Positions 1-64,000 of a stretch of DNA of 64,000 nt are shown in pieces. Location: contig NZ_CP133217.1 of assembly GCF_030930995.1 (NCBI RefSeq), positions 3,090,001 to 3,154,000 of the forward strand, in the 5' to 3' direction. Under the pieces are notes generated by a model. The model was not told the origin of the DNA. It was given only the letters and a program-made list of their open reading frames with translations, and ran no database searches. The first letter of the stretch is position 1. Each line of letters starts with the position of its first letter. This DNA comes from Thiothrix subterranea (GTDB lineage Bacteria > Pseudomonadota > Gammaproteobacteria > Thiotrichales > Thiotrichaceae). The translations under genes were made by a program, and so were the position numbers.

Positions 1-166
1 CTTTATCTAATTCTCTAATCTCTGGATATTTTGACGCTACCCGCCCATATTCAATAGATGAAACTTCATCTTTACGCCTAAAGAAATCATGAGGCAATTC
101 TTGAATATGCGCCATGCCGATAATTTTTTCTTCAATCAGATTGATAGAATCTTGTAGCTTTTCCAT
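1..166 (-). CDS. Partial hypothetical protein running off the left edge
   Basis: A minus-strand open frame starts at an ATG at 166 and stays open to the window edge (55 codons seen). The protein begins MEKLQDSINLIEEKIIG and is rich in Glu, Lys and Ile, which suggests a helical start. I do not recognise the family. No strong ribosome-binding site is visible before the ATG, so the start is uncertain. It is divergent from the duplicated small genes at 279-760 and lies inside the integrated island. Confidence 0.4.
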   Translation of the reverse strand, partial: MEKLQDSINLIEEKIIGMAHIQELPHDFFRRKDEVSSIEYGRVASKYPEIRELDK

Positions 167-256
167 TATTTAAAATCCATTAGTTATAAAGATTTCATTA
201 TATCACTAATTAGATTCATATCCATTATTAACAATAAGCGATATAATAAAAACCTT

Positions 257-757
257 AACCAAAACAGGAGCATATAACGTGCCATCTTCCGAAATGACAA
301 CACACACCTTTAACAACCAAGAAACTGAACTGTTGCAGATCATCCAGATGCATACCCGCTGCTCTGAGAAATCCGCCATAGAATTGCTTACCGACATAAA
401 GCACTTGGTAGACGGAAAAACCGAATCCATGAAATTCCGAGGCAATACTGCTAATAAAATGGTTTCACACCCCGACACGGACAGAAAACGCGGCTTTTTT
501 TAACTGTCAACTCAACCAAAACAGGAGCATATAACGTGCCATCTTCCAAAATGACAACACACACCTTTAACAACCAAGAAACTGAACTGTTGCAGATCAT
601 CCAGATGCATACCCGCTGCTCTGAGAAATCCGCCATAGAATTGCTTACCGACATAAAGCACTTGGTAGACGGAAAAACCGAATCCATGAAATTCCTGGGC
701 AATACTGCTAATAAAATGGTTTCACACCCCGACACGAACAGAAAACGCGGCTTTTTA
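257..757 (+). repeat. Tandem duplication, period 257 bp, of a whole small gene with its leader
   Basis: The block 257-500 recurs at 514-757 with the same offset throughout. Each copy includes the ribosome-binding site (AAACAGGAGC), the GTG start and the full 74-codon frame. Only a few substitutions separate the copies; the visible ones change Glu5 to Lys, Arg54 to Leu and Asp67 to Asn. The near-identity indicates a recent duplication. Confidence 0.9.
279..503 (+). CDS. Small hypothetical protein, tandem copy 1 (74 aa)
   Basis: The frame starts at GTG 279 with AGGAG eight bases upstream, and encodes 74 residues ending in a basic tail (DRKRGFF). The protein is polar, with a likely helix around ETELLQIIQMHTRCSEKSAI, and has no signal peptide or membrane segment. 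I do not recognise a family. A near-identical second copy follows at 536. Keeping both frames and both ribosome sites intact suggests the gene is real and that dosage or diversification is tolerated. It lies in the island next to two toxin-antitoxin modules, but nothing in the sequence shows that it belongs to one. Confidence 0.55.
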   Translation: MPSSEMTTHTFNNQETELLQIIQMHTRCSEKSAIELLTDIKHLVDGKTESMKFRGNTANKMVSHPDTDRKRGFF

Positions 758-760
758 TAA
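536..760 (+). CDS. Small hypothetical protein, tandem copy 2 (74 aa)
   Basis: Second copy of the duplicated gene, with the same GTG start and AGGAG spacing as the first. It differs from copy 1 at residues 5 (Lys), 54 (Leu) and 67 (Asn), and its last residue is Leu instead of Phe. A good intrinsic terminator follows 25 bases after the stop codon, so the two copies probably form one short transcript. Function unknown. Confidence 0.55.
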   Translation: MPSSKMTTHTFNNQETELLQIIQMHTRCSEKSAIELLTDIKHLVDGKTESMKFLGNTANKMVSHPDTNRKRGFL

Positions 761-785
761 GCTATTTTCTGACCACTGACAGAAC

Positions 786-813
786 AAAAAGCCGGATAAA
801 CTCCGGCTTTTTT
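786..813. terminator. Intrinsic terminator after the duplicated genes
   Basis: The hairpin AAAAAGCCGGA-taaac-TCCGGCTTTTT ends in a T run on the plus strand. The A run on the other side would let it work in both directions, so it could also stop leftward transcription from the chpSB operon. Confidence 0.85.
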
Positions 814-870
814 CTGTTCAGGTTTTACTATTCAGCGAGTGGATAACATGCCGCCTCTTGTCGCCTCACA

Positions 871-954
871 TTAGGTGTCAAAGCGGGCTTGTAATACCTT
901 CGTCAACTTGTGCATCAGTTCTGCTCTGATCAGCATGTTGGCGGCTTTTGTCAT
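871..954 (-). pseudogene. 27-codon remnant resembling the start of an HTH-type antitoxin
   Basis: A tiny frame starts two bases after the chpB stop codon and reads MTKAANMLIRAELMHKLTKV before ending after 27 residues. The opening resembles the first helix of XRE-family antitoxins of the HigA type, but the DNA-binding part is missing. It may be the truncated remains of a third gene in the toxin-antitoxin operon or a chance frame. The family resemblance is from memory. Confidence 0.25.
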
Positions 955-956
955 AT

Positions 957-1310
957 TTATTCGATGATACCGGCGAGTATTTCAAGCACTTCATCGACAA
1001 TGCTATCAGGTGCGGTTTCTATTCGTTTCGCCCCTCTGCCCACTAGATCAAGGGTTCTTACTGCGCTAACCAGAATAACGCCTTGTGTTTCCGTTCCACT
1101 GCCCATTAATGGCACGGCGAACCCTGCTACCCGTGCAAGATTGCCGCCTTGGGTAATCGGGGCAACCAAAGCAGTTCCGACAGTGTTATTGAACTCACGG
1201 GTCGAAAGCACCAATGCGGGGCGCATATCGCCTTGCATCTCACGCCCCACAGTTGGGTTAAAACTCACCCTCACAATATCGCCACGCTCAAACCCGCCGC
1301 GCTTTACCAT
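957..1310 (-). CDS. chpB: ChpB/MazF-family endoribonuclease toxin
   Basis: A 117-residue protein of the MazF/PemK (CcdB-like fold) toxin family, closest in my recollection to E. coli ChpB. The start MVKRGGFERGDIVRVSFNP, the central RPALVLS strand and the VAPITQGG motif are typical. Family members cleave mRNA at short sequences and stop growth when the antitoxin is lost. The start overlaps the end of the upstream antitoxin gene by 7 bases, which implies translational coupling. Length is normal and no key segment is missing, so I expect an active toxin. It lies in the integrase-bearing island, where such pairs often stabilise the element. Confidence 0.93.
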   Translation of the reverse strand: MVKRGGFERGDIVRVSFNPTVGREMQGDMRPALVLSTREFNNTVGTALVAPITQGGNLARVAGFAVPLMGSGTETQGVILVSAVRTLDLVGRGAKRIETAPDSIVDEVLEILAGIIE

Positions 1311-1570
1311 ACTTCATTCCCCGTCGCTGGTAGGTTGTCCCATTCGGTTACGGCTGTTGGGATAGGTGCGGATGGGTCACACTTACTTAGCAGGTCTGCT
1401 AATTTGTATTTTTTGCGTCTAGTCGCTGATTTTGGCTGTAATGTGAGCTTGCCGCCTTCGATGCTCATTTCTACTTTTGCGCCTGCTTCCAGCCCTAACA
1501 TGGATAACCATTGCTTAGGGATTACCACAGCGACGGAATTACCGACGGTGCGCAATGTTGCGGTGGTCAT
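1304..1570 (-). CDS. chpS: ChpS/MazE-family antitoxin (AbrB-type)
   Basis: An 88-residue antitoxin. Residues 1-50 form a SpoVT/AbrB-like DNA-binding domain (TLRTVGNSVAVVIPKQWL then a LEAGAKVEMSIEGGKL swapped-hairpin segment). The acidic, Trp-containing C-terminus (VTEWDNLP) would bind the toxin. The ribosome-binding site AAGGAGGA lies six bases before the ATG. The gene comes first in the pair and overlaps chpB, the usual order that keeps antitoxin in excess. It probably represses its own promoter through the inverted repeat upstream at 1614-1631. Confidence 0.93.
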   Translation of the reverse strand: MTTATLRTVGNSVAVVIPKQWLSMLGLEAGAKVEMSIEGGKLTLQPKSATRRKKYKLADLLSKCDPSAPIPTAVTEWDNLPATGNEVW

Positions 1571-1602
1571 TCTGCATCCTCCTTAGTTGGTTGATAGCTT
1601 CC

Positions 1603-1631
1603 ATTATAGTTGTATTTTCCATAAAGAAAAT
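1603..1631 (-). promoter_or_regulatory. chpSB promoter and candidate operator
   Basis: On the minus strand a perfect TATAAT sits at 1608-1603, 33 bases before the chpS start. The inverted repeat ATTTTC(1614-1619)/GAAAAT(1626-1631) lies where the -35 region would be. An operator overlapping the promoter is the expected arrangement for an autoregulated MazE-type antitoxin. The assignment is inferred from position and symmetry. Confidence 0.45.
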
Positions 1632-1640
1632 TCTATTTTA

Positions 1641-1670
1641 TTCAGCACTTACCCTGTAACCGCGCTGTCA
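1641..1670. repeat. Direct repeat copy 1 of the proQ-like gene 3' end
   Basis: These 30 bases match 2626-2655 at 29 of 30 positions. The second copy is the last codons and stop of the ProQ-like gene, so this is a displaced piece of that gene. The repeats bracket the brnTA pair and the 107-codon gene, consistent with insertion or recombination between duplicated ends. Confidence 0.85.
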
Positions 1671-1722
1671 TGCGCATATCTTGGGCAACGATAATCGGCA
1701 GTGTTCTTTTTTTGTCGCTCAT
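1642..1722 (-). pseudogene. 26-codon minigene ending in the ProQ-like C-terminus
   Basis: A minus-strand frame with an ATG at 1722 reads MSDKKRTLPIIVAQDMR and then the tail TARLQGKC with stop. Those last eight residues are identical to the end of the ProQ/FinO protein at 2627-3166. The frame is probably a deletion remnant of a second proQ-like gene. A functional micro-protein cannot be excluded. Confidence 0.45.
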
Positions 1723-1732
1723 TGCCGCTAGG

Positions 1733-2056
1733 CTAGTGGGGTGCAACCATGTTGCACCCCTTGCAGTAGTTTACTTTCAGAAAGCGAGTCAAGGTTAAAG
1801 TGAACGGGCTACGCCCGACCTTGACACGTAAGCAGGCCGGGGAATAGCAGGCAAAAAAAAGCCGCATCAGGTGCGGCTCTTCGGGGTCAATGATGTGATC
1901 GTCTGGTATGGGTTCGCGGCGCTTGTGCTTGTGTAGGCGGCTGCCTTCGCACCACGGACAACCGCCGTGATTCCTGCATGAATTAGCAATGAGTTTGCCG
2001 CCTGTATGCGGCTTGCGTCGCTCTTTGCCGTGCTTAACGGCTTTGTCTATGCTCAT
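1733..2056 (-). CDS. Small Cys-containing hypothetical protein (107 aa as read)
   Basis: The first ~60 residues look like a conserved small protein: MSIDKAVKHGKERRKPH, then a CRNHGGCPWC cluster (a possible zinc knuckle) followed by HKHKRREPIP. The last ~45 residues look unlike it and are encoded across an intrinsic terminator at 1853-1878 and the perfect hairpin at 1738-1760. The ancestral protein therefore probably stopped near residue 62, and the frame now reads through. Its start is three bases after the brnA stop codon on the same strand, so it may be co-transcribed with brnTA. Function unknown. Confidence 0.5.
   Translation of the reverse strand: MSIDKAVKHGKERRKPHTGGKLIANSCRNHGGCPWCEGSRLHKHKRREPIPDDHIIDPEEPHLMRLFFACYSPACLRVKVGRSPFTLTLTRFLKVNYCKGCNMVAPH
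1738..1760. repeat. Perfect 10-bp hairpin inside the end of the 107-codon frame
   Basis: GGGGTGCAAC-cat-GTTGCACCCC is a perfect inverted repeat with a 3-base loop. Neither side has a T run, so it is not a standard terminator. It could be an RNA-processing or protein-binding site. Confidence 0.6.
1853..1878 (-). terminator. Intrinsic terminator, minus strand, inside an open frame
   Basis: Reading leftward, the stem AGCCGCA/TGCGGCT (1860-1866 with 1872-1878, 5-base loop) is followed by eight T residues (the A run 1853-1860). It would end the brnT-brnA-small-gene transcript. It lies within the 107-codon frame and not after it. Confidence 0.75.
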
Positions 2057-2058
2057 GG

Positions 2059-2346
2059 TTACGCCGCTTGCTGATGATCAGCAACATAGGATTTCAGCAC
2101 ATCATCTAGCCGGGTTTGCCAGCCATCACCGCCGCGCTTGAAGTATTCCAACACATCGGGACTCAAACGGATTGAAACGGCAATTTTGACCGCTTCTCGC
2201 TGTTTGCCGCGTGTTGCTTTGCCAATAACCCGCCCTTGGTGGCTGATGGTTGCCCCTTCCCAAAAATCCGCCACGGCTTCAGCGTCTTCAGGGTCATAGG
2301 GCATTTCGTCAAAAGGTAACATTTGAGAAGTAGTAGCGCTTTTCAT
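2059..2346 (-). CDS. brnA: BrnA-family antitoxin
   Basis: A 95-residue protein ending in the BrnA ribbon-helix-helix signature: VSIRLSPDVLEYFKRGG, then GWQTRLDDVLKSYV. It would neutralise BrnT and repress the operon. From the first ATG it overlaps brnT by 38 bases. A second ATG (codon 9, position 2322, MLPFDEMPYDPED) gives a smaller overlap and is an equally good start. In this family the toxin gene comes first, as here. Confidence 0.9.
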   Translation of the reverse strand: MKSATTSQMLPFDEMPYDPEDAEAVADFWEGATISHQGRVIGKATRGKQREAVKIAVSIRLSPDVLEYFKRGGDGWQTRLDDVLKSYVADHQQAA

Positions 2347-2581
2347 GCTTTTCCGCCTTGCGCACTGAGATCAGGTGCGCTCCTGTTGATCGTTCTACCC
2401 ACACAACAAAAACCACTTCGCCATGCAACATGCACAAACTCTGCATCCTGCGCTCTCCGTAATTTTGCCGCACGTCTTCTTTGGAAATCATGGGCAAATC
2501 AAAAACGGTTTCACAGTCAGCAAAATCTATCTGATGGTTTTTTATGTTGAGTTCCCGTTTTTGTTCATCCCATGTATTCAT
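2309..2581 (-). CDS. brnT: BrnT-family ribonuclease toxin
   Basis: A 90-residue toxin of the BrnT (RelE-like fold) family. The N-terminal stretch NIKNHQIDFADCETVFD and the C-terminal HLISVRKAEKHEKRYY match the family pattern, including the Arg/Lys/His-rich active region. BrnT toxins cleave RNA and block translation. It precedes and overlaps brnA. A perfect palindrome lies 8 bases upstream of its start and probably serves as the operator for the BrnA-BrnT complex. The length is normal for the family. Confidence 0.9.
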   Translation of the reverse strand: MNTWDEQKRELNIKNHQIDFADCETVFDLPMISKEDVRQNYGERRMQSLCMLHGEVVFVVWVERSTGAHLISVRKAEKHEKRYYFSNVTF

Positions 2582-2588
2582 GATTTTA

Positions 2589-2600
2589 TTGTATATACAA
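2589..2600. promoter_or_regulatory. Palindromic operator candidate for brnTA
   Basis: TTGTATATACAA is a perfect 12-bp palindrome centred about 13 bases upstream of the brnT ATG, where the promoter should be. Ribbon-helix-helix antitoxins bind such sites. Function inferred from position and symmetry. Confidence 0.5.
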
Positions 2601-2625
2601 AAAAACAGACAAACCAGAATTAATA

Positions 2626-2655
2626 TTCAGCACTTACCCTGTAACCGTGCTGTCA
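2626..2655. repeat. Direct repeat copy 2 (authentic proQ-like gene end)
   Basis: This 30-base segment is the true C-terminal coding end and stop codon of the ProQ-like gene. Copy 1 is at 1641-1670, with one mismatch. Confidence 0.85.
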
Positions 2656-3166
2656 GGGTGTCGGTTGCAAGCTGGCGTTGATAGTCGGTAATGGTTCCGT
2701 CGGGTGAGCCGTCGAGGTGATAGCGGTCTGTTCCGCCCTGAATGTTTTGCAGGTAAACGCCGTGATTGACGTGCATTCTCAGCAGCTTTTGCACGACCTT
2801 CTTGCTTGCGCCGGGAAATTGCTCTTCGTTCACCAGTCGGAATATATCCTTCTCTATGCCAATCGCGAGCGGATGGAAGTCGAACCAGACGCGGAAGGCG
2901 TTTAGGCGGTCGTTCAATTCGCGCAACTTGAGTTGAGAAGGTGGCGTTACCTGCTTTTTTGGGGCTGGTGGTTTGCGCGGTTTCTTGGGTTTGGCGTTGG
3001 CGGGTGGTTTGGACTTGGGTTTGCCCTGCCCTGCACGCTGCACTTGTGGCAGTTCTTCACGCCGGATGATGCGCTTACCCGTGCGCTGTACCGGACCACT
3101 AGGCGATGCGCTGGGGGTGGTTGGTTTGCGGGTGATGGTCAATGTTTTTTTCGGGGTGTCGGTCAT
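2627..3166 (-). CDS. ProQ/FinO-domain RNA chaperone with basic N-terminal tail
   Basis: The C-terminal ~110 residues carry the FinO/ProQ RNA-binding domain: LNAFRVWFDFHPLAIGIEKDI, then a RMHVNHGVYLQ segment and DRYHLDGSPDGTITDYQ. The first ~70 residues are a disordered Pro/Lys/Arg-rich tail. Such proteins bind the 3' hairpins of RNAs and help sRNA pairing. On mobile elements, FinO/ProQ relatives control transfer or copy number. I place the start at ATG 3166 because GAAGGA lies upstream at good spacing; a TTG at 3172 is the alternative. It sits just downstream of the integrase gene on the same strand. Confidence 0.88.
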   Translation of the reverse strand: MTDTPKKTLTITRKPTTPSASPSGPVQRTGKRIIRREELPQVQRAGQGKPKSKPPANAKPKKPRKPPAPKKQVTPPSQLKLRELNDRLNAFRVWFDFHPLAIGIEKDIFRLVNEEQFPGASKKVVQKLLRMHVNHGVYLQNIQGGTDRYHLDGSPDGTITDYQRQLATDTLTARLQGKC

Positions 3167-3181
3167 GTCCAAACTTCCTTC

Positions 3182-4450
3182 TCAGGTATTGATTGCCGCC
3201 GTAGCGGTCTTGGATGTGGATAGTTTACCGGATGTCAGGCTTAAGAGCTTGTCGGTGATGGTCTGCATGGGTTCTCTGAGGCTTTCCACGTCGGTCACGA
3301 TGTAACCGCCGGTTACGTCCGCCGCGCCGGTCTTGTGATTGATCAGGCGCTTCAGGGTGTAACCGCGCACACCGCTGTTTTCGGCAGTCGTGGTAAATGT
3401 CCTTCTCAGGTCGTGCATTGCCCACTGAATGTTTGTCCTGGCACGGATGGCTTTAATCACTTCTTCCACGCTGGACAGGGGCGAGGTGTTATCAGTCGCC
3501 CGGAATACTAAGCCGCTGCCCTGCCCGCTTCGGGCTTGCCATTGGGTTAACAGATCGCGGGTGTAGGTGGTAAGCGGGAGCGTGTGACTGTGGTGGTTTT
3601 TGGTGTCTTCCAGTTTGATGGTGTTGTTCTTCAGGTCGATATTTTCCCATAGCAAGTTGCTGGACTCGCTGCGCCGGTAGCCACTGAAGAGGGTTAGCAG
3701 GAAATAGACACGCGCCTTCTCAGCGAGTGCGCCGCCGTACCATTCCGGCAGTGAGTTCACCGCTTCATACCAGATCGGCAGTTCGTCATTTTTGATAATG
3801 GTCTGTTTGCGGTCTACCCGGTTCCATGCGCGGCTGTGTGAGAGTCGCTTGACCGGGTTGGACTTGATCAGCGGTTGCTGATTGTCATCAAAGTATTCCT
3901 CAGCAGCATAATTAAAAATGCTACGTAACACGCGCATTTCGTTGTTTGCCCGCGCTGCGGAATGTTGGCTTCTTTCCCGGTGGCGCTCTTCGACCATATC
4001 ACGGGTGATACTGTTCAACGGCAGTGACTCCCAGTCGGGAAAGCCGACACGAATAGAGCGCTCATAATCGGCAATGGTGGCGGGCTTCAGATTCTTGTGC
4101 GATGTCAGATAATCCTTGAACACTTTACCCAAGGTCATGTTGGCGAATTGCTGTGCCTCTGCCCTGCCCTGCTTTTGCTGGTAACTGGTTTGGCGGGTGG
4201 TGGCTATCAGCGAGAGTTCTGCTAGGGCTTTTTCACGGGCTTGGGTAACGGTCATGTCAGGGAACCGCCCCAAGGTGACACGCGCCGCCTTGCCTTCGAG
4301 GTGTTTCCTCACCTGAAACGATTTCGCGCCCGGCGGGGTAATCATCAGCAGCAAACCATTAACCTTCAGATCGTAGACGTAACGTCGCCCACTGTTGGGT
4401 GGTTCGAGCGCATCCAACACCGTCTTGGTGAAATTGAGTTTTTCCGGCAT
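3182..4450 (-). CDS. Tyrosine-type site-specific integrase of the island
   Basis: About 422 residues from ATG 4450, chosen because AGGAGG lies five bases upstream; the frame opens 48 bases earlier without such a site. The order is an N-terminal arm-binding domain of the DUF4102 type (YDLKVNGLLLMITPPGAKSF), a core-binding helical domain, then the catalytic domain with Arg in FSGYRRSE, His-x-x-Arg in HDLRRTF, His in INHKTG and the Tyr nucleophile in GGYIVTD. All catalytic residues are present. It lies next to the tRNA-Leu fragment at 4651-4705, its likely attachment site, so it is the enzyme that inserted the element extending leftward out of the window. Confidence 0.95.
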   Translation of the reverse strand: MPEKLNFTKTVLDALEPPNSGRRYVYDLKVNGLLLMITPPGAKSFQVRKHLEGKAARVTLGRFPDMTVTQAREKALAELSLIATTRQTSYQQKQGRAEAQQFANMTLGKVFKDYLTSHKNLKPATIADYERSIRVGFPDWESLPLNSITRDMVEERHRERSQHSAARANNEMRVLRSIFNYAAEEYFDDNQQPLIKSNPVKRLSHSRAWNRVDRKQTIIKNDELPIWYEAVNSLPEWYGGALAEKARVYFLLTLFSGYRRSESSNLLWENIDLKNNTIKLEDTKNHHSHTLPLTTYTRDLLTQWQARSGQGSGLVFRATDNTSPLSSVEEVIKAIRARTNIQWAMHDLRRTFTTTAENSGVRGYTLKRLINHKTGAADVTGGYIVTDVESLREPMQTITDKLLSLTSGKLSTSKTATAAINT

Positions 4451-4507
4451 ACCGCCTCCTGAAGGTTTGGTTTTGGTTCGGTTTTGATGGTAGCGCAAAC
4501 CGCCGCC

Positions 4508-4541
4508 GGGGTCATGTTTCTGACATTGGCGGGGTCATGTT
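4508..4541. repeat. Pair of direct repeats between int and att (GGGGTCATGTT)
   Basis: GGGGTCATGTT occurs at 4508-4518 and 4531-4541, 23 bases apart, between the integrase gene and the attachment site. Repeats in this place may be integrase arm-type binding sites. This is inference from position. Confidence 0.4.
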
Positions 4542-4650
4542 GTGGCGCGTACCTTGACGGGGTTGGGCGGTGTTTGGCGGGTTTATGGGTGGTGTGGTGG
4601 TCGGTTTCCCGTGGGTTTTTGGGTTGTTGTGGGTTTCGGTATCCCTAGCC

Positions 4651-4705
4651 CTTAAAATCTCTCGCTGGTAACAGCGTGCCGGTTCGAGTCCGGCTCCGGG
4701 CACCA
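4651..4705 (+). other. Attachment site: 3' part of a tRNA-Leu(UAA) gene
   Basis: From the anticodon loop (CTTAAAA, anticodon TAA) to CCA the sequence is the 3' half of a tRNA-Leu. It has a long variable arm CGCTG-gtaa-CAGCG, a T arm GCCGG-ttcgagt-CCGGC, and a 3' acceptor strand ending CCGGGCACCA. The matching 5' half (D arm, 5' acceptor GCCCGGA) is absent: bases upstream do not pair with the TCTCT anticodon stem. This is the duplicated end left by integration into a tRNA-Leu gene. The intact gene should lie at the other island end, beyond the left edge. Confidence 0.85.
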
Positions 4706-4706
4706 T

Positions 4707-5573
4707 TCATTTCGCTAGAAATCCGTTCAATCCCTGCTGCTGCACTTTCCGCCCCGCCATCTTCACGGCGTAATGCAACGCCTCCTCCAGCAATTGCCCC
4801 GTTGCCAACGCATGAATCAGGCAAGCGTTAAACACATCGCCCGCCCCCAACGTATCCACCACCTCAACCGCCAACGCTGGCGCATGAAAGACCACCCCAA
4901 GCTGATCAATTGCCCACGCACCTTCCGCCCCCCACGTACACGTCATCCACACTTTGCCGTGCTTGGCTTGCCGATCACGCAAAAAACTTTCCGCATCCTG
5001 AAACCCGTGTGCCTGCGCATACGCACGCGGAAACATCACCAAATCCACTTGCGGAATCAAATCTTCCAAGCCATCCCGCACTTTTTCGATTTCCAGCGAT
5101 ACCGGCTGGTCGAAAATATTGTCATGGGCATAAGCCAGCATGGTGGCAAGTTCAGCCACGTTACGCCCTTCAAAGTGCAACCAATCATAATGTGAAACCG
5201 GGATTCGGCAAAAATCCGCTGCCGTCAATTCCACCAAATCGCGGTGATGCACAATCGTGCGACTGCCATTTTGCTGATTCAGGGTGATGTAAGACACGGG
5301 GGATTTACCCGCTTGACGCACCGCGTATTCCAAACCAATGGATTTTTCGCCCAATGCGCTAAAAATGTGATCACCGTCATTGTCTTGCGCAATTAATCCG
5401 CAAAAATCACAGCGATGCAGGTGAGCCGCTAATACTTGCGCCACATTCGCGGCATTGCCGCCCGTCTCGCGCCACTGCTGCACCGCACGCATTTCCTCGT
5501 CTTCTTGTGGGTAATGCTCAACCACATTGACAATATCCAGCGTCGCATTGCCAGTTACTAAAATAAAACTCAT
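4707..5573 (-). CDS. PfkB-family carbohydrate kinase
   Basis: About 288 residues. The ATP-binding signature DTLGAGDVFNACL is near residue 245 and contains the catalytic Asp. The N-terminal GNATLDIVN and GGNAANVAQ motifs bind the sugar. Of the PfkB branches it resembles ketohexokinase-like and ribokinase-like proteins most, so it phosphorylates a sugar or nucleoside; the substrate cannot be read from sequence. I prefer the ATG at 5573 because AAGGA is well spaced from it; an ATG at 5585 touches that site. The stop codon is one base from the tRNA-Leu fragment, so it is the first backbone gene outside the island. Confidence 0.85.
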   Translation of the reverse strand: MSFILVTGNATLDIVNVVEHYPQEDEEMRAVQQWRETGGNAANVAQVLAAHLHRCDFCGLIAQDNDGDHIFSALGEKSIGLEYAVRQAGKSPVSYITLNQQNGSRTIVHHRDLVELTAADFCRIPVSHYDWLHFEGRNVAELATMLAYAHDNIFDQPVSLEIEKVRDGLEDLIPQVDLVMFPRAYAQAHGFQDAESFLRDRQAKHGKVWMTCTWGAEGAWAIDQLGVVFHAPALAVEVVDTLGAGDVFNACLIHALATGQLLEEALHYAVKMAGRKVQQQGLNGFLAK

Positions 5574-5658
5574 AAATTTTTTCATCCTTATGCAGTATTT
5601 TTTAAAATCCCGTGGTCGTAATCAGTGGGCAAAATGATAACGTCACAGGGGATTTATA

Positions 5659-6603
5659 ATGTACAAATTATTAGGGCTGCTACTTCTGGCACTCATGCCG
5701 CTGCAAACACTCAACGCTAACGAGTTGACCATGCGCATTGTCGGCGGGAATCCAGTTGGGCAAAACGCTTGGCCTTCGGTCGTTGCCATCAAAACCACCC
5801 GCGATGGGCAAATACTCTGCGGTGGCAATCTGATCCACCCCCTGTGGGTGCTGACTGCCGCGCATTGTATCAGGGGCGAAGCGGAAGGCTTGTATTATGA
5901 ATACGGCGCACCCGACTTGGTGACTTTTTCAGGGGCGACCGGGTTGGATTCTCCGAACGGGCGGCACATGCAAATCCAGCGAATTGTGGTTCACCCCAAT
6001 TATAACATGAGCAATGGCGCGAATGACCTAGCGCTGTTGATGCTGGCAGCCCCCTTAGAAGGCGCAACCATGCCCGTATACGCCGATAATCCCCCACCCG
6101 GCACTGCCGCAACGGTAGTTGGCTGGGGCGCACGCACTGCCAAAGCCAATAACGGCTATCCCGGCAATTACCCCACGCAAATGCAGCAAGTCACGGTTCC
6201 AATCGTTCCCAATGAAGCCTGCAATGCCCCGACCTCTTACGGTGGCAAAATTCAATCCAGCATGTTGTGCGCAGGCTACCCACAAGGTGGGCGCGACGCT
6301 TGCGTTGGCGATAGCGGCGGCCCCCTGATGGTGCAACAAAACGGGGTTTACCGTCAGGTAGGCATTGTTAGCCAAGGCGAAGGTTGCGCAATGCCGGGGA
6401 AATACGGCATTTACACCCGTGTTGCCAGTTATGCCACTTGGATTCAGCAATTTGCGCCGCCACCGTATGCACAAGCACCGGTTGCATCATTGAATGACCC
6501 ACGCGCCAGCTATCCGGGCGGGGCAGGCGTATTGGAAGGCGGTTGGTTAGCCCTGCTGTTTCCCGCACTGGTGTTGTTCAGGAAGAAGACTTCAAAACAC
6601 TGA
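5659..6603 (+). CDS. Secreted trypsin-like serine protease with GlyGly-CTERM-like tail
   Basis: A 314-residue S1-family protease. A signal peptide (MYKLLGLLLLALMPLQTLNA) is followed by the activation-type start RIVGGNPVG. The triad is His in LTAAHC, Asp in NDLALLML and Ser in GDSGGPL, with paired cysteines. After a Pro/Ala linker the C-terminus reads GGAGVLEGGWLALLFPALVLF then RKK, the Gly-Gly, hydrophobic, basic pattern of GlyGly-CTERM proteins that rhombosortase processes, as in the Vibrio protease VesB. I infer export by type II secretion with surface retention or release. A GGGGA ribosome site precedes the ATG. Its 3' end overlaps the convergent gene by 26 bases. Confidence 0.92.
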   Translation: MYKLLGLLLLALMPLQTLNANELTMRIVGGNPVGQNAWPSVVAIKTTRDGQILCGGNLIHPLWVLTAAHCIRGEAEGLYYEYGAPDLVTFSGATGLDSPNGRHMQIQRIVVHPNYNMSNGANDLALLMLAAPLEGATMPVYADNPPPGTAATVVGWGARTAKANNGYPGNYPTQMQQVTVPIVPNEACNAPTSYGGKIQSSMLCAGYPQGGRDACVGDSGGPLMVQQNGVYRQVGIVSQGEGCAMPGKYGIYTRVASYATWIQQFAPPPYAQAPVASLNDPRASYPGGAGVLEGGWLALLFPALVLFRKKTSKH

Positions 6604-8002
6604 CCGTATTGTCGAGTTCAAGCTGCTTCAGTAACAATTTTTTCATGCCCCACGGCACAAATTGAAGCAGCGTCACTCCAGTGATGCCCAGTAACAGCAT
6701 ACTTCCCAAAATATTGCCGACCAAGGTGTCGGCATTCAACAAATTACCCACCCCCAAGAGATCCAGCGCAAAACGTAGCAGGTAAAACATGAGGGAAGCC
6801 AATAGCAAAATGGTGGATAAATGCACCAAAACGCCGCCCGTCTGATTGACCCATGACCAACGCTGGCGCTCTTTTTCAGCCACTTGTTCGTAGTGACGCG
6901 AACGCAAGCGCACTTCACGGATAATACGCTGTCTGGAGGCGTCCAAAATCCGATCCCCAATTTGTTTCTCGCGCTGACTCAAGGTCGCATAAGGCAAATG
7001 GGTCATCACCCGTTCATGCTGATCCACGACTTGGTTGAATAATTCGCCCGAATCAATCTGATCGGGCAAAGGCAACGTTGCCAGTGCATCCTGTTTCCAA
7101 TTGGCATGAACGTAATGTTGAATGCGTTGAACGCGAATACTGCGCAAATCCTCCAACACCGTCTGGATTTCACCCTGCCCGACAAAATCTGGTTCAGCTT
7201 GCGCCTGTACGTAGTGAATCGCTGAACGCCCAACCACTTGCGCCAAATGTTGTGCGGCTAAGGGGATGTCACCAGCGGCGCTCAAATAACGCGACAATTC
7301 ATAACGCACTTCCAGATCATCGGGAGCCGCCTCAGGCAAAATACTCAAGGCAATGTCGGCTGCTTTGCTAAATTCTTGCCGCCCATACCAAGCATCAGCC
7401 AAATGCCGCCGCGCAAACCGTGCAAACAAAGGGTCAGAAGCGGCCTGTGCCTGTTGCGCTGCTGCTTCCAAATGAAACGTGGCTTCCGGCAATTGATTCA
7501 GCATAAACAAATACGCCCAGCCCAGCTCAAAATGGGCGCGGTAATTGAGTGGGTTGACCTGCAACCCATCCTTGAGCATTTGCACCGCCAATGCTACCCG
7601 TTGCGGGGCATCATGAGCGGGAACTAGCAAAGCTTCTGAGAGCTTTTTCCCCGCAAAATCCACACTCATGCCCGCACGGTATAAGATGAAGTTGCCCTGG
7701 CTATTGCTGAGCAATTGCTTGCGCTGGCGTTCTTTATCCTGCTGTAGCCATGCACCTTGCTGGGCAATAAGCGCCGCCATCCATTCCACTTGATGGCGCA
7801 AGCTCGGCATCACCGCATCACTCTCACCCACGCGCTGCAAATTCCCGCGTATACCGGTTTCTAACAGGTCACTCAAGGCCGATGGTTGCAGCCCTTGTAA
7901 GGATGCGAGGTATTCCACATTAAGGCGATGAAAGGCATTGCGCTGGTGCGCTGGGAAAAAAATGCTACGCATCTGGCGAGCAATGCATTCGTCAGACATC
8001 AT
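6578..8002 (-). CDS. TPR-like protein with two C-terminal membrane segments
   Basis: About 474 residues. The middle (roughly 130-260) has helical repeats like TPRs (NPLNYRAHFELGWAYLFML, then ARRHLADAWYGRQEFSKAA). Two strong hydrophobic segments near the C-terminus (GGVLVHLSTILLLASLMFYLL and a later ILGSMLLLGITGVTLL) anchor it in the inner membrane. I do not recognise a named family. Starts at ATG 8002 or 7999 are likely; the frame also opens at a TTG at 8014. It may act as a scaffold, but no partner is evident. It is convergent with the protease gene and divergent from hflK. Confidence 0.7.
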   Translation of the reverse strand: MMSDECIARQMRSIFFPAHQRNAFHRLNVEYLASLQGLQPSALSDLLETGIRGNLQRVGESDAVMPSLRHQVEWMAALIAQQGAWLQQDKERQRKQLLSNSQGNFILYRAGMSVDFAGKKLSEALLVPAHDAPQRVALAVQMLKDGLQVNPLNYRAHFELGWAYLFMLNQLPEATFHLEAAAQQAQAASDPLFARFARRHLADAWYGRQEFSKAADIALSILPEAAPDDLEVRYELSRYLSAAGDIPLAAQHLAQVVGRSAIHYVQAQAEPDFVGQGEIQTVLEDLRSIRVQRIQHYVHANWKQDALATLPLPDQIDSGELFNQVVDQHERVMTHLPYATLSQREKQIGDRILDASRQRIIREVRLRSRHYEQVAEKERQRWSWVNQTGGVLVHLSTILLLASLMFYLLRFALDLLGVGNLLNADTLVGNILGSMLLLGITGVTLLQFVPWGMKKLLLKQLELDNTVSVLKSSS

Positions 8003-8297
8003 AATGTTATCCAAATTGTAATGACACTTAGGGTTGATTTGTTCGATATTATAGCTATTTGGGGCGAATTGCTATAATACACATCACTATGCTCATAGAA
8101 CATAAGCAATTAATAATAATTAAAAATTATCAATGGTGGTGTACTTGCTTTACATTGCAAGCACTTTATCTGGATTTCAACACCATTTTTTCAGGGTGAG
8201 TTGCGAACTCTACAAGCTAATCTGTTATGCTTTGCGTTGAAATTTATTCTATAACCTCAACACTAGCAAACAGTCGAACATTTTAGGAGCTTCAACT
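8003..8297. promoter_or_regulatory. Divergent intergenic region upstream of hflK
   Basis: A 295-base AT-rich gap between the TPR gene and hflK. It holds a TATAAT at 8073-8078 without a convincing -35, and an interrupted inverted repeat CTTGC-tttacatt-GCAAG near 8146-8163. The promoters for both genes must lie here, but I cannot assign them firmly. No gene is visible. Confidence 0.35.
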
Positions 8298-9497
8298 ATG
8301 CCCTGGAACGAACCGGGTGGGAATCAACAAGATCCTTGGTCAGGAAAAAAACGTGGCTCAGGCGGCAATGACCCTGAAGAGCTGATTCGCAAATTGAATG
8401 AAAAATTAGGCAAGCTATTCGGCGGTTCCGGTGGCAATGGTGACAACTCCAGTCAAAACAGCAGCAAAGGTATCATTTTTCTATTGATATTGTTTGTTGT
8501 CGGCTGGTTATTGTCAGGCTTTTACACGGTTGATGCGCGTCAACAAGGTTTAGTGCTGCGATTTGGTGCTTATCAAGCCACCACGGATGCGGGTTTGCAT
8601 TGGCGCTTACCCTACCCCATTGAAACCGTTGAAATCGTCGATACCGAGCAAAACCGAAGCGCACAAGATCGCAACACCATGTTGACCAAAGACGAAAACA
8701 TCGTCGAAGTCGCGGTTGCAGCGCAGTATAAAGTGCGGAATCCTGAAGATTATGCCTTCAATATCCTCAACCCGGATTTCTTGGCCGATCAGACGCAAGG
8801 GACACTCTATCAAGTCATGCGTGGCGTGGCGCGTGAAGTGATCGGGCGCAATGACATGGACTTCATCCTCAAAGAAGGCCGGGCGCAAATTGCCAGTGAT
8901 ATTCAAAACCAAATGCAACAGGTGTTGGATAATTACAAATCAGGTTTGCAAATCATTACCGTCAACTTGACGTATGCGGAAGCCCCGCCGCAAGTTAAAG
9001 AAGCGTTTGACGAAGCCAACAAAGCGCGTGAAGATGCTAACCGCTATCAAAACGAAGCCCAAACTTACGCGAACAAAGTGATTCCTGAAGCGCGTGGTAA
9101 AGCCGCCCGTTTAAAAGCGGAATCCGAAGCGTTCCGTCAGGAAACGGTTAGCAGAGCGGAGGGTGACGCATCACGATTCATGCAGTTGGTCACAGAATAC
9201 CGCAAAGCACCTGAAGTTACCCGCGAACGTTTGTATTTGGAAACGATGGAAACTGTCATGGCGGGTAGCCGCAAAATCGTGATTGATTCTAACAGCAATA
9301 ATATGTTGTACCTGCCACTGGATCAATTGAACGGTCAAACTAGCACGGCGGCTGGCAATACGGCTCAAGCTGCCGCTGCTGCCATGCAAAATGCGACTGA
9401 CAAATCGAATGCGACACCAACGCCCACCGATGTTCCGGCTACCAATGCCGAGGTTACACGCACAGGTCGGGAAGCTGGTGTAAGGGAGAGCCGCTAA
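8298..9497 (+). CDS. hflK: HflK, subunit of the membrane HflKC complex
   Basis: A 399-residue SPFH-family protein. The Gly/Asn-rich N-terminal tail (MPWNEPGGNQQDPWSG) is characteristic of HflK. One membrane segment (IIFLLILFVVGWLLSGFY) follows, then the band-7 domain, a long coiled coil (EAQTYANKVIPEARGKAARL) and an Ala/Thr-rich tail. HflK and HflC form a large periplasmic cage around FtsH that modulates its proteolysis of membrane proteins. A well placed AGGAG precedes the ATG. The stop overlaps the hflC start (TAATG). Confidence 0.97.
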   Translation: MPWNEPGGNQQDPWSGKKRGSGGNDPEELIRKLNEKLGKLFGGSGGNGDNSSQNSSKGIIFLLILFVVGWLLSGFYTVDARQQGLVLRFGAYQATTDAGLHWRLPYPIETVEIVDTEQNRSAQDRNTMLTKDENIVEVAVAAQYKVRNPEDYAFNILNPDFLADQTQGTLYQVMRGVAREVIGRNDMDFILKEGRAQIASDIQNQMQQVLDNYKSGLQIITVNLTYAEAPPQVKEAFDEANKAREDANRYQNEAQTYANKVIPEARGKAARLKAESEAFRQETVSRAEGDASRFMQLVTEYRKAPEVTRERLYLETMETVMAGSRKIVIDSNSNNMLYLPLDQLNGQTSTAAGNTAQAAAAAMQNATDKSNATPTPTDVPATNAEVTRTGREAGVRESR

Positions 9498-10369
9498 TGG
9501 ATATTAAAAACATACTCGCGGTCGTCGCGGGTGCGCTTGCTTTGTTGCTGTATTCTTCGGTGTATACGGTGGATCAACGTGAAAAGGCGATTTTGTTCAA
9601 ATTCCGTGAAATCGTGAATGCTGACATCAAACCGGGATTAAACTTCCGTATGCCGTTTATCACCACCGTTAGTAAATTTCCAGCAACAGTGCAAACACTC
9701 GCCTCGCGCCCAGAGCAATTCCTGACGGGTGAGAAAAAGTATGTCACGGTGGATTTTTTCCTGAAATGGCGCATTGAAGATGTTTCAGCATTCTACCGCT
9801 CAACCGGCGGCGGACGCATTCCTGATGCTGAAAATCGTCTCGAACAGCTCATGAAAGATGGCTTGCGTAACGAATTCAGCCGCCGCACCATCCAAGAGGC
9901 GCTGTCGGGTGAACGCGGCAGCATCCTCCAAGGTGTCGAAAGCAAATCCAAGGAAGTTGCCAAACAGTTAGGGATAGAAATCGTTGACGTGCGGGTTAGC
10001 CGCATTGACTTCCCCGATACCGTCAGCGATTCCGTCTACAACCGGATGCGCTCCGACCGGGAACGGGTTGCCCAAGACTTCCGCTCACGCGGTCAGGAAG
10101 AAGGTGCAAAGATCGAGGCGAATGCCAACCGTGAATCCACCATCATTATGGCCGAAGCCTATAAGGAAGCGGAAAAAATTCGCGGTGAAGGTGACGCAAA
10201 AGCCGCCGAAATTTACGCACAAGCTTACCAGCAAGATGCCGAGTTTTACTCGTTCTACCGTAGCTTGAGCGCCTACCGCAACACCATTGGCAAAAACGGT
10301 GATGTCATGGTGCTAGAACCTACGTCCGAGTTCTTCCGCTATTTCAAACAGCAAGCGCTGCAACCCTAA
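9497..10369 (+). CDS. hflC: HflC, subunit of the membrane HflKC complex
   Basis: A 290-residue SPFH protein with an N-terminal membrane anchor (ILAVVAGALALLLYSSVYTV), the motif DQREKAILFKF, a band-7 domain and a C-terminal coiled coil (EAYKEAEKIRGEGDAKAAEI). It pairs with HflK to control FtsH. Its ATG shares one base with the hflK stop, so translation is coupled. The order hflK-hflC followed by a DUF2065 gene, hisZ and purA is the usual gammaproteobacterial and betaproteobacterial arrangement. Confidence 0.97.
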   Translation: MDIKNILAVVAGALALLLYSSVYTVDQREKAILFKFREIVNADIKPGLNFRMPFITTVSKFPATVQTLASRPEQFLTGEKKYVTVDFFLKWRIEDVSAFYRSTGGGRIPDAENRLEQLMKDGLRNEFSRRTIQEALSGERGSILQGVESKSKEVAKQLGIEIVDVRVSRIDFPDTVSDSVYNRMRSDRERVAQDFRSRGQEEGAKIEANANRESTIIMAEAYKEAEKIRGEGDAKAAEIYAQAYQQDAEFYSFYRSLSAYRNTIGKNGDVMVLEPTSEFFRYFKQQALQP

Positions 10370-10372
10370 GCA

Positions 10373-10567
10373 GTGACGTTTAACTGGAACGATTTGCTCA
10401 CTGCTATCGCCCTCCTGTTGATTTTGGAGGGGCTTATGCCATTCTTAAGCCCCTCTCGCCTCCGTGAAACCTACCGTCAATTACTCGAATTGCCCGACAA
10501 AACCTTACGAACCATTGGTCTGGTAGGTGTAATTGCTGGTATCCTACTGCTCTTTTTGACCGATTAG
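10373..10567 (+). CDS. DUF2065 small inner-membrane protein (YjeT-like)
   Basis: A 64-residue protein starting at GTG 10373, four bases after hflC. It has two hydrophobic segments (LLTAIALLLILEGLMPFLSP and TIGLVGVIAGILLLFL) joined by a short basic loop, which is the DUF2065/YjeT pattern. Its function is unknown. Its fixed place behind hflC suggests a role with that membrane complex, but this is only inferred from context. Confidence 0.88.
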   Translation: MTFNWNDLLTAIALLLILEGLMPFLSPSRLRETYRQLLELPDKTLRTIGLVGVIAGILLLFLTD

Positions 10568-10576
10568 TCACAAACC

Positions 10577-11764
10577 ATGCTGAATACTCACCAATATTGG
10601 GCGCTTCCCGATGGCATCAGCGAAGCCCTGCCCGACGAAGCCGAAGCTCTGGAGCAACTGCGCCGCCGCTTACTCGATCTTTACGCCACGTGGGGCTACC
10701 GTTTGGTCATGCCACCACTGGTGGAATTCATGGAATCGCTGCGCACCGGTCACGGCACACACCTTGACGTGCAAACTTTTAAACTCACCGATCAATTGAC
10801 CGGACGGATGATGGGCGTGCGGGCGGACATGACGCCGCAGATTGCGCGAATTGATGCGCATAAATTGCAAACCGAACAGCCGAATCGCCTGTGTTACATC
10901 GGCAGTGTCTTGCGTACTCGCAGTTTCCACGACGGTTCACGTTCCCCTTTGCAAGTGGGTGCAGAACTGTTTGGTCATGCCGGATTGGACAGTGATTTTG
11001 AAGTGATCAGCCTGTTGCTGGAAACCTTGACACATTGCCAAATCCCCGACTTGTTGCTGGACATAGGTCACGTTGGCATTTTCCGCAGTTTAGCGCGGGC
11101 TGCTGGGTTGGATGCGGCGCAAGAAAGTCATTTCTATGACATGCTGGTGCGCAAATCCCTGCCCGAAATTGATGCATGGCTGGTAACAGCAAACTTGCCC
11201 GCTGACATCAGCGTGTGCTTGCAGCAATTGCCACGCCTGAATGGGGCTGTTGACGTATTGGATCAAGCCGCCGCATTGTTTGCGAATGCGCCGAGCGACG
11301 TTCAGGATGCCCTCACGTACTTGCGCACCCTAACCACACGGGTAGCGGCGCACTTCCCCACCTACAAGATCCATGTGGATCTGGCTGAATTGAGTGGTTA
11401 CGACTACCATACCGGCATTGTGTACGGTGTTTATACATCGGGCATGGGGCGCGAAGTCGCACGCGGCGGGCGTTACGACGGTATCGGCGAAGCCTTTGGG
11501 CGCACCCGCCCTGCCACGGGTTTCAGCACCGATTTGCGCACCTTGGCAACGTTTGCCTTGCCACAACAGCAACGCGCTGGCAACACCAGTATTTTTGCCC
11601 CTGCGGTACAAGATGCGGCGCTGGAACAACTGATTCGGACATTGCGCAGTCAACAGCAGCGGGTTATCCGAGCGCTGGATGGGCAAACACATGACGCGGC
11701 AGCACTGGGTTGCAGCCAACACATCATTCAGCAAGACGGTCACTGGAACGTCGTGGCTGTTTAA
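10577..11764 (+). CDS. hisZ: HisZ, ATP phosphoribosyltransferase regulatory subunit
   Basis: A 395-residue histidyl-tRNA-synthetase-like protein that lacks the anticodon-binding domain. Class II synthetase motifs are present (YGYRLVMPP-like region, MGVRADMTPQIARIDAH, ARGGRYDGIGEAFG). HisZ binds the short form of HisG and makes it active and histidine-sensitive in the first step of histidine synthesis. The order DUF2065-hisZ-purA is widespread in proteobacteria. It lies nine bases after the DUF2065 gene, so it probably belongs to the hfl transcript. Confidence 0.95.
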   Translation: MLNTHQYWALPDGISEALPDEAEALEQLRRRLLDLYATWGYRLVMPPLVEFMESLRTGHGTHLDVQTFKLTDQLTGRMMGVRADMTPQIARIDAHKLQTEQPNRLCYIGSVLRTRSFHDGSRSPLQVGAELFGHAGLDSDFEVISLLLETLTHCQIPDLLLDIGHVGIFRSLARAAGLDAAQESHFYDMLVRKSLPEIDAWLVTANLPADISVCLQQLPRLNGAVDVLDQAAALFANAPSDVQDALTYLRTLTTRVAAHFPTYKIHVDLAELSGYDYHTGIVYGVYTSGMGREVARGGRYDGIGEAFGRTRPATGFSTDLRTLATFALPQQQRAGNTSIFAPAVQDAALEQLIRTLRSQQQRVIRALDGQTHDAAALGCSQHIIQQDGHWNVVAV

Positions 11765-13156
<1,392 letters not shown>

Positions 13157-13158
13157 AG

Positions 13159-13908
13159 ATGGATGTTAGCCGTCGGTTTGGCGGCATCATCCGCACCTAC
13201 GGTGAAGCGGCGTTTAACCGCTTCACCGCCGCGCATGTTTGCCTAATTGGCGTGGGTGGCGTGGGTTCTTGGGCTGTCGAAGCCTTGGCGCGTAGTGGCA
13301 TTGGCACATTGACGCTTATCGACCTTGATAACGTTGCCGAATCCAATATAAATCGCCAGTTGCCTGCACTTGGCAGCACGATTGGACGTGCCAAAATTGA
13401 GGTATTGCGGGAACGTTGCCTTGACATTAATCCTGCCTGCCAATTACATCTCGTTGAAGATTTTATCGACAAGGACAACCTTGCGAACCTCATCAAACCC
13501 GAATTCGATTACGTGCTGGATTGCATCGACAATGCCCGCACCAAAGCGGCACTGATTGCGTATTGCCGCCGTAACAAAATCCGCTTAATTACTGCCGGTG
13601 GCGCGGGTGGGCAAAAAGACCCAACCAAAATCCGCTTGACCGATTTGACCAAAACCTTGCAAGACCCGTTGCTATCAAAAGTGCGTAAGGAATTGCGCCA
13701 GCATTACGGTTTCAGCAGCAACCCCAAACGCCGCTTTGACGTGCCTGCCGTGTGGTCGGAGGAAGCGATGACCTTGCCGGAACGGGCGGAAGGTGCAAGT
13801 GCGTGTGATTTAAGTTGCGCGGGGGGAATTGGGTCGGTGACGACGGTGACAGCGAGTTTTGCCTTTGTCGCCGTCAGCCATGTGTTGGGCAAACTAGCCG
13901 CTCACTAA
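13159..13908 (+). CDS. tcdA: TcdA, tRNA threonylcarbamoyladenosine dehydratase
   Basis: About 249 residues of the E1-like/ThiF superfamily. The sequence has CLIGVGGVGSWAVEALARSG for nucleotide binding, DLDNVAESNINRQ, and DCIDNARTKAALI. TcdA (CsdL/YgdL) uses ATP to cyclise t6A37 in tRNAs to ct6A. I choose ATG 13159 (MDVSRRFGGI) since the upstream codons come from the dispersed repeat. It is on the same strand as purA, 50 bases downstream. The TcdA-specific spacing (RKELRQHYGFSSNPKRRFDVP) distinguishes it from MoeB and ThiF. Confidence 0.93.
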   Translation: MDVSRRFGGIIRTYGEAAFNRFTAAHVCLIGVGGVGSWAVEALARSGIGTLTLIDLDNVAESNINRQLPALGSTIGRAKIEVLRERCLDINPACQLHLVEDFIDKDNLANLIKPEFDYVLDCIDNARTKAALIAYCRRNKIRLITAGGAGGQKDPTKIRLTDLTKTLQDPLLSKVRKELRQHYGFSSNPKRRFDVPAVWSEEAMTLPERAEGASACDLSCAGGIGSVTTVTASFAFVAVSHVLGKLAAH

Positions 13909-13969
13909 ATCAGCGAATCAGCCATTTCTGGTGTATTCTCATGAATGAAAACCAGAGGAGGATTTCGCC

Positions 13970-14788
13970 ATGTCAACAGAAGAAACCAACCCTAACACGC
14001 AAGAACCTGAAGCCGCAGCAAGCGTCCGCTTGCGACCGTTTATCGCCCCCTGCCGCCAAATTTCCCCAACGGCTCCCTTGCGCTGGCTGAAACAGGGGTT
14101 TCAGGATTTTAAACGAGCGCCACTCTTGAGCATGGCATACGGAGCGATCTTCATGCTCGCCAGTTGGCTGATTGCCTTGTGGTCATGGCAAGTGGGCAGT
14201 TTTACTATGCTCATCGTTTTGTTCGCTGCCTTTGTGTTTCTTGGCCCCGCGCTGGCAATGGGTTTGTATTCCGTCAGTTGCCAACTGGATCGCGGCATGA
14301 AACCACGCATCGGGTTTTGCCTGACACAAGGCAGAAAACGCCTTGGCAATCAGATGGTGTTTGCTTTTGCGTTGTTGGTTATTTTCTTGGTCTGGGCGCG
14401 AGCGGCTGCCATCGTCAATATTTTTCTACCGATGGCACGAAGCCCTAATCCCTCGGAATTAATGACCTTTCTGATCATCGGCTCGGTGGTAGGTTTGCTG
14501 TTTACCTTGGTCGTTTACTGCGCCAGCGTGTTTTCCCTGCCTATGATTATGGATCGGGAAGTGGATGCGATTACCGCCGTGTTGAGCAGTGTTAATGCTG
14601 TCCTGAAAAACAAAGCTGCCATGTTGCTGTGGGCGCTGATTATTTTGGGGTCGGTTTTGCTGGGCTTTCTGACGCTGTTTCTGGGCTTTGTCGTCACCTT
14701 GCCAATCATTGGTTATGCCAGTTGGCGGGGCTATCGGGAAACCATTATCGGTGATGAATGGCAGCAAGACCCGGATACAGCCGCCTGA
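13970..14788 (+). CDS. DUF2189-family integral membrane protein
   Basis: A 272-residue protein with six hydrophobic segments between about residues 50 and 255, after a polar N-terminal region. The opening WLKQGFQDFKRAPLLSMAYG and the FLGPALAMGLYSVSCQLDRG segment are typical of DUF2189. No biochemical role is established for the family. An AGAGGAGG ribosome site precedes the ATG. It stands alone between tcdA and the lipoprotein hydrolase gene. Confidence 0.88.
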   Translation: MSTEETNPNTQEPEAAASVRLRPFIAPCRQISPTAPLRWLKQGFQDFKRAPLLSMAYGAIFMLASWLIALWSWQVGSFTMLIVLFAAFVFLGPALAMGLYSVSCQLDRGMKPRIGFCLTQGRKRLGNQMVFAFALLVIFLVWARAAAIVNIFLPMARSPNPSELMTFLIIGSVVGLLFTLVVYCASVFSLPMIMDREVDAITAVLSSVNAVLKNKAAMLLWALIILGSVLLGFLTLFLGFVVTLPIIGYASWRGYRETIIGDEWQQDPDTAA

Positions 14789-14902
14789 TCCGGGTACTGA
14801 AAGAGTGTAAAGAAATGTAACAATGCTTCACGATATTGCCCTCTGGAACAAATAATGTTCACTGTTTTTATTGAACATTGTTTATTCAAAGAGGAAAGAG
14901 TC

Positions 14903-15886
14903 ATGACCCACATCCCTTTACCATCATGGGCTAAAGTAGCGTTTGCTGTCGCATTCACCAGTATGTTGTTAGCTTCCTGCGGAGGAAGTTCGAGCAGTAC
15001 GGTGACGACAGCAGGAACTACCACCACCGATACCACCACAGGAACGACGACAACGACAACCACGGCAATATCAACTCGTAGCTGGAAAGATGTGGCTTAT
15101 GCCACCACGTCAAACAGTCAAAAGATGGATATTTATTTACCAGCCACCGGCACGGGAACATTTCCAACAGTGATTTGGATTCACGGTGGTGCTTTCAAAT
15201 TCGGCGATAAAGCAAATCCACAATCCCTGACAGCCCTCAATAATGCCGGTTATGCCGTGGTCAGCGTCAATTACCGTTTGAGCACCGAAGCGCAATGGTC
15301 AGCACAATTGGATGACATGAAAAGCATTGTGACTTACCTGCGCACCAATGCTGCCACCTACCACTTGAACCCTGATAAAATTGGCGCTTGGGGCGCATCA
15401 GCAGGTGGACATTTAGCATCCATAATGGGAATCGCGTTAGCCAATGACCCTGCCACGCGCATTCAAGCAGCGGTAAATTGGTTTGGGCCAATCGACTTTT
15501 ACAACATGGATGCAGACATGCTGGCAACCAACGTCACCCGTTGTACCGGCGCAAACGGCGCGGCAGATTCGCCTGAATCCGCGCTGATCGGTGCAACTGT
15601 CAGTGAAAATAAAAGCAAAGCGGATGCAGCCAGCCCTTTGACTTATCTGGCAGCGTTGCCGACTACCACACCACTGCCACCGTTTTACATGTTTCACGGC
15701 TTGCTGGATTGTAATATTGCCCCTGCGCAATCAGAGCGTCTGCATAATGCGATTCAAGCTAAATTTGGCAACGCTAAAAGTAACTACATGCCTATCGCGA
15801 ATGGTACGCACGGTGCGGGTGATTTCAAACAAACTTACGTGGAAACCGCTGTTATCGATTTCCTAAATTTGCATTTAAAACAGTAA
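14903..15886 (+). CDS. Lipoprotein alpha/beta-hydrolase (carboxylesterase-like)
   Basis: About 327 residues from ATG 14903, chosen for the GAGGA upstream; the frame also opens at 14855. The N-terminus is a lipoprotein signal ending LLASC, then a Thr-rich linker of low complexity. The catalytic domain has the oxyanion HGGAF motif, the nucleophile elbow GASAGG, an Asp near GLLDCN and a His in GTHGAG, as in the hormone-sensitive-lipase-like esterase group. It probably hydrolyses esters at the outer membrane or in the periplasm; the substrate is unknown. A response-regulator gene follows 23 bases later, which may control it. Confidence 0.85.
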   Translation: MTHIPLPSWAKVAFAVAFTSMLLASCGGSSSSTVTTAGTTTTDTTTGTTTTTTTAISTRSWKDVAYATTSNSQKMDIYLPATGTGTFPTVIWIHGGAFKFGDKANPQSLTALNNAGYAVVSVNYRLSTEAQWSAQLDDMKSIVTYLRTNAATYHLNPDKIGAWGASAGGHLASIMGIALANDPATRIQAAVNWFGPIDFYNMDADMLATNVTRCTGANGAADSPESALIGATVSENKSKADAASPLTYLAALPTTTPLPPFYMFHGLLDCNIAPAQSERLHNAIQAKFGNAKSNYMPIANGTHGAGDFKQTYVETAVIDFLNLHLKQ

Positions 15887-15909
15887 GATCACGAGATACA
15901 GGCACGTTT

Positions 15910-16596
15910 ATGCATACCCTGCTATTGGTGGACGATGACACGAGTTTGCTGCACATGTTGCAGGCTTTTCTAACACAGGAAGGATTTCGCGTGTTAATCG
16001 CCACCAATGGCACGGAGGCGCTCAGTATGGTGGTGGAATTTGAGCCTGCCTTATTGGTGCTGGATTACATGATGCCGGGCTTAAACGGTATCGAAGTGCT
16101 AACCCTGTTACGGCAAAATCATGCCGTTCCCGTGTTAATGCTAACCGCCAGACATGATGATGCTGATCGTATCAAAGGTCTGGACATGGGAGCAGACGAT
16201 TACCTTGCCAAGCCGTTCAATGCGCGTGAATTAGTCGCTCGTATCCGCGCGATTTTACGCCGCACTGAAACGCGGCAGGCATTAACGCAACATTTGAGCT
16301 TAGGACGTTTGCAACTGTTTGCTGAACAAACCACCGCTTATTGGCAATCCACGCCACTCGTGTTGACGCATACAGAATACCGTTTACTGGAAATTCTGGT
16401 GCGGCAGGTAGGTTACGTTGTCAGCAAAGACGAAATGGCATTGTATGCACTGAAGCGTTCCTTAACCATTTTTGACCGGAGTATCGACGTGCACATCGGA
16501 CGCTTACGCACGAAACTGGATGACATCGCTGGAGACCGTTTGAGTATCCGCACGGTGCGGGCGCAAGGTTATCAATTGCTACTGTTACCCACATGA
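15910..16596 (+). CDS. OmpR-family response regulator (CpxR-like)
   Basis: A 228-residue regulator. The receiver domain (1-120) holds the acidic pair in LLVDDDT, the phosphoacceptor Asp in LVLDYMMPG, Thr in LMLTAR and Lys in LAKPFNAREL. The C-terminal winged helix (130-228) includes TEYRLLEILV and IDVHIGRLRTKL. Layout and wording resemble CpxR. It overlaps the following kinase gene by four bases (ATGA), so they form a two-component operon. Its position after a secreted hydrolase gene may point to envelope sensing. Confidence 0.93.
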   Translation: MHTLLLVDDDTSLLHMLQAFLTQEGFRVLIATNGTEALSMVVEFEPALLVLDYMMPGLNGIEVLTLLRQNHAVPVLMLTARHDDADRIKGLDMGADDYLAKPFNARELVARIRAILRRTETRQALTQHLSLGRLQLFAEQTTAYWQSTPLVLTHTEYRLLEILVRQVGYVVSKDEMALYALKRSLTIFDRSIDVHIGRLRTKLDDIAGDRLSIRTVRAQGYQLLLLPT

Positions 16597-17987
16597 GCCG
16601 CCTTTTTTGGAAAATTTTGCTGACATTTTGGTTGGCGTTGCTACTGCTGTTTGGCGTAGTTGGTGTCCCCTTTTTAGTACAACAGTGGCAGCTTCATACC
16701 TTGGAAGAAACCACCGTCGTGCATCCGATGTCGATTGTCGCCGTAAAAGCAGCCGCGCTCACTTTACAGCACGGTGGGACAGCCGCACTTACCGCGATGT
16801 TACGCGAACAGGATCAGGAAGCTCCCGCTGACATGCAAATCTACGCACTAGACAATGCTAATCAGGAATTATTAGGGCGCACGGTCGCGCCAACCGTAGT
16901 GGCACGATTACGCGCCGCAACACCGCTTAACCTGAGTTTTCCGGTGATGCGAGAAGTAGATCATGGCGGCAATACCTATCTATTGTTCGCCCCTTGGTCG
17001 GGGCAATTTCCCGAATTTGCCAACGTCCACCACTTGCGCATGAATAAAAAACACACCGCAGACGTACTGGTCATATTCAGCATTTTTGCTGCCAGCTTTC
17101 TGAGTAGCTGGGGATTGGCGTGGTATTTCTCTCATCCAGTCAAGCTTTTGAACAAGGCTTTTCAGACAATTGCAGATGGAGACCTGACCCGCCGTGTCGC
17201 ACAAGACATTGGTTCACGACGCGACGAATTGGCGGATTTAGGCAAAGGCTTTGATCACATGGCGACGCAACTGCAAAGCTTAGTGGAAACCCAACAACAC
17301 CTGATGGCATCACAACAGCGGCTCTTACACGATATTTCGCATGAATTGCGTTCGCCTCTCACCCGTCTGAATATGAGCATCGCCTTGGCACGACAGCAAC
17401 CTGCTTACCTGAATAAAAGCCTTCAACAAATTGAACAAGAAGCCGAACGGTTGGAATGTTTGGTCAATGAAGTACTCACACTGGCTCGCCTAGAAGCGGG
17501 TATATCCACCGACATGGATAGCTTTGTGGACATACGCTTACTGCTGCAAACATTGATTGAAACCGTTGAATTTGAAGCACTTGCACTGCAACGGCACGTA
17601 CAACTCATTCACGATTTACCTAATGAGGGCTATCTGATTCCGGGCAATGCTGAATTATTGTATCGTGCCTTGGAAAACTTGCTGCGCAATGCTATCCAGC
17701 ACACGCCACCGACTGGCACGGTGCTATTGCGTGTATCAGGCTACGCTTTGCCCAAAGCCCTGCAAATTGGCGTGGAAGATCAAGGCAGTGGCGTGTCTGA
17801 AACGGAATTGACCAGCATTTTTAAACCGTTTTACCGCCGCCGCACTCCGACAAACAGCAATAGCCATGAAGGATATGGTTTAGGCTTAGCGATTGCTTAT
17901 CGCGCCATTACTGCACACCAAGGCAGCATTATTGCCAAAAACCGTGAGGAAGGTGGTTTGGTTGTGCAAATAATACTGCCTTGCTGA
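16593..17987 (+). CDS. Membrane sensor histidine kinase (CpxA-like)
   Basis: A 464-residue kinase. It has two membrane segments (ILLTFWLALLLLFGVVGVPFL and VLVIFSIFAASFLSSWGLAWY) around a ~135-residue periplasmic sensor. A HAMP domain, the HisKA phosphoacceptor HDISHELRSPLTRL, and an ATPase domain with NLLRNAIQHT, DQGSGV and GYGLGLAIAYRAI follow. All catalytic boxes are present. It pairs with the overlapping response regulator. The stimulus is unknown; the CpxA-like architecture favours envelope stress. Confidence 0.93.
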   Translation: MSRLFWKILLTFWLALLLLFGVVGVPFLVQQWQLHTLEETTVVHPMSIVAVKAAALTLQHGGTAALTAMLREQDQEAPADMQIYALDNANQELLGRTVAPTVVARLRAATPLNLSFPVMREVDHGGNTYLLFAPWSGQFPEFANVHHLRMNKKHTADVLVIFSIFAASFLSSWGLAWYFSHPVKLLNKAFQTIADGDLTRRVAQDIGSRRDELADLGKGFDHMATQLQSLVETQQHLMASQQRLLHDISHELRSPLTRLNMSIALARQQPAYLNKSLQQIEQEAERLECLVNEVLTLARLEAGISTDMDSFVDIRLLLQTLIETVEFEALALQRHVQLIHDLPNEGYLIPGNAELLYRALENLLRNAIQHTPPTGTVLLRVSGYALPKALQIGVEDQGSGVSETELTSIFKPFYRRRTPTNSNSHEGYGLGLAIAYRAITAHQGSIIAKNREEGGLVVQIILPC

Positions 17988-17991
17988 CTGG

Positions 17992-19692
17992 CTACGTCTT
18001 CGGCAACGTAACCCCAGTTTGCCCTTGGTATTTGCCACCACGGTCTTTATAGGACGTGGAACACACTTCATCCGACTCGAAGAACAGCATCTGCGCCACG
18101 CCTTCATTGGCGTAGATTTTCGCGGGTAACGTCGTCGTGTTGGAGAATTCCAAGGTAACGTGGCCTTCCCATTCGGGTTCTAAAGGCGTTACATTTACGA
18201 TTATTCCGCAATTGTGGACGAAAACACCATTATCCAACGCAAAATTTCCCGCTTCAGGAACGGTCAAACAAAACACATCGTGATCACCTGCAACAGGACG
18301 AACATGTGTCACTTTATGGTTTTGCTGACCTTCACGGCTCACACCTCGGAACGCATCAATAATATGCGGGAAACGCCGGAATACAGCACGATCACATTCT
18401 AATAAACGTGCTGCTCCTCGAATTGATCCCGTTTGATGCAATGCCTCTTTCACGACTTCATCAGTAATCTCAGTGCGCAAACGCAAATTTCGCGCGAATT
18501 CAGCCTGACGTTGATGCCTATAAGGATTAGCTTGCTCCCAAACAGCTTTCATCCGTTCACCTTGCCTCACCCGCTCTGCATGATCCTGATAACGGGCAAG
18601 CATCGCCTCACGATGAGCCTGTCGAGTAGCATCCGAAGGATTGCAACGCGCTGTTAATAATTCTGCGCGTTGAGCAGCGTAAACATCATCGTGCCAGAAA
18701 CGACTAGCTCGTTCACTTTGCAAGCTAGAATAACGTTCTGCCCATTCAGGATTTTGCATACGCTCATGCAATGCGGCACGGATGGATGCACTGTGTTCGT
18801 CAGGGTCAAACTCCTCACCGTAGTTTTCCGCATTGTGCAGCCGAATATGCGCTCCGGCATCCATGCGGACAATGTTCCAAGGGTTATTATTTAAACGATC
18901 AATATCAACATGATGGCGATGGGTGTTTGGCGCATCAGCATACAAGCCATTTCGTAAATTCCACTCATCAGCCAAACGGTGCGTGGGATACAAATGCCCG
19001 TTCAACGGTTGGTATACCATTTCATAACCACGCGCCAACTGCCGATATAATGGCATCAACGACGCTCCCGGTGTTAATTCACCCGCAGCGATCCAACGCC
19101 CATCACGCAGCATAAACAAATGGTCAGGGGTAGCGAAAATACTTTTACCATTATCTAACCCAACTTCAATGAGGCTATCACGCCCCACATAACGCGGGGC
19201 TTCCAGTTGTGTCACAATCAAACGACCGTTTGCACCAATGCTATAACCCCAGAACAGTTCACCCTGCTCGGCACGTACTGTCATTTCTTCCAAGGTTGGA
19301 GAAGAGCCATCGACTAAAGCAACACGGGTATCACCGCGAAAACAACGCGCATACGTCGATTTCCCCAAACATACCACCAATGTGCTGCGTGGAATGCGGA
19401 AATACTCCACCGTCCGCGCCAGTGCAAACGAATTGGGCGGGATAATGCAGACATCACCTTTAAAATCCACAAAGCTCTTTTCGTCAAAGTTCTTCGGATC
19501 AACAATCGTGCTATTAATATTGGTGAAAATCTTGAATTCGTTAGCGCAACGCACATCGTAACCGTAGCTGGATGTGCCGTAGGATACGATCTTTTCGCCA
19601 TTCACAGAACGCACTTGCCCCGACTCGAACGGTTCAATCATGTTCGTTTCGATTGCCATGCGGCGAATCCAATGGTCGGATTTGATGCTCAT
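17992..19692 (-). CDS. dcd: dCTP deaminase precursor containing an in-frame intein
   Basis: The 566-residue frame is Dcd interrupted once. The exteins are residues 1-116 ([13 protein letters not shown] to GKSTYAR) and 495-566 ([17 protein letters not shown] to the end). Joined, they give a 188-residue Dcd of normal length, with the catalytic Arg region [10 protein letters not shown] restored only after splicing. Dcd deaminates dCTP to dUTP, feeding dTMP synthesis. The intein (117-494) sits directly behind the conserved active-site motif, so the precursor should be inactive until splicing. The start overlaps the end of the upstream LEA14-like gene by four bases. Confidence 0.96.
18211..19344 (-). 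mobile_element. Intein with HNH homing endonuclease in Dcd (378 aa)
   Basis: Precursor residues 117-494. Splicing block A is [13 protein letters not shown] with Cys1. Block B is [10 protein letters not shown] with the Thr-x-x-His pattern. The C-terminal blocks are [12 protein letters not shown], ending His-Asn before Cys+1. All four splicing residues are present, so the element should splice. Between them lies an HNH-type endonuclease ([15 protein letters not shown] to HIRLHN, precursor ~258-287) and a helical DNA-binding stretch with a helix-turn-helix-like segment ([21 protein letters not shown]). This makes it a potentially mobile large intein. Confidence 0.95.
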
Positions 19693-20132
19693 TGGCGCAC
19701 CCCTACCCCGCCTTGACGTTGGAACGGCACGCTAATAAACGGCAATTTTGCCGCGCCCGTCAAATCATAGCGCAGGCTGCGTGTTTTCATCGCTTCCGGT
19801 GCGAGTTGCAGCAATTGCATAAAATCCAGCTTAACCGGGATATTGATCGGTACTTCCTGACGTGCGCCAATGCTCATGCCTTGGTTTTGATCGCCACTGG
19901 CAACGGGATGCCCGTTCAAGCTCAAACCGTATTGGATGCCCTGCAAAGGAATCGGAAAGGCATTTGGATTTGCGACATTGAGTGTCACCACCGCCATGCC
20001 CTGCGTCAAAGAAATTTCTTGCAAGCTAACGTTTTGGATGGATATTTTGGGCTGCTCAACCACACCGGGAACGCCACTACAGGCTGGTAACAACAGTGTC
20101 GTCAACAAAAGAGGCAACATTCGCTTTAGCAT
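19689..20132 (-). CDS. LEA14-like (WHy-domain) lipoprotein
   Basis: A 147-residue protein. A lipoprotein signal ends LLLPAC, and a late-embryogenesis-abundant type 2 (WHy) beta-sandwich follows, with [26 protein letters not shown] as the typical strand pair. Bacterial members sit in the envelope, and their role is poorly known. It overlaps dcd by four bases and is transcribed first, so the two are probably coupled without an obvious functional link. Confidence 0.85.
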
Positions 20133-20186
20133 AAACAGTCATTCGTCCTATTCATTGGAATACTGAATACTAAACGAAACGCGGTT

Positions 20187-20348
20187 TCAATACACCTGTC
20201 GAGCAAATAAGCGTTCTAGCCGGTGTTGCCAACGCTGCATCCGCTCCCCACGTTGCACTTGCGAGGTACACAAACGCCGCGAACGTATCCCCTGCCGGAA
20301 CAGCAGGGGAAATTTGCTATCATCTTTAATCATTGTTGTCAGGCTCAT
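20187..20348 (-). CDS. Possible small basic protein (53 aa)
   Basis: A minus-strand frame in the 325-base gap between the LEA14-like gene and nusB. It starts at ATG 20348 and reads MSLTTMIKDDSKFPLLFRQG, followed by an Arg-rich stretch. There is no good ribosome-binding site and I recognise no family, so it may be chance. Nothing else is visible in this gap. Confidence 0.25.
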   Translation of the reverse strand: MSLTTMIKDDSKFPLLFRQGIRSRRLCTSQVQRGERMQRWQHRLERLFARQVY

Positions 20349-20457
20349 AGTGCGCCACACTCCTACTTATCTTTTAGTTAAATACCTTGATAAGCATAAC
20401 CGCAAGATGTGCAGAAAATGTGTAGAGCCGATGGAAGGTTTTTGCAGCAAGCCCGCA

Positions 20458-20934
20458 TTAACGGTTGGCTTCGGACTCCAGTGGACGAATTTGCGTCGCC
20501 ACTTTATCCAATACACCATTGACAAACTTATGCGCCTGTTCCGCGCCGTACTTTTTCGCCAGATTCACGTATTCGTTGACCACAACTTTGTAAGGCGTTT
20601 CCAAGTGATTGAGTAACTCACAGGTTGCCACCCGCAATACCGCGTGTTCAATCGGGTCAACTTGCGCTAATTTACGATCCAGATACGGCGTAATTCGATT
20701 TTCCAGCTCTTCGCCCCCCTCAATCGCGCAACGCATCAGCTTGTGAAAAAACGCTGCGTCACACTTGCGGAAATCCGCTGCTAATTCCTTTTCTTCCTGA
20801 AAATACAAATAAACATCGTGGAAGCCGTTGCCGGTAATCAACCACTGGTAAGCCCCTTGCATCGCTAAACGCCGCGCCACCCGGCGGCGCGCGATTAATT
20901 GCTGAGACTCCGAGAGGGGTTTGTGTCCTGCCAT
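20458..20934 (-). CDS. nusB: Transcription antitermination factor NusB
   Basis: A 158-residue all-helical NusB. The signatures are RRVARRLAMQGAYQW, the DRKLAQVDPIEHAVLRVATCEL region and VVNEYVNLAKKYGAEQAHKFVNGVLDK. It binds boxA RNA with NusE (S10) and supports rRNA antitermination. It is the last gene of the glyA-nrdR-ribD-ribE-ribBX-ribH-nusB run, six bases after ribH. The rib-nusB linkage is common in proteobacteria. Confidence 0.96.
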   Translation of the reverse strand: MAGHKPLSESQQLIARRRVARRLAMQGAYQWLITGNGFHDVYLYFQEEKELAADFRKCDAAFFHKLMRCAIEGGEELENRITPYLDRKLAQVDPIEHAVLRVATCELLNHLETPYKVVVNEYVNLAKKYGAEQAHKFVNGVLDKVATQIRPLESEANR

Positions 20935-20940
20935 GTGTGT

Positions 20941-21417
20941 TTATTTCCTAATCTTGCGCAATAAGGAAACCATTTCAATCGCTGACAGTGCCGCTTCAGC
21001 GCCTTTATTGCCTGCTTTCGTACCTGCACGCTCAATGGATTGCTCAATCGTATCCGTGGTCAACACGCCAAAAATAATCGGCAATTCATGGCTCAAACCC
21101 ACTTGCGCCAAGCCTTTGGAAGCTTCGCCAGCTACGTAATCAAAATGCGGCGTACTGCCACGGATCACCGCACCCAACGCAATAATGGCGTCGTAATCAC
21201 CATTTGCCGCCATCGCTTGTGCCACTAACGGGAGTTCATACGCTCCCGGAACGCGCACCACGTCGATGTCTTCCTCTTTCACCCCGCCATGACGCTTGAG
21301 CGCATCCACCGCACCCGCCAGCAGGCTTTCGACGATAAAACTGTTGAAACGCGCGACGACGATGCCGTACTTGGCTTCTTGGGGTGCAAAATCACCTTCG
21401 ATGACATTGAAGCTCAT
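20941..21417 (-). CDS. ribH: 6,7-dimethyl-8-ribityllumazine synthase
   Basis: A 158-residue lumazine synthase, the penultimate step of riboflavin synthesis. It has [20 protein letters not shown], the [12 protein letters not shown] substrate loop, [16 protein letters not shown] and the catalytic His in that segment. It forms icosahedral or decameric assemblies. The 74-base gap from ribBX upstream contains a short dispersed-repeat fragment. Confidence 0.97.
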
Positions 21418-21455
21418 TGAACCATCCTAAACTCATTATTAAAGAACGATATAAG

Positions 21456-21490
21456 AATTCCTTCGACTCCGCTCAGGGAGCAAAATGACA
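21456..21490. repeat. Fragment of a dispersed repeat between ribBX and ribH
   Basis: The wording CCTTCGACTCCGCTCAGG is a common dispersed intergenic motif in many bacterial genomes. Here it is alone in the only sizeable gap of the riboflavin operon. No fold or terminator is evident. Confidence 0.35.
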
Positions 21491-21491
21491 C

Positions 21492-22598
21492 TTAATCCTG
21501 AACATAATCCACAATTTCTAAACCGAAACCGGCAATGCCGTGCAAACGGCGCGGCGCACTCATAACACGCATCCGATGTACACCCAAATCCGATAAGATT
21601 TGCGCACCAATACCGTAAGTTTTTAATTCAGCCGGTGAAGAACGGGTATTGTCCTGTACTACTGCTTGAAATTCAAACCCTTTCAAGCGTTTCAGCACAT
21701 CTTGCGTCTGAATCGGTTCGCGCAAAATGACAATCACGCCCTTGCCTTCGCGTTCAATCCGCTGCATCACGCCGCGCAATGGCCAGCCGCAACCCGGTTC
21801 TGCCAATGCCAATAGATCGCACAATTCATTTTCCAAATGCACCCGTACCAGCACGGTATCGTCGGCATCAATGTCACCTTTGACAAGTGCCAAGTGAATG
21901 TCATGCTTGGCTTGTTCCTGATACGCGACTAAATGGAATGCGCCGTATTCGGTTTGCACCTCTTTTTCAAACACGCGCTCGACCGTTTTTTCATGTTGCA
22001 CGCGGTAGCGAATCAGGTCTTCGATACTGCCCATTTTCAAACCGTGCTTTTCGGCGAAAATCTCCAAGTCAGGGCGACGTGCCATCGTGCCATCTTCGTT
22101 GAGAATTTCAACAATCGTCGCCGCCGGTTCAAACCCTGCCAAACGCGCCAAATCGCAACCCGCCTCGGTATGCCCTGCACGAGTCAACACGCCACCGGGT
22201 TGCGCCATCAACGGGAAAATATGCCCCGGCTGTTCAATATCGGTAGGTGTCGCATTCGGTGCCACCGCAGTACGCACCGTGTGCGCCCGATCATAAGCCG
22301 AAATGCCGGTCGTGACCCCTTCAGCGGCTTCAATGGATACGGTGAAATTGGTGCGGTGTTCTTCATCCGTCGCGGAAATCATCAGCGGCAAATTCAATTG
22401 CTTGCAACGTTCACGGGTCAAGGTCAGGCACACCAAGCCGCGCCCTTCCTTCACCATGAAATTAATGTCTTCGGGGCGGGTGAGCGACGCCACCATCAAC
22501 AGGTCGCCTTCATTTTCGCGGTCTTCGTCGTCAACGATAACGACCATTTTGCCTTCTGCGAGGTCTTTAAGAATCTCTTCTGTGGTGTTGAATTGCAT
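21492..22598 (-). CDS. ribB: RibBX: DHBP synthase with degenerate GTP cyclohydrolase II-like domain
   Basis: A 368-residue fusion. Residues 1-200 are a complete 3,4-dihydroxy-2-butanone-4-phosphate synthase (VDDEDRENEGDLLMVASL, GHTEAGCDLARLAG). Residues 205-368 have the fold of GTP cyclohydrolase II but lack its zinc cysteines: the SEC...CDCG pattern is replaced by LENELCDLLALAEPGCGW, and the catalytic RQEGRG stretch by REPIQ. This matches the RibBX variant known in many proteobacteria, in which the second domain does not make the pyrimidine precursor. A separate ribA gene is therefore expected elsewhere in the genome. Confidence 0.93.
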   Translation of the reverse strand: MQFNTTEEILKDLAEGKMVVIVDDEDRENEGDLLMVASLTRPEDINFMVKEGRGLVCLTLTRERCKQLNLPLMISATDEEHRTNFTVSIEAAEGVTTGISAYDRAHTVRTAVAPNATPTDIEQPGHIFPLMAQPGGVLTRAGHTEAGCDLARLAGFEPAATIVEILNEDGTMARRPDLEIFAEKHGLKMGSIEDLIRYRVQHEKTVERVFEKEVQTEYGAFHLVAYQEQAKHDIHLALVKGDIDADDTVLVRVHLENELCDLLALAEPGCGWPLRGVMQRIEREGKGVIVILREPIQTQDVLKRLKGFEFQAVVQDNTRSSPAELKTYGIGAQILSDLGVHRMRVMSAPRRLHGIAGFGLEIVDYVQD

Positions 22599-22604
22599 GG
22601 TTTC

Positions 22605-23270
22605 TCACTTCATAAAGCCGTGTTCGGCAAGGAATGCTTCGGTAATCGCGCCGCTGTGAGGCGTCATCTCAGCAGCGTTATCACCCAGCAACAAACGTTC
22701 AAGGTAGCGGGCAATGACATCGACTTCCAGATTAACCGCTGTGCCGCTACGGTAATCGGCGATAATGGTTTCACTCAAGGTGTGCGGCACGATATTGAGT
22801 TCAAAGGTGCTGCCCTCGACCTTATTAACGGTCAGGCTAGTGCCATCCATCGTGATCGAGCCTTTCGCCGCAATGTACTTTGCCAACTGTGCCGGAGCGC
22901 GGATGCTGAACCGCACCGAACGCGCATCGTCATGGCGACTAATCACTTCGCCCAAACCGTCCACATGCCCACTGACCAAATGCCCACCGAGGCGGGTTTG
23001 CAAGGTTAAGGCTTTTTCCAGATTGACTTTGGAACCGCGAGCCAAATGCCCAAGACTGGTTAGAGACAAGGTTTCGCGGGAAACATCCGCGCTAAAACTG
23101 CCACTATCCAACGCCACCGCCGTCAAACACACACCATTGACCGCAATGCTATCGCCAAGTGCCACATCACTCATGTCCAACTTGCCGGTCGCAATAGTCA
23201 GGCGCATATCGCCACCTTTGGGCTGCATGTCGCGGATTGTGCCGATGGATTCAATAATACCGGTAAACAT
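22605..23270 (-). CDS. ribE: Riboflavin synthase alpha chain
   Basis: About 221 residues in two similar lumazine-binding halves. The first starts [15 protein letters not shown] and has VNGVCLTAV; the second has VSGHVDGLGEV and MDGTSLTVNKVEGSTF. It dismutates two lumazines to riboflavin. The ATG at 23270 shares a base with the ribD stop (TGATG) and has GAGGTG upstream. The longer open frame to 23312 lacks these features. Confidence 0.96.
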   Translation of the reverse strand: MFTGIIESIGTIRDMQPKGGDMRLTIATGKLDMSDVALGDSIAVNGVCLTAVALDSGSFSADVSRETLSLTSLGHLARGSKVNLEKALTLQTRLGGHLVSGHVDGLGEVISRHDDARSVRFSIRAPAQLAKYIAAKGSITMDGTSLTVNKVEGSTFELNIVPHTLSETIIADYRSGTAVNLEVDVIARYLERLLLGDNAAEMTPHSGAITEAFLAEHGFMK

Positions 23271-24391
23271 CAGTTTTTCACCTCTGGTTTCAGGCTGGCA
23301 ATAATACGCCAATCTTGCCCCACTGCGCGAATATCGCGAATTTCCAGCGGAATACGCTCGCTCATTTGGGCAATCGCCGGTAACTGGAATAAAGGGCGGG
23401 CGCTAGACCCCATCAGATGAGGCGCAAGGTAGATAACTAATTCATCTGCCAAGCCTTGTTCCACTAGCGCCCCCGCCAGTGTTGCACCCGCTTCGACGTG
23501 GACTTCGGTAATGCCATCCGCCACTAAAGCTGTCATAACGTCCGGCAAATGCAACTGTTGACCGGCAAAATGGCGGACAATCACCCCAGCTTGCTCTAAC
23601 AGCGTCCTCTTTTGCGCATCATCACTACACGTATACACCCGAATTTCACCCGGTAATTCGAGCAGCTTAGCATTCAGCGGGAATTGTAAAGCGGAATCGA
23701 GCACCACCCGAATCGGCTGACACACTTCGCCCACAATCCCTAACTCTTCCGCTGTCAGACGTACATTGAGGGAGGGATCATCCGTCAACACCGTGCCAAT
23801 GCCGGTTAAAATAGCGCCAGCCTGCGCCCGTAGTAATTGCACATCACGCCGCGCCGCTGCGCCGGTAATCCACACGCTTTCGCCCGATTCCATTGCAGTG
23901 CGCCCATCCAGACTCATTGCCATTTTCACGCGCACATACGGGCGATTGCGTTCCATGCGGGAAATGAAACCCGGATTCAAAGCACGTGCTTCGCTTTCCA
24001 GCAAACCGGAAGCAGTCGCAATACCTGTTTGCTGTAACAGGCGTAAACCATTACCTGCCACCAGTGGATTCGGGTCGACCATCGCAGCAACGACCCGTGC
24101 TACCCCTGCTTGCAATAAAGCATTGGCACACGGTGGAGTACGTCCATAATGCGAACAGGGTTCAAGTGTGACGTAGACATCGGCATCACGCGCGGCATCA
24201 CCTGCCATGCGCAAGGCGTGGATTTCGGCGTGGGGTTCACCGGCACGTTCATGCCAACCTTCGCCGACAATTTGCCCATTGCGCACAATCACACAGCCAA
24301 CACGCGGATTCGGTTGCGTGGTATACCAGCCGCGTCGCGCCAGTTGTAGCGCGTATGCCATGTAACGGTGGTCGTCAGGGGTAAAATTCAT
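23270..24391 (-). CDS. ribD: Bifunctional pyrimidine deaminase/reductase
   Basis: A 373-residue enzyme. The N-terminal deaminase has the zinc site HAEIHAL and [16 protein letters not shown]. The C-terminal reductase has [30 protein letters not shown] and [17 protein letters not shown]. It carries out steps two and three of riboflavin synthesis. It overlaps nrdR by four bases and ribE by one, so the middle of the operon is tightly coupled. Confidence 0.97.
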
Positions 24392-24897
24392 GCTTTGGAG
24401 GGAATCGGCAGTAAATTGATTTGGCGATTACGTTGCTCGGAAGTGGGGTCACTTTCCAGATGTTCGATCATGCTGCGGAACTCTTCAATGGCATCAAAGC
24501 GGCGGTACACCGACGCAAAACGGATGTAGGCGACTTCATCCAATTGACGCAATTCATCCATGACCAGTTCGCCGATCATGGAGGAAGGCACTTCGCGTTC
24601 CCCGCTAATCAAAATGCGTTTGCGAATATGCGTTAATGCCGCTTCGATACGGTCAATCGACACCGGACGCTTTTCCAACGCTCGCATAATGCCACCGCGC
24701 AATTTGTCATCGTCAAAGGGTTCACGCGCTGCATTGGATTTAATCACACGCGGCATGGTCAATTCCGCCACTTCGTAAGTGGTAAAACGCTCATCGCAAG
24801 CCGAACAACGCCGCCGACGGCGCACTTGGTCGCCGTCATTGGCTAAACGCGAGTCAACGACCCGCGTGTCATCTGTTCCGCAAAAGGGACAACGCAT
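24388..24897 (-). CDS. nrdR: Transcriptional repressor NrdR
   Basis: A 169-residue protein. It has an N-terminal zinc ribbon ([17 protein letters not shown] and [12 protein letters not shown]) and an ATP-cone ([27 protein letters not shown]). NrdR senses (d)ATP and represses ribonucleotide reductase genes by binding NrdR boxes. It lies between glyA and ribD, a conserved linkage. It overlaps ribD by four bases and follows glyA by six. Confidence 0.97.
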
Positions 24898-24903
24898 CCG
24901 TAC

Positions 24904-26181
24904 TTACGCCGGGTGGTCGCCAAACGTGCTGGAACCGTAGACGGGGAAACGCTCACAAATGCTGAGTACTTGCCCTTTCACACGGCTGATGGTAGCGGGA
25001 TCTTCCAAATTATCCAACACATCCGCAATCCAGTTTGCCAATTGCGTACATTCCGCTTCCTTGAAACCACGAGTGGTAATCGCAGGTGTACCAATGCGGA
25101 TACCGCTGGTGACGAACGGCGATTGCGGGTCATTTGGCACCGAGTTTTTGTTGACCGTGATATTCGCTGCACCCAAAGCCGCATCTGCCGCTTTACCCGT
25201 AATGCCTTTGTCGATCAAATCAATCAGCATTAAATGGTTGTCTGTGCCGCCTGACACGATCTTGTAGCCGCGCCCCATCAAGGTTTCTGCCATGATTTTG
25301 GCGTTTTTAGCCACTTGCTGTTGGTAAACGGTGAATTCAGGCTCTAATGCTTCCTTGAACGCTACCGCTTTTGCCGCAATAACGTGCATCAAGGGGCCAC
25401 CTTGAATGCCGGGGAATACCAGCGAGTTGAATTTCTTTTCCAACTCAGGGTTAGCTTTTGCCAGAATAATGCCGCCACGAGGCCCACGTAGGGTTTTGTG
25501 CGTGGTAGAAGTGGTCACGTCAGCAATTTGTACCGGGCTAGGATAAACGCCAGCAGCAACCAAACCCGCCACGTGCGCCATATCGACCAGCAAGTACGCG
25601 CCGACTTTATCCGCGATTTCACGGAATTTGCCCCAATCAATCACACGAGAATACGCCGAAAACCCCGCCACGATCATTTTAGGCTTGTGCTCCAAAGCCA
25701 AACGCTCGACTTCGGCATAATCAATGTAGCCTTCGTCGGTAATGCCGTACTGAACCGCGTTGTAAATCTTGCCGGAGAAGTTGACTTTTGCACCATGCGT
25801 CAAATGCCCACCGTGCGCAAGACTCATGCCTAACACGGTGTCGCCGGGGTTTAGCAGCGCCATGTAAACCGCTGCATTGGCTTGTGAACCGGAATGCGGT
25901 TGCACATTGGCATAATCCGCGCCAAACAATTGCTTAGCACGCTCAATCGCAAGCTGCTCGGCAATATCGACGTATTCGCAGCCGCCGTAATAGCGCTTGG
26001 CAGGATAGCCTTCCGCGTATTTGTTGGTCAGCACCGAACCTTGTGCTTCCATTACACGCGGGCTGGCGTAATTTTCGGATGCAATCAGCTCAATGTGCTC
26101 TTCCTGACGGCGCACTTCGGACTGCATGGCACTCCACAATTCATCATCGTAACCTGCGATTGTCATCTGGCTGGAAAACAT
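24904..26181 (-). CDS. glyA: Serine hydroxymethyltransferase
   Basis: About 425 residues from ATG 26181 ([15 protein letters not shown]), with AGGAGA upstream. The open frame extends 76 codons further but that part is promoter DNA. PLP-enzyme motifs are intact: [34 protein letters not shown], the Lys in [14 protein letters not shown], and GTPAITTRG. It converts serine and tetrahydrofolate to glycine and 5,10-methylene-THF. It is the first gene of the glyA-nrdR-rib-nusB operon. Confidence 0.98.
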
Positions 26182-26217
26182 GTCGCTTTTCTCCTGCACG
26201 TTGAAAGCTAAAAAAGC

Positions 26218-26247
26218 GTTATAGCATACCACTGTTTTCGCCCTCAA
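26218..26247 (-). promoter_or_regulatory. glyA: Candidate promoter of the glyA-nrdR-rib-nusB operon
   Basis: On the minus strand TTGAGG (26247-26242), an 18-base spacer and TATAAC (26223-26218) precede the glyA ATG by about 37 bases. This is a reasonable sigma-70 promoter. No FMN riboswitch motif is visible before any of the rib genes. Confidence 0.45.
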
Positions 26248-26272
26248 CCTATGCTGTTTTAATCGCTGTGGC

Positions 26273-26875
26273 TTAATTGGTAGTCGTTGCCGGTTTCTCT
26301 TCAGCAGGTGGTTCAACGGCGGGGCTATCGGCATCCGTACCGCCGAACTTCTTACCGAAAACAACCGAAGGTTCGCCGCTGCGGTTATAAAAATGCAGGG
26401 TATTGCCAATCGTCTCTACACTGCCCGCTCGTTGTAAAGTGCGCAAATAAGCGCCTTCCCAATCCCCTACATTAATGGTTTGCTGACCTGCACCGGGGCG
26501 TAAAATCGGACAACCCGCACGCCCTTTGTCAACTTCTGTGATCATAAAGCCGGTATGCCCAACCCGTTTGAAATCAGCCTCGTATTCATTGCACCCGCCT
26601 GAACCCGTCAGTGCTAACTCACCGACCTTCATGCTGATAACTAACTCACTGGGAACTTTATTGCCATAAACAGACAGCAAACGCCACTCTGTATCCAGCA
26701 ATGAAGGCCCACCACTGTTAAGTGGACAAGCGCCCGTCGGGAGTGGCGCTACTGCACTTTCAGGGGGTGTAGCCGTTTCTGCGTAAACAGCAACACTGCT
26801 CAACAGTAAAGGGAGCAGTAGCACAGTGCGGCAGAGCTGAACAGAAAAACAAGACTGTGTAGAATTCGTTTTCAT
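26273..26875 (-). CDS. Secreted META-domain (HslJ-like) protein
   Basis: A 200-residue protein. A signal peptide ([15 protein letters not shown]) is followed by a Pro-rich linker and a META domain ([30 protein letters not shown]). META proteins such as HslJ are envelope proteins of uncertain role, sometimes linked to heat or antibiotic tolerance. Two extra cysteines (ACPL, AGCPIL) may form a disulfide. The C-terminal ~25 residues are a disordered Pro/Glu/Ala/Thr tail. A GAGGGA ribosome site precedes the ATG. Confidence 0.83.
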
Positions 26876-27028
26876 GGGGTTCCCTCAATTAGTGATGGTT
26901 ATGTGGGGCAAGCAATACGTCATATGCGTGTGACACCTTCTCAGTATAGGAAGAATGCTAGGTTTTCACCACATTGAATATTTTCTACCCCCAAGTGTTG
27001 GATTTATACAACACCTCACTGGCAATAT

Positions 27029-27592
27029 TCAGGCAGGCAACACCACACCCAACGCATCACTCAAGCGCCTCCAGTCAAAAAACGGCCCCGGATCGGTTTT
27101 ACGCCCTGGCGCGATATGTTCATGCCCCGTAATGTGTTCCAAACTTAATCCCGGATAAGCGTCAACCAAAACGGGCAGCAACATTTCCAATTGCGCGTAT
27201 TGTGCCGCCGTAAATGGCTCAAAGTCCGACCCTTCGATTTCAATACCTATCGAAAAATCATTGCATTGACTTCTTCCCTGATAGTTTGACACACCCGCGT
27301 GAAAAGCGCGTTTATGGAAGGGAACATACTGGACAAGCTCGCCATTTCGCCTGACTAACAGATGACTGGCTACCCGCAAGTGACAAATTTCGGCAAAAAA
27401 TGGGTGCGCCGTAGGGTCAAGTTGATTGGTAAATAAATGATCAATCCACGGCCCACCAAATTCGTAGGGTGGCAAACTAATGTTGTGCAAGACAATTAAC
27501 TCAGGGATGCAACCTTGCGGACGTTCGTCGTGGTTAGGGGATGGGCATTGGCGAGCGCCGTCCAATAAGCCAGTTTCTAAATCTATGTTCAA
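27029..27592 (-). CDS. ampD: AmpD, 1,6-anhydro-N-acetylmuramyl-L-alanine amidase
   Basis: A 187-residue cytoplasmic zinc amidase. The zinc ligands lie in VLHNISLPP, FHKRAFHAG and the GHEHIAPGRKTDPGPFFDW motif. The insert NDFSIGIEIEGSD is typical of AmpD. It trims muropeptides during cell-wall recycling and so indirectly controls beta-lactamase induction. It overlaps the thioredoxin-like gene upstream by four bases. Confidence 0.96.
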   Translation of the reverse strand: MNIDLETGLLDGARQCPSPNHDERPQGCIPELIVLHNISLPPYEFGGPWIDHLFTNQLDPTAHPFFAEICHLRVASHLLVRRNGELVQYVPFHKRAFHAGVSNYQGRSQCNDFSIGIEIEGSDFEPFTAAQYAQLEMLLPVLVDAYPGLSLEHITGHEHIAPGRKTDPGPFFDWRRLSDALGVVLPA

Positions 27593-27942
27593 GGTTCATC
27601 CTCGGCAGGCCGCGCCAATGCAGTTTGAATCGCCGTGTGAATACGGGCGGGCAAGGGTTCACAATGTAATTCGCAATGGTAATGGCCATCAACGTACAGA
27701 AACATTGCAGGCAGGTGAAAAATATCCAGCGCGTTGACCAGCCCACCGTTGTGGACAGCATCCACCTCAAACATTGGCAAAGCGGGATATTCATGCAAAT
27801 ACCGACTCAGTGCCAACTTGAGATTGCGGCACGCGCCACAGTTGGGGGCAGTAAAAAATACCAGTGCCGCGCCGTGTGTTTCCGCCAGCACATGGTGAAA
27901 ATTCAGATCAGTCAGGCTTGCAATGTTTTTCATGCCGCGCAT
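27589..27942 (-). CDS. Thioredoxin-like protein (CxxC: Cys-Gly-Ala-Cys)
   Basis: A 117-residue thioredoxin fold. The active site is FFTAPNCGACRNLKLAL and the cis-Pro loop is LPAMFLYVDG. There is no signal peptide, so it acts in the cytoplasm as a disulfide reductase. The start may instead be the fourth codon (27933). It is transcribed first and overlaps ampD by four bases. It is not a canonical TrxA (WCGPC). Confidence 0.88.
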   Translation of the reverse strand: MRGMKNIASLTDLNFHHVLAETHGAALVFFTAPNCGACRNLKLALSRYLHEYPALPMFEVDAVHNGGLVNALDIFHLPAMFLYVDGHYHCELHCEPLPARIHTAIQTALARPAEDEP

Positions 27943-27980
27943 TATACATCCACTTGTTACCGTGCCTGCACGAAACTTGC

Positions 27981-28008
27981 TATAATTTGGGGACTTATGA
28001 ATGAAGGA
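27981..28008 (+). promoter_or_regulatory. Promoter and ribosome site of the ATPase-TOPRIM pair
   Basis: A perfect TATAAT at 27981-27986, preceded 18 bases upstream by a weak -35 (TTACCG), leads to AAGGA at 28004-28008, eight bases before the ATG at 28017. The pair therefore has its own promoter. Confidence 0.5.
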
Positions 28009-28016
28009 TACACGCC

Positions 28017-28979
28017 ATGCTCGACAGCTTACACATCAAAAATTTCCGCTGCTTTGAAGATTTGACCATCCCCTCGCTGGGGCGGGTGAACCTCATCGTG
28101 GGGAAGAATAATAGTGGCAAGAGTACGCTGTTGGAGGCGATTTCAGTGTTTGCACAGCATGGTAGTTATAAAGCGTTGAATGAGATTGCACTTATGAGAA
28201 ATGAATCCCTATCAACACATACTATTATGGATATTTTCTCAGGAAAGGATTCGTATATTGGCGATTCATCTAAGAAAAATTATATTCAGTATCATTTCAA
28301 CTCAGAGCATGGACGTATAGAAACTGATGCAATTAAAAATGGAGAACGTATTGCAACACTTAGTAGAGAAGGAAAAAATCTTCTCACAGAAAACTTTACT
28401 TTAGCACCAGACAACTATCCATCTTCTTTGGTTAGAACAATTATATATTCTGACAAAGAACTATCTGAAGCATGGGATCAGATTAGAATACAAAAACAAG
28501 AGAAACTAATCACTAATGCACTTAAAATAATAGACAGCAATATTGAGAATGTTTTTTATACCACTAAACAAAACACAATGGTATCTGTCTTGGGAGAAAA
28601 AGAAGCTCGTCCAATCAAATCTATGGGTGAAGGAATGAGTCGGCTTTTACAAATTTTCCTACATGCTTATCAAGCTAAAGGTGGATATCTGATGATTGAT
28701 GAGTTCGAGAATGGCTTGCACTATTCAATTCAAGAAGAAATATGGGAGAAACTTTTCAAACTGGCAAAGGAGCTTGATATTCAGGTATTTGCGACGACTC
28801 ACAGTGAAGATGCTGTAAAAGCATTTTGTAAGGTTTCCGTAGCTGATAAAGAAGTTAATGGCAAACTAATTTCGCTAGGACGCAGCATTAGCAAATCAGA
28901 CAATGGAAAAATCATTGCTGATGTATACGATGAAGACACACTAAACTGGCTAACAACTTCCGGCATGGAGGTTCGTTAA
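28017..28979 (+). CDS. AAA/ABC-type ATPase of an OLD-like two-gene module
   Basis: A 320-residue ATPase of the AAA_15/RecF-like group. It starts MLDSLHIKNFRCFEDLTIPS and has Walker A GKNNSGKST, an ABC-like signature SMGEGMSRLLQIF, Walker B LMIDEFENGLHY and the sensor ATTHSEDAVKAF. No nuclease domain is fused. The first ~120 bases are GC-richer, like the host, while the rest is AT-rich, suggesting a mosaic or acquired gene. It overlaps the TOPRIM gene by one base (TAATG). Such ATPase plus TOPRIM pairs include phage-defence systems (OLD- and PARIS-like), which is the likely but unproven role. Confidence 0.85.
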   Translation: MLDSLHIKNFRCFEDLTIPSLGRVNLIVGKNNSGKSTLLEAISVFAQHGSYKALNEIALMRNESLSTHTIMDIFSGKDSYIGDSSKKNYIQYHFNSEHGRIETDAIKNGERIATLSREGKNLLTENFTLAPDNYPSSLVRTIIYSDKELSEAWDQIRIQKQEKLITNALKIIDSNIENVFYTTKQNTMVSVLGEKEARPIKSMGEGMSRLLQIFLHAYQAKGGYLMIDEFENGLHYSIQEEIWEKLFKLAKELDIQVFATTHSEDAVKAFCKVSVADKEVNGKLISLGRSISKSDNGKIIADVYDEDTLNWLTTSGMEVR

Positions 28980-29659
28980 TGAGCGTATCTAATCGTGTTC
29001 TGTTAGTCGAAGGAGAAGGGGATAAGGAGTTTATTCAACGTCTTATCTGCACTTTAAAATTAGACATTAAAATCATGCCAGAAACGCCCAGAGATATATG
29101 CAACACTCAAAGCGATGGCATTGATGTATTACGCACTCGCGCACTACCTTTTGTATTAGACAGAATAAGAACAGAAAACATAACGCATTTAGGCATCATC
29201 ATCGACGCAGACTCATCTAATGATGGTTATGGCTTTGAAAAACGGCGCAAACAAATTACTGATATTTTGATTGCTAGAGGTTATAAAATTCCAGCATTTA
29301 CAGCAAACATCAATCAAGGTGAAATATTCCCCACAAACAAAGAAGACTGGTCACCTATCGGTTTATGGATCATGCCCACACATAGTACTGATGGAATGCT
29401 AGAAGATTTGCTACTCGATAATTTAAACAATTCCAGCCAACAATCATTACTAAGCAAGGCCGATGCAGTTATCAGCGATTTAGGCGACTTACGCACGTTT
29501 AAAGACACACACTTATCCAAAGCACGTCTCTCTACATTACTCGCATGGCAAAAGAAGCCCGGTACATCCGCAGGTAAAGCCTATCAAGCAGGCGTTTTTG
29601 CTGCTGACTCCGCAGCCCTCACTGCATTCACACTCTGGTTACAAGCAGTATTCCAATAA
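28979..29659 (+). CDS. DUF3226/TOPRIM-domain protein, partner of the ATPase
   Basis: A 226-residue protein of the DUF3226 (TOPRIM/OLD-nuclease-like) type. The conserved Glu is in RVLLVEGEGDKEFI and the Asp pair is in LGIIIDADSSNDG. The IGLWIMPTHSTDGMLEDLLL motif is typical of DUF3226. These acidic residues bind metal in nucleases and topoisomerases. It is translationally coupled to the ATPase gene and ends one base before rep. Probably the effector or nuclease of a defence module; this is inferred from family and context. Confidence 0.85.
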   Translation: MSVSNRVLLVEGEGDKEFIQRLICTLKLDIKIMPETPRDICNTQSDGIDVLRTRALPFVLDRIRTENITHLGIIIDADSSNDGYGFEKRRKQITDILIARGYKIPAFTANINQGEIFPTNKEDWSPIGLWIMPTHSTDGMLEDLLLDNLNNSSQQSLLSKADAVISDLGDLRTFKDTHLSKARLSTLLAWQKKPGTSAGKAYQAGVFAADSAALTAFTLWLQAVFQ

Positions 29660-29660
29660 C

Positions 29661-31658
29661 ATGAACGGACTTAACCCCCAACAACAAGCCGCCGTCACCC
29701 ACCTCGGCTCACCCCTCCTCGTCCTCGCAGGCGCTGGCAGCGGTAAAACCCGCGTCATCACCCAAAAAATCGCATGGATGATCCGCAAAGGCGTGCATTC
29801 CGCCGATCAAATCGCGGCGATCACCTTCACCAACAAAGCCGCCCGTGAAATGCGCGAACGCGCCACACAACTACTGACCAAAGAAGAAGCCAAAGGGTTA
29901 ACCGTTTCCACCTTCCACACCCTAGGTTTAAATATTATCAAGCGCGAAGCCAAACGCTTAGGCTACAAAGCCAATTTCAGCATTCTCGATGCGCAAGACA
30001 GCGAAGCCATCCTCAAAGAACTCGCCCACAAAGAAGACGTGGAAGAAGCCGACAACCTACGCTGGATCATTTCCCGCTGGAAAAACGACTTCATCTCCGT
30101 CGAGCAAGCCGCATTACTGGCAAATACCACCGACGAGAAACTCGCCGCGATTTTATACGAAAAATACCAACGCCAGATCAAAGCCTACAACGCCGTCGAT
30201 TTCGACGACCTCATCGTCTTACCTGTACAACTTTTCGAGCAACACCCTGATGCGCTGCAACACTGGCAACACAAATTACGCTACCTGTTGGTCGACGAAT
30301 ACCAAGACACCAATGCCTGCCAATACCGCCTGATTCGCCTGTTAGCAGGCATTCGCGGCGCACTCACCGCCGTGGGAGATGACGACCAATCCATCTACGC
30401 CTGGCGCGGCGCACGCCCGGAAAACATTGCGCAATTGCAAACCGATTACCCCATGCTCAAGGTGATCAAGCTGGAACAAAACTACCGTTCCACCAGCCGC
30501 ATTTTGCAAAGTGCCAACAAACTCATCGGCAACAACCCGCATTTATTTGAAAAAAATCTGTGGAGTACCCTAGGCGAAGGCGACCCAATCCGCATTATGC
30601 CCGCCCGCACCCCCGAACACGAAGCCGAAAAAGTCATCGGGGAAATCCTCAAAGCCCGCTTTCGTGATCGAGCCGATTTCAAAGATTTTGCCATTTTGTA
30701 CCGTGGCAACCACCAAAGCCGTTTGTTTGAAAAAGTGCTGCGCGAGAACAATATTCCCTACAAAATCAGTGGCGGCACTTCGTTTTTCTCCCGCGCTGAA
30801 GTCAAAGATATTCTCGGCTACTTGCGTCTCATCGCTAATCCTGACGACGATGCCGCATTCCTGCGCATTATCAACACCCCCAAGCGCGAAATTGGCACTT
30901 CCACACTGGAAAAACTCGGCGAATACGCGCACGAACGTCACGCCAGCCTGTTCACCGCCGCTCAAGAACTCGGCTTTGCCCAGCGCATTTCCGCCAAAGC
31001 CCAACAACGGGTGGAAACCTTCGGCTTCTGGCTACACGAAATGATTCGTGCCGCTGAAAACGCAGACCCCACACAAATTGTCAAAAAAGTCATCAACGAC
31101 ACTGGCTACGAAGACTGGCTCAAAAATACCTGCAACACCCCCAAACAAGCCGAATCCCGCATGAAAAATGTCTGGGAAATTGTCGAATGGGTACGCAAAC
31201 TTCACGACGACGGCGCTGGCAAAGAAACACTCAGCGATATTATTGCGCACATGAGTTTGGTCGATATGCTGGAACGTAATAGTGAAGAAAAAGAACAAGA
31301 TGCGGTTTCCCTAATGACCTTACACGCTGCCAAAGGACTGGAATTTCCCAACGTATTTTTGGTCGGCGTGGAAGAAGAATTACTCCCCCACGCCAACAGC
31401 GTCGACGAACACAGCATCCAAGAAGAACGCCGCCTCGCCTACGTGGGCATTACCCGTGCACAGAAAAACCTCACCATCAGCTACGCCAAAGTGCGCTCAC
31501 GCTATGGCGATGCCGCCACCGTTGAACCCAGCCGCTTCCTCGACGAACTTCCCCCCGAACATCTCGAATGGGAAGACAAAAAAGTCGTGTCGCCAGAAGA
31601 ACGCCAGGAAACGGCGCGAGCGTATATTTCTAACTTGCAGGCTTTGCTAGGTGATTAA
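29661..31658 (+). CDS. rep: ATP-dependent DNA helicase Rep
   Basis: About 665 residues from ATG 29661 (MNGLNPQQQAAVTHL); the frame opens earlier inside the TOPRIM gene, but this start fits the family. UvrD-family motifs are complete: GAGSGKTRVI, TFTNKAAREM, VDEYQDTN, GDDDQSIYAWRGA, EQNYRS, MTLHAAKGLEFPNVF and YVGITRAQ. Rep unwinds 3'-5' and clears protein roadblocks ahead of replication forks. Size and motif wording match Rep and not UvrD. Confidence 0.95.
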   Translation: MNGLNPQQQAAVTHLGSPLLVLAGAGSGKTRVITQKIAWMIRKGVHSADQIAAITFTNKAAREMRERATQLLTKEEAKGLTVSTFHTLGLNIIKREAKRLGYKANFSILDAQDSEAILKELAHKEDVEEADNLRWIISRWKNDFISVEQAALLANTTDEKLAAILYEKYQRQIKAYNAVDFDDLIVLPVQLFEQHPDALQHWQHKLRYLLVDEYQDTNACQYRLIRLLAGIRGALTAVGDDDQSIYAWRGARPENIAQLQTDYPMLKVIKLEQNYRSTSRILQSANKLIGNNPHLFEKNLWSTLGEGDPIRIMPARTPEHEAEKVIGEILKARFRDRADFKDFAILYRGNHQSRLFEKVLRENNIPYKISGGTSFFSRAEVKDILGYLRLIANPDDDAAFLRIINTPKREIGTSTLEKLGEYAHERHASLFTAAQELGFAQRISAKAQQRVETFGFWLHEMIRAAENADPTQIVKKVINDTGYEDWLKNTCNTPKQAESRMKNVWEIVEWVRKLHDDGAGKETLSDIIAHMSLVDMLERNSEEKEQDAVSLMTLHAAKGLEFPNVFLVGVEEELLPHANSVDEHSIQEERRLAYVGITRAQKNLTISYAKVRSRYGDAATVEPSRFLDELPPEHLEWEDKKVVSPEERQETARAYISNLQALLGD

Positions 31659-31665
31659 GTGAAAA

Positions 31666-32505
31666 TTATTGAGACAAAGCGCTCCATTCCACCCACTTTT
31701 CCACCCGTTTTTTGCCATCAAAACGCACTAAAAACCACTCCACGCCGTCATCACTCTCGCGATGATCCAGCAGCGTCACCTTGTCACCTTTGATCAGGTA
31801 CATATTGGTTTTCGTTTTGGCATCCGGCTTATCGTACAAAGCCGCTTTATCAACGGTGATTTTGCGGGTAGCAGCGGGCGTTTTCACCGTCACATCGGAG
31901 GAATCTTGTGTATCAGCGATGACTTTCGTCAGCATTTTTCCTGCCGCATCGTAAATTTTGACGAAATACAAATCGCCATCCGTGCCAACCATTGAACCCT
32001 CCGACCACACATAGGGTTTGCCTTTATTGAAACGGTAATCGGTGCTGTACCAACGTGGCCCTGAGCGTTGCGCTGTGCTCAGTGTTTTGGTTTCTGGGGT
32101 CAACGTGGGGTTGCTGATTGGCTCTTTGTATTCCTGAAATTTACCCTGCGATTTATTCCACAAGTGCAATCGGTAGAACAGATTGACACCGCCATAACCC
32201 ACGCCTTCCAGCACCGCCACATCACCGTAGCCGTCAAAATTGAAATCGGCTTGCAACAATAAACCGTCAATGCTTTGGCTACCTTCGGGAACATCGGGCA
32301 TTTCTCCCAATTGTTGCGTTTTGCCCTTAGGAAGTTTGGCAATAATGGTATTGCCTTGCTGCTCTACCACCACGTTGACCTTGGTTTCGGGGAAAAATGT
32401 GATGGGTAATTTGGCATGACCTTGGGGTTCGGTGAATGCCGCTGCATTCAAGGAACACAGGCTTGCGCCCAATAAAAACAACCCGGATCGAATGGGCATG
32501 TGCAT
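31666..32505 (-). CDS. Exported protein with FG-GAP-like and SH3-like parts
   Basis: A 279-residue protein. The signal peptide is GLFLLGASLCSLNAAA. The calcium-binding-like loop ADFNFDGYGDVAVLEG is followed by a beta-rich segment resembling the XAC2610 type of periplasmic inhibitor-like proteins. Residues ~205-279 look like an SH3-like domain (LYDKPDAKTKTNMYLIKGDKV). I cannot give a function. GAGGT lies seven bases before the ATG. The gene is convergent with rep. Confidence 0.7.
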   Translation of the reverse strand: MHMPIRSGLFLLGASLCSLNAAAFTEPQGHAKLPITFFPETKVNVVVEQQGNTIIAKLPKGKTQQLGEMPDVPEGSQSIDGLLLQADFNFDGYGDVAVLEGVGYGGVNLFYRLHLWNKSQGKFQEYKEPISNPTLTPETKTLSTAQRSGPRWYSTDYRFNKGKPYVWSEGSMVGTDGDLYFVKIYDAAGKMLTKVIADTQDSSDVTVKTPAATRKITVDKAALYDKPDAKTKTNMYLIKGDKVTLLDHRESDDGVEWFLVRFDGKKRVEKWVEWSALSQ

Positions 32506-32566
32506 GATTTTACCTCGCTGATTTAAACACCTACACGTTAGACCCTTATACCCGATTTCGTTCGGA

Positions 32567-34300
32567 TTAGTCTGGGTAAAGTGAAGCCAGTTCCGAGGTT
32601 TTCACCGCTGTCTGCCCGTTGGATAGCTTAAATCCTTGCAATGCTTGCCACAAACTTGCGCCGCGCCAGCCACCGCTGCTGCGACCATAGAGCACCGCAT
32701 TGAGCGCATCAATTTCGATTTGCAACGCTGGGGGGGCTTGTTCGCGCAAATTTGCCAGCAACGCGGGGCGTAGATGCAAGCCGACTTCCATCCATTGCAG
32801 CAACGCATCGTGAGCGGCTTGCGGTTGGTTTTGCTTACACGCTTGTTCCAGCCGTTGCCACACAGTTTTAGCGTCGGGAGGGCGTACTGATACGGGCACA
32901 TAGGCTGTTTTAGCTGATTGTTTAGGCGTTATTTGGGCTTTTTTCCAGAAATGCCACAGCAACCAACCCACGGATAATGCGCCCCAAATGATCAGCAATG
33001 CGGTGGCATACCAGTCCCACGAAAACCAAGCAAACCAGCCAGCAGCTTCTGGCGTATCAGAGGTTGTGGCGGGTGGTGGTATTGCTGGATCTGCCTGCTT
33101 TGGTTTCGCTGCGGTGGTCGTATTCGCAGCAGCAGGGGCGGCTTGCCCGCCTGTTACCACCAATTTCACCGGATCAAGTGTGGTGGTTTCCTGTTTACCC
33201 GTAGCGGTATTCCACCAATCAATGCTCAAGCCGGGGAAGGTATATTCACCGTTGTAAGGAGCAACCACTACCCACTTTTCCTGACGCACTCCCACGACAC
33301 CGTTGCTACCGGGATCGTTACGCAATTCGGGCTGATCGGTGTATGCCTTGATGCCCGCAGGTGCTTGAATGTCGAGTTTGGGCAATTGTTCTGCGGCTAA
33401 ACCGTCCGCCACAATCGCCAAAGTCAACGTAACGGGTTCACCCGCTTTCAATTTATCAGCGGGTGTCTGCCAATGCGCATTCAGAGTAAGGCTGTTGGCA
33501 GGCAGCCATTGCTTGCCGGTATAGCTGGCGGGTTGACCTTGAACCTGCAACGTCAAGGGTTCAGAAAAACGCCGGATACGCTTGCCACTCATGCCAAATG
33601 GGTCAAATTCATTATTATTTTTATCATCAATAATGCCGTCAAAGGTCGTGCGCCCCAAAGTCAGCGTCCCGCTTTGCTGCGGGGTAAGCGCGTAACGGCG
33701 TTCAATCACTTGGTAATTGCGCCCGTTGCGCATCAAGGTCGTATTGCGCGTTTTACCCAATTGCTGGATATTGCCCTTGCCCACTTCCACTTCGGGATGG
33801 CTGAGGCTGGCCTGCGGCTGCAATGGCGTGATGTGCAACATGCGTTGGGTAATCACGGTTTGCTGCTGCACATACGGCTGCTGCGGTTCAGCGGTGAGTT
33901 CAATGAGAATATCGGACGAGTTCCCCGTGTTCGCCTGTGGCGGTGGCTGATCCATGACTTGCAAATCCAGCGCCTGACTTTGATCTGCGCCAAACGCAAT
34001 CGGGGGAATCGGTACAGTGCCGGTGCGACGCGGGTATAAACGCAATTCCCACGTGGTGGTGATGCTGCTGACACCGTTCACCACGCTGAGACTGTTGCTT
34101 TGCGAACGCCCGCGTATCTCAAAATCTTGCTCTAACGGCGAAAAATCCGGGTCGCCCGCTACTATCCTATCCGCCGTAAAGGTGAGTATCACCGGGTCTC
34201 CTACCGCCACCGGATTGCGGTCAAGTTGCGCCATAATCGCGGCAGCTTGCGCTCCAAATGGCAACAGCCACAGCCATGCTATCAAGAGTAATCTCACCAT
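32567..34300 (-). CDS. batD: BatD-like membrane protein of the MoxR/Bat operon
   Basis: A 577-residue protein. It has a signal peptide, a series of beta-sandwich (BatD/DUF) domains starting AIMAQLDRNPVAVGDPVILTF, a low-complexity Ala/Thr/Pro linker, one membrane helix (ALLIIWGALSVGWLLWHFW) and a cytoplasmic helical tail. It is the last gene of the MoxR-DUF58-DUF4381-VWA-VWA/TPR-BatD operon and overlaps the previous gene by seven bases. The complex is thought to act on envelope-protein folding or stress resistance; its mechanism is not settled. Confidence 0.88.
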   Translation of the reverse strand: MVRLLLIAWLWLLPFGAQAAAIMAQLDRNPVAVGDPVILTFTADRIVAGDPDFSPLEQDFEIRGRSQSNSLSVVNGVSSITTTWELRLYPRRTGTVPIPPIAFGADQSQALDLQVMDQPPPQANTGNSSDILIELTAEPQQPYVQQQTVITQRMLHITPLQPQASLSHPEVEVGKGNIQQLGKTRNTTLMRNGRNYQVIERRYALTPQQSGTLTLGRTTFDGIIDDKNNNEFDPFGMSGKRIRRFSEPLTLQVQGQPASYTGKQWLPANSLTLNAHWQTPADKLKAGEPVTLTLAIVADGLAAEQLPKLDIQAPAGIKAYTDQPELRNDPGSNGVVGVRQEKWVVVAPYNGEYTFPGLSIDWWNTATGKQETTTLDPVKLVVTGGQAAPAAANTTTAAKPKQADPAIPPPATTSDTPEAAGWFAWFSWDWYATALLIIWGALSVGWLLWHFWKKAQITPKQSAKTAYVPVSVRPPDAKTVWQRLEQACKQNQPQAAHDALLQWMEVGLHLRPALLANLREQAPPALQIEIDALNAVLYGRSSGGWRGASLWQALQGFKLSNGQTAVKTSELASLYPD

Positions 34301-36063
34301 TCATCACCCCTTGCCTGCGCACCACGTTGTTGGTATTGGTACTGAAACTTGCGCCGCCACAGACCCGATGGGTCATCAGGAATACGCCGCAACCATTGCT
34401 CAGTGGCTTGTTCTTGTTCACGCTGTTGCGGGTCATCAGCAGCAACTTCAGCATCATCTTGCTTTGGCTTTTCAGCGTCTTGTTCACCTTGTTTGGCTTT
34501 CTCAGCTTCCTGTTCAGCTTGTTTGGCAGCATCTTCTTCTTGCGCTTGCTGCTGTTGATCCGGTGAATTATTGGGTTGCGGCGCTTGCGAGTCTTGGCCT
34601 TGCGCTCCTTGTGCTTGCTGCTGATCTGCACCTTGCTGGTCTTGCGGCTGATTTTTCTGAGAATTTTTTTGGTTCTGCTCTTCCTGCTTTTGCTGTTGCT
34701 GAAGCGCCTCTTCCACTATTTTCAGGTTATTACGCGCATCCTCATGCTTAGGGTCGGCTTCCAATACGCGCTTATAGGCAATAATTGCCTCTTTAAATTT
34801 ACCCGCTTTCGCTTGCGCATTGGCGTAATTGTACTGCCCGGTAATGCTTTGTTGCGCGGCATACTGTTGTGCAGCAGTTTGATAATCCTTGTTTTTATAC
34901 GCCGAAGCGCCTTTCCACTCAGGGTTATGGAAAAGTTCTGAAGCACGAGCGGGTTGCCCGCTATCCAACGCTTCTTGTGCTTGTTGATCAGGCGTTAACC
35001 ATAGATCATCCCAACTGAATGCCGTCGCGGTTTGCGGTTGTGGCAACAGAATGCAAACCAGTGCAACGCCTAACCAACCCGGTCTGAACGTCAATGCCGC
35101 CAGTGGCAAGAGCAACAACACCAGCCAATAGCCTTCATTCACCCACGCATCGGTTTGACGACCTTGGCTTTTGCTTAACTGCTGTTGGCTAAGCGACTGC
35201 CATTGCTGACTTAAGGCATTGACATCGGCATCACCCAAAGCCGCTTGCGTGAAAATCCCACCACCGGCTTTAGCAATACGTTCCAAATCATCCAGATTCA
35301 CGGGCGCTATCACCGTTTTACCCGAGTTGTCCAGTAAAAATCCACCTCTAGGGCGCGGTATTGCCGCACCATCTGCCGTCCCCAATGACAATACAGACAC
35401 GTTGTAACCCATGCTCCACGCCTTATCCGCTGCGGCAACGGCAGATTCTGTATCCGCCACACCATCCGTCATCAGCAAAATACTGCCGGTTTTCATCCCC
35501 GCTTGTTGCAGCAATTCGACCGAGCGTTCAATCGCCGGAGTCAATAAACTGCCGGGCGCTGGCATAATATCAGGCGCAAGATTTTTCACCTGCTCCTGAA
35601 TCGTGGCAATGTCATCAGTCAATGGCGTGACCACAAACGCATCCCCAGCAAACACCACCAACCCGTTTTGCGCATCCTGACGCGCATTGAGAATATCGAG
35701 CAATTTGAAACGCGCCAAGGTAATGCGGTTGGGTTTTTCATCATCCGCGTACATCGAGGCAGAAAAATCCATCGCCACCACCAGCGCTTGTTGATCACGA
35801 AATACCGGCACTTCGCGCTTCTCCCACGCAGGACCTGCCATTGCCACAATCGCCACCAGCAACGCCAGTGACAACCAAGCCAAGGGCAACCATCCCCAAC
35901 TGCCCGCCGTGCCACTTAACACAAATGGCATTAATTGCTTATCGACAATGCGTTCCCAGCCGCCTTGCTGACGCGCCTGAAACCATTTCATGCCCAACAC
36001 CAGCGGCAGTACCAGCAATAACCACAGCCATTCCGGGTGGAGAAAATGCAGATTATTCAACAT
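34294..36063 (-). CDS. VWA plus TPR protein (BatB-BatC fusion type)
   Basis: A 589-residue protein. Two N-terminal membrane segments precede a von Willebrand A domain with a full MIDAS (DFSASM, TDGVAD). A third membrane segment follows near residue 310, and then TPR-like repeats (YNYANAQAKAGKFKEAIIAY, LEADPKHEDARNNL). The C-terminal ~150 residues are a Gln/Ala-rich, charged, low-complexity tail. It combines what are separate BatB and BatC proteins in Bacteroidetes. It binds divalent metal at the MIDAS and probably assembles with the other VWA protein and BatD. Confidence 0.88.
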   Translation of the reverse strand: MLNNLHFLHPEWLWLLLVLPLVLGMKWFQARQQGGWERIVDKQLMPFVLSGTAGSWGWLPLAWLSLALLVAIVAMAGPAWEKREVPVFRDQQALVVAMDFSASMYADDEKPNRITLARFKLLDILNARQDAQNGLVVFAGDAFVVTPLTDDIATIQEQVKNLAPDIMPAPGSLLTPAIERSVELLQQAGMKTGSILLMTDGVADTESAVAAADKAWSMGYNVSVLSLGTADGAAIPRPRGGFLLDNSGKTVIAPVNLDDLERIAKAGGGIFTQAALGDADVNALSQQWQSLSQQQLSKSQGRQTDAWVNEGYWLVLLLLPLAALTFRPGWLGVALVCILLPQPQTATAFSWDDLWLTPDQQAQEALDSGQPARASELFHNPEWKGASAYKNKDYQTAAQQYAAQQSITGQYNYANAQAKAGKFKEAIIAYKRVLEADPKHEDARNNLKIVEEALQQQQKQEEQNQKNSQKNQPQDQQGADQQQAQGAQGQDSQAPQPNNSPDQQQQAQEEDAAKQAEQEAEKAKQGEQDAEKPKQDDAEVAADDPQQREQEQATEQWLRRIPDDPSGLWRRKFQYQYQQRGAQARGDEW

Positions 36064-36070
36064 AAAACCC

Positions 36071-37054
36071 TCACTCCCGCTCTATCCGCAACACGGCGGC
36101 TAACAGCGTCAGCACCAGTGCCGCCAGTAACGGCCAACGGAACAATTCTTGCTGCGGTCGCCATTGCTGCGCTTCTTTTTCCACAGGTTCGAGCCGATCC
36201 AATTCCGCGTAAATCTTGTGAAACTCTTCGGTATCACGCGCCCGAAAATACATCCCACCCGTGCCGGTCGCAATCGCCTTCAACGTGCGCTCATCCAAAT
36301 CCGCCGAAGGATTCATCAATTGAAACCCAAAAACGCTGCGCATCTGGTCACTTTCCGAACCGATCCCCACCGTGTAAATTTTTAAACCCACGGCTGCCGC
36401 CATCTCCGCCGCTTCCAAGGGGCTGACACTGCCAGCGGTATTAGCGCCATCGGTCATCAGAATCAGGACACGGTTTTTTTCCGGGCTATCTTGCAAGCGT
36501 TTCAGCGCCAGCCCAATCGCATCGCCAATCGCGGTACGTTCGCCCGCCAAACCAATTTGCGATTCATTCAACAAGCGCAGCACGGTTTGACGGTCAAAAG
36601 TTAACGGCGCTTGCAAATACGCCTGATCACCGAATAACACCATGCCGATGCGGTCGCCGGTACGTTTGCGCACAAACTCCCCCGCCACCGCTTTGGTTGC
36701 GACCAAACGGTCAACCACCTGCCCATTGAGGATAAAATCTTGCTCTTGCATACTGCCCGACAAATCGACAGCCAGCATCAAATCGCGCCCCGACACCGGC
36801 ATTGCCACTGTATCGCCTACCCACACCGGACGCGCCGCTGCCGCTACCAATAAGATCCACGCTGCACTCGCCAGCAACAACGCCAACAAGCCAAACCACG
36901 AACGCCCCAATACCTTGCCACCCTGCTGAAAATCCTCCAAAAACGGGACTTTCAAGGCAACCCCTTGCTTGGGTTCTGCCGGTTTCAACCACCAACGCAC
37001 CACCAGCGGTAACGGTAGCAAAATAAATAGCCACCACCAGAGGAATTCATACAT
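36071..37054 (-). CDS. VWA-domain membrane protein (BatA-like)
   Basis: About 327 residues from ATG 37054 (MYEFLWWWLFILLPLPLVVR), with GGGGAAAG upstream; it overlaps the DUF4381 gene by eight bases. N-terminal membrane helices are followed by a VWA domain with MIDAS residues in VDLSGSM and MTDGANTAG, and a final membrane helix (FRWPLLAALVLTLLAAVL). It belongs to the MoxR-associated module, where it probably pairs with the next VWA-TPR protein. Confidence 0.9.
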   Translation of the reverse strand: MYEFLWWWLFILLPLPLVVRWWLKPAEPKQGVALKVPFLEDFQQGGKVLGRSWFGLLALLLASAAWILLVAAAARPVWVGDTVAMPVSGRDLMLAVDLSGSMQEQDFILNGQVVDRLVATKAVAGEFVRKRTGDRIGMVLFGDQAYLQAPLTFDRQTVLRLLNESQIGLAGERTAIGDAIGLALKRLQDSPEKNRVLILMTDGANTAGSVSPLEAAEMAAAVGLKIYTVGIGSESDQMRSVFGFQLMNPSADLDERTLKAIATGTGGMYFRARDTEEFHKIYAELDRLEPVEKEAQQWRPQQELFRWPLLAALVLTLLAAVLRIERE

Positions 37055-37523
37055 GATCTTTCCCCCGTTGTAGCTTGATCCATTCACGAGTGGCTTGCAG
37101 CACGGCTTTGGTTTCGGCTTGCGTCTCTGGGCGATAGGGAATTTCGGTGAGTAAATGTGCCAACTTGCCGCTAAATAAGGGCTTACCTGCTTTATCGTCC
37201 AAAAATTTGACCCACGCCGCGCCGGTCAGCCCCGCCACGGTTTGCCGCCCGTACTGACTGATCGCAACCCGCCGTAGCAAAACGGACAGTTCGCGCAATA
37301 AGTCTTTGGTATTCGTGCCGTATTGACGTTGCAAGCGTTCCAACTCCAGCAAAGCGCTTTCCAAGCCTTGCTCAGCACGTTTTTGCTGCTGCCAACGCCA
37401 GAATAACCACGCAATCACTGCCAACATCAAACCCGCGAGCATCCACCACCCCGGTGCTGGCGGCCACCAGCCAATCGGGTCGGGCAAATGAATATCACGT
37501 AACGGGAGTTCTTCCGGGTTCAT
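37047..37523 (-). CDS. DUF4381 membrane protein of the MoxR operon
   Basis: A 158-residue protein. It begins LPLRDIHLPDPIGWWPPAPGWW, the DUF4381 hallmark, then has one membrane helix (MLAGLMLAVIAWLFWRW) and a helical cytoplasmic domain (LLRELSVLLRRVAISQYGRQ). The family occurs almost only in MoxR-DUF58-VWA operons. The role is unknown. It overlaps both neighbours. Confidence 0.9.
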   Translation of the reverse strand: MNPEELPLRDIHLPDPIGWWPPAPGWWMLAGLMLAVIAWLFWRWQQQKRAEQGLESALLELERLQRQYGTNTKDLLRELSVLLRRVAISQYGRQTVAGLTGAAWVKFLDDKAGKPLFSGKLAHLLTEIPYRPETQAETKAVLQATREWIKLQRGKDHV

Positions 37524-38437
37524 CGCAACCCCCGTGACAATTTCAGCAAGCGTTCGTTATCGCTGTCAGCGGTCGACAATTGCACCAATGGAATCCGGTA
37601 GCTGCGACTGAATTCCTGCAAGGTTTTTGCCGCTTGCGCCACACGATTGCTATAACGGTCGCGCCACAGCCGCAAACCCAAATTCAGTAATAAATGCCGT
37701 TTACCGTCGGTTAAACGCAAGCTGCCGTTATTGGGCAGTTTCTCTTCAAATGGATCGTGAATTTCCACCAAGGTTAATTGCGAATGTTGCGCAATCATTG
37801 CCAATTGCCGTAATGCTGCCGGTGTCACTTGCCGAAAATCACTCAGAATAAACAATTGACTGCCCGGCTGTGTCACCCGCCGTAAGCGCGTCCAACTGGC
37901 TTGCAAATCGCTACGACTCGGCTCAGCGACCGTAGGGCGGGTCATGTCGCTTAACTGCCGCAACAAATGCAAAGCCGCCGAACGGCTCCGCGACGGTTTA
38001 AATTCGGTATGCGTGCCATTTTGCAAAATACCGCCGATGCGGTCGCCATCATCAAGGGTTTTCCACAGTAGCAATGCCGCAATCTGTGCTGCCAACACCG
38101 ATTTAAAGCGCCCACGGGTGGCAAAAAACATCGACGGGCGTAAATCCACCCACAATAACACCGGCTTTTCGCGTTCTTCTTCAAACACCTTGGTATGCAC
38201 TCGCCCGCTACGTGCCGTTACCCGCCAGTCAATGGTGCGAATATCATCACCGGGCTGGTACATGCGCGACTCCGCAAAGTCCATGCCGCGCCCTTTGTGG
38301 ACTGAACGGTGCAAGCCTGCATGACGCGCCCGAATATGCTTTTTCGCCAAATGCAAGGTGCGCACCTGCCCCTGTAAACGCAACAAGGATTGCAGGGAAC
38401 TAAACACAATCCCTTCGCCAGCGACACCTGCCATCAA
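37520..38437 (-). CDS. DUF58 protein of the MoxR operon
   Basis: A 305-residue soluble protein with the DUF58 motif HKGRGMDFAESRMYQPGDDIRTIDWRVTAR, shown here only by its ends. A degenerate VWA-like region follows (LLWVDLRPSMFF). DUF58 proteins accompany MoxR ATPases and VWA proteins and may act as adaptors. It overlaps moxR by four bases. Confidence 0.9.
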   Translation of the reverse strand: MMAGVAGEGIVFSSLQSLLRLQGQVRTLHLAKKHIRARHAGLHRSVHKGRGMDFAESRMYQPGDDIRTIDWRVTARSGRVHTKVFEEEREKPVLLWVDLRPSMFFATRGRFKSVLAAQIAALLLWKTLDDGDRIGGILQNGTHTEFKPSRSRSAALHLLRQLSDMTRPTVAEPSRSDLQASWTRLRRVTQPGSQLFILSDFRQVTPAALRQLAMIAQHSQLTLVEIHDPFEEKLPNNGSLRLTDGKRHLLLNLGLRLWRDRYSNRVAQAAKTLQEFSRSYRIPLVQLSTADSDNERLLKLSRGLR

Positions 38438-39405
38438 GGGACTGCCACCAAAGCCAGTAATTCATCAATGATATGGTTGGCGGTCATGCCATCCGCTTCG
38501 GCTTCAAACGTCAGCAATAAACGGTGGCGTAACACGTCATGCGCCACCGCCTGAACGTCTTCGGGGCTGACGAAATCGCGCCCCGCCAACCATGCATGAG
38601 CGCGGGCGCACCGATCCAGTGACAAGGTGGCACGCGGGCTACCGCCATAGGCAATGCTGCCCGCCAAGGATTTACCGTAACGTTCGGGGTTGCGGGTTGC
38701 CAACACCAATTGCAACAGGTAGGTTTCCACCTTGTCGGTCATGTAAATATTCAGCACATCCTGCCGCGCCAGTGCCACGTCATTCCGGCTGACCAGCGGC
38801 GCAACGGCTTCTTTCTCATGGCGCACTTGCTGCATGGCTTCTTTACGCCCCAAATGCAGAATGACTTTTTCTTCGGCAGGCGTTGGGTAATCAACCATCA
38901 CGTGCATTAGGAAACGGTCGAGTTGCGCTTCCGGCAAACGGTACGTGCCTTCCTGCTCAATCGGGTTTTGGGTCGCCATCACCAAAAACGGTTCGGGCAA
39001 TTTCCAAGTCGTACCTGCAACGGTAATTTGGCGTTCTGCCATCGCCTCCAACAGCGCGGATTGCACTTTGGCAGGCGCACGGTTGATTTCATCCGCGAGG
39101 ATCAAATTGTGAAACAACGGGCCTTTCTGGAAGTGGAACGAGCCATCATTGGGGTGGAATACTTCCGTGCCGGTAATATCCGCTGGCAATAGATCCGGCG
39201 TGAACTGCACACGGTGGAAATCGCCCTCGATTCCCTGCCCCAACACCTGAATGGCGCGGGTTTTCGCCAAGCCCGGCGCACCTTCCACCAGCAAATGCCC
39301 ATCCGCCAGCAATGCGATCATCAGACGATTGATCAGGGATTTTTGCCCAATGATTTTGCTTTGCAAATACTGGGACAACTTGTCAAAGTTTTCTTTTTGG
39401 TTCAT
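38434..39405 (-). CDS. MoxR-family AAA+ ATPase
   Basis: A 323-residue ATPase. Walker A is GAPGLAKTRAI (with Ala for the usual Gly), Walker B is LILADEINRAPAKVQSALLEAM, and sensor 1 is ATQNPIEQEGTY. MoxR ATPases act as chaperones that load metals or remodel VWA-domain partners. It is the first gene of the six-gene operon running to batD, so it sets expression for the module. It is divergent from bolA. Confidence 0.94.
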   Translation of the reverse strand: MNQKENFDKLSQYLQSKIIGQKSLINRLMIALLADGHLLVEGAPGLAKTRAIQVLGQGIEGDFHRVQFTPDLLPADITGTEVFHPNDGSFHFQKGPLFHNLILADEINRAPAKVQSALLEAMAERQITVAGTTWKLPEPFLVMATQNPIEQEGTYRLPEAQLDRFLMHVMVDYPTPAEEKVILHLGRKEAMQQVRHEKEAVAPLVSRNDVALARQDVLNIYMTDKVETYLLQLVLATRNPERYGKSLAGSIAYGGSPRATLSLDRCARAHAWLAGRDFVSPEDVQAVAHDVLRHRLLLTFEAEADGMTANHIIDELLALVAVP

Positions 39406-39497
39406 GTTCGCAGCTAGTTATGTGGGTGTAGGGCGGAATATACGCGCCCCGTTCCCGTGGTTTCAAGTTAATCATCGTTAATTCAAGTGTAGAGAGT

Positions 39498-39812
39498 ATG
39501 ACCATCCAAACCCAAATTGAACAGAAAATCCAACAGGCCATGCAACCTGACTTCCTCGAAGTCGTCAACGAAAGCCACATGCACAATGTGCCGCCCGGTT
39601 CGGAATCGCATTTTAAGGTGACGGTTGTGAGTGAACAGTTCAATGGAAAAATGCTGATTGCACGCCATCGGCAGATTAATGGCATTTTAGCCGACGAATT
39701 AAATGGCAAGATTCACGCGCTGGCATTGCATACGCTGACGCCGGAAGAACATTTCGCGAAAGCAGGCAAAGTGGCGGAATCGCCCTTGTGCATGGGCGGC
39801 GGCAAGGCATAA
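39498..39812 (+). CDS. bolA: BolA-family protein
   Basis: A 104-residue BolA with the class-II KH-like fold: [20 protein letters not shown], the invariant His in [12 protein letters not shown], and the RHRQINGIL strand. BolA proteins bind monothiol glutaredoxins through a shared [2Fe-2S] cluster and affect shape and stress responses. The extra C-terminal CMGGGKA adds a Cys. Its 3' end meets the terminator of the convergent Rrf2 gene. Confidence 0.94.
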
Positions 39813-39847
39813 AAAAAGCGGGGTTGTTGGCTCAGGACAACCCCGCT
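39810..39847 (-). terminator. Strong intrinsic terminator of the Rrf2-type gene
   Basis: On the minus strand the 11-bp stem AGCGGGGTTGT/ACAACCCCGCT with a 9-base loop is followed by seven T residues (A run 39810-39816). It ends the Rrf2 transcript. For bolA the stem lacks a T run on its own side. Confidence 0.85.
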
Positions 39848-39922
39848 GGGAGATGCTGCCCGAATGTTGGAGGAGTCTGGGCAGCCGTGCGAAAACGTTA
39901 GCGTTATCTATTATCTTTCAAG

Positions 39923-40426
39923 TTACATAGCCATTTGATGGCTCATGCCCGGTCTTAGTTCCCTTGCTGGGAACATTCTGGCAATTAAACTGGCGGTTTC
40001 ACCCATCCGGTAAGATTTACGCGGCAATTCATGACCTTCCATCAGACTATCCAGCGTAATGTCTTCCATGAAGCGGTAAAACTGACCGCTCAAGTCTGAC
40101 CACATGCGTTGCACCAAATCCTGACCGCGTAACGCTGCGCTGTGTGAGGCATTCATGGCGACGACAGTATCATCTTCAGCGGCCTGAATAATTTCTGCCA
40201 AGGTGATTTCGTCGGCATGACGGCTTAAACGATAACCACCGCCGGGGCCGCGAATGCCTTCAACCAGCCCTTCATGGCGCAAGCGGGCGAATATCTGTTC
40301 CAGATAAGACAACGAAATTCCTTGCTGTGCCGCCAGATCACCCAAGCGCACCGCACCGTCGTCATCGTGGATAGCCAACGCCAGCATCGCCATAATCGCG
40401 TGTTGACCTTGTGTGGATAGTTTCAT
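39923..40426 (-). CDS. Rrf2-family regulator without Fe-S cysteines
   Basis: A 167-residue Rrf2/IscR-like winged-helix protein. The DNA-binding part is clear (MKLSTQGQHAIMAMLALAIH, GISLSYLEQIFARLRHEGLV, GPGGGYRLSR). IscR and NsrR use three cysteines around residues 92-104 to hold a cluster; this protein has no cysteine at all, and the region reads VVAMNASHSAALRGQDL. It therefore cannot use that sensing mode and may respond to another ligand or act constitutively. AGGAGA lies five bases before the ATG. Inverted repeats upstream may be its operator. Confidence 0.88.
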   Translation of the reverse strand: MKLSTQGQHAIMAMLALAIHDDDGAVRLGDLAAQQGISLSYLEQIFARLRHEGLVEGIRGPGGGYRLSRHADEITLAEIIQAAEDDTVVAMNASHSAALRGQDLVQRMWSDLSGQFYRFMEDITLDSLMEGHELPRKSYRMGETASLIARMFPARELRPGMSHQMAM

Positions 40427-40428
40427 GT

Positions 40429-40483
40429 CTGTCTCCTAATGAGTACTTGTCATTGATCTTTAACAAGCACTATACGGAGACAG
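40429..40483 (-). promoter_or_regulatory. Candidate operator region of the Rrf2-type gene
   Basis: CTGTCTCC (40429-40436) and GGAGACAG (40476-40483) form a perfect inverted repeat around a second one, ACTTGT (40445-40450) with ACAAGC (40463-40468). The inner half of the first arm is also the ribosome-binding site. The nested symmetry just upstream of a regulator gene suggests autoregulation. Confidence 0.45.
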
Positions 40484-40561
40484 CACACTAAGGAAAAGTC
40501 GAAATTTTTATTCAAATAGTTCGTAAAAAACGAATATTTCTTTTGAAAACATTAAAATTAT

Positions 40562-41728
40562 TTAACCTTTCCGTAACATATCCAGATTACGCTGCGCATC
40601 GGCATTGCCTTTGCTGGCGGCATCAGTGAATAATTTTTCAGCTTTTTTACTGTCTTTTTTAACGCCTTTTCCCAATACAAACAGTACGCCTAGGTTGTTT
40701 TGGGCTTCAGTGAATCCCGCTTTAGCGGCTTTATCATACCAGTAAGCGGCTTGTTTATCGTTTTGCGTGACACCGCGCCCGTCTTCATATAACAATCCAA
40801 GGTTATATTGGGCTTTAGGGTAATGCTGCTTCGCGGCTTGCTCATACCAATACGCCGCTTCACGCAAATCCGCTGGCAAACCGCCAAGACCGTCTTCGTA
40901 CAACGTACCCAACATCAATTGCGCTTGCTTATCCCCCGATTCGGCTGACTGACGCAACACGTCAGGTTCAATCCCCGTGAGATCGAGCTTATTTGGCGCA
41001 TCGTCGCCCTGATCAGCGGGTTGCGCCATCATCGGCAGAGACACGGGCGTGGAAACAGGTTGCGGGCGACTAGCAGGATTCACCACCGGAATTTTTGGCA
41101 TTAAAGCCGGTGGCTGCTGTTCTTGCATTTTTAGGTTATTAGAAGTGGCAAGCGCTTGCGCAGGTGCGCCATTATCCAGTGAAAGCAGCGCTAAGCGGGC
41201 AGCAACATGGCCTTGTGATGCCGCTTGATCAAACCAGTGCCGCGCCTGTTGGTCATCAGCGGGTACGTATTGCCCATTCGCATACAATAAACCTAAGCCG
41301 TATTGGGCTTCCATGTATCCGGCTTGAGCAGCACGCTGTTGCCAAGTGAGTGATTGTTTAATATCGGCTTGCGGATTTTCCTCATTGCGGTACAACATGG
41401 CTAATTTGTATTGCGCTTTGGCGTCACCGCTCTCGGCTGCCGTCTTTAATGTAGCCAACTCACCGCCCATATTAGCGTCTGTTTTGCGGCGATTACGATA
41501 CCAATTTTCCACGCTAGATCCCTTGGATGACTCACCGGCGGGTGGCGCAGTGGCGCTCGCGGGGATGTTCCCATTCCAAGGGGGTGGCGCTTCATTCATA
41601 TGAACCGACTGTGAAGGCTCAATCTGCGGGTTAGCGGCAAGCGGCAATGCTGCACTCGCCATCCCCAGCAGCAATAGTGGGGAGGTGAACAGAGAATATG
41701 TCCAACGCTGTACTTTTATCGTTCTCAT
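40562..41728 (-). CDS. Exported Sel1-repeat protein
   Basis: About 388 residues from ATG 41728. A signal peptide (FTSPLLLLGMASAALPLAA) is followed by a disordered region and at least five Sel1-like repeats in two groups. Examples are AKAQYKLAMLYRNEENPQ, MEAQYGLGLLYANGQYVP, KQAQLMLGTLYEDGLG, PKAQYNLGLLYEDGRG and TEAQNNLGVLFVLGKG. Sel1 repeats make helical scaffolds for protein contacts. A Pro-rich linker separates the two groups. The partner is unknown. Confidence 0.87.
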   Translation of the reverse strand: MRTIKVQRWTYSLFTSPLLLLGMASAALPLAANPQIEPSQSVHMNEAPPPWNGNIPASATAPPAGESSKGSSVENWYRNRRKTDANMGGELATLKTAAESGDAKAQYKLAMLYRNEENPQADIKQSLTWQQRAAQAGYMEAQYGLGLLYANGQYVPADDQQARHWFDQAASQGHVAARLALLSLDNGAPAQALATSNNLKMQEQQPPALMPKIPVVNPASRPQPVSTPVSLPMMAQPADQGDDAPNKLDLTGIEPDVLRQSAESGDKQAQLMLGTLYEDGLGGLPADLREAAYWYEQAAKQHYPKAQYNLGLLYEDGRGVTQNDKQAAYWYDKAAKAGFTEAQNNLGVLFVLGKGVKKDSKKAEKLFTDAASKGNADAQRNLDMLRKG

Positions 41729-41885
41729 GGCAACACCGATACTCAATAGAAAATTATGATTATGGATTTTTTATAGATAATGATGATTCTGCCAATCAGC
41801 AACCTAACCCCAGATGAATATTTTTTTTCAAGCACCTATTGCTATAGTATTAGTCTGGAATAAGGGGTTTTAAGGGGAAACGTGA

Positions 41886-42545
41886 GTGTCTGCGCAGGAT
41901 CTAGCTAAATACATCAAAAATCGCCTGACAGCGTTAAACATGACCATGGTAGCCGCCGCCGAACGTTCTAAGATTTCGCGGCAAACATGGCACAAACTCC
42001 TGAACGCCGATATAGACGAGGCAAGGCTTTCCACGCTAATGAAAGTCGCTGAAACCCTGCAAACGCACCCGCTCAGCATGTTGCGCATCTATTTTCACGG
42101 CAAACAACTCAGCCATTTTAGCGCCCAGTACAGCGGCAATAATAAATTTGCCAGCGGCTTTATTGCTGATGTTACTTACCCTGATAATAGCATTGTGCAA
42201 ACCGGGCAAGTTTTTGAAAAAATCTGGGAAGTCGAAAATCTTGGTACTCAGGCGTGGATTGACTGGCGTTTACAATGCGTGGATGAACACTTAAGCGTGC
42301 AAACCTTAATAGGCTCAGAACACTATAACGGCAATGGCTCCCAATACAGTTTAATGCCATTGGTTGATAGCATCCCCATTCCTATCACCCAACCGGGTGA
42401 AAAAGTACGATTGCACGTGCAATTTCGGGCGCCCGATTTTCCTTGTACTACCATTTCACATTGGAAGAGCACGGATGCGGCAGGCAATATTATTTTTCCT
42501 CATCTGACTGGATTGTATTGTCTGGTCAAAGTTATATCACTCTAA
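41886..42545 (+). CDS. HTH-domain protein fused to an NBR1-like Ig domain
   Basis: A 219-residue protein starting at GTG 41886. Residues 1-65 are an XRE-like helix-turn-helix (MTMVAAAERSKISRQTWHKL). Residues ~85-218 resemble the Ig-like FW domain of NBR1: FIADVTYPDNSIVQTGQVFEKIW, ENLGTQAWIDWRLQCVDE, and ITQPGEKVRLHVQFRAP with ISHWKSTDAAG. Bacterial HTH-FW fusions exist but their ligands are unclear. It is followed 16 bases later by a TonB-dependent receptor gene, which it may regulate. Confidence 0.75.
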   Translation: MSAQDLAKYIKNRLTALNMTMVAAAERSKISRQTWHKLLNADIDEARLSTLMKVAETLQTHPLSMLRIYFHGKQLSHFSAQYSGNNKFASGFIADVTYPDNSIVQTGQVFEKIWEVENLGTQAWIDWRLQCVDEHLSVQTLIGSEHYNGNGSQYSLMPLVDSIPIPITQPGEKVRLHVQFRAPDFPCTTISHWKSTDAAGNIIFPHLTGLYCLVKVISL

Positions 42546-42561
42546 AACCACTACAAACACC

Positions 42562-44526
42562 ATGGAACTACCCAATCACGACGTCTTAATCGTTGACGTG
42601 CAACGTTCGCCACCACCTTTAGCCATTTACGGGCAAGCACCCGACAAACTGCCCCAGTCCAACACCCGGATTAACCCCCAACAAACCGGCAATAATGGCA
42701 GCAACCGCTTGGAAGATTTCGCCGATTACACCCCCGGCGTACAGCTTGGGCGCAATCAAGCGGGGATAGGCAGCGACGTTTACCTGCGCGGCTATCCCCT
42801 CAATGGCAATATGCAACTCGATGGCTTACTCGATGTGCAAGGCTTTTACCTGCGCGACCCCGCCACCTTGGAGAGCATTGAGATCAGCAAAGGCTTGAAC
42901 TCGGTGTTATTCGGCTCAGGTTCACCCGGTGGCACGCTCAATTACGTCAGCAAACAACCGTATTTTTCACCGCAACGTAGCGGGCAGTTCACCGCAGGTT
43001 CACCCGACAGTTTGCATACCGTGCTGGACGTGAATCAACCTTTCGCCCAAACCAACTGGGCCGGGCGTTTGCTCATGGTCGGGCAACAAGGCGAAACCGG
43101 ACGCGCCAACGTCGGCGACGACCGCTTTACTTTTCTGCCATCGCTGTTGTGGCAAACCGCGCAGCAATCGCTATTGCTGGAGCTGGAACACGGCTGGCAA
43201 AACCGCGAATACGATTTTGATAACGTCTTTTATCAAGGCAAACCGATTTATAACGTTTCCTACGTTGACCCGCGCTCCTACGCCCAGCGGCGCATGAATC
43301 GCGTAAGCGGCACGTATACGCGCGATTGGGGCAATGGATGGGAAACACTGCTGCAAGCTAACCAGATCGATGCCAAGCGCGATGAACGTTGGATCGGTTT
43401 TGCCTATTTACCCGTCAGCGGCACGGCACTTCCCGGCTATTACCGCGATGCGCAATACGCGCAAACGCAACAAGCGTTACGCGCCGAACTGTCGCGGCAT
43501 TACACCCACGGCATGAGCCAACACCACACCCGCCTCGGTGTGAGTGGGCATTCGGTTGAAATTGACCTAAAACGCCAATTTCGCACCGGCCTGTTCAGCC
43601 TTGATTTGTTTAACCCCACCTTTGATTTTCCGCTGCCAGACGCTGATAAGCTGACCAAACGCGAAGCTGTCACCTTGCGCAAAGAGCGAGCCGTTTATTG
43701 GCAACACCATGCTGAAATTGGCGACCGCTGGGGCATTCATGCCGGGGTGCGCAATAGCCAATACCAAGCGGATTACGCCTCCCCTACCCTCGCCTTTCAG
43801 GAAACCGATGCCGCTGACACCTCCACCGCACTGGGGCTGACCTGGCAAGCCACGCCGCATTGGCAAGCGTTCGCCAGCCGCAATGAATCGTTCGCCCCCA
43901 ATATTGGCATGGACAAAAACGAACAATTTTTTGCCCCGCTCCAAGGCGTGCAACATGAAATCGGCGTGCGTCATCAGCATGAAACCCGTCAAGGCAAACC
44001 ACTCAATAGCAACCTGAGCGTTTACCGAATTGATCAGGAAAATGTCACCACCCGTGACGCTAGCGAACCGGGCGCATTAATGCTTACCGGCAAAACGCGC
44101 TCACAAGGCGTGGAAGCCAACGTCAGCATTCCCGTCAGCAAAAAACTGACCGTGAACACGGCCTATAACTACAGCGATGCCCGCATCACTGCCAACAACG
44201 ACGGTAACACCGGCAACCATTTACACAATATCCCCCGACACAGCGGCTCGTTGACGCTGGATTACACCCCCAACGCCCGCACGCACCTCACACTGGGCGC
44301 GGTAAAAGTCGGCAAACGCCCCGGTGACGATGCCAATAGCTTTGACGTTCCGGCATACACGCGCTTGGATGCGGGAGCGACTTGGCAACTCAACCGCAAC
44401 ACCACGCTCAAAGCAGGCGTGCGCAATTTGCTGAATGAAGATTACGTCGCCGCCTCCGAAGGCGTTGATTTCATTGTACAAGGGCGCAAACGCACCGTGA
44501 CCTTGGGATTGGAGGTAGATTTCTAA
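42562..44526 (+). CDS. TonB-dependent siderophore receptor lacking a visible signal peptide
   Basis: A 654-residue outer-membrane receptor. The plug domain (NRLEDFADYTPGVQLG, DVYLRGYPLNGNMQLDGL, LESIEISKGLNSVLFGSGSP) and a 22-strand-type barrel with terminal aromatic residue (RTVTLGLEVDF) fit the siderophore-receptor family. The N-terminus starts MELPNHDVLIVDVQ with no hydrophobic export signal, and in-frame codons upstream reach a stop without one. There is also no good ribosome site. The gene may have lost its 5' end, or its start lies elsewhere by frameshift. It abuts moeB, whose ATG follows the stop codon directly. Confidence 0.85.
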   Translation: MELPNHDVLIVDVQRSPPPLAIYGQAPDKLPQSNTRINPQQTGNNGSNRLEDFADYTPGVQLGRNQAGIGSDVYLRGYPLNGNMQLDGLLDVQGFYLRDPATLESIEISKGLNSVLFGSGSPGGTLNYVSKQPYFSPQRSGQFTAGSPDSLHTVLDVNQPFAQTNWAGRLLMVGQQGETGRANVGDDRFTFLPSLLWQTAQQSLLLELEHGWQNREYDFDNVFYQGKPIYNVSYVDPRSYAQRRMNRVSGTYTRDWGNGWETLLQANQIDAKRDERWIGFAYLPVSGTALPGYYRDAQYAQTQQALRAELSRHYTHGMSQHHTRLGVSGHSVEIDLKRQFRTGLFSLDLFNPTFDFPLPDADKLTKREAVTLRKERAVYWQHHAEIGDRWGIHAGVRNSQYQADYASPTLAFQETDAADTSTALGLTWQATPHWQAFASRNESFAPNIGMDKNEQFFAPLQGVQHEIGVRHQHETRQGKPLNSNLSVYRIDQENVTTRDASEPGALMLTGKTRSQGVEANVSIPVSKKLTVNTAYNYSDARITANNDGNTGNHLHNIPRHSGSLTLDYTPNARTHLTLGAVKVGKRPGDDANSFDVPAYTRLDAGATWQLNRNTTLKAGVRNLLNEDYVAASEGVDFIVQGRKRTVTLGLEVDF

Positions 44527-45279
44527 ATGGACGACACACAACTGCTGCGCTACAGCCGCCAAATTCTGCTCCCTGAAGTCGACATCAACGGGCAAGAACG
44601 CCTGTTAGCCTCAAAAGTGTTGGTCATTGGCATGGGCGGCTTGGGCGCACCCGTCACGCTTTACCTCGCCGCCGCTGGGATTGGGCAACTCACGCTGGTC
44701 GATTTTGATACCGTGGATTTGAGCAATTTACAACGCCAAGTGATTCACAGCACCGCCACGATTGGGCAACTGAAAGTCGACTCTGCCGCACAAACTGCCC
44801 GCGCGTTGAATCCAAACATCCAGATTAATACGATTCAACACAAACTCGAAGAAACTGAATTACTTAGCGTGGTTAGCTCACACGATGCCATCGTCGATTG
44901 CAGCGACAATTTCCCCACGCGCTTTGCGCTCAACCGTGCGTGCAAAATCGCCGCCAAGCCATTGATTTCAGGCGCGGTGATTCGTTTAGAAGGGCAAATC
45001 ACCACCTTCGACTTTCGCCAGCCACATACCGCGTGCTATCGCTGCCTTTACACGGAAGACGGCACGCAGGAGGACACCTGTAGCACCACCGGCATTCTTG
45101 CGCCATTGGCAGGCATTATTGGCAGTATGCAAGCCGCAGAAACCCTCAAAGCGTTATTGGATTTGCCCACGCTAAGCGGGCGGCTGTTATTGCTGGATGC
45201 GAAGCAGATGCGCTGGCGCGACATGCACTTAACGCCAGACCCCGATTGCCCGATTTGTGCGCTCGGCAATAAAAAATAA
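44527..45279 (+). CDS. moeB: MoeB/ThiF-family adenylyltransferase
   Basis: A 250-residue E1-like enzyme. The sequence has LRYSRQILLPEVDINGQERL, the nucleotide loop VIGMGGLGAPVTLYLAAAG, FDTVDLSNLQRQVIH and DCSDNFPTRFALN. Zinc cysteines occur as CYRCLY and CPIC. MoeB adenylates MoaD for molybdopterin synthesis, and ThiF does the same for ThiS; wording and length favour MoeB. It directly follows the receptor gene with no gap, which suggests co-transcription but not shared function. Confidence 0.9.
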   Translation: MDDTQLLRYSRQILLPEVDINGQERLLASKVLVIGMGGLGAPVTLYLAAAGIGQLTLVDFDTVDLSNLQRQVIHSTATIGQLKVDSAAQTARALNPNIQINTIQHKLEETELLSVVSSHDAIVDCSDNFPTRFALNRACKIAAKPLISGAVIRLEGQITTFDFRQPHTACYRCLYTEDGTQEDTCSTTGILAPLAGIIGSMQAAETLKALLDLPTLSGRLLLLDAKQMRWRDMHLTPDPDCPICALGNKK

Positions 45280-45418
45280 CGCGCTCATACCCAAAATTTT
45301 GAACATTGTCTTAAACTACTGGTTCGGTGAAGTCTTTAGCGATACGTTGAAAATGGTGAACCAAAATCACACTTATGTCGTCAGATAGACAGTTTTTTTA
45401 CAAACATTGGAGGTATGT

Positions 45419-45829
45419 ATGAGTTTCATTAGTGAATTCAAAGAGTTTGCCATGAAAGGCAATGTGGTCGATCTCGCCGTGGGTGTCATTATCGGCGCTG
45501 CCTTCGGCAAAATCGTCTCCGCCTTCGTGGATGGTGTCGTGATGCCACTGCTGGGCTTGTTAGTCGGCGGAGTCGACTTCAGCAAAATGGGCATTCTGCT
45601 CAAAGCAGGCGACCCCGCTGCTGTCCCACCTATCCCCGATTTGGTCTTGGCTTATGGCGCGTTTATCCAAACTGTTTTTGACTTCACGATTGTGGCACTC
45701 GCGATTTTTATTGCGATTAAAGCCATGAACAAGCTAAAGCGCAAAGAAGAAGTCGCACCAGCACCGGCAGCACCGTCTAATCAAGAAGTGTTGTTAGGCG
45801 AAATCCGCGATCTGTTAAAGCAGAAATAA
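45419..45829 (+). CDS. mscL: Large-conductance mechanosensitive channel
   Basis: A 136-residue MscL. The cytoplasmic N-helix [22 protein letters not shown]1 ([20 protein letters not shown]), a periplasmic loop, TM2 ([17 protein letters not shown]) and a C-terminal helical bundle are normal. It opens under membrane tension to release osmolytes. ATG 45419 has GGAGG five bases upstream; a TTG at 45407 is not needed. Confidence 0.97.
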
Positions 45830-45977
45830 AGCCTCTGTTTTCACGAGGATGTGGGCAAAGCTACCCTTTGTTCACATCCAAACGCTCAACACGCGGCTTA
45901 ATTGCCGTGACAAAGCCAGCCCTTCACTGCACAATGTTACCCGACTAAAAATTCAGTCTGGTAGATACACAAACGCA

Positions 45978-48900
45978 ATGCATTTGAAAACTAAACATCT
46001 CGACTTACTGGCCGATAACAACCTCCCCGCATCCGTATTATTCAACGTATTCGATACCGTGACGCTGGAGCGGGGTATCGACTATTACGACACGGGCAAA
46101 GTCACCAATTTTCGTGCAGAAAAAAGCGGCAATGGCAATGTATCCATCACCGCGAAAGTACAAGGCGGCAGTAAAGAACCCTACGTCACCGTCATCAATT
46201 ACAACGAACAATCACCGCGTTGGATCACCGGCGTTTGCACCTGCCCCGTCACCATGGCCTGCAAACACGCCGTCGCCGCCCTGTTTGAATACCTCGAACA
46301 CGCCCGCAAACAAAAAGCCAGAGAACCGCAACGCAAGCCCGTGCCAGCATTTACCGCCGCCACCATGCCCACCACCGCCAGAGCAGCCGTCACACGTTCG
46401 CCGGTCGACGTGTGGTTGCAGAGCTTAAGAACCGCCAGTGACACCCACGACAGCCCACTGTTTAGCCCAGAAAATGACGTACCCGGTGCCGACTTACTGT
46501 ATTTTTTAGATGCCGATAGCCACCAGCAACTTACCTTGAGCTTGTACAAAGCCAATACCCTCAAAAAAGGTGGCTACGGCAAACCCTCACACGTACAACT
46601 CGAAGCCCTGCTAACCCCGTACCGCGCCCGCAATTTCGCGTATGAACCCCACGACTTAATGATCGCGCAATTACTTGCCATGCCCGGAATGCGCTTTTTG
46701 CATCACTGGAACAAGGGCAATCTGAGCGGCAAACACGGCGAACAGGCCCTGCTGGAAGTGCTAAAAACCGGACGCGCTTTTTGGGCAACCATCGACACTT
46801 GGCAACGCGAAGCCCAACCCTTACAGCACGGCGCACCGCTCGGCTTACAATTCATCTGGCAAGCCAACGATAAGCAAGAATTCACCGTTGAATTACAAAC
46901 CGACCGCCCAATTACCGAACATTTTTGGCTCAACAATAAATTCTGGTATATCGACACCGCGACCCGCACCTGTGGCTTATTGCAACACCCCGACCTTAGC
47001 CCCGCGCAAGTCGAAAAATTCCTGAATGCGCCGCCGATTCCCGCCGCGCAAGCCGAAACTGTCAGCGAACGGTTGCTGGAAGCCCTGCCGGATGTGGATA
47101 TTCCCGCGCCCTCACCGAAAATCCGCCAACACATTGACGATTTACACGCCGAACCCACCCCGGATTTGTACTTGCGCTGCACCCGCCTACCGGACACGGG
47201 TCACGATACCCACATTGCCAGTTTGCGCTTTAACTACGCAGGGCATGTCTTGCAACCCGCGCAACACAAACCCAGCAGCTTGCACAAGGTCGGCGCAAAG
47301 CGTTACCGCATTCACCGTGACCTCGCCGCAGAACAAAATGCGCTCGACACGCTTGCCGATTACGGTTTTGAAAGCGTCAATACCCGCTTTAGCGACCTGC
47401 ACCGCCTCGAATTGCTGATGCACCCCGATACCCCGTCACTGACGGCATTACGTTGGAATGATTTCCTCGATCACGGCGTGACCGCACTGCGCGATTCCGG
47501 CTGGAATGTCACATTGGACGACAATTTCGACCTGCATTTCGATATTGTTGGCGATCTCGATGCCGCGTGGGAAGAAAGCGCGAATGGCAACGACTGGTTT
47601 GAAATCAGCCTCGGCTTTGAAGTCGACGGGCAACGCATTAATCTGCTGCCGATTCTGGTGGAAATGCTGGGGCAAATGGAAAGCCCCCAAGCCTTACGCG
47701 ATTTGCTGGAACGCCAACCGTACATTTTCGTCCCGCTTTCCGGTAATCGCTGGGCAAAACTCGAATCGCACCGCCTCGCCGGAATTCTCGAAACGCTGGT
47801 GGAACTCTACGACCACCAACCGCTGAATGCCGATGGCAATTTAGAACTCAGCAAATACCAAGGCACCAATCTTAGCGCACTGCTCAACGCTCACGGCATG
47901 AAGTGGAAAGGCGCAGAAGAACTGCTGGCGCTCACCCAAAAGTTACGGGATTTCCAAGGTATTCAAGCCATTAGTTTACCGGATGGGCTGAATGCCGACT
48001 TGCGCCATTACCAACACGAAGGCTTGAGCTGGCTGCAATTTTTACGCGAATACCAATTCAATGGCATCCTCGCCGATGACATGGGCTTAGGCAAAACCTT
48101 GCAAGCTCTCGCGCATTTGCTCATCGAAAAGAAAGCGGGACGCTTAACCCAACCCGCCCTAGTCATCGCTCCCACCAGCTTAATGGGCAATTGGCGACGC
48201 GAAGCCGCCCGTTTCACCCCCGATTTGCGGGTGCGAGTGATTCACGGCAACGACCGCCACCAGCATTTCGACAAACTGGGTGAATACGACCTGCTGCTCA
48301 CCACTTACCCTTTGATTGTGCGTGACGAAGAACAGTATTTGCGTCACACCTTCCATTACCTGATTTTGGACGAAGCGCAAGCGATTAAAAACGCGGCGTC
48401 ACGCACCACCCAAGTTATCTACACCCTCAAAGCAAAGCACCGTTTGTGCCTCACGGGTACACCACTGGAAAACCATCTGGGGGAATTGTGGTCGATGTAC
48501 CATTTCCTGATGCCCGGTTTCTTGGGAGCACACGACAAATTCACCCGTCTGTTCCGCAATCCCATTGAAAAACAAGGCGATGCAGGCAGGCAACAGCAAT
48601 TACGCCAGCGCGTCCTGCCCTTTATGTTGCGCCGCACCAAAGAACTGGTTGCCAGTGAATTACCGCCGAAAAGCGAAATCATCCGCAGCGTGGCGCTTGA
48701 AGGCAAACAGCGCGACCTTTACGAAACCGTGCGCTTGGCGATGGATACCAAATTACAGGAAGAAATCAGCCGCAACGGTTTCGCCCGCAGCCACATTATG
48801 ATTTTGGATGCGTTGCTGAAACTGCGCCAAGTGTGTTGCGACCCGCGTTTGGTCAAGCTCGACAAAGCCAAAAATGTCGACCAATCCGCCAAACTCGAAT

Positions 48901-49403
48901 TGTTAATGACCTTGCTGCCGGAGATGTTAGAAGAAGGTCGTAAAGTACTGTTATTCTCGCAATTCACATCGATGCTCGCCCTCATTGAAGCCGAACTGGT
49001 CGCCGCCAATATCGTTTACGCCAAACTCACCGGGCAAACCAAAAACCGCGAAGAAGTCATTGCCCACTTTCAAGAAGGCGATGCGAAAGTGTTCCTGATT
49101 AGCCTAAAAGCTGGGGGTACAGGGCTGAATCTAACCGCTGCGGATACCGTGATTCACTACGACCCTTGGTGGAACCCGGCAGTGGAACAACAAGCCACCG
49201 ACCGCGCTTACCGCATTGGGCAAGACAAACCCGTCTTCGTCTACAAGCTGATTACCGAAGACACGGTAGAAGAAAAGATTCTGAAATTGCAGGAAAAAAA
49301 GCAGATGCTCGCCAATGGCTTGTATTCAGAAACCGGCGCACAAGAAGGCGTGCGCTTCAGTTCCGAAGATTTGTTGGATTTATTAAAGCCCTTGGAGCAA
49401 TGA
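45978..49403 (+). CDS. SWIM zinc-finger SNF2-family helicase
   Basis: About 1141 residues from ATG 45978; the frame opens 43 codons earlier without support. Residues ~85-100 form a SWIM finger (CTCPVTMACKH, ligands Cys87, Cys89, Cys95, His97). The C-terminal half is a Snf2/Rad54-like motor: DDMGLGKTLQALAHLL, LILDEAQAIKN, CLTGTPLENHLGELWSM, LLFSQFTSML, and [21 protein letters not shown]. Such proteins translocate on DNA; bacterial HepA-related SWIM members have poorly known roles. Its last ~650 bases recur in diverged form at 54248-56160, beyond the polysaccharide genes. Confidence 0.93.
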   Translation: MHLKTKHLDLLADNNLPASVLFNVFDTVTLERGIDYYDTGKVTNFRAEKSGNGNVSITAKVQGGSKEPYVTVINYNEQSPRWITGVCTCPVTMACKHAVAALFEYLEHARKQKAREPQRKPVPAFTAATMPTTARAAVTRSPVDVWLQSLRTASDTHDSPLFSPENDVPGADLLYFLDADSHQQLTLSLYKANTLKKGGYGKPSHVQLEALLTPYRARNFAYEPHDLMIAQLLAMPGMRFLHHWNKGNLSGKHGEQALLEVLKTGRAFWATIDTWQREAQPLQHGAPLGLQFIWQANDKQEFTVELQTDRPITEHFWLNNKFWYIDTATRTCGLLQHPDLSPAQVEKFLNAPPIPAAQAETVSERLLEALPDVDIPAPSPKIRQHIDDLHAEPTPDLYLRCTRLPDTGHDTHIASLRFNYAGHVLQPAQHKPSSLHKVGAKRYRIHRDLAAEQNALDTLADYGFESVNTRFSDLHRLELLMHPDTPSLTALRWNDFLDHGVTALRDSGWNVTLDDNFDLHFDIVGDLDAAWEESANGNDWFEISLGFEVDGQRINLLPILVEMLGQMESPQALRDLLERQPYIFVPLSGNRWAKLESHRLAGILETLVELYDHQPLNADGNLELSKYQGTNLSALLNAHGMKWKGAEELLALTQKLRDFQGIQAISLPDGLNADLRHYQHEGLSWLQFLREYQFNGILADDMGLGKTLQALAHLLIEKKAGRLTQPALVIAPTSLMGNWRREAARFTPDLRVRVIHGNDRHQHFDKLGEYDLLLTTYPLIVRDEEQYLRHTFHYLILDEAQAIKNAASRTTQVIYTLKAKHRLCLTGTPLENHLGELWSMYHFLMPGFLGAHDKFTRLFRNPIEKQGDAGRQQQLRQRVLPFMLRRTKELVASELPPKSEIIRSVALEGKQRDLYETVRLAMDTKLQEEISRNGFARSHIMILDALLKLRQVCCDPRLVKLDKAKNVDQSAKLELLMTLLPEMLEEGRKVLLFSQFTSMLALIEAELVAANIVYAKLTGQTKNREEVIAHFQEGDAKVFLISLKAGGTGLNLTAADTVIHYDPWWNPAVEQQATDRAYRIGQDKPVFVYKLITEDTVEEKILKLQEKKQMLANGLYSETGAQEGVRFSSEDLLDLLKPLEQ

Positions 49404-49610
49404 TTGAGAGCAAGGCTTTTCATACATTGCAGCAAGTCAAACCCTAGCACGAAACAGATCAATACACCCGCTAACCCTGTGAATAAGCTTACATGGCTAA
49501 TTGCCGCCAATGTAGTCTAGGCGGGATTGTCACCACAAACGCGGGTGCGGATTCATGCAAGAACTGATATTGCCCAGTGCAGCTCGACACAGAGAGGCTT
49601 CGTTGAGTTT
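49404..49610. other. Gap between the SNF2 gene and the glycosyltransferase operon
   Basis: This gap of 207 bases holds the island's left junction. After the stop codon it differs from the sequence following the second SNF2 copy, so divergence starts within a few bases of the stop. I see no gene or clear terminator here. Confidence 0.4.
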
Positions 49611-50432
49611 TTAGAGCTTCCCGTAAGTCCTAAGTGTAACTCTGAGTGATCTTGGCAGTATTGACCAGACGAGTCTCAAACCCCCAACAAAGCAAGACGC
49701 TATGCATAAACATTTATTATATTTAGTGCAGGCGAAGTTAATTGCTAAACTAACTCCTGAAAAAGTGTATTTAAAGTGGTTTTTTCTCTCAAAGAACTGA
49801 TTCTCATGAAGACGTTTTATGCCAATAGGGATTTCAATTTTTAAAAATTTATTATTATTTATGACCATTCTTAGCCATAAATCAAAATCAATTTGAGATA
49901 CTCTTTTGTTATTATAATAACCAACATCATGTGCCGATTTTTTTTTAATTAAAGCGCAAACATTAGGAATTCTATTATAAAACAGCAGCGTTTTTTTATT
50001 AAGTTCTCTATAATTTATTTGATTTTCACTATGGTTCTTTTTCGTGGGTGAGTTTTTATTTATGCCATTAATCACTATATTTCCATAGAAAACATCATAA
50101 TTCTCTAGCATATCTTTCCTCACAATGAAATCTATAAAAAGACCAAAGTTATCTGGAATAACAAGATCATCGGAATCTAAAATACAAATAAAATCTCCTT
50201 TGGCTTTCTCTATAGCTATATTTAACGCATTTGCACGCCCTACTCTTCCACATGAAATTAATTTAATATTAAAACTATTTAGATTTTTGATGTACTCAAT
50301 TGTTCTATCTGTAGAACCATCATCAGCAACAATATGTTCCATATCTTTAATAGAACACTCGGAAACAGATTTTATGCACTCTTTTAATGTTTCCAAAGAG
50401 TTGTACGTTGTAGTGATGAAAGATATTTTCAT
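49611..50432 (-). CDS. Glycosyltransferase family 2 (last gene of the glycan operon)
   Basis: A 273-residue GT-A enzyme. It has ISFITTTYNSLETLKECIKS, the VADDGSTDRTIEYI nucleotide-binding motif, the metal site CILDSDDLVIPDNF and a later QIDFDLWLRM acceptor segment. Sequence is strongly AT-rich compared with the flanking helicase, a sign of transfer. It probably adds one sugar to a lipid-linked repeat unit. Substrate unknown. Confidence 0.88.
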   Translation of the reverse strand: MKISFITTTYNSLETLKECIKSVSECSIKDMEHIVADDGSTDRTIEYIKNLNSFNIKLISCGRVGRANALNIAIEKAKGDFICILDSDDLVIPDNFGLFIDFIVRKDMLENYDVFYGNIVINGINKNSPTKKNHSENQINYRELNKKTLLFYNRIPNVCALIKKKSAHDVGYYNNKRVSQIDFDLWLRMVINNNKFLKIEIPIGIKRLHENQFFERKNHFKYTFSGVSLAINFACTKYNKCLCIASCFVGGLRLVWSILPRSLRVTLRTYGKL

Positions 50433-50519
50433 AATAACTCATGTGAAAGAAGTAATTGCACAACTCGACCTACAGTTTCTATTTAGTGCTTAACTATATT
50501 GGGAATTACTGAAAATCAA

Positions 50520-51392
50520 CTAAACGCGTTCTATCCTGTTGACTCCAACTTTTAAACCAATCATGTAAGTGGTTGAATACACCTTTAGACAATAAGCCAT
50601 ACTGATAGCTATTAATTTTTCAATTAGAGTCATTTCTAATTTTCTCCAAATCTTCAACACAGCCCTACTTGGTGGAAGATAGCCAAGAAGTAACAACATC
50701 AGTAAACTATAGCGAGCTTCTTTTCGATAGATACTTACTGCGCCACCAGCTATTCTTCGACGCTTTTGCAACAGCGCCGCAAAAGTATTCCGCGCAGGGT
50801 GCTTTACAATAACATCAGATGCATATTCAACTGGTATGCCAATGTCATTGGCTCGCCAACCCCATTCATTATCACCGCCGGACATCAACGAATCATTGAA
50901 ATAACCCACTGTATCGAGATGTTTGCGCCAAGTAATCATATTGGCGGTGACTGCCCCCCCTCTTTTTATATAGGATATTTGATCAAAGGCATAGGCTTTT
51001 TCAAAAATCTCAGCAGGCGTTAACTTCTTTGATTTAAAGAATAATTCAATTCGACCTGCGACCCGTTCAGCTCCCGCATCTAATCTTGCAATTGCATTTT
51101 TAATCCACTCTTTATCAGGAATGCAATCAGAATCCGTAAAAGCAATAATTTCACCCGTAGCTAAGGCTAAAGCCGCATTACGTGCCGCATAAGAACCCGG
51201 CTTGCTTTCAACGATTAATCTAAAGTTTTCAGGTAAATTAAGATTAGATTCGTGATCATCAGGATCATTATTAATTATAATTACTTCAAAGGCATTGGAG
51301 GGATAGCTCTGTGCCGTTAAAGCATTAACGCATAGTTTTAATCTATGCCAATCACGGTAAGTTGGAACAATTATGCTTACAAATTTATTCAT
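50520..51392 (-). CDS. Glycosyltransferase family 2
   Basis: A 290-residue GT-A enzyme. It has VSIIVPTYRDWHRLKLCVNAL, a second nucleotide motif IINNDPDDHES, and the metal motif FTDSDCIPDKEWIKNA, with GGDNEWGWRANDIG as acceptor-side acidic residues. A hydrophobic C-terminal segment may attach it to the membrane. It overlaps the next upstream gene by eight bases, so the operon is compact. Donor and acceptor cannot be told from sequence. Confidence 0.88.
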   Translation of the reverse strand: MNKFVSIIVPTYRDWHRLKLCVNALTAQSYPSNAFEVIIINNDPDDHESNLNLPENFRLIVESKPGSYAARNAALALATGEIIAFTDSDCIPDKEWIKNAIARLDAGAERVAGRIELFFKSKKLTPAEIFEKAYAFDQISYIKRGGAVTANMITWRKHLDTVGYFNDSLMSGGDNEWGWRANDIGIPVEYASDVIVKHPARNTFAALLQKRRRIAGGAVSIYRKEARYSLLMLLLLGYLPPSRAVLKIWRKLEMTLIEKLIAISMAYCLKVYSTTYMIGLKVGVNRIERV

Positions 51393-52473
51393 GAATAAAT
51401 TCCTTTATTTGATCTAATGCTCTACAAAGTTCATATACACGAGATTTAGAAATCTCATGATCTAAAGAGTCTGAAACAAACACCACATCGTCAAAAACCT
51501 TTAGGATTTTATTTTGCTCTTTTAAATATAAATCAAGAGGCTCTTGTGCTTTATCAAGATAATATAAATATTCATAATAAACAGGGTTATATGCATAGCC
51601 AAATTTATTTATCTTTAGGTCTTCATAAAATGTCTTTTTAAGAAAAACCTCTTTAATTTTTCTGTATTTTTTACTTTTCCAAAAACAATGACTAGGAAAA
51701 GAATTCTTCAGGTATTTTAAAGCAACTAAATTAAACGCATGGTAGCCAACAGACCTTTCTCTTTCACCCTTCATCTTTTTTATTGTTTTTTTATATGCAT
51801 AAATTTTTTTAACAACACTTTTAAAATTATTTGTCTTTATCAAAAACGAGTTTGAATTATGAAAAATCACACCATCTCTGTATAAAAATATATTTTTTTC
51901 TATATTATCTAAGTACTCAATTGCTCTTTTTTTACCAAGATCGTAATTTTCTATCATGCTGCCGACTGCGGCAAACCATAATTGTTGGTTAAAAGTACCA
52001 TTTAACACTCCATAAGATCCGTCAACATTTAAATTTCTCCATGCCTTAGATGAATCATCCCAAAAATGTAGCATATGAACTTCCTTGGCTACTTCTTGCA
52101 GATCTGGTCTTGCCAATTTTTTTGAAGCATACAGAAGTGATTCAATCACCCATGCCTGACCTATTAGTCCATTTGAAGAGTCTTTAAATGGATTTTTTCT
52201 GCACCAAAAAGCATTTTTCATCGGTCTCGCATCATCAGACAACAAATAATCAGCCGATCTATTTGCATACAAATAATATTTACTGTAACCTTGTGAAACT
52301 AACCAGCTTAGCATATAAAGCCAATGCGAAGTATTTCTAACAGGTGTTTCTTCATCACCATGCGGGCCATTGTTACTAACAGCAAAAGAACCATCTTCTT
52401 TTTGAAAATTAACTTCAACTGATGCAAGATTTTCTATGAATAAAACAAATCTTTCAAAGTCATCTTTTTTCAT
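51385..52473 (-). CDS. Hypothetical protein, possibly an alpha/alpha-toroid enzyme
   Basis: A 362-residue AT-rich gene product without signal peptide. Repeated helical segments with Trp, Gly and Asn (HWLYMLSWLVSQGYSKYYL, GLIGQAWVIESLLYASKKL, NGTFNQQLWFAAVGSMIENY, YHAFNLVALKYL) recall (alpha/alpha)6 toroid glycan-active proteins. I do not recognise a family and propose no reaction. It overlaps both neighbours in the glycan operon and so probably takes part in making or modifying the polysaccharide. Confidence 0.6.
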   Translation of the reverse strand: MKKDDFERFVLFIENLASVEVNFQKEDGSFAVSNNGPHGDEETPVRNTSHWLYMLSWLVSQGYSKYYLYANRSADYLLSDDARPMKNAFWCRKNPFKDSSNGLIGQAWVIESLLYASKKLARPDLQEVAKEVHMLHFWDDSSKAWRNLNVDGSYGVLNGTFNQQLWFAAVGSMIENYDLGKKRAIEYLDNIEKNIFLYRDGVIFHNSNSFLIKTNNFKSVVKKIYAYKKTIKKMKGERERSVGYHAFNLVALKYLKNSFPSHCFWKSKKYRKIKEVFLKKTFYEDLKINKFGYAYNPVYYEYLYYLDKAQEPLDLYLKEQNKILKVFDDVVFVSDSLDHEISKSRVYELCRALDQIKEFIHE

Positions 52474-53821
52474 ATTTCTTTACCTTATAAATAACTATAA
52501 ATAAAAACTTTATATTAATAATAGCACTTACTATTGAAAAAATAACAATAGAAATATAGTCATCTCCAAAATATAGAAAGCCAATAAGTAACGAAACAGA
52601 ACGTGCAATTACTTTGTAAATAGCAAAAATGAGGTCAAACTTTTGCTGCTCAATTACAATAACCGCTGTTGCACATGCATTTGTAAGAAACATTGTGTAA
52701 AGCCACAATGCTAACCAACTTGCATATTCGCCAGCTTCAACCCACTCTGCAGCAAATACAAAGGCAAATAAAGAAGGGCCAAAAATGATAACAACCATAA
52801 AAGGTGTAAAACCCACAGCAGCCAACGCCAAGGTCGCTTTTACGATTAATTTTGATAAATTTTCTTTGTTACTAGCTGCTTCAGTAATACGAGGATAAAA
52901 TACATCACCAACAGCTTTTCCAATCAATGCAGAAGGAATGCCCATAACCATCTTACCCAAAGTATAAAATCCTGCCGCTACCGGATCAAAAAAACTAGCC
53001 AGCATCAAAATAGGCAGACTTTGAGAAAAAGCATTAATCATTACCTGTGGAGCACGATAAAGCGGAAAATCACGATGCCGCTTCGCTAATGTTTTTATAT
53101 TACTTGGTCTGCTTGACCGCTTGTCTATTTCATCCCTGACTGGCAAAGCCATCGGTTGAGTACGAATACTCAACAACAGCAACATAGCATGGAGCGCATT
53201 ACCAAAAGTACTTAACACAATTAATACTGCTGCAAATGGATAGAGCCATCCCAAACCAGCTTTTGTTAAATTAATAAGTAAAGACTGTACAACAGCAATC
53301 CTAGCCGTAATCTTAAACTGCTTTTTACGAATTAACCATTGCTGAAGAATTTGATGGAATGCTGAAAACAGCATAGCTAAAGGAATTAACAATAAAAAGC
53401 CAGCTATAGATTGCACATTTAAATGCTGTGCAATCCCGTCTCCAAAAAAGAAAATAACCAGTGCAACGATGCCTGCTGCCCCAAATGCAAAACCCACACT
53501 CAGCTTTGCGAGATTGACTGCATCCGCATCAGATTTTGGTAAAACAATCGCAACAGGATAAGTCAAGGCAGCAATGGGGGTAAAAATAGCCAATATTGCC
53601 ATAAACGTACCCAACAACCCAAAAGTTTCTGGATCATAAAGCCGTGTAATAATAGGCGTAAATGCCATTGTAATGACTTGCGCCCCTGCTGTCCCCGAAG
53701 CAACAATAGTGACATTGCGTACAAAAGTACTGCGCGTTAGCTTATTAAATTTGTGTCTCAGTGGATTAATCCTTCTCTGATTCTGGTGAACATAGCACAG
53801 GATTCGGACGCTTCGAGCCAT
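52460..53821 (-). CDS. Wzx-type polysaccharide flippase
   Basis: A protein of up to 453 residues with about twelve membrane segments, of the oligosaccharide flippase (MOP) family. It has FVRNVTIVASGTAGAQVITMAFTP, TRLYDPETFGLLGTFMAILA and a final segment ending in Lys-rich residues. It would move lipid-linked repeat units across the inner membrane. The start is uncertain: the first ~30 residues from ATG 53821 look unlike the family, and a better AAGGA lies before codon 21 (CTG). It is the first gene behind the ops leader. It is less AT-rich than the genes after it. Confidence 0.85.
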   Translation of the reverse strand: MARSVRILCYVHQNQRRINPLRHKFNKLTRSTFVRNVTIVASGTAGAQVITMAFTPIITRLYDPETFGLLGTFMAILAIFTPIAALTYPVAIVLPKSDADAVNLAKLSVGFAFGAAGIVALVIFFFGDGIAQHLNVQSIAGFLLLIPLAMLFSAFHQILQQWLIRKKQFKITARIAVVQSLLINLTKAGLGWLYPFAAVLIVLSTFGNALHAMLLLLSIRTQPMALPVRDEIDKRSSRPSNIKTLAKRHRDFPLYRAPQVMINAFSQSLPILMLASFFDPVAAGFYTLGKMVMGIPSALIGKAVGDVFYPRITEAASNKENLSKLIVKATLALAAVGFTPFMVVIIFGPSLFAFVFAAEWVEAGEYASWLALWLYTMFLTNACATAVIVIEQQKFDLIFAIYKVIARSVSLLIGFLYFGDDYISIVIFSIVSAIINIKFLFIVIYKVKKYEKR

Positions 53822-54247
53822 TTTTCTAGCGGGCGTAACAACGATGGAGGCAGTCTGGAGCTACCTATTTTTCCCCTGTCACAACCTAAACCTAATAAGC
53901 CCAGATGCGTTCTGTTCCGCCTTATGCAGGCAGGGTGAACATCAGATGTGACTGAAAACAACGCTACCGCCCTAGCATGTACACACTAAAATCTGAGGAA
54001 ATTTTAATCTGATCGTCATTTGAGCGAGTATAAATTATAAAGCTGCTTTATGTAACCTGAATTTCTCACTCCATGTGATCAGTGATAATACCCACCGAAT
54101 AGCACACTTTTTGACGTTATCGGTTAGCTAATGCCTCTCATGACCACCAGTGCCGTCACTGTGAACATTGTAAATACCCAGCGTCCGGCATAACTTTCTG
54201 CATTGCCGCTTTCTGAATCGCTATAAATCACCGAATCGACATACAAC
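53822..54247. other. Leader and upstream region of the glycan operon
   Basis: A region of 426 bases with no supported gene. It holds the ops element at 53961-53971 and, further upstream, AT-rich DNA with TATAAT- and TATACT-like hexamers on the minus strand near 54028-54039 but no good -35. A short frame across 53758-53961 is not convincing. The right end joins the SNF2 duplicate at 54248. Confidence 0.4.
53961..53971 (-). promoter_or_regulatory. ops element (RfaH recruitment site)
   Basis: The minus strand reads GGCGGTAGCGT, identical to the ops core found in RfaH-controlled leaders, followed by TG. It lies about 140 bases before the first flippase codon, inside the transcribed leader and on the correct strand. 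RfaH binds ops in the paused elongation complex and suppresses polarity through long polysaccharide operons. Exact match, strand and context together make this a strong prediction. Confidence 0.8.
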
Positions 54248-54557
54248 ATTACAGGAAGAAATCAGCCGCAACGGTTTCGCCCGCAGCCACATTATGATTT
54301 TGGATGCGTTGCTGAAACTGCGCCAAGTGTGTTGCGACCCGCGTCTGGTGAAACTCGACAAAGCCAAAAATGTCGACCAATCCGCCAAACTCGAATTGTT
54401 AATGACCTTGCTGCCGGAGATGTTAGAAGAAGGTCGTAAAGTACTGTTATTCTCGCAATTCACATCGATGCTCGCCCTCATTGAAGCCGTGATCTAGCCC
54501 AGCAAACCCGGACACCCCAAGAAGTGAGTACACTATACTCGACACTTGAGGTGAAAG

Positions 54558-54854
54558 ATGAAACCAAGCAAACCGACCACCAAGCCCTACACACGCCGTT
54601 CCGAGAACTACAAAGCGGAAGCCCTGAAACTAGCCGATCGAATCGGTTACACGGAAGCTGCGCGTCAATTGGGTTTACATGAATCGCAACTCTACGGCTG
54701 GCGAGCCAAACAGTCGCATCAACAAACGGTTAGCAGCCGCGAACAAGAGCAAGCGGCTGAAATCGCGAAACTCAAACGGGAACTGTTGATAGCCCAAGAA
54801 GAGGTGGCTATCCTAAAAAAGGCCAGCGCGTACTTTGCGAGACAGCTCAAGTGA
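54558..54854 (+). CDS. IS3-family OrfA (HTH DNA-binding protein)
   Basis: A 98-residue protein. A helix-turn-helix ([35 protein letters not shown]) is followed by a leucine-zipper-like coil ([20 protein letters not shown]). It binds the element ends. At 54815-54821 the heptamer A-AAA-AAG is in the correct frame, and the downstream -1 frame is open into orfB, giving the fused transposase. Confidence 0.93.
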
Positions 54855-55720
54855 AGTACGCTTTTATTCAACAACATAGCCGTGAATTCTGCATTCCCCG
54901 CCTGTGCCAAGCATTGGGTGTTGCCCGCAGCAGTTACTATGAATGGCTGGAGCGACAATCCAACTATCGGCAACGTGAGCAACGCCAGGCATCACTCGAT
55001 ACTCAGGTTGCCGCCGCCTTCCAGTCCAAGAAAGGCTGCTATGGCGCATGGCGTTTATGTAAACTATTGGCAAAGGATGGGCAGCATTACAACCGCAAAA
55101 CCATTGCCAACAGCTTGAAACGTCAGGGATTAGTCGCCAAAGCAGCGCGGAAATTCAAGGCAACCACCCATAGCCGCCATTCGTTGCCAGTGTCGCCCAA
55201 TCTGCTGGAACAGAACTTTACCGCGACCGCCCCAAATCAGAAGTGGGTCGGTGACATCACTTATTTGTGGACAGACGAAGGCTGGCTGTATCTGGCTGTT
55301 ATCATTGACTTATTTTCCCGTCAAGTGATTGGTTGGGCAATGGATCAACGCATGACCGCTGATTTGGTTGGTGATGCTCTGCAAATGGCACTTTGGAAAC
55401 GTAAACATCCCAAGGGCGTGATTGTCCATTCCGACCGTGGCAGCCAATATTGCTCCCAAGCTTACCAACAACTGATACAACAGCACCAACTGCATGGCAG
55501 CATGAGTGCCAAAGGCAATTGCTATGACAACGCCTGCGCCGAAAGCTTTTTCCATTCCATGAAAGTAGAATGCATCCACGGTGAACGCTTTGCCACACGG
55601 GATGCCATGAAACAAACCGTTTTCGAGTACATCGAAACCGATTACAACCGTCACCGCTTGCACAGTACCTTGGGCTATCTCAGCCCGCTGGACTTTGAAG
55701 CACAATTCCTCACAAGTTGA
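54851..55720 (+). CDS. IS3-family OrfB (DDE transposase domain)
   Basis: A 289-residue integrase-core protein. An HTH_21-like region ([20 protein letters not shown]) precedes the catalytic triad: Asp in [17 protein letters not shown], Asp in [11 protein letters not shown] and Glu in [15 protein letters not shown]. It starts with GTG at 54851 overlapping the orfA end, but is probably made mainly as the OrfAB frameshift product. The stop is immediately before the right inverted repeat. Confidence 0.95.
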
Positions 55721-56168
55721 GGTGTCCGGGTTTAATGGGCTAGATCACCGAATTGGTCGCCGCCAATATCGTTTACGCCAAACTCACCGGGCAAACCAAA
55801 AATCGCGAAGAAGTCATTGCGCACTTCCAAGAAGGTGATGCGAAAGTGTTCCTGATTAGCCTCAAAGCCGGGGGGACAGGGCTAAACTTAACCGCTGCGG
55901 ATACCGTGATTCACTACGACCCTTGGTGGAATCCGGCAGTGGAACAACAAGCCACCGACCGCGCTTACCGCATTGGGCAGGACAAACCCGTCTTCGTCTA
56001 CAAGCTGATTACCGAAGACACGGTAGAAGAAAAGATTCTCAAATTGCAGGAAAAAAAGCAGATGCTCGCCAATGGCTTGTATTCAGAAACCGGCGCACAA
56101 GAAGGCGTGCGCTTCAGTTCCGAAGATTTGCTGGATTTATTAAAGCCCTTGGAGCAATGATTCGGTAA

Positions 56169-58096
56169 ATCGGGTAGCCGGAGGTTTCTAACCCCCAGCC
56201 CCCACACCACCCTGCGTGCGGCTCCGCACAGGGCGGTTCATCAGCCGTTGGGATAACGGCACTTGACCCATTGATCCTTGAGCGACACTAACCCTTGTTC
56301 CTTCAGCCAGCGATTCGACAGCCCCATTTGCATGGCCTTGGTCTTTGCCAGCCGGTAGTAGCCTTTGGAACTCAACCCGATGCTGACCGCCAACCGTTCC
56401 GGGACGCCCAGCTTGATCAGGTTGCGGATGCGGGTGCGCGGTTTCCGCCATTGCTTGAGGTAGCACATGCGGATTCTGCGCCGTATCCAGTAGTCCAGCC
56501 GTTCCACCGGGTCAAAGATGACCAGAGCAAAGTAGTTCATCCAGCCGGTGAGGTATTCCTTCAGCTTCCGGTAGCGGTATTCCCAACTGACGCCCCACGA
56601 GCGGTTGGTCAGTTGGCGAATACGGTGCTTGAAGGCTGCCAGACTCGCAGGACTCCAGATAAGGTGGAGTCCCCGGAACTGGTAGCCGAGGAAGCAGAGT
56701 TCGTTCATCGGCAGGACGCTGCTTTTGTCGGCGTTGACCGGCAACTTGAGGGTTTGCAGAAAGGTTTCGACTTCAGTTTTGATGCGCTGCCCTTCTGCAA
56801 GGGTTTTTGCGCCAATCACGAAGTCGTCGGCGTAACGGGCGAACCGGTAGCCTTTACGTTCCAGAAACCGGTCAAGGTCGTCGAGCAGGATGTTTGCCAA
56901 CAGTGGCGACAGTGGACCACCTTGGGGGACACCCCGTGGGTGGCTTCGATGTTGCCGTGGTGGCTGACACCTGCCCGCAGGTATTTGCCGATCAGGGTAA
57001 GAACATGCGGGTCGTTGACCCGTTTGCCCAGCCGGTGCATCAGCAGGTCGTGGTCTACGTTGTCGAAGAATTTCGACAGGTCGATGTCCACGGCGTAACG
57101 GTCGCCGCGCCGGATGAAGCCTTGTACCGCCCTGATGGCGTGGTGGGCTGAACGGTGCGGACGGAAGCCGTAGCTGTGTTCCGAGAAGCTGGGGTCAACC
57201 AACGGTTGCAGGCGTTGTACGATGGCTTGCTGGATCAGCCGGTCGTTGACGGTGGGAATACCCAGCAAACGGACACCGCCGTTCGGTTTGGGAATCTCTA
57301 CCCGTCTGACTGGCTGCGGGCAATAATAACCCGCCAGCAACCCGCGCCGGATGTTTGCCCAGTGGGCTTTCGCCCAGTCCGGGTAGGCGTCCAGCGTGAT
57401 GCCGTCGATGCCTGCGCTGCCCTTGTTCTGCCGCACATGTTTCCATGCCGGGTGCAGGTTGGTGGGCAACAAAATGTCATTCAGTAAGGTTTGTTCCATG
57501 TTCATGGTTGCTCAATGGATGTTGTGGGAGGCTCGCTGCCACGTTGACCGCCTTTGGCATCGCTGCCGCCAAGGTCAGGTGGGCTGCTCCTCCCCTGATG
57601 TTCCGGCCTTCACCGTGTCCCCGCCATTACGCCGGGCGTTGGGCTACTATGCCGTCTGCTGACTTCTGCTTAATCACGGTGAAGATTGCTCCCGCCGCGC
57701 TGCCGTTTGTCATCCGGTTCGCTCGCTGCTGGCGGATGACATGCCAGAACGCCCAGACCTTTTCTATACCCGCGCCTGTACGGGTTCACGACGACCGCTG
57801 GTTAAGCAGATCTCCCCGAATAAGAACATGAACTGTCACTGCACAACCCCGTCATTTACTGTATCTCGCGAACCACTGGATTTCGTGACCTTGTGCCCAC
57901 TCATCCCTGAGACTCAGCCTTGTATGACGTTTCTGTCCGTAGGCTCGCAGTTTTGCGCTTCGGCTTCCTTCCCACCAGCCCTCGCGGGGTGGCAGTTGCC
58001 GTCGGCTAGTAGTTATGCCGCTCTGAAAGCCAGAACGGTGGGTTCTCCTACAGGGGACTTGCACCCCATGAGTTCATGCCCATGTCGGGCGTACAC
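56169..58096 (-). mobile_element. Group II intron (about 1.9 kb)
   Basis: On the minus strand the element starts at about 58096 with GTGTACGCCCGACATGGGC, a GTG-type 5' end whose GCCC/GGGC can pair. It runs through a ~540-base structured region (57506-58047, no gene), then the reverse-transcriptase frame, then hairpins just before 56169. These are a GTGCGG/CCGCAC stem and a GGGGGTT-agaa-ACCTCC stem ending CTACCCGAT, in the place of domains V and VI. It interrupts the 3' end of the SGNH gene. Boundaries are estimated from typical intron ends and could shift by several bases. Confidence 0.8.
56241..57505 (-). pseudogene. Group II intron reverse transcriptase/maturase, frameshifted
   Basis: The N-terminal part (from ATG 57505, MNMEQTLLNDILLP) has NKGSAGIDGITLDAY, RRVEIPKPNGGVRLLGIPTV and YGFRPHRSAHHAIRAV. 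At about 56922-56940 the frame slips: the expected GVPQGGPLSPLLANILLDD continues only in another frame, which carries the catalytic RYADDFVIG and a maturase region. One missing base in the GGGGTGTCCCCC run explains it. No HNH domain follows. Either the protein is dead or this is a sequencing error in a homopolymer. Confidence 0.88.
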
Positions 58097-58875
58097 AATA
58101 ACTTGCCGACGTATTTTGCCCCGGCGGGGGTTAAATGCCCGCCGTCATACGACAACAATTCTCCCGCATCGGTGAACAGGCGGCAACTGTCACCCTCACC
58201 GCAAATCAAGCGTTGCTGATCAATAAACACCTTATCACCCAAGGTTTCGCGTAGCCATTGGTTGCCCGCCAAGGGTTTGGGATCAACCTTGTTACGCAAT
58301 GCCAAACGTTCATCAGCAGACAGTTTCAGGTAGTTCCTAATGGAAATTTTGCCGAAATCTTTTGCCCCAAGGACGATTAATTGCTGATCCGCCCGTAGCT
58401 GCATTTGCTGGATCGTCTCCGGTAACAATTTCGCCGCCCAGTCTTGCCAGCGTGCCACCATAATAATGACATCCGCCTCGGCAATTTGTGCGGCTGCTTG
58501 CATCACATTATCGGATTTTGCGCACAATGCCGTATCTTTCGACTGGATAAACGCCGCGCCTTTGTCTCCCCATACCATCTGGCAACGGGTCGGAATATAA
58601 CGGGTACTGAGCTGATAATTGCTCAAATAGCCATTTTCCAACACGCCGTTGAAAAAATCCTGCGCGTGACTGTCGCCAATAATCAGTGCTTTTTTACGCG
58701 AATCCACCGCATCAAACGGTTTTTTCTGCACGGCAAGAAAGCGCTGGCGCGTGTATTCACCACTGGCTTGAGTATCCGCTGCTTTGAGTAAATTGTCAGG
58801 CGCAGCATCTGCCCATACCGGCATCATGCCACCGATACACAGCAACCCCAGCAATAACGGCACGTAAATTTTCAT
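58048..58875 (-). CDS. Periplasmic SGNH hydrolase-like protein, 3' end replaced by intron
   Basis: A 275-residue frame. The signal peptide is VPLLLGLLCIGGMMPVWA. The SGNH nucleophile block is ALIIGDSHAQDFF and the catalytic Asp-His pair is in SYDGGHLTPAGAKYVG. It matches the C-terminal SGNH domain of OafA-type O-acetyltransferases. The last ~15 residues (from TPDMGMNSW on) are encoded by the group II intron, which enters at about codon 260, so the catalytic residues are kept. It follows the acyltransferase gene by 11 bases, so the two together equal a split OafA. Confidence 0.85.
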   Translation of the reverse strand: MKIYVPLLLGLLCIGGMMPVWADAAPDNLLKAADTQASGEYTRQRFLAVQKKPFDAVDSRKKALIIGDSHAQDFFNGVLENGYLSNYQLSTRYIPTRCQMVWGDKGAAFIQSKDTALCAKSDNVMQAAAQIAEADVIIMVARWQDWAAKLLPETIQQMQLRADQQLIVLGAKDFGKISIRNYLKLSADERLALRNKVDPKPLAGNQWLRETLGDKVFIDQQRLICGEGDSCRLFTDAGELLSYDGGHLTPAGAKYVGKLLCTPDMGMNSWGASPL

Positions 58876-58886
58876 CGTAGCTCTCT

Positions 58887-60014
58887 TTAATCCGCAAAAC
58901 GACCGGCAAAACCGTCCGTCAATACCAACGCTGCACCCGCTGCAATGAACAACACGCTACCAACCAATGCCCCCGCGAATACTTGGGTACGGGTAAAACG
59001 CTGCCGATTGCGAAACGGTTTTTCCACAAAACGCCAGCTAAACCACGCCAGCCCCAAACTCAATACTATCAGCGCTGCCATGACGCTCAGGCTTGGCTCT
59101 TCCAACGCTTGCAGCCGCGCAAACACGAATACCGGCTGATGCCACAAATACGCACTGTACGAAATCAGCCCCACCCACACCAGCGGCGCAAATGCCAGCA
59201 ACTGACCAACCCACGTCGCGGGCGTTGCAAACACAATCAACAACACCGCGCCAAGCGTCGGCACTAGCGCATACAGGCTTGGAAACGGCATCCCTTCATT
59301 AAAAAACAATACCGCGTAAGCCAATAAAGCGATACCCAATAGACTGCCACTTTGCGCCAAGATTCCTTGTGGAAACGGGTGTTTTTGCCAATAAAATGCC
59401 GCCAATGCCCCCACCAATAATTCCCATGCACGGCTGGGAATCAAGTAGAAATTGGCTTCGACCGAACTGCGCCACAACCATTCCGACCAGCCCAAACTCA
59501 GTAGCGCAATCACCGCCAACAAGCCCAGCAACCAGCGCTTACCCAAGCCCCACGCCAGCAACATCAACAGCGGGAACACCAGATAATACTGCTCCTCAAC
59601 CGCCAAGCTCCAGGTATGCAATAACGGAATCTGCTCTGCCGTCGCCGCAAAATAGTCCGTTTGCAACCAAAACAAAATATTCGATGCAAACACCGCCACC
59701 GCGATCAAGCTTTCCCCAAACGCGACCAATTCATGCGGCAATAGCCACCACCACGCCAAAGGCAAACACGCCAGCAATACAAAGAATAACGCGGGCAAAA
59801 TCCGCCGCGCCCGCCGTTCGTAAAAGCCCGCGAGACTGAACGTGCCTGTCTCCAGTTCAGCCAGAATAATTGACGTAATCAAATAGCCACTGATGACAAA
59901 AAAAACATCCACGCCCACGAATCCACCATCAAACGCGCTGAATCCGGCGTGAAACAGCATCACGGGCAGCACCGCTAGGGCGCGTAACCCATCAATTTCC
60001 TTGCGATAAATCAC
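58887..60014 (-). CDS. Acyltransferase 3 family membrane protein (OafA-like)
   Basis: A 375-residue protein starting at GTG 60014. It has RKEIDGLRALAVLPVMLFHAGF with the essential His, FFVISGYLITSII, RRARRILPALFFVLLA and about ten membrane helices. It transfers acetyl groups onto a surface glycan, handing over to the SGNH domain, here a separate gene. It lies eight bases after the PRK-like gene on the same strand. The target could be the polysaccharide made by the nearby operon, but nothing proves this. Confidence 0.92.
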   Translation of the reverse strand: MIYRKEIDGLRALAVLPVMLFHAGFSAFDGGFVGVDVFFVISGYLITSIILAELETGTFSLAGFYERRARRILPALFFVLLACLPLAWWWLLPHELVAFGESLIAVAVFASNILFWLQTDYFAATAEQIPLLHTWSLAVEEQYYLVFPLLMLLAWGLGKRWLLGLLAVIALLSLGWSEWLWRSSVEANFYLIPSRAWELLVGALAAFYWQKHPFPQGILAQSGSLLGIALLAYAVLFFNEGMPFPSLYALVPTLGAVLLIVFATPATWVGQLLAFAPLVWVGLISYSAYLWHQPVFVFARLQALEEPSLSVMAALIVLSLGLAWFSWRFVEKPFRNRQRFTRTQVFAGALVGSVLFIAAGAALVLTDGFAGRFAD

Positions 60015-60022
60015 GGCTGCCG

Positions 60023-60949
60023 TTATTCCACTAAACCTAACACGCCCGCACCACGGTCTTCCGGCACGTCGGTAATGCCACGCAATTGGCGGCTGTCATC
60101 AATCAGGTTATGAATAATCGGCATCAACACCAGCTCAATCGCCATCAGCATCTTGCTGCTTGGTACTACCAGCGTATTGCGGCGTGACATAAACGCCCCC
60201 GGAATATCGTGCAGCAACGGGATAAAATCAGGCAAGAATTTCGGCGCAAACCGCATCACCAAATAACACTCATCCGGGGTTGGCACGGCTTCTGCCCCAA
60301 ACGGATCGGAGGTATCCACCAAAGGAATAAGCTGGAAATTAATGTGGGTGCGCATGAATTGCGGGGTAATGTGATGCACATAATCGTGCAAACGGTTCAG
60401 CAATGCGGTTTTCGCATCTTCCAACGCCACCCCTTTTTCTTTGATTTCGTGCTGGATTTTTGCCATCCACTCCAAATTGGCGTTCGGTGAAATCCCAATC
60501 GACAAATCGGGGTATTGCGCAATATCAATATCATCCACCAGCGCCGCCCCGTGCAAGCCACGGTACAACAATAAATCACTGTCGGGATCCATCGGCTCCC
60601 AAGGCGTAAACGTGCCAACGGCTTGCCCATACTTGGCGGCTTGCCCCGCTGTGTGTAAATAGTGACGGTACAAGCCTCTGCCGACAGCGGCATACTCGAA
60701 AAATAAGCTTTCCAGCTTATCCAGATGATTACCTTCGGGGCCAAAATGCCCTAGAACGCGCCCCTCTTCCTGCGCTTTACGCACTTCATCGCGCATCGCT
60801 GTGCGGTCATAACGCCGGAAAGCGCTGCCGTCTATGTACACGGCCTTGACCCGTTCACGGTAAAAAATCCGCTCTAATGCCTGAATAACCGACACAGAAC
60901 CGGACTCCATCGCGCCGGTAATCGCCACAATCGGGTGTTTTGCTGACAT
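60023..60949 (-). CDS. Phosphoribulokinase paralogue with lost catalytic residues
   Basis: A 308-residue protein that aligns along its length with bacterial class I PRK (PrkB-type), with shared blocks such as GTFTPWEP, HYVHHITPQFMRTHINF-like wording and NTLVVP. However, the P-loop GSSGAGTT is GAMESGSV here (residues 12-19), the EGDSFHRY motif is DGSAFRRY (40-47), and the catalytic Glu of EGLHG is Arg130. Active PRK needs these for ATP and Ru5P. I infer a pseudoenzyme, perhaps a regulator or subunit of an active PRK. It is not a frameshifted gene, so it has been maintained. Confidence 0.88.
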   Translation of the reverse strand: MSAKHPIVAITGAMESGSVSVIQALERIFYRERVKAVYIDGSAFRRYDRTAMRDEVRKAQEEGRVLGHFGPEGNHLDKLESLFFEYAAVGRGLYRHYLHTAGQAAKYGQAVGTFTPWEPMDPDSDLLLYRGLHGAALVDDIDIAQYPDLSIGISPNANLEWMAKIQHEIKEKGVALEDAKTALLNRLHDYVHHITPQFMRTHINFQLIPLVDTSDPFGAEAVPTPDECYLVMRFAPKFLPDFIPLLHDIPGAFMSRRNTLVVPSSKMLMAIELVLMPIIHNLIDDSRQLRGITDVPEDRGAGVLGLVE

Positions 60950-61157
60950 GAAACCTCCTTCCTAACACTTGGTGGCGTAGAGCATAACACCACCCCATTC
61001 TGTTGGGATAGCTACCCAAGCAGTAGGGCAATCCGCCTAAAGCCTTGTCCGTTCGCATTTCTGTCTTATGCGATCAATCACCAGCATCATTTAATAATTA
61101 AATTACTAAGCAAATCATCTTTATACCTTTTATCAATAAAGCTTAATATTGAAACAA
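60950..61157. other. Transition from backbone to AT-rich cassette region
   Basis: This gap of 208 bases is between the PRK-like gene and the membrane-protein gene. The half next to PRK is GC-balanced and probably holds its promoter, with AGGAGG before its ATG. The half near 61157 is AT-rich. No gene is visible. Confidence 0.4.
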
Positions 61158-61979
61158 CTACATAATAACATATGCAATAATATTAACCGCATTAGGAATT
61201 CCGTAATAATCTTTAATATCATTCACAAGATTATTTTCGTTTTCATACTTTGTATATCCAAAAAACATTAACAGAAATGCAGCAGTTGCTAAAATAAAAA
61301 TAGATTCCATAAAATTATAAACAACTTCTTTAATATCAAAAGAAACATTCGTATAAAGAATATCACTCAATTGATTAATAATTCCATATATCACTAATAG
61401 AATTACACTATTCATGAAAATTATAAAAAAACTTCTTACTATTTTTCCAAAAAAACTACTTTCTGTTACTTTTCCAATACGAAACTGATTAACAGCAATT
61501 TCTTTATTTATTATTTCATCATTAAAACACAAACGTGGCGGGTCAAAAAATATCGTATTTTTATCTTTTTGATGATGATTTTTGAAATCTGATAAATATA
61601 AAAAATCTATACGTATAAAGTCATGTTCTTGTAATTCAGCAACATAAATGTTCACTTCCTTATCTTTTAGTAAAATATTATTTTTTATATAAGAAGGATT
61701 ACTTGAAATTATGGATTTGAAGCTAACACTGTTCTCTGTCGTAATTTTTATTACTTTCAAACCTTCATAGTTTAAAATATTTTTCTTTTTGCTGTTTTTT
61801 ATAAAAATCGAATAAACATAGAGATTTTTATCATTTGAATATATTTCTATATCTTCATTATTTATCAAAAAAGCAGGAAATGCGGTATATTTTATGGATA
61901 TTCTATCATCTGGTCTATAAGCTATAAAAACCAGCAATAAACACAAATAAAGACTTACGACAATAGAAATTATAATCAT
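61158..61979 (-). CDS. Hypothetical membrane protein (possible terminal integron cassette gene)
   Basis: A 273-residue product of very AT-rich DNA. It has one N-terminal membrane segment (IISIVVSLYLCLLLVFIAY), a ~150-residue soluble part of beta character and two C-terminal membrane segments (IIFMNSVILLVIYGII, ESIFILATAAFLLMFFGY). I recognise no family. It has the same orientation and composition as the cassette genes to its right but no clear attC on either side. It may be a cassette whose site decayed. Confidence 0.6.
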   Translation of the reverse strand: MIIISIVVSLYLCLLLVFIAYRPDDRISIKYTAFPAFLINNEDIEIYSNDKNLYVYSIFIKNSKKKNILNYEGLKVIKITTENSVSFKSIISSNPSYIKNNILLKDKEVNIYVAELQEHDFIRIDFLYLSDFKNHHQKDKNTIFFDPPRLCFNDEIINKEIAVNQFRIGKVTESSFFGKIVRSFFIIFMNSVILLVIYGIINQLSDILYTNVSFDIKEVVYNFMESIFILATAAFLLMFFGYTKYENENNLVNDIKDYYGIPNAVNIIAYVIM

Positions 61980-62172
61980 AAAAATTAAGACTTAAAATAA
62001 ATGGATTGGCTTATCCTACTCTAACTATAATTTAAAGGTAAATACCTTGTTATGGTTTTTTATGATTTGTATGCTTATTTATCAAATAAGTTAATATATT
62101 AATCCGCCAAAAAATTTCGCATGGATGCTTATATAATTTGACAGATAAAAATAAATTTTTATGTATTATCAC

Positions 62173-63186
62173 TCATTTCTCTGCCTCAACATATATTTTG
62201 TTAACGTCAAGTAAATCAGATAATTTGTAGTAAGCTCTAAAAGAATTATTAGCTTTTGGTCTTGGCTTATGCGAAAGATTAATTTGATTTGATGAAGATA
62301 AAATAAAAAATTGCTTTTCATCATCGCTATATTTTTCCTCTCCCCAAATATTGTCACAATAGTTCTTTATTCTCTCTTTTGTTGTGTCAGAATATGAGGG
62401 ATCATCTAAGAATGATTCAAAGTCTTGATTAGGATTCAAAATAATAATTTTTTCAACCCCAAATAGTTTTTCCATTATACCACCATCCTTCTGTCGGAAA
62501 GCAAAATATAGTGGTTTTTTTATTGATTTATAATTTTTTCCAGAATTAGGGCATTCGTATATATGTGGATAACCATATTGATATATAGATGTTTCACCAG
62601 CAGGTACTGAGTAAACTTCTTTCTCGTAGAAATTCATAGAGCCATTTATCCTTGTCAAAAAGGTTAAAAAATCTTTAGCTAGACCAGCAGACTTGTATAA
62701 AATATTTATTATATCACTCCAAGATATTGAGACTATTTTTTCTGATTTAAATATAAAATTGTTTTTTGATAAAATACAACCATACAATACCTCAAAACCA
62801 TGTAACTCTTTAAACTCTTCATTCTCCAAGTATTTAGTGATTTGATTAACGACATTTTTAGGCGAGATGTTTAGTTTAATGTTCTTGGCTTCTATTATTA
62901 ATGCTTTTATTGGTTTGTTATTTTTATAAAATTGAATTGATATGTCGATTCTTTTGTCATTTTTTGAGGTCAATTCAGTATGTATTATAATTTTTGAAAA
63001 ATCAGTTTCTTTATATTTCCCCATCACAGAAACAATTGGCTTTAGGCTTAAAAATTGTCTTAGTATATTCTCATCTTGAGATAAAAGATAACCAAGGGCT
63101 ATTGTTTGTTTTACTTCTGTGTCACCATCTATCAAGTCAAAAATAGAAGAATTAACGTATTTATAATTTCTGAAAACTTTTTCCAT
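62173..63186 (-). CDS. PD-(D/E)XK-nuclease-like protein in an integron cassette
   Basis: About 337 residues from ATG 63186 (MEKVFRNYKYVNSSIFDLID); the longer frame to 63276 lies inside the attC site. The core KRIDISIQFYKNNKPIKALIIEAKNIK gives Asp-(x)n-Glu-x-Lys, the PD-(D/E)XK nuclease pattern. The rest is not recognised. The DNA is AT-rich and the start lies ~25 bases after an attC crossover point, the usual position of a cassette gene. It may be a restriction or defence nuclease, but only the motif supports that. Confidence 0.65.
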   Translation of the reverse strand: MEKVFRNYKYVNSSIFDLIDGDTEVKQTIALGYLLSQDENILRQFLSLKPIVSVMGKYKETDFSKIIIHTELTSKNDKRIDISIQFYKNNKPIKALIIEAKNIKLNISPKNVVNQITKYLENEEFKELHGFEVLYGCILSKNNFIFKSEKIVSISWSDIINILYKSAGLAKDFLTFLTRINGSMNFYEKEVYSVPAGETSIYQYGYPHIYECPNSGKNYKSIKKPLYFAFRQKDGGIMEKLFGVEKIIILNPNQDFESFLDDPSYSDTTKERIKNYCDNIWGEEKYSDDEKQFFILSSSNQINLSHKPRPKANNSFRAYYKLSDLLDVNKIYVEAEK

Positions 63187-63209
63187 TGATGTATAACCGT
63201 TCGGTAAAA

Positions 63210-63315
63210 ATATAACGCCCGCAACAGCGGAATATTTGGAGTGGATTGTTTTGCGGTAGCGTAGACAGCAAAACAAGGAACGGAAAATATTTCCGGCTAG
63301 TTGCGATTGTTAGGT
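63210..63315 (-). other. attC-like integron recombination site 1
   Basis: On the minus strand the site runs from ACCTAAC (63315-63309, fits RYYYAAC) to GTTATAT (63216-63210, near GTTRRRY). In between are nested complementary arms: CGCAAC/GTTGCG (63220-63225, 63300-63305), CGGAATATT/AATATTTCCG (63228-63236, 63286-63295) and a perfect TTGTTTTGC/GCAAAACAA (63246-63254, 63268-63276). This folded single-strand architecture with 106 bases total is that of attC. It follows the GNAT stop codon directly. Confidence 0.8.
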
Positions 63316-63732
63316 AAGTTCATAGCTAAGCCGATCAACCATTTTACCCTCTTCCGACACAACAAAACCAATACGCCGATAAAGATGCATTGCGACGCTG
63401 TTGGACTTAAAGACGGACAGTTTTATAGCCATTAAACCCAACGATGACGCAATACCAATAATATGCTGCATTACAGCACTACCCACACCCTTATTTTGGT
63501 GCTCTGGTGACAATTGCAGATCGCAGACATAAATATGATCTTCTTCTTTGAAGAATGCGAAAAAGCCAATAAAGGAGCCTTTATTCAAAATATGGAAATG
63601 CTCCACTGAATCTAAAAGCTCCCTACGCTTGCCCCTATCCCAAACGAGGCCATATTCCCTGTAATAGCCAAGCATCAATTGCTCAGTTAAATCTAGCGAT
63701 TTCTCAATGTCATCGGAGGGTGTATAGTCCAT
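63310..63732 (-). CDS. GNAT-family N-acetyltransferase (integron cassette gene)
   Basis: About 140 residues from ATG 63732 (MDYTPSDDIEKSLDL); the frame extends further only through the MITE. The acetyl-CoA loop is QLSPEHQNKGVGSAVMQHII (Q/R-x-x-G-x-G/A) and the C-terminal strand is VAMHLYRRIGFVVSEEG. It acetylates an amine on an unknown small molecule or protein. It lies between two attC-like sites, so it forms a discrete gene cassette; its stop codon is within the first bases of attC 1. GTTAGGT before the ATG is both the crossover site and a weak ribosome-binding site. Confidence 0.88.
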   Translation of the reverse strand: MDYTPSDDIEKSLDLTEQLMLGYYREYGLVWDRGKRRELLDSVEHFHILNKGSFIGFFAFFKEEDHIYVCDLQLSPEHQNKGVGSAVMQHIIGIASSLGLMAIKLSVFKSNSVAMHLYRRIGFVVSEEGKMVDRLSYELT

Positions 63733-63737
63733 GGAAT

Positions 63738-63930
63738 ACCTAACGAGGGTGTAGGAAAACCCCATTTTTGAGGGGTGTCGCTCTTGTAACTATCTGATTC
63801 ATAAAGTACGAAATTTCAATTTTAGGGTTTTTCTACAGCCTCAACGTCTAGCATGACGGGCGCGGCGGGGAGTAAGGTTAGGCGAAGTCGCGGGCTGTCA
63901 CCGCGTCCGTCGTCGAAGTCCTCGTTAGCC
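63738..63930 (-). other. attC-like site 2, interrupted by a MITE-like insertion
   Basis: Outer arms GGCTAACG (63930-63923 minus) and CGTTAGGT (ending 63738) become one 92-base site when the 98-bp insertion at 63745-63842 and its AAC duplication are removed. The inner arms GACGGGCGCGG (63855-63865) and CCGCGTCCGTC (63901-63911) pair with one mismatch. GTTAGGT fits GTTRRRY. The insertion cuts one outer arm, so the site may be inactive. Confidence 0.65.
63745..63842. mobile_element. MITE-like element (98 bp) inside attC site 2
   Basis: Terminal repeats GAGGGTGTAGGAAAACCCC and GAGGCTGTAGAAAAACCCT match at 16 of 19 positions. The flanking AAC at 63742-63744 and 63843-63845 is a likely target duplication. 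It has no coding capacity, so it must be moved by a transposase elsewhere. The terminal wording recalls some IS1182/IS4-like ends, which I have not verified. Confidence 0.65.
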
Positions 63931-63945
63931 AATCAATTGAAATTC

Positions 63946-63999
63946 TTAAAAATTGCCTTCTCTTTTGTTCGCTGGGCTGGCGCGGTTTATTGCCAAAAT
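63946..63999 (-). CDS. Possible end of a further cassette gene at the right edge
   Basis: A minus-strand frame enters from the right edge and ends at TAA 63946-63948, reading ILAINRASPANKREGNF. The stop lies 16 bases before attC site 2, where a preceding cassette gene would end. Too short to assign a function. Confidence 0.25.
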   Translation of the reverse strand: MLAINRASPANKREGNF

Positions 64000-64000
64000 C

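Follow-up and report, generated by a model that had tools for sequence, protein, structure and literature searches.

A probably mobile HNH intein at the active-site motif of dCTP deaminase in Thiothrix subterranea

The split dCTP deaminase gene and its intein

The window analyzed here, a stretch of 64,000 nucleotides from the genome of Thiothrix subterranea (G000), carries on its minus strand a gene for dCTP deaminase (Dcd) harboring an in-frame intein (Table 1). The two exteins are split after residue 116, in a stretch of 10 residues, and the C-extein (residues 495–566) opens with CGI. Their lengths add up to 188 amino acids, the predicted size of the spliced product and the one expected in the first-pass annotation. 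The 566-aa ORF matches the Pfam model DCD with 98.8 bits and the NCBIfam model dCTP_deam with 137.6 bits (cut-off 92.8), and residues 1–117 and 494–566 align with the solved Dcd of PDB 4dhk, in which both stretches are contiguous. The first-pass annotation had placed the intein at the GKSTYAR motif, and its boundaries proved to be exact to the base in the light of the translation, the Pfam and NCBIfam matches, and the alignment with PDB 4dhk.

Table 1. Position and anatomy of the split dcd gene and its intein in the window
Feature	Position	Strand	Basis
Dcd precursor ORF	17992-19692	-	566 aa to stop
N-extein of Dcd, residues 1-116, ends GKSTYAR	19345..19692	-	Translation, Pfam, NCBIfam, PDB 4dhk match
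HNH intein, 378 residues, Cys1-Asn378 (ORF residues 117-494)	18211..19344	-	Translation, Pfam, NCBIfam, predicted fold
N-terminal splicing half, intein residues 1-100: Cys1, block B T72-P-D-H75	19045..19344	-	NCBIfam; C1, T72, H75 identical in all 46 rows
HNH core, intein residues 141-175 (HRHH...NNNPWN...H...H), modeled as strand-strand-helix	18820..18924	-	PHROG, alignment, model
Helix-turn-helix-like stretch, intein residues 295-335, with a run of 22 residues	18340..18462	-	CL131 comparison, model
C-terminal splicing half, intein residues 342-378, ends VFVHN	18211..18321	-	intein_Cterm; N378 invariant
C-extein of Dcd, 72 residues from Cys495 (+1), plus stop	17992..18210	-	Translation, PDB 4dhk match

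All the residues typical of class 1 inteins are present: C117, T72-P-D-H75 in block B (intein numbering), N494, and C495 at the +1 position. The Pfam model Intein_splicing scored 54.2 bits (cut-off 35.8), and the NCBIfam models intein_Nterm and intein_Cterm matched residues 117–194 (35.7 bits, cut-off 24.5) and 472–495 (26.1 bits, cut-off 15.6), respectively. In an alignment of 46 full-length rows, residues Cys1, T72, H75, H144, H145, N153, H166, H170, and N378 are invariant; the penultimate intein residue, which is a His in the window copy, is variable among the relatives. Matches of the endonuclease part with PHROG HNH families (1.5e-6 and 1.3e-5), the invariant His and Asn residues, and a predicted strand-strand-helix element in residues 141–175 (E141–145, E158–162, H163–175) bear out the HNH type previously assigned to the endonuclease. 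The Pfam model HNH_3 gave no match with the window protein (E up to 10); it matches 13 of the 47 aligned relatives, and Intein_splicing matches all 47. Pfam helix-turn-helix models match only 3–4 of these 47 relatives, and weakly; the helix-turn-helix stretch is likely to be the DNA-binding part of the endonuclease.

The structure model based on the 46-row alignment had a mean pLDDT of 78.2 and a pTM of 0.44, which makes the placement of the domains unsure. The two ends of the intein are predicted to form a single beta-rich splicing domain (intein/Hint fold), and the model also has an extended helical linker and, at 295–332, short helices. Its best PDB matches (Foldseek) are inteins, namely NpuDnaE, Ssp DnaB, and Mtu RecA. 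The insertion is in frame in a conserved protein, uninterrupted alleles of which occur in relatives, and chance is not a serious alternative as the source of this architecture.

Since the splice join adjoins the Arg of GKSTYAR and the insert parts the residues of this motif, in which we take the Arg and the Ser to be catalytic as in E. coli Dcd, the unspliced protein is probably inactive. A single dcd match was found in G000, and no second one at E 0.001. The exteins are under purifying selection (dN/dS 0.006–0.033 in the six pairs among four close genomes), which suggests that the spliced product is made in the living cell. This constraint, the lack of a second dcd match at that threshold, and the presence of the splicing residues all argue against a non-functional insertion that would have left dcd broken in the window genome, and we give this explanation hardly any credence.

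Distribution in the genus and transfer between species

Among 57 relatives, 51 have a dcd match and eight carry the intein, always at its full length of 378 aa; the fact that it occurs in frame at this length in eight genomes rules out a misassembly of the insert. In the genus, it is present in six of the 16 genomes, the other 10 having an empty dcd. The uninterrupted loci of the relatives all run straight through the insertion site (22/22), 20 of them reading YARCGII and two YARTGII. In these two loci (L014 and L015, from G008 and G015), the empty gene reads YAR-T-GI, with several changed bases located exactly at the intein site; the two genomes group together by dcd and are not sisters by rpoB, and their dcd may possibly be a homing-resistant or post-loss allele. 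In G005 (L019, L249, and L250), dcd is split over two frames near the 3′ end, owing to either a sequencing error or decay. A shorter intein (249 aa) occurs in L133, which belongs to the Thiotrichaceae according to its record title.

The rpoB gene was found in 26 of the 27 genomes in which it was sought, and a tree was built with the 24 of these from which dcd was also fetched. The presence of the intein requires six changes on this tree, as compared with a mean of 6.9 when the labels are shuffled, and values as low were obtained in 145–148 of 500 shuffles. The intein is therefore no more clustered on the rpoB tree than by chance, although the test is a weak one, G000, G001, and G006 forming a single intein-bearing clade.

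Table 2. Synonymous divergence (dS) of rpoB, the dcd exteins, and the intein in pairs of genomes
Pair	rpoB	Extein	Intein
G000-G001	0.074	0.460	0.083
G000-G004	0.968	0.656	0.110
G000-G006	0.431	0.377	0.087
G001-G004	0.932	0.528	0.105
G001-G006	0.415	0.375	0.096
G004-G006	0.922	0.633	0.074
G000-G007	1.632	2.057	2.011

The synonymous divergences (Table 2) indicate that the intein has, in all likelihood, passed recently between related bacterial species. Vertical descent alone within the genus is ruled out by the dS values of G004 and G006 versus G000 and G001, but not by those of the pair G000–G001, in which the intein is as close as the genomes are and the extein is far more diverged. Taken alone, the intein of this pair would fit vertical descent, while the extein dS of 0.460, versus 0.074 for rpoB, points to the replacement of dcd sequence in one of the two genomes. 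The intein is not slow-evolving in itself, since its dS amounts to about 2 in the pair G000–G007.

The exteins are mosaic in the genus. G004 is the same as G003 at synonymous sites in codons 1–29 (pS 0), and the two differ beyond codon 58 (pS 0.47–0.92), where G004 lies closer to the genomes with the intein, and also to the empty G012. In codons 87–140, which flank the site, pS ranges from 0.13 to 0.32 in the five recent-group pairs listed, which is above the range of 0.07–0.10 obtained for the intein, so that no long recent co-conversion tract shows; judging from these values, the co-conversion tracts seem to be short or to have since been overwritten. The flanking pS values reduce our confidence that the intein moves by homing, and it is possible that it has spread by ordinary recombination.

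Other rearrangements were observed at the 3′ end of dcd. In G001 (L068, 7670–8412), the intein-bearing gene is followed, after 618 bp, by a second dcd 3′ end of 125 bp, which is joined to the flank found in the empty relatives and is likely to be a recombination scar. In the window, the stretch beyond the dcd stop (14803–17991, encoding a hydrolase, a response regulator, and a sensor kinase) has the appearance of a sequence inserted at the dcd 3′ end, although a search of the window for another copy of that end gave none. G012 and G004 lack this stretch, whereas G006 has it and G008 retains a decayed form, with 17 bp of the dcd end repeated.

Alleles in other phyla and in phages

A scan of the genome_contigs collection (84,980 species) gave 185 pattern matches including 130 relatives, 79 loci of which were kept; L078, L079, and L120 among them probably correspond to G017, G030, and G007. 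The intein follows the YAR of Dcd in all 79 loci; the patterns contained the Dcd junction and thus favor the R|C site. Based on their record titles, the loci belong to about eight phyla, Pseudomonadota, Chloroflexota, Cyanobacteriota, Deinococcota, Planctomycetota, NC10, Acidobacteriota, and Elusimicrobiota, the last four being represented by one MAG each; two loci are unplaced. The Dcd inteins of Thiofilum flexile, Thiolinea disciformis, Macromonas bipunctata, Methylobacter, Chloroflexota, and cyanobacteria have the same site and architecture as that of the window, and the 45 locus rows of the alignment of inteins at this site are 55–82% identical.

Identities were compared in 56 full-length rows, 53 from the loci and three from members of the genus. 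Between phyla, the mean identity of the intein (0.608) is close to that of the extein (0.602), and the intein is the more similar of the two in 438 of 984 cross-phylum pairs; within phyla, the means are 0.643 and 0.802, respectively. The extein tree shows seven changes of phylum label, the least possible number, and the intein tree 10; both trees are quick searches without bootstrap, and that of the extein gave long-branch warnings. In even samples, the intein was matched at E 1e-20 in four of the 369 genomes from the class (G000 and G017 being among the four), and at E 1e-60 in at least 9 of 400 genomes of the phylum of Chloroploca and at least 5 of 386 of that of Trichormus, the center genome being included in both cases. 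The two phylum counts are lower bounds, four or five candidates having been scored per genome, and they are counts of matches irrespective of the host protein. In comparison with these samples, the genus is rich in the intein.

The 78 split loci comprise 53 full (374 aa or more), 4 medium (308–326 aa), and 21 mini (204–285 aa) inteins; the far end is missing from L130. The 25 shortened copies have kept both splicing halves and are reduced between the front of the HNH and the C-terminal splicing half; they show 23 gap patterns, some of which are clearly related (L144, L145, and L153), and many of them retain scraps of the HNH or the helix-turn-helix. This partial loss of the endonuclease region in 25 of 78 relatives raises the question as to whether the window intein might be a splicing-active passenger with a dead endonuclease, either inherited or spread by general recombination alone. 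The failure of HNH_3 to match the window protein is in keeping with this explanation, as is the fact that dcd is mosaic anyway, with no long co-conversion tract visible. However, the HNH residues are invariant in 46/46 full-length rows, and the HNH segment has a pN/pS of 0.034 in the recent group of four. All eight copies in the set of relatives are also full length, although the copy of L133, a different record, is shorter. The pN/pS values of the first splicing segment (0.332) and the helix-turn-helix segment (0.220) in the recent group, based on few sites, weigh against the reading as a mobile intein. A dead endonuclease is therefore rather unlikely.

In viruses, 80 of 123 relatives were kept, four of which (L155, L156, L157, and L198) carry a copy inserted at the R|C site of Dcd. 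In a fifth, L158, the intein is located elsewhere in Dcd, after LESEW; L196 was flagged by its motif and rejected, as its host does not look like Dcd, and the remaining viral loci have hosts other than Dcd. The intein of L155 is 54.5% identical to that of the window, and its neighbors match families of phage replication initiation proteins, DNA methyltransferases, sigma factors, and thymidylate synthases. Those of L156, L157, and L198 are about 36% identical to it, as is that of the cyanophage CL131. Phages are a plausible vehicle for the intein.

Four of the 79 loci, L143 (Chromatium okenii DSM 169), L136, L150, and L082, three of them MAGs, hold an extra intein that separates the K from the S of GKSTYAR and precedes the R|C intein by five residues. 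LAGLIDADG_3 matched the two K|S inteins that were scanned, those of L143 (72.1 bits) and L136 (69.1 bits), to which those of L150 and L082 are 44–52% identical. A third insert is present in L082, where it follows FEP, 12 residues past the R|C site, with intein-like ends and Pfam Hint and LAGLIDADG matches just under the cut-offs. Chromatium okenii LaCa (L140) carries an R|C mini-intein only. We tentatively suggest, with slightly less than even confidence, that the active-site region of Dcd acts as a hot spot for inteins, with four insertion points (K|S, R|C, after FEP, and after LESEW) in a span of about 20 residues, that two to three inteins are stacked there in some bacteria and must splice in a workable order across spacers of 5 and 12 residues, and that the R|C HNH intein is carried from one phylum to another by dcd genes of phages.

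Known Dcd inteins and the homing cycle

It was suggested in the first-pass annotation that an intein in Dcd might be new. This novelty is ruled out by two published cases: a Dcd with an HNH intein at the same site is described in those parts of a 2018 paper which deal with ORF069 of the cyanophage vB_AphaS-CL131, where self-excision in E. coli and a purified product of the spliced size are reported (PMC6293099), and an intein allele in deoxycytidine triphosphate deaminase, 'dtd', is listed for haloarchaea, its scattered distribution being ascribed to gene transfer in the passages available (PMC4071816). The allele was thus already on record for a phage, as far as the site is concerned (PMC6293099), although not for this bacterium. 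The CL131 intein is homologous to that of the window along its entire length, with an identical insertion site: the two share the Dcd host, the junctions YAR|C and N|CGI, the HNH, and a closely similar helix-turn-helix stretch, with 36% identity in the multiple alignment and 31.6% in a tblastn search with the intein, and that of CL131 differs in being located in a phage gene and having a shorter linker. The comparison with the haloarchaeal allele covers the host enzyme, which is the same, and its scattered distribution (PMC4071816).

Two other known sequences align over the entire intein: an intein-like ORF of Bacillus phage SP-15, annotated as hypothetical (25.5%), which is also the top viral fold match of the intein model, and the GyrB intein of Bernardetia sp. 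(30.1%), which has a different host protein. No paper on Dcd inteins of Thiothrix or other bacterial chromosomes was found among the papers listed from the open-licence literature (supplements excluded), and no Dcd intein is named in the portions available of papers on Desulfonema (PMC6390638) and Nostoc (PMC5987646) and of a prasinovirus review (PMC5371798). The Dcd intein at this site is therefore already known from a phage, and its range is wider than the literature found here tells.

We conclude that the intein at the R|C site of the window's dcd gene is probably a full-length homing intein of the HNH type, and a mobile one. The homing cycle has three states, corresponding to empty, full, and shortened alleles. 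The best reading is that of a selfish homing intein, every stage of this cycle being represented. Dcd and the intein would be translated together as a 566-aa precursor, from which class 1 splicing would excise residues 117–494, joining Arg116 to Cys495 and yielding an active Dcd of 188 aa. The HNH and helix-turn-helix unit would cut the empty dcd at the conserved coding sequence of a 10-residue stretch, and repair from the occupied allele would then copy the intein into the cut gene.

Whether splicing is conditional and gates the activity of Dcd, and hence the dUTP supply, under stress, an idea raised in the first-pass annotation, is a separate matter, as a regulatory intein of this kind would be compatible with mobility. 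The separation of the active-site residues by the insert, with the probable inactivity of the unspliced enzyme, and the single dcd match in G000 fit this possibility. On the other hand, 10 of the 16 genus genomes manage without the intein, which moves between species, and the homologous intein of CL131 is reported to yield protein of the spliced size when simply expressed in E. coli (PMC6293099). The scattered presence and horizontal movement of the intein do not call for such a gate, which we regard as very improbable.

Read as a homing intein, this apparent oddity becomes a case in which the homing cycle is well sampled: a single site occurs empty, occupied by a full intein, or occupied by a shortened one, inteins of low divergence are present in diverged genomes, and related inteins occur both in phages and in several bacterial phyla. 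The genus lends itself to measurements of homing, co-conversion, and resistance, and the Dcd proteins with two or three inteins provide a test of splicing across extein spacers of 5 and 12 residues.

Three further matches with intein N-termini were found in G000, in ORFs which were partly scanned: two in a DnaB ORF and one in a DnaE ORF (G000:C2:2468512-2470719 and G000:C2:1983948-1984178). At positions 257–760 of the window, a 257-bp unit is present in two head-to-tail copies with 97% matches.
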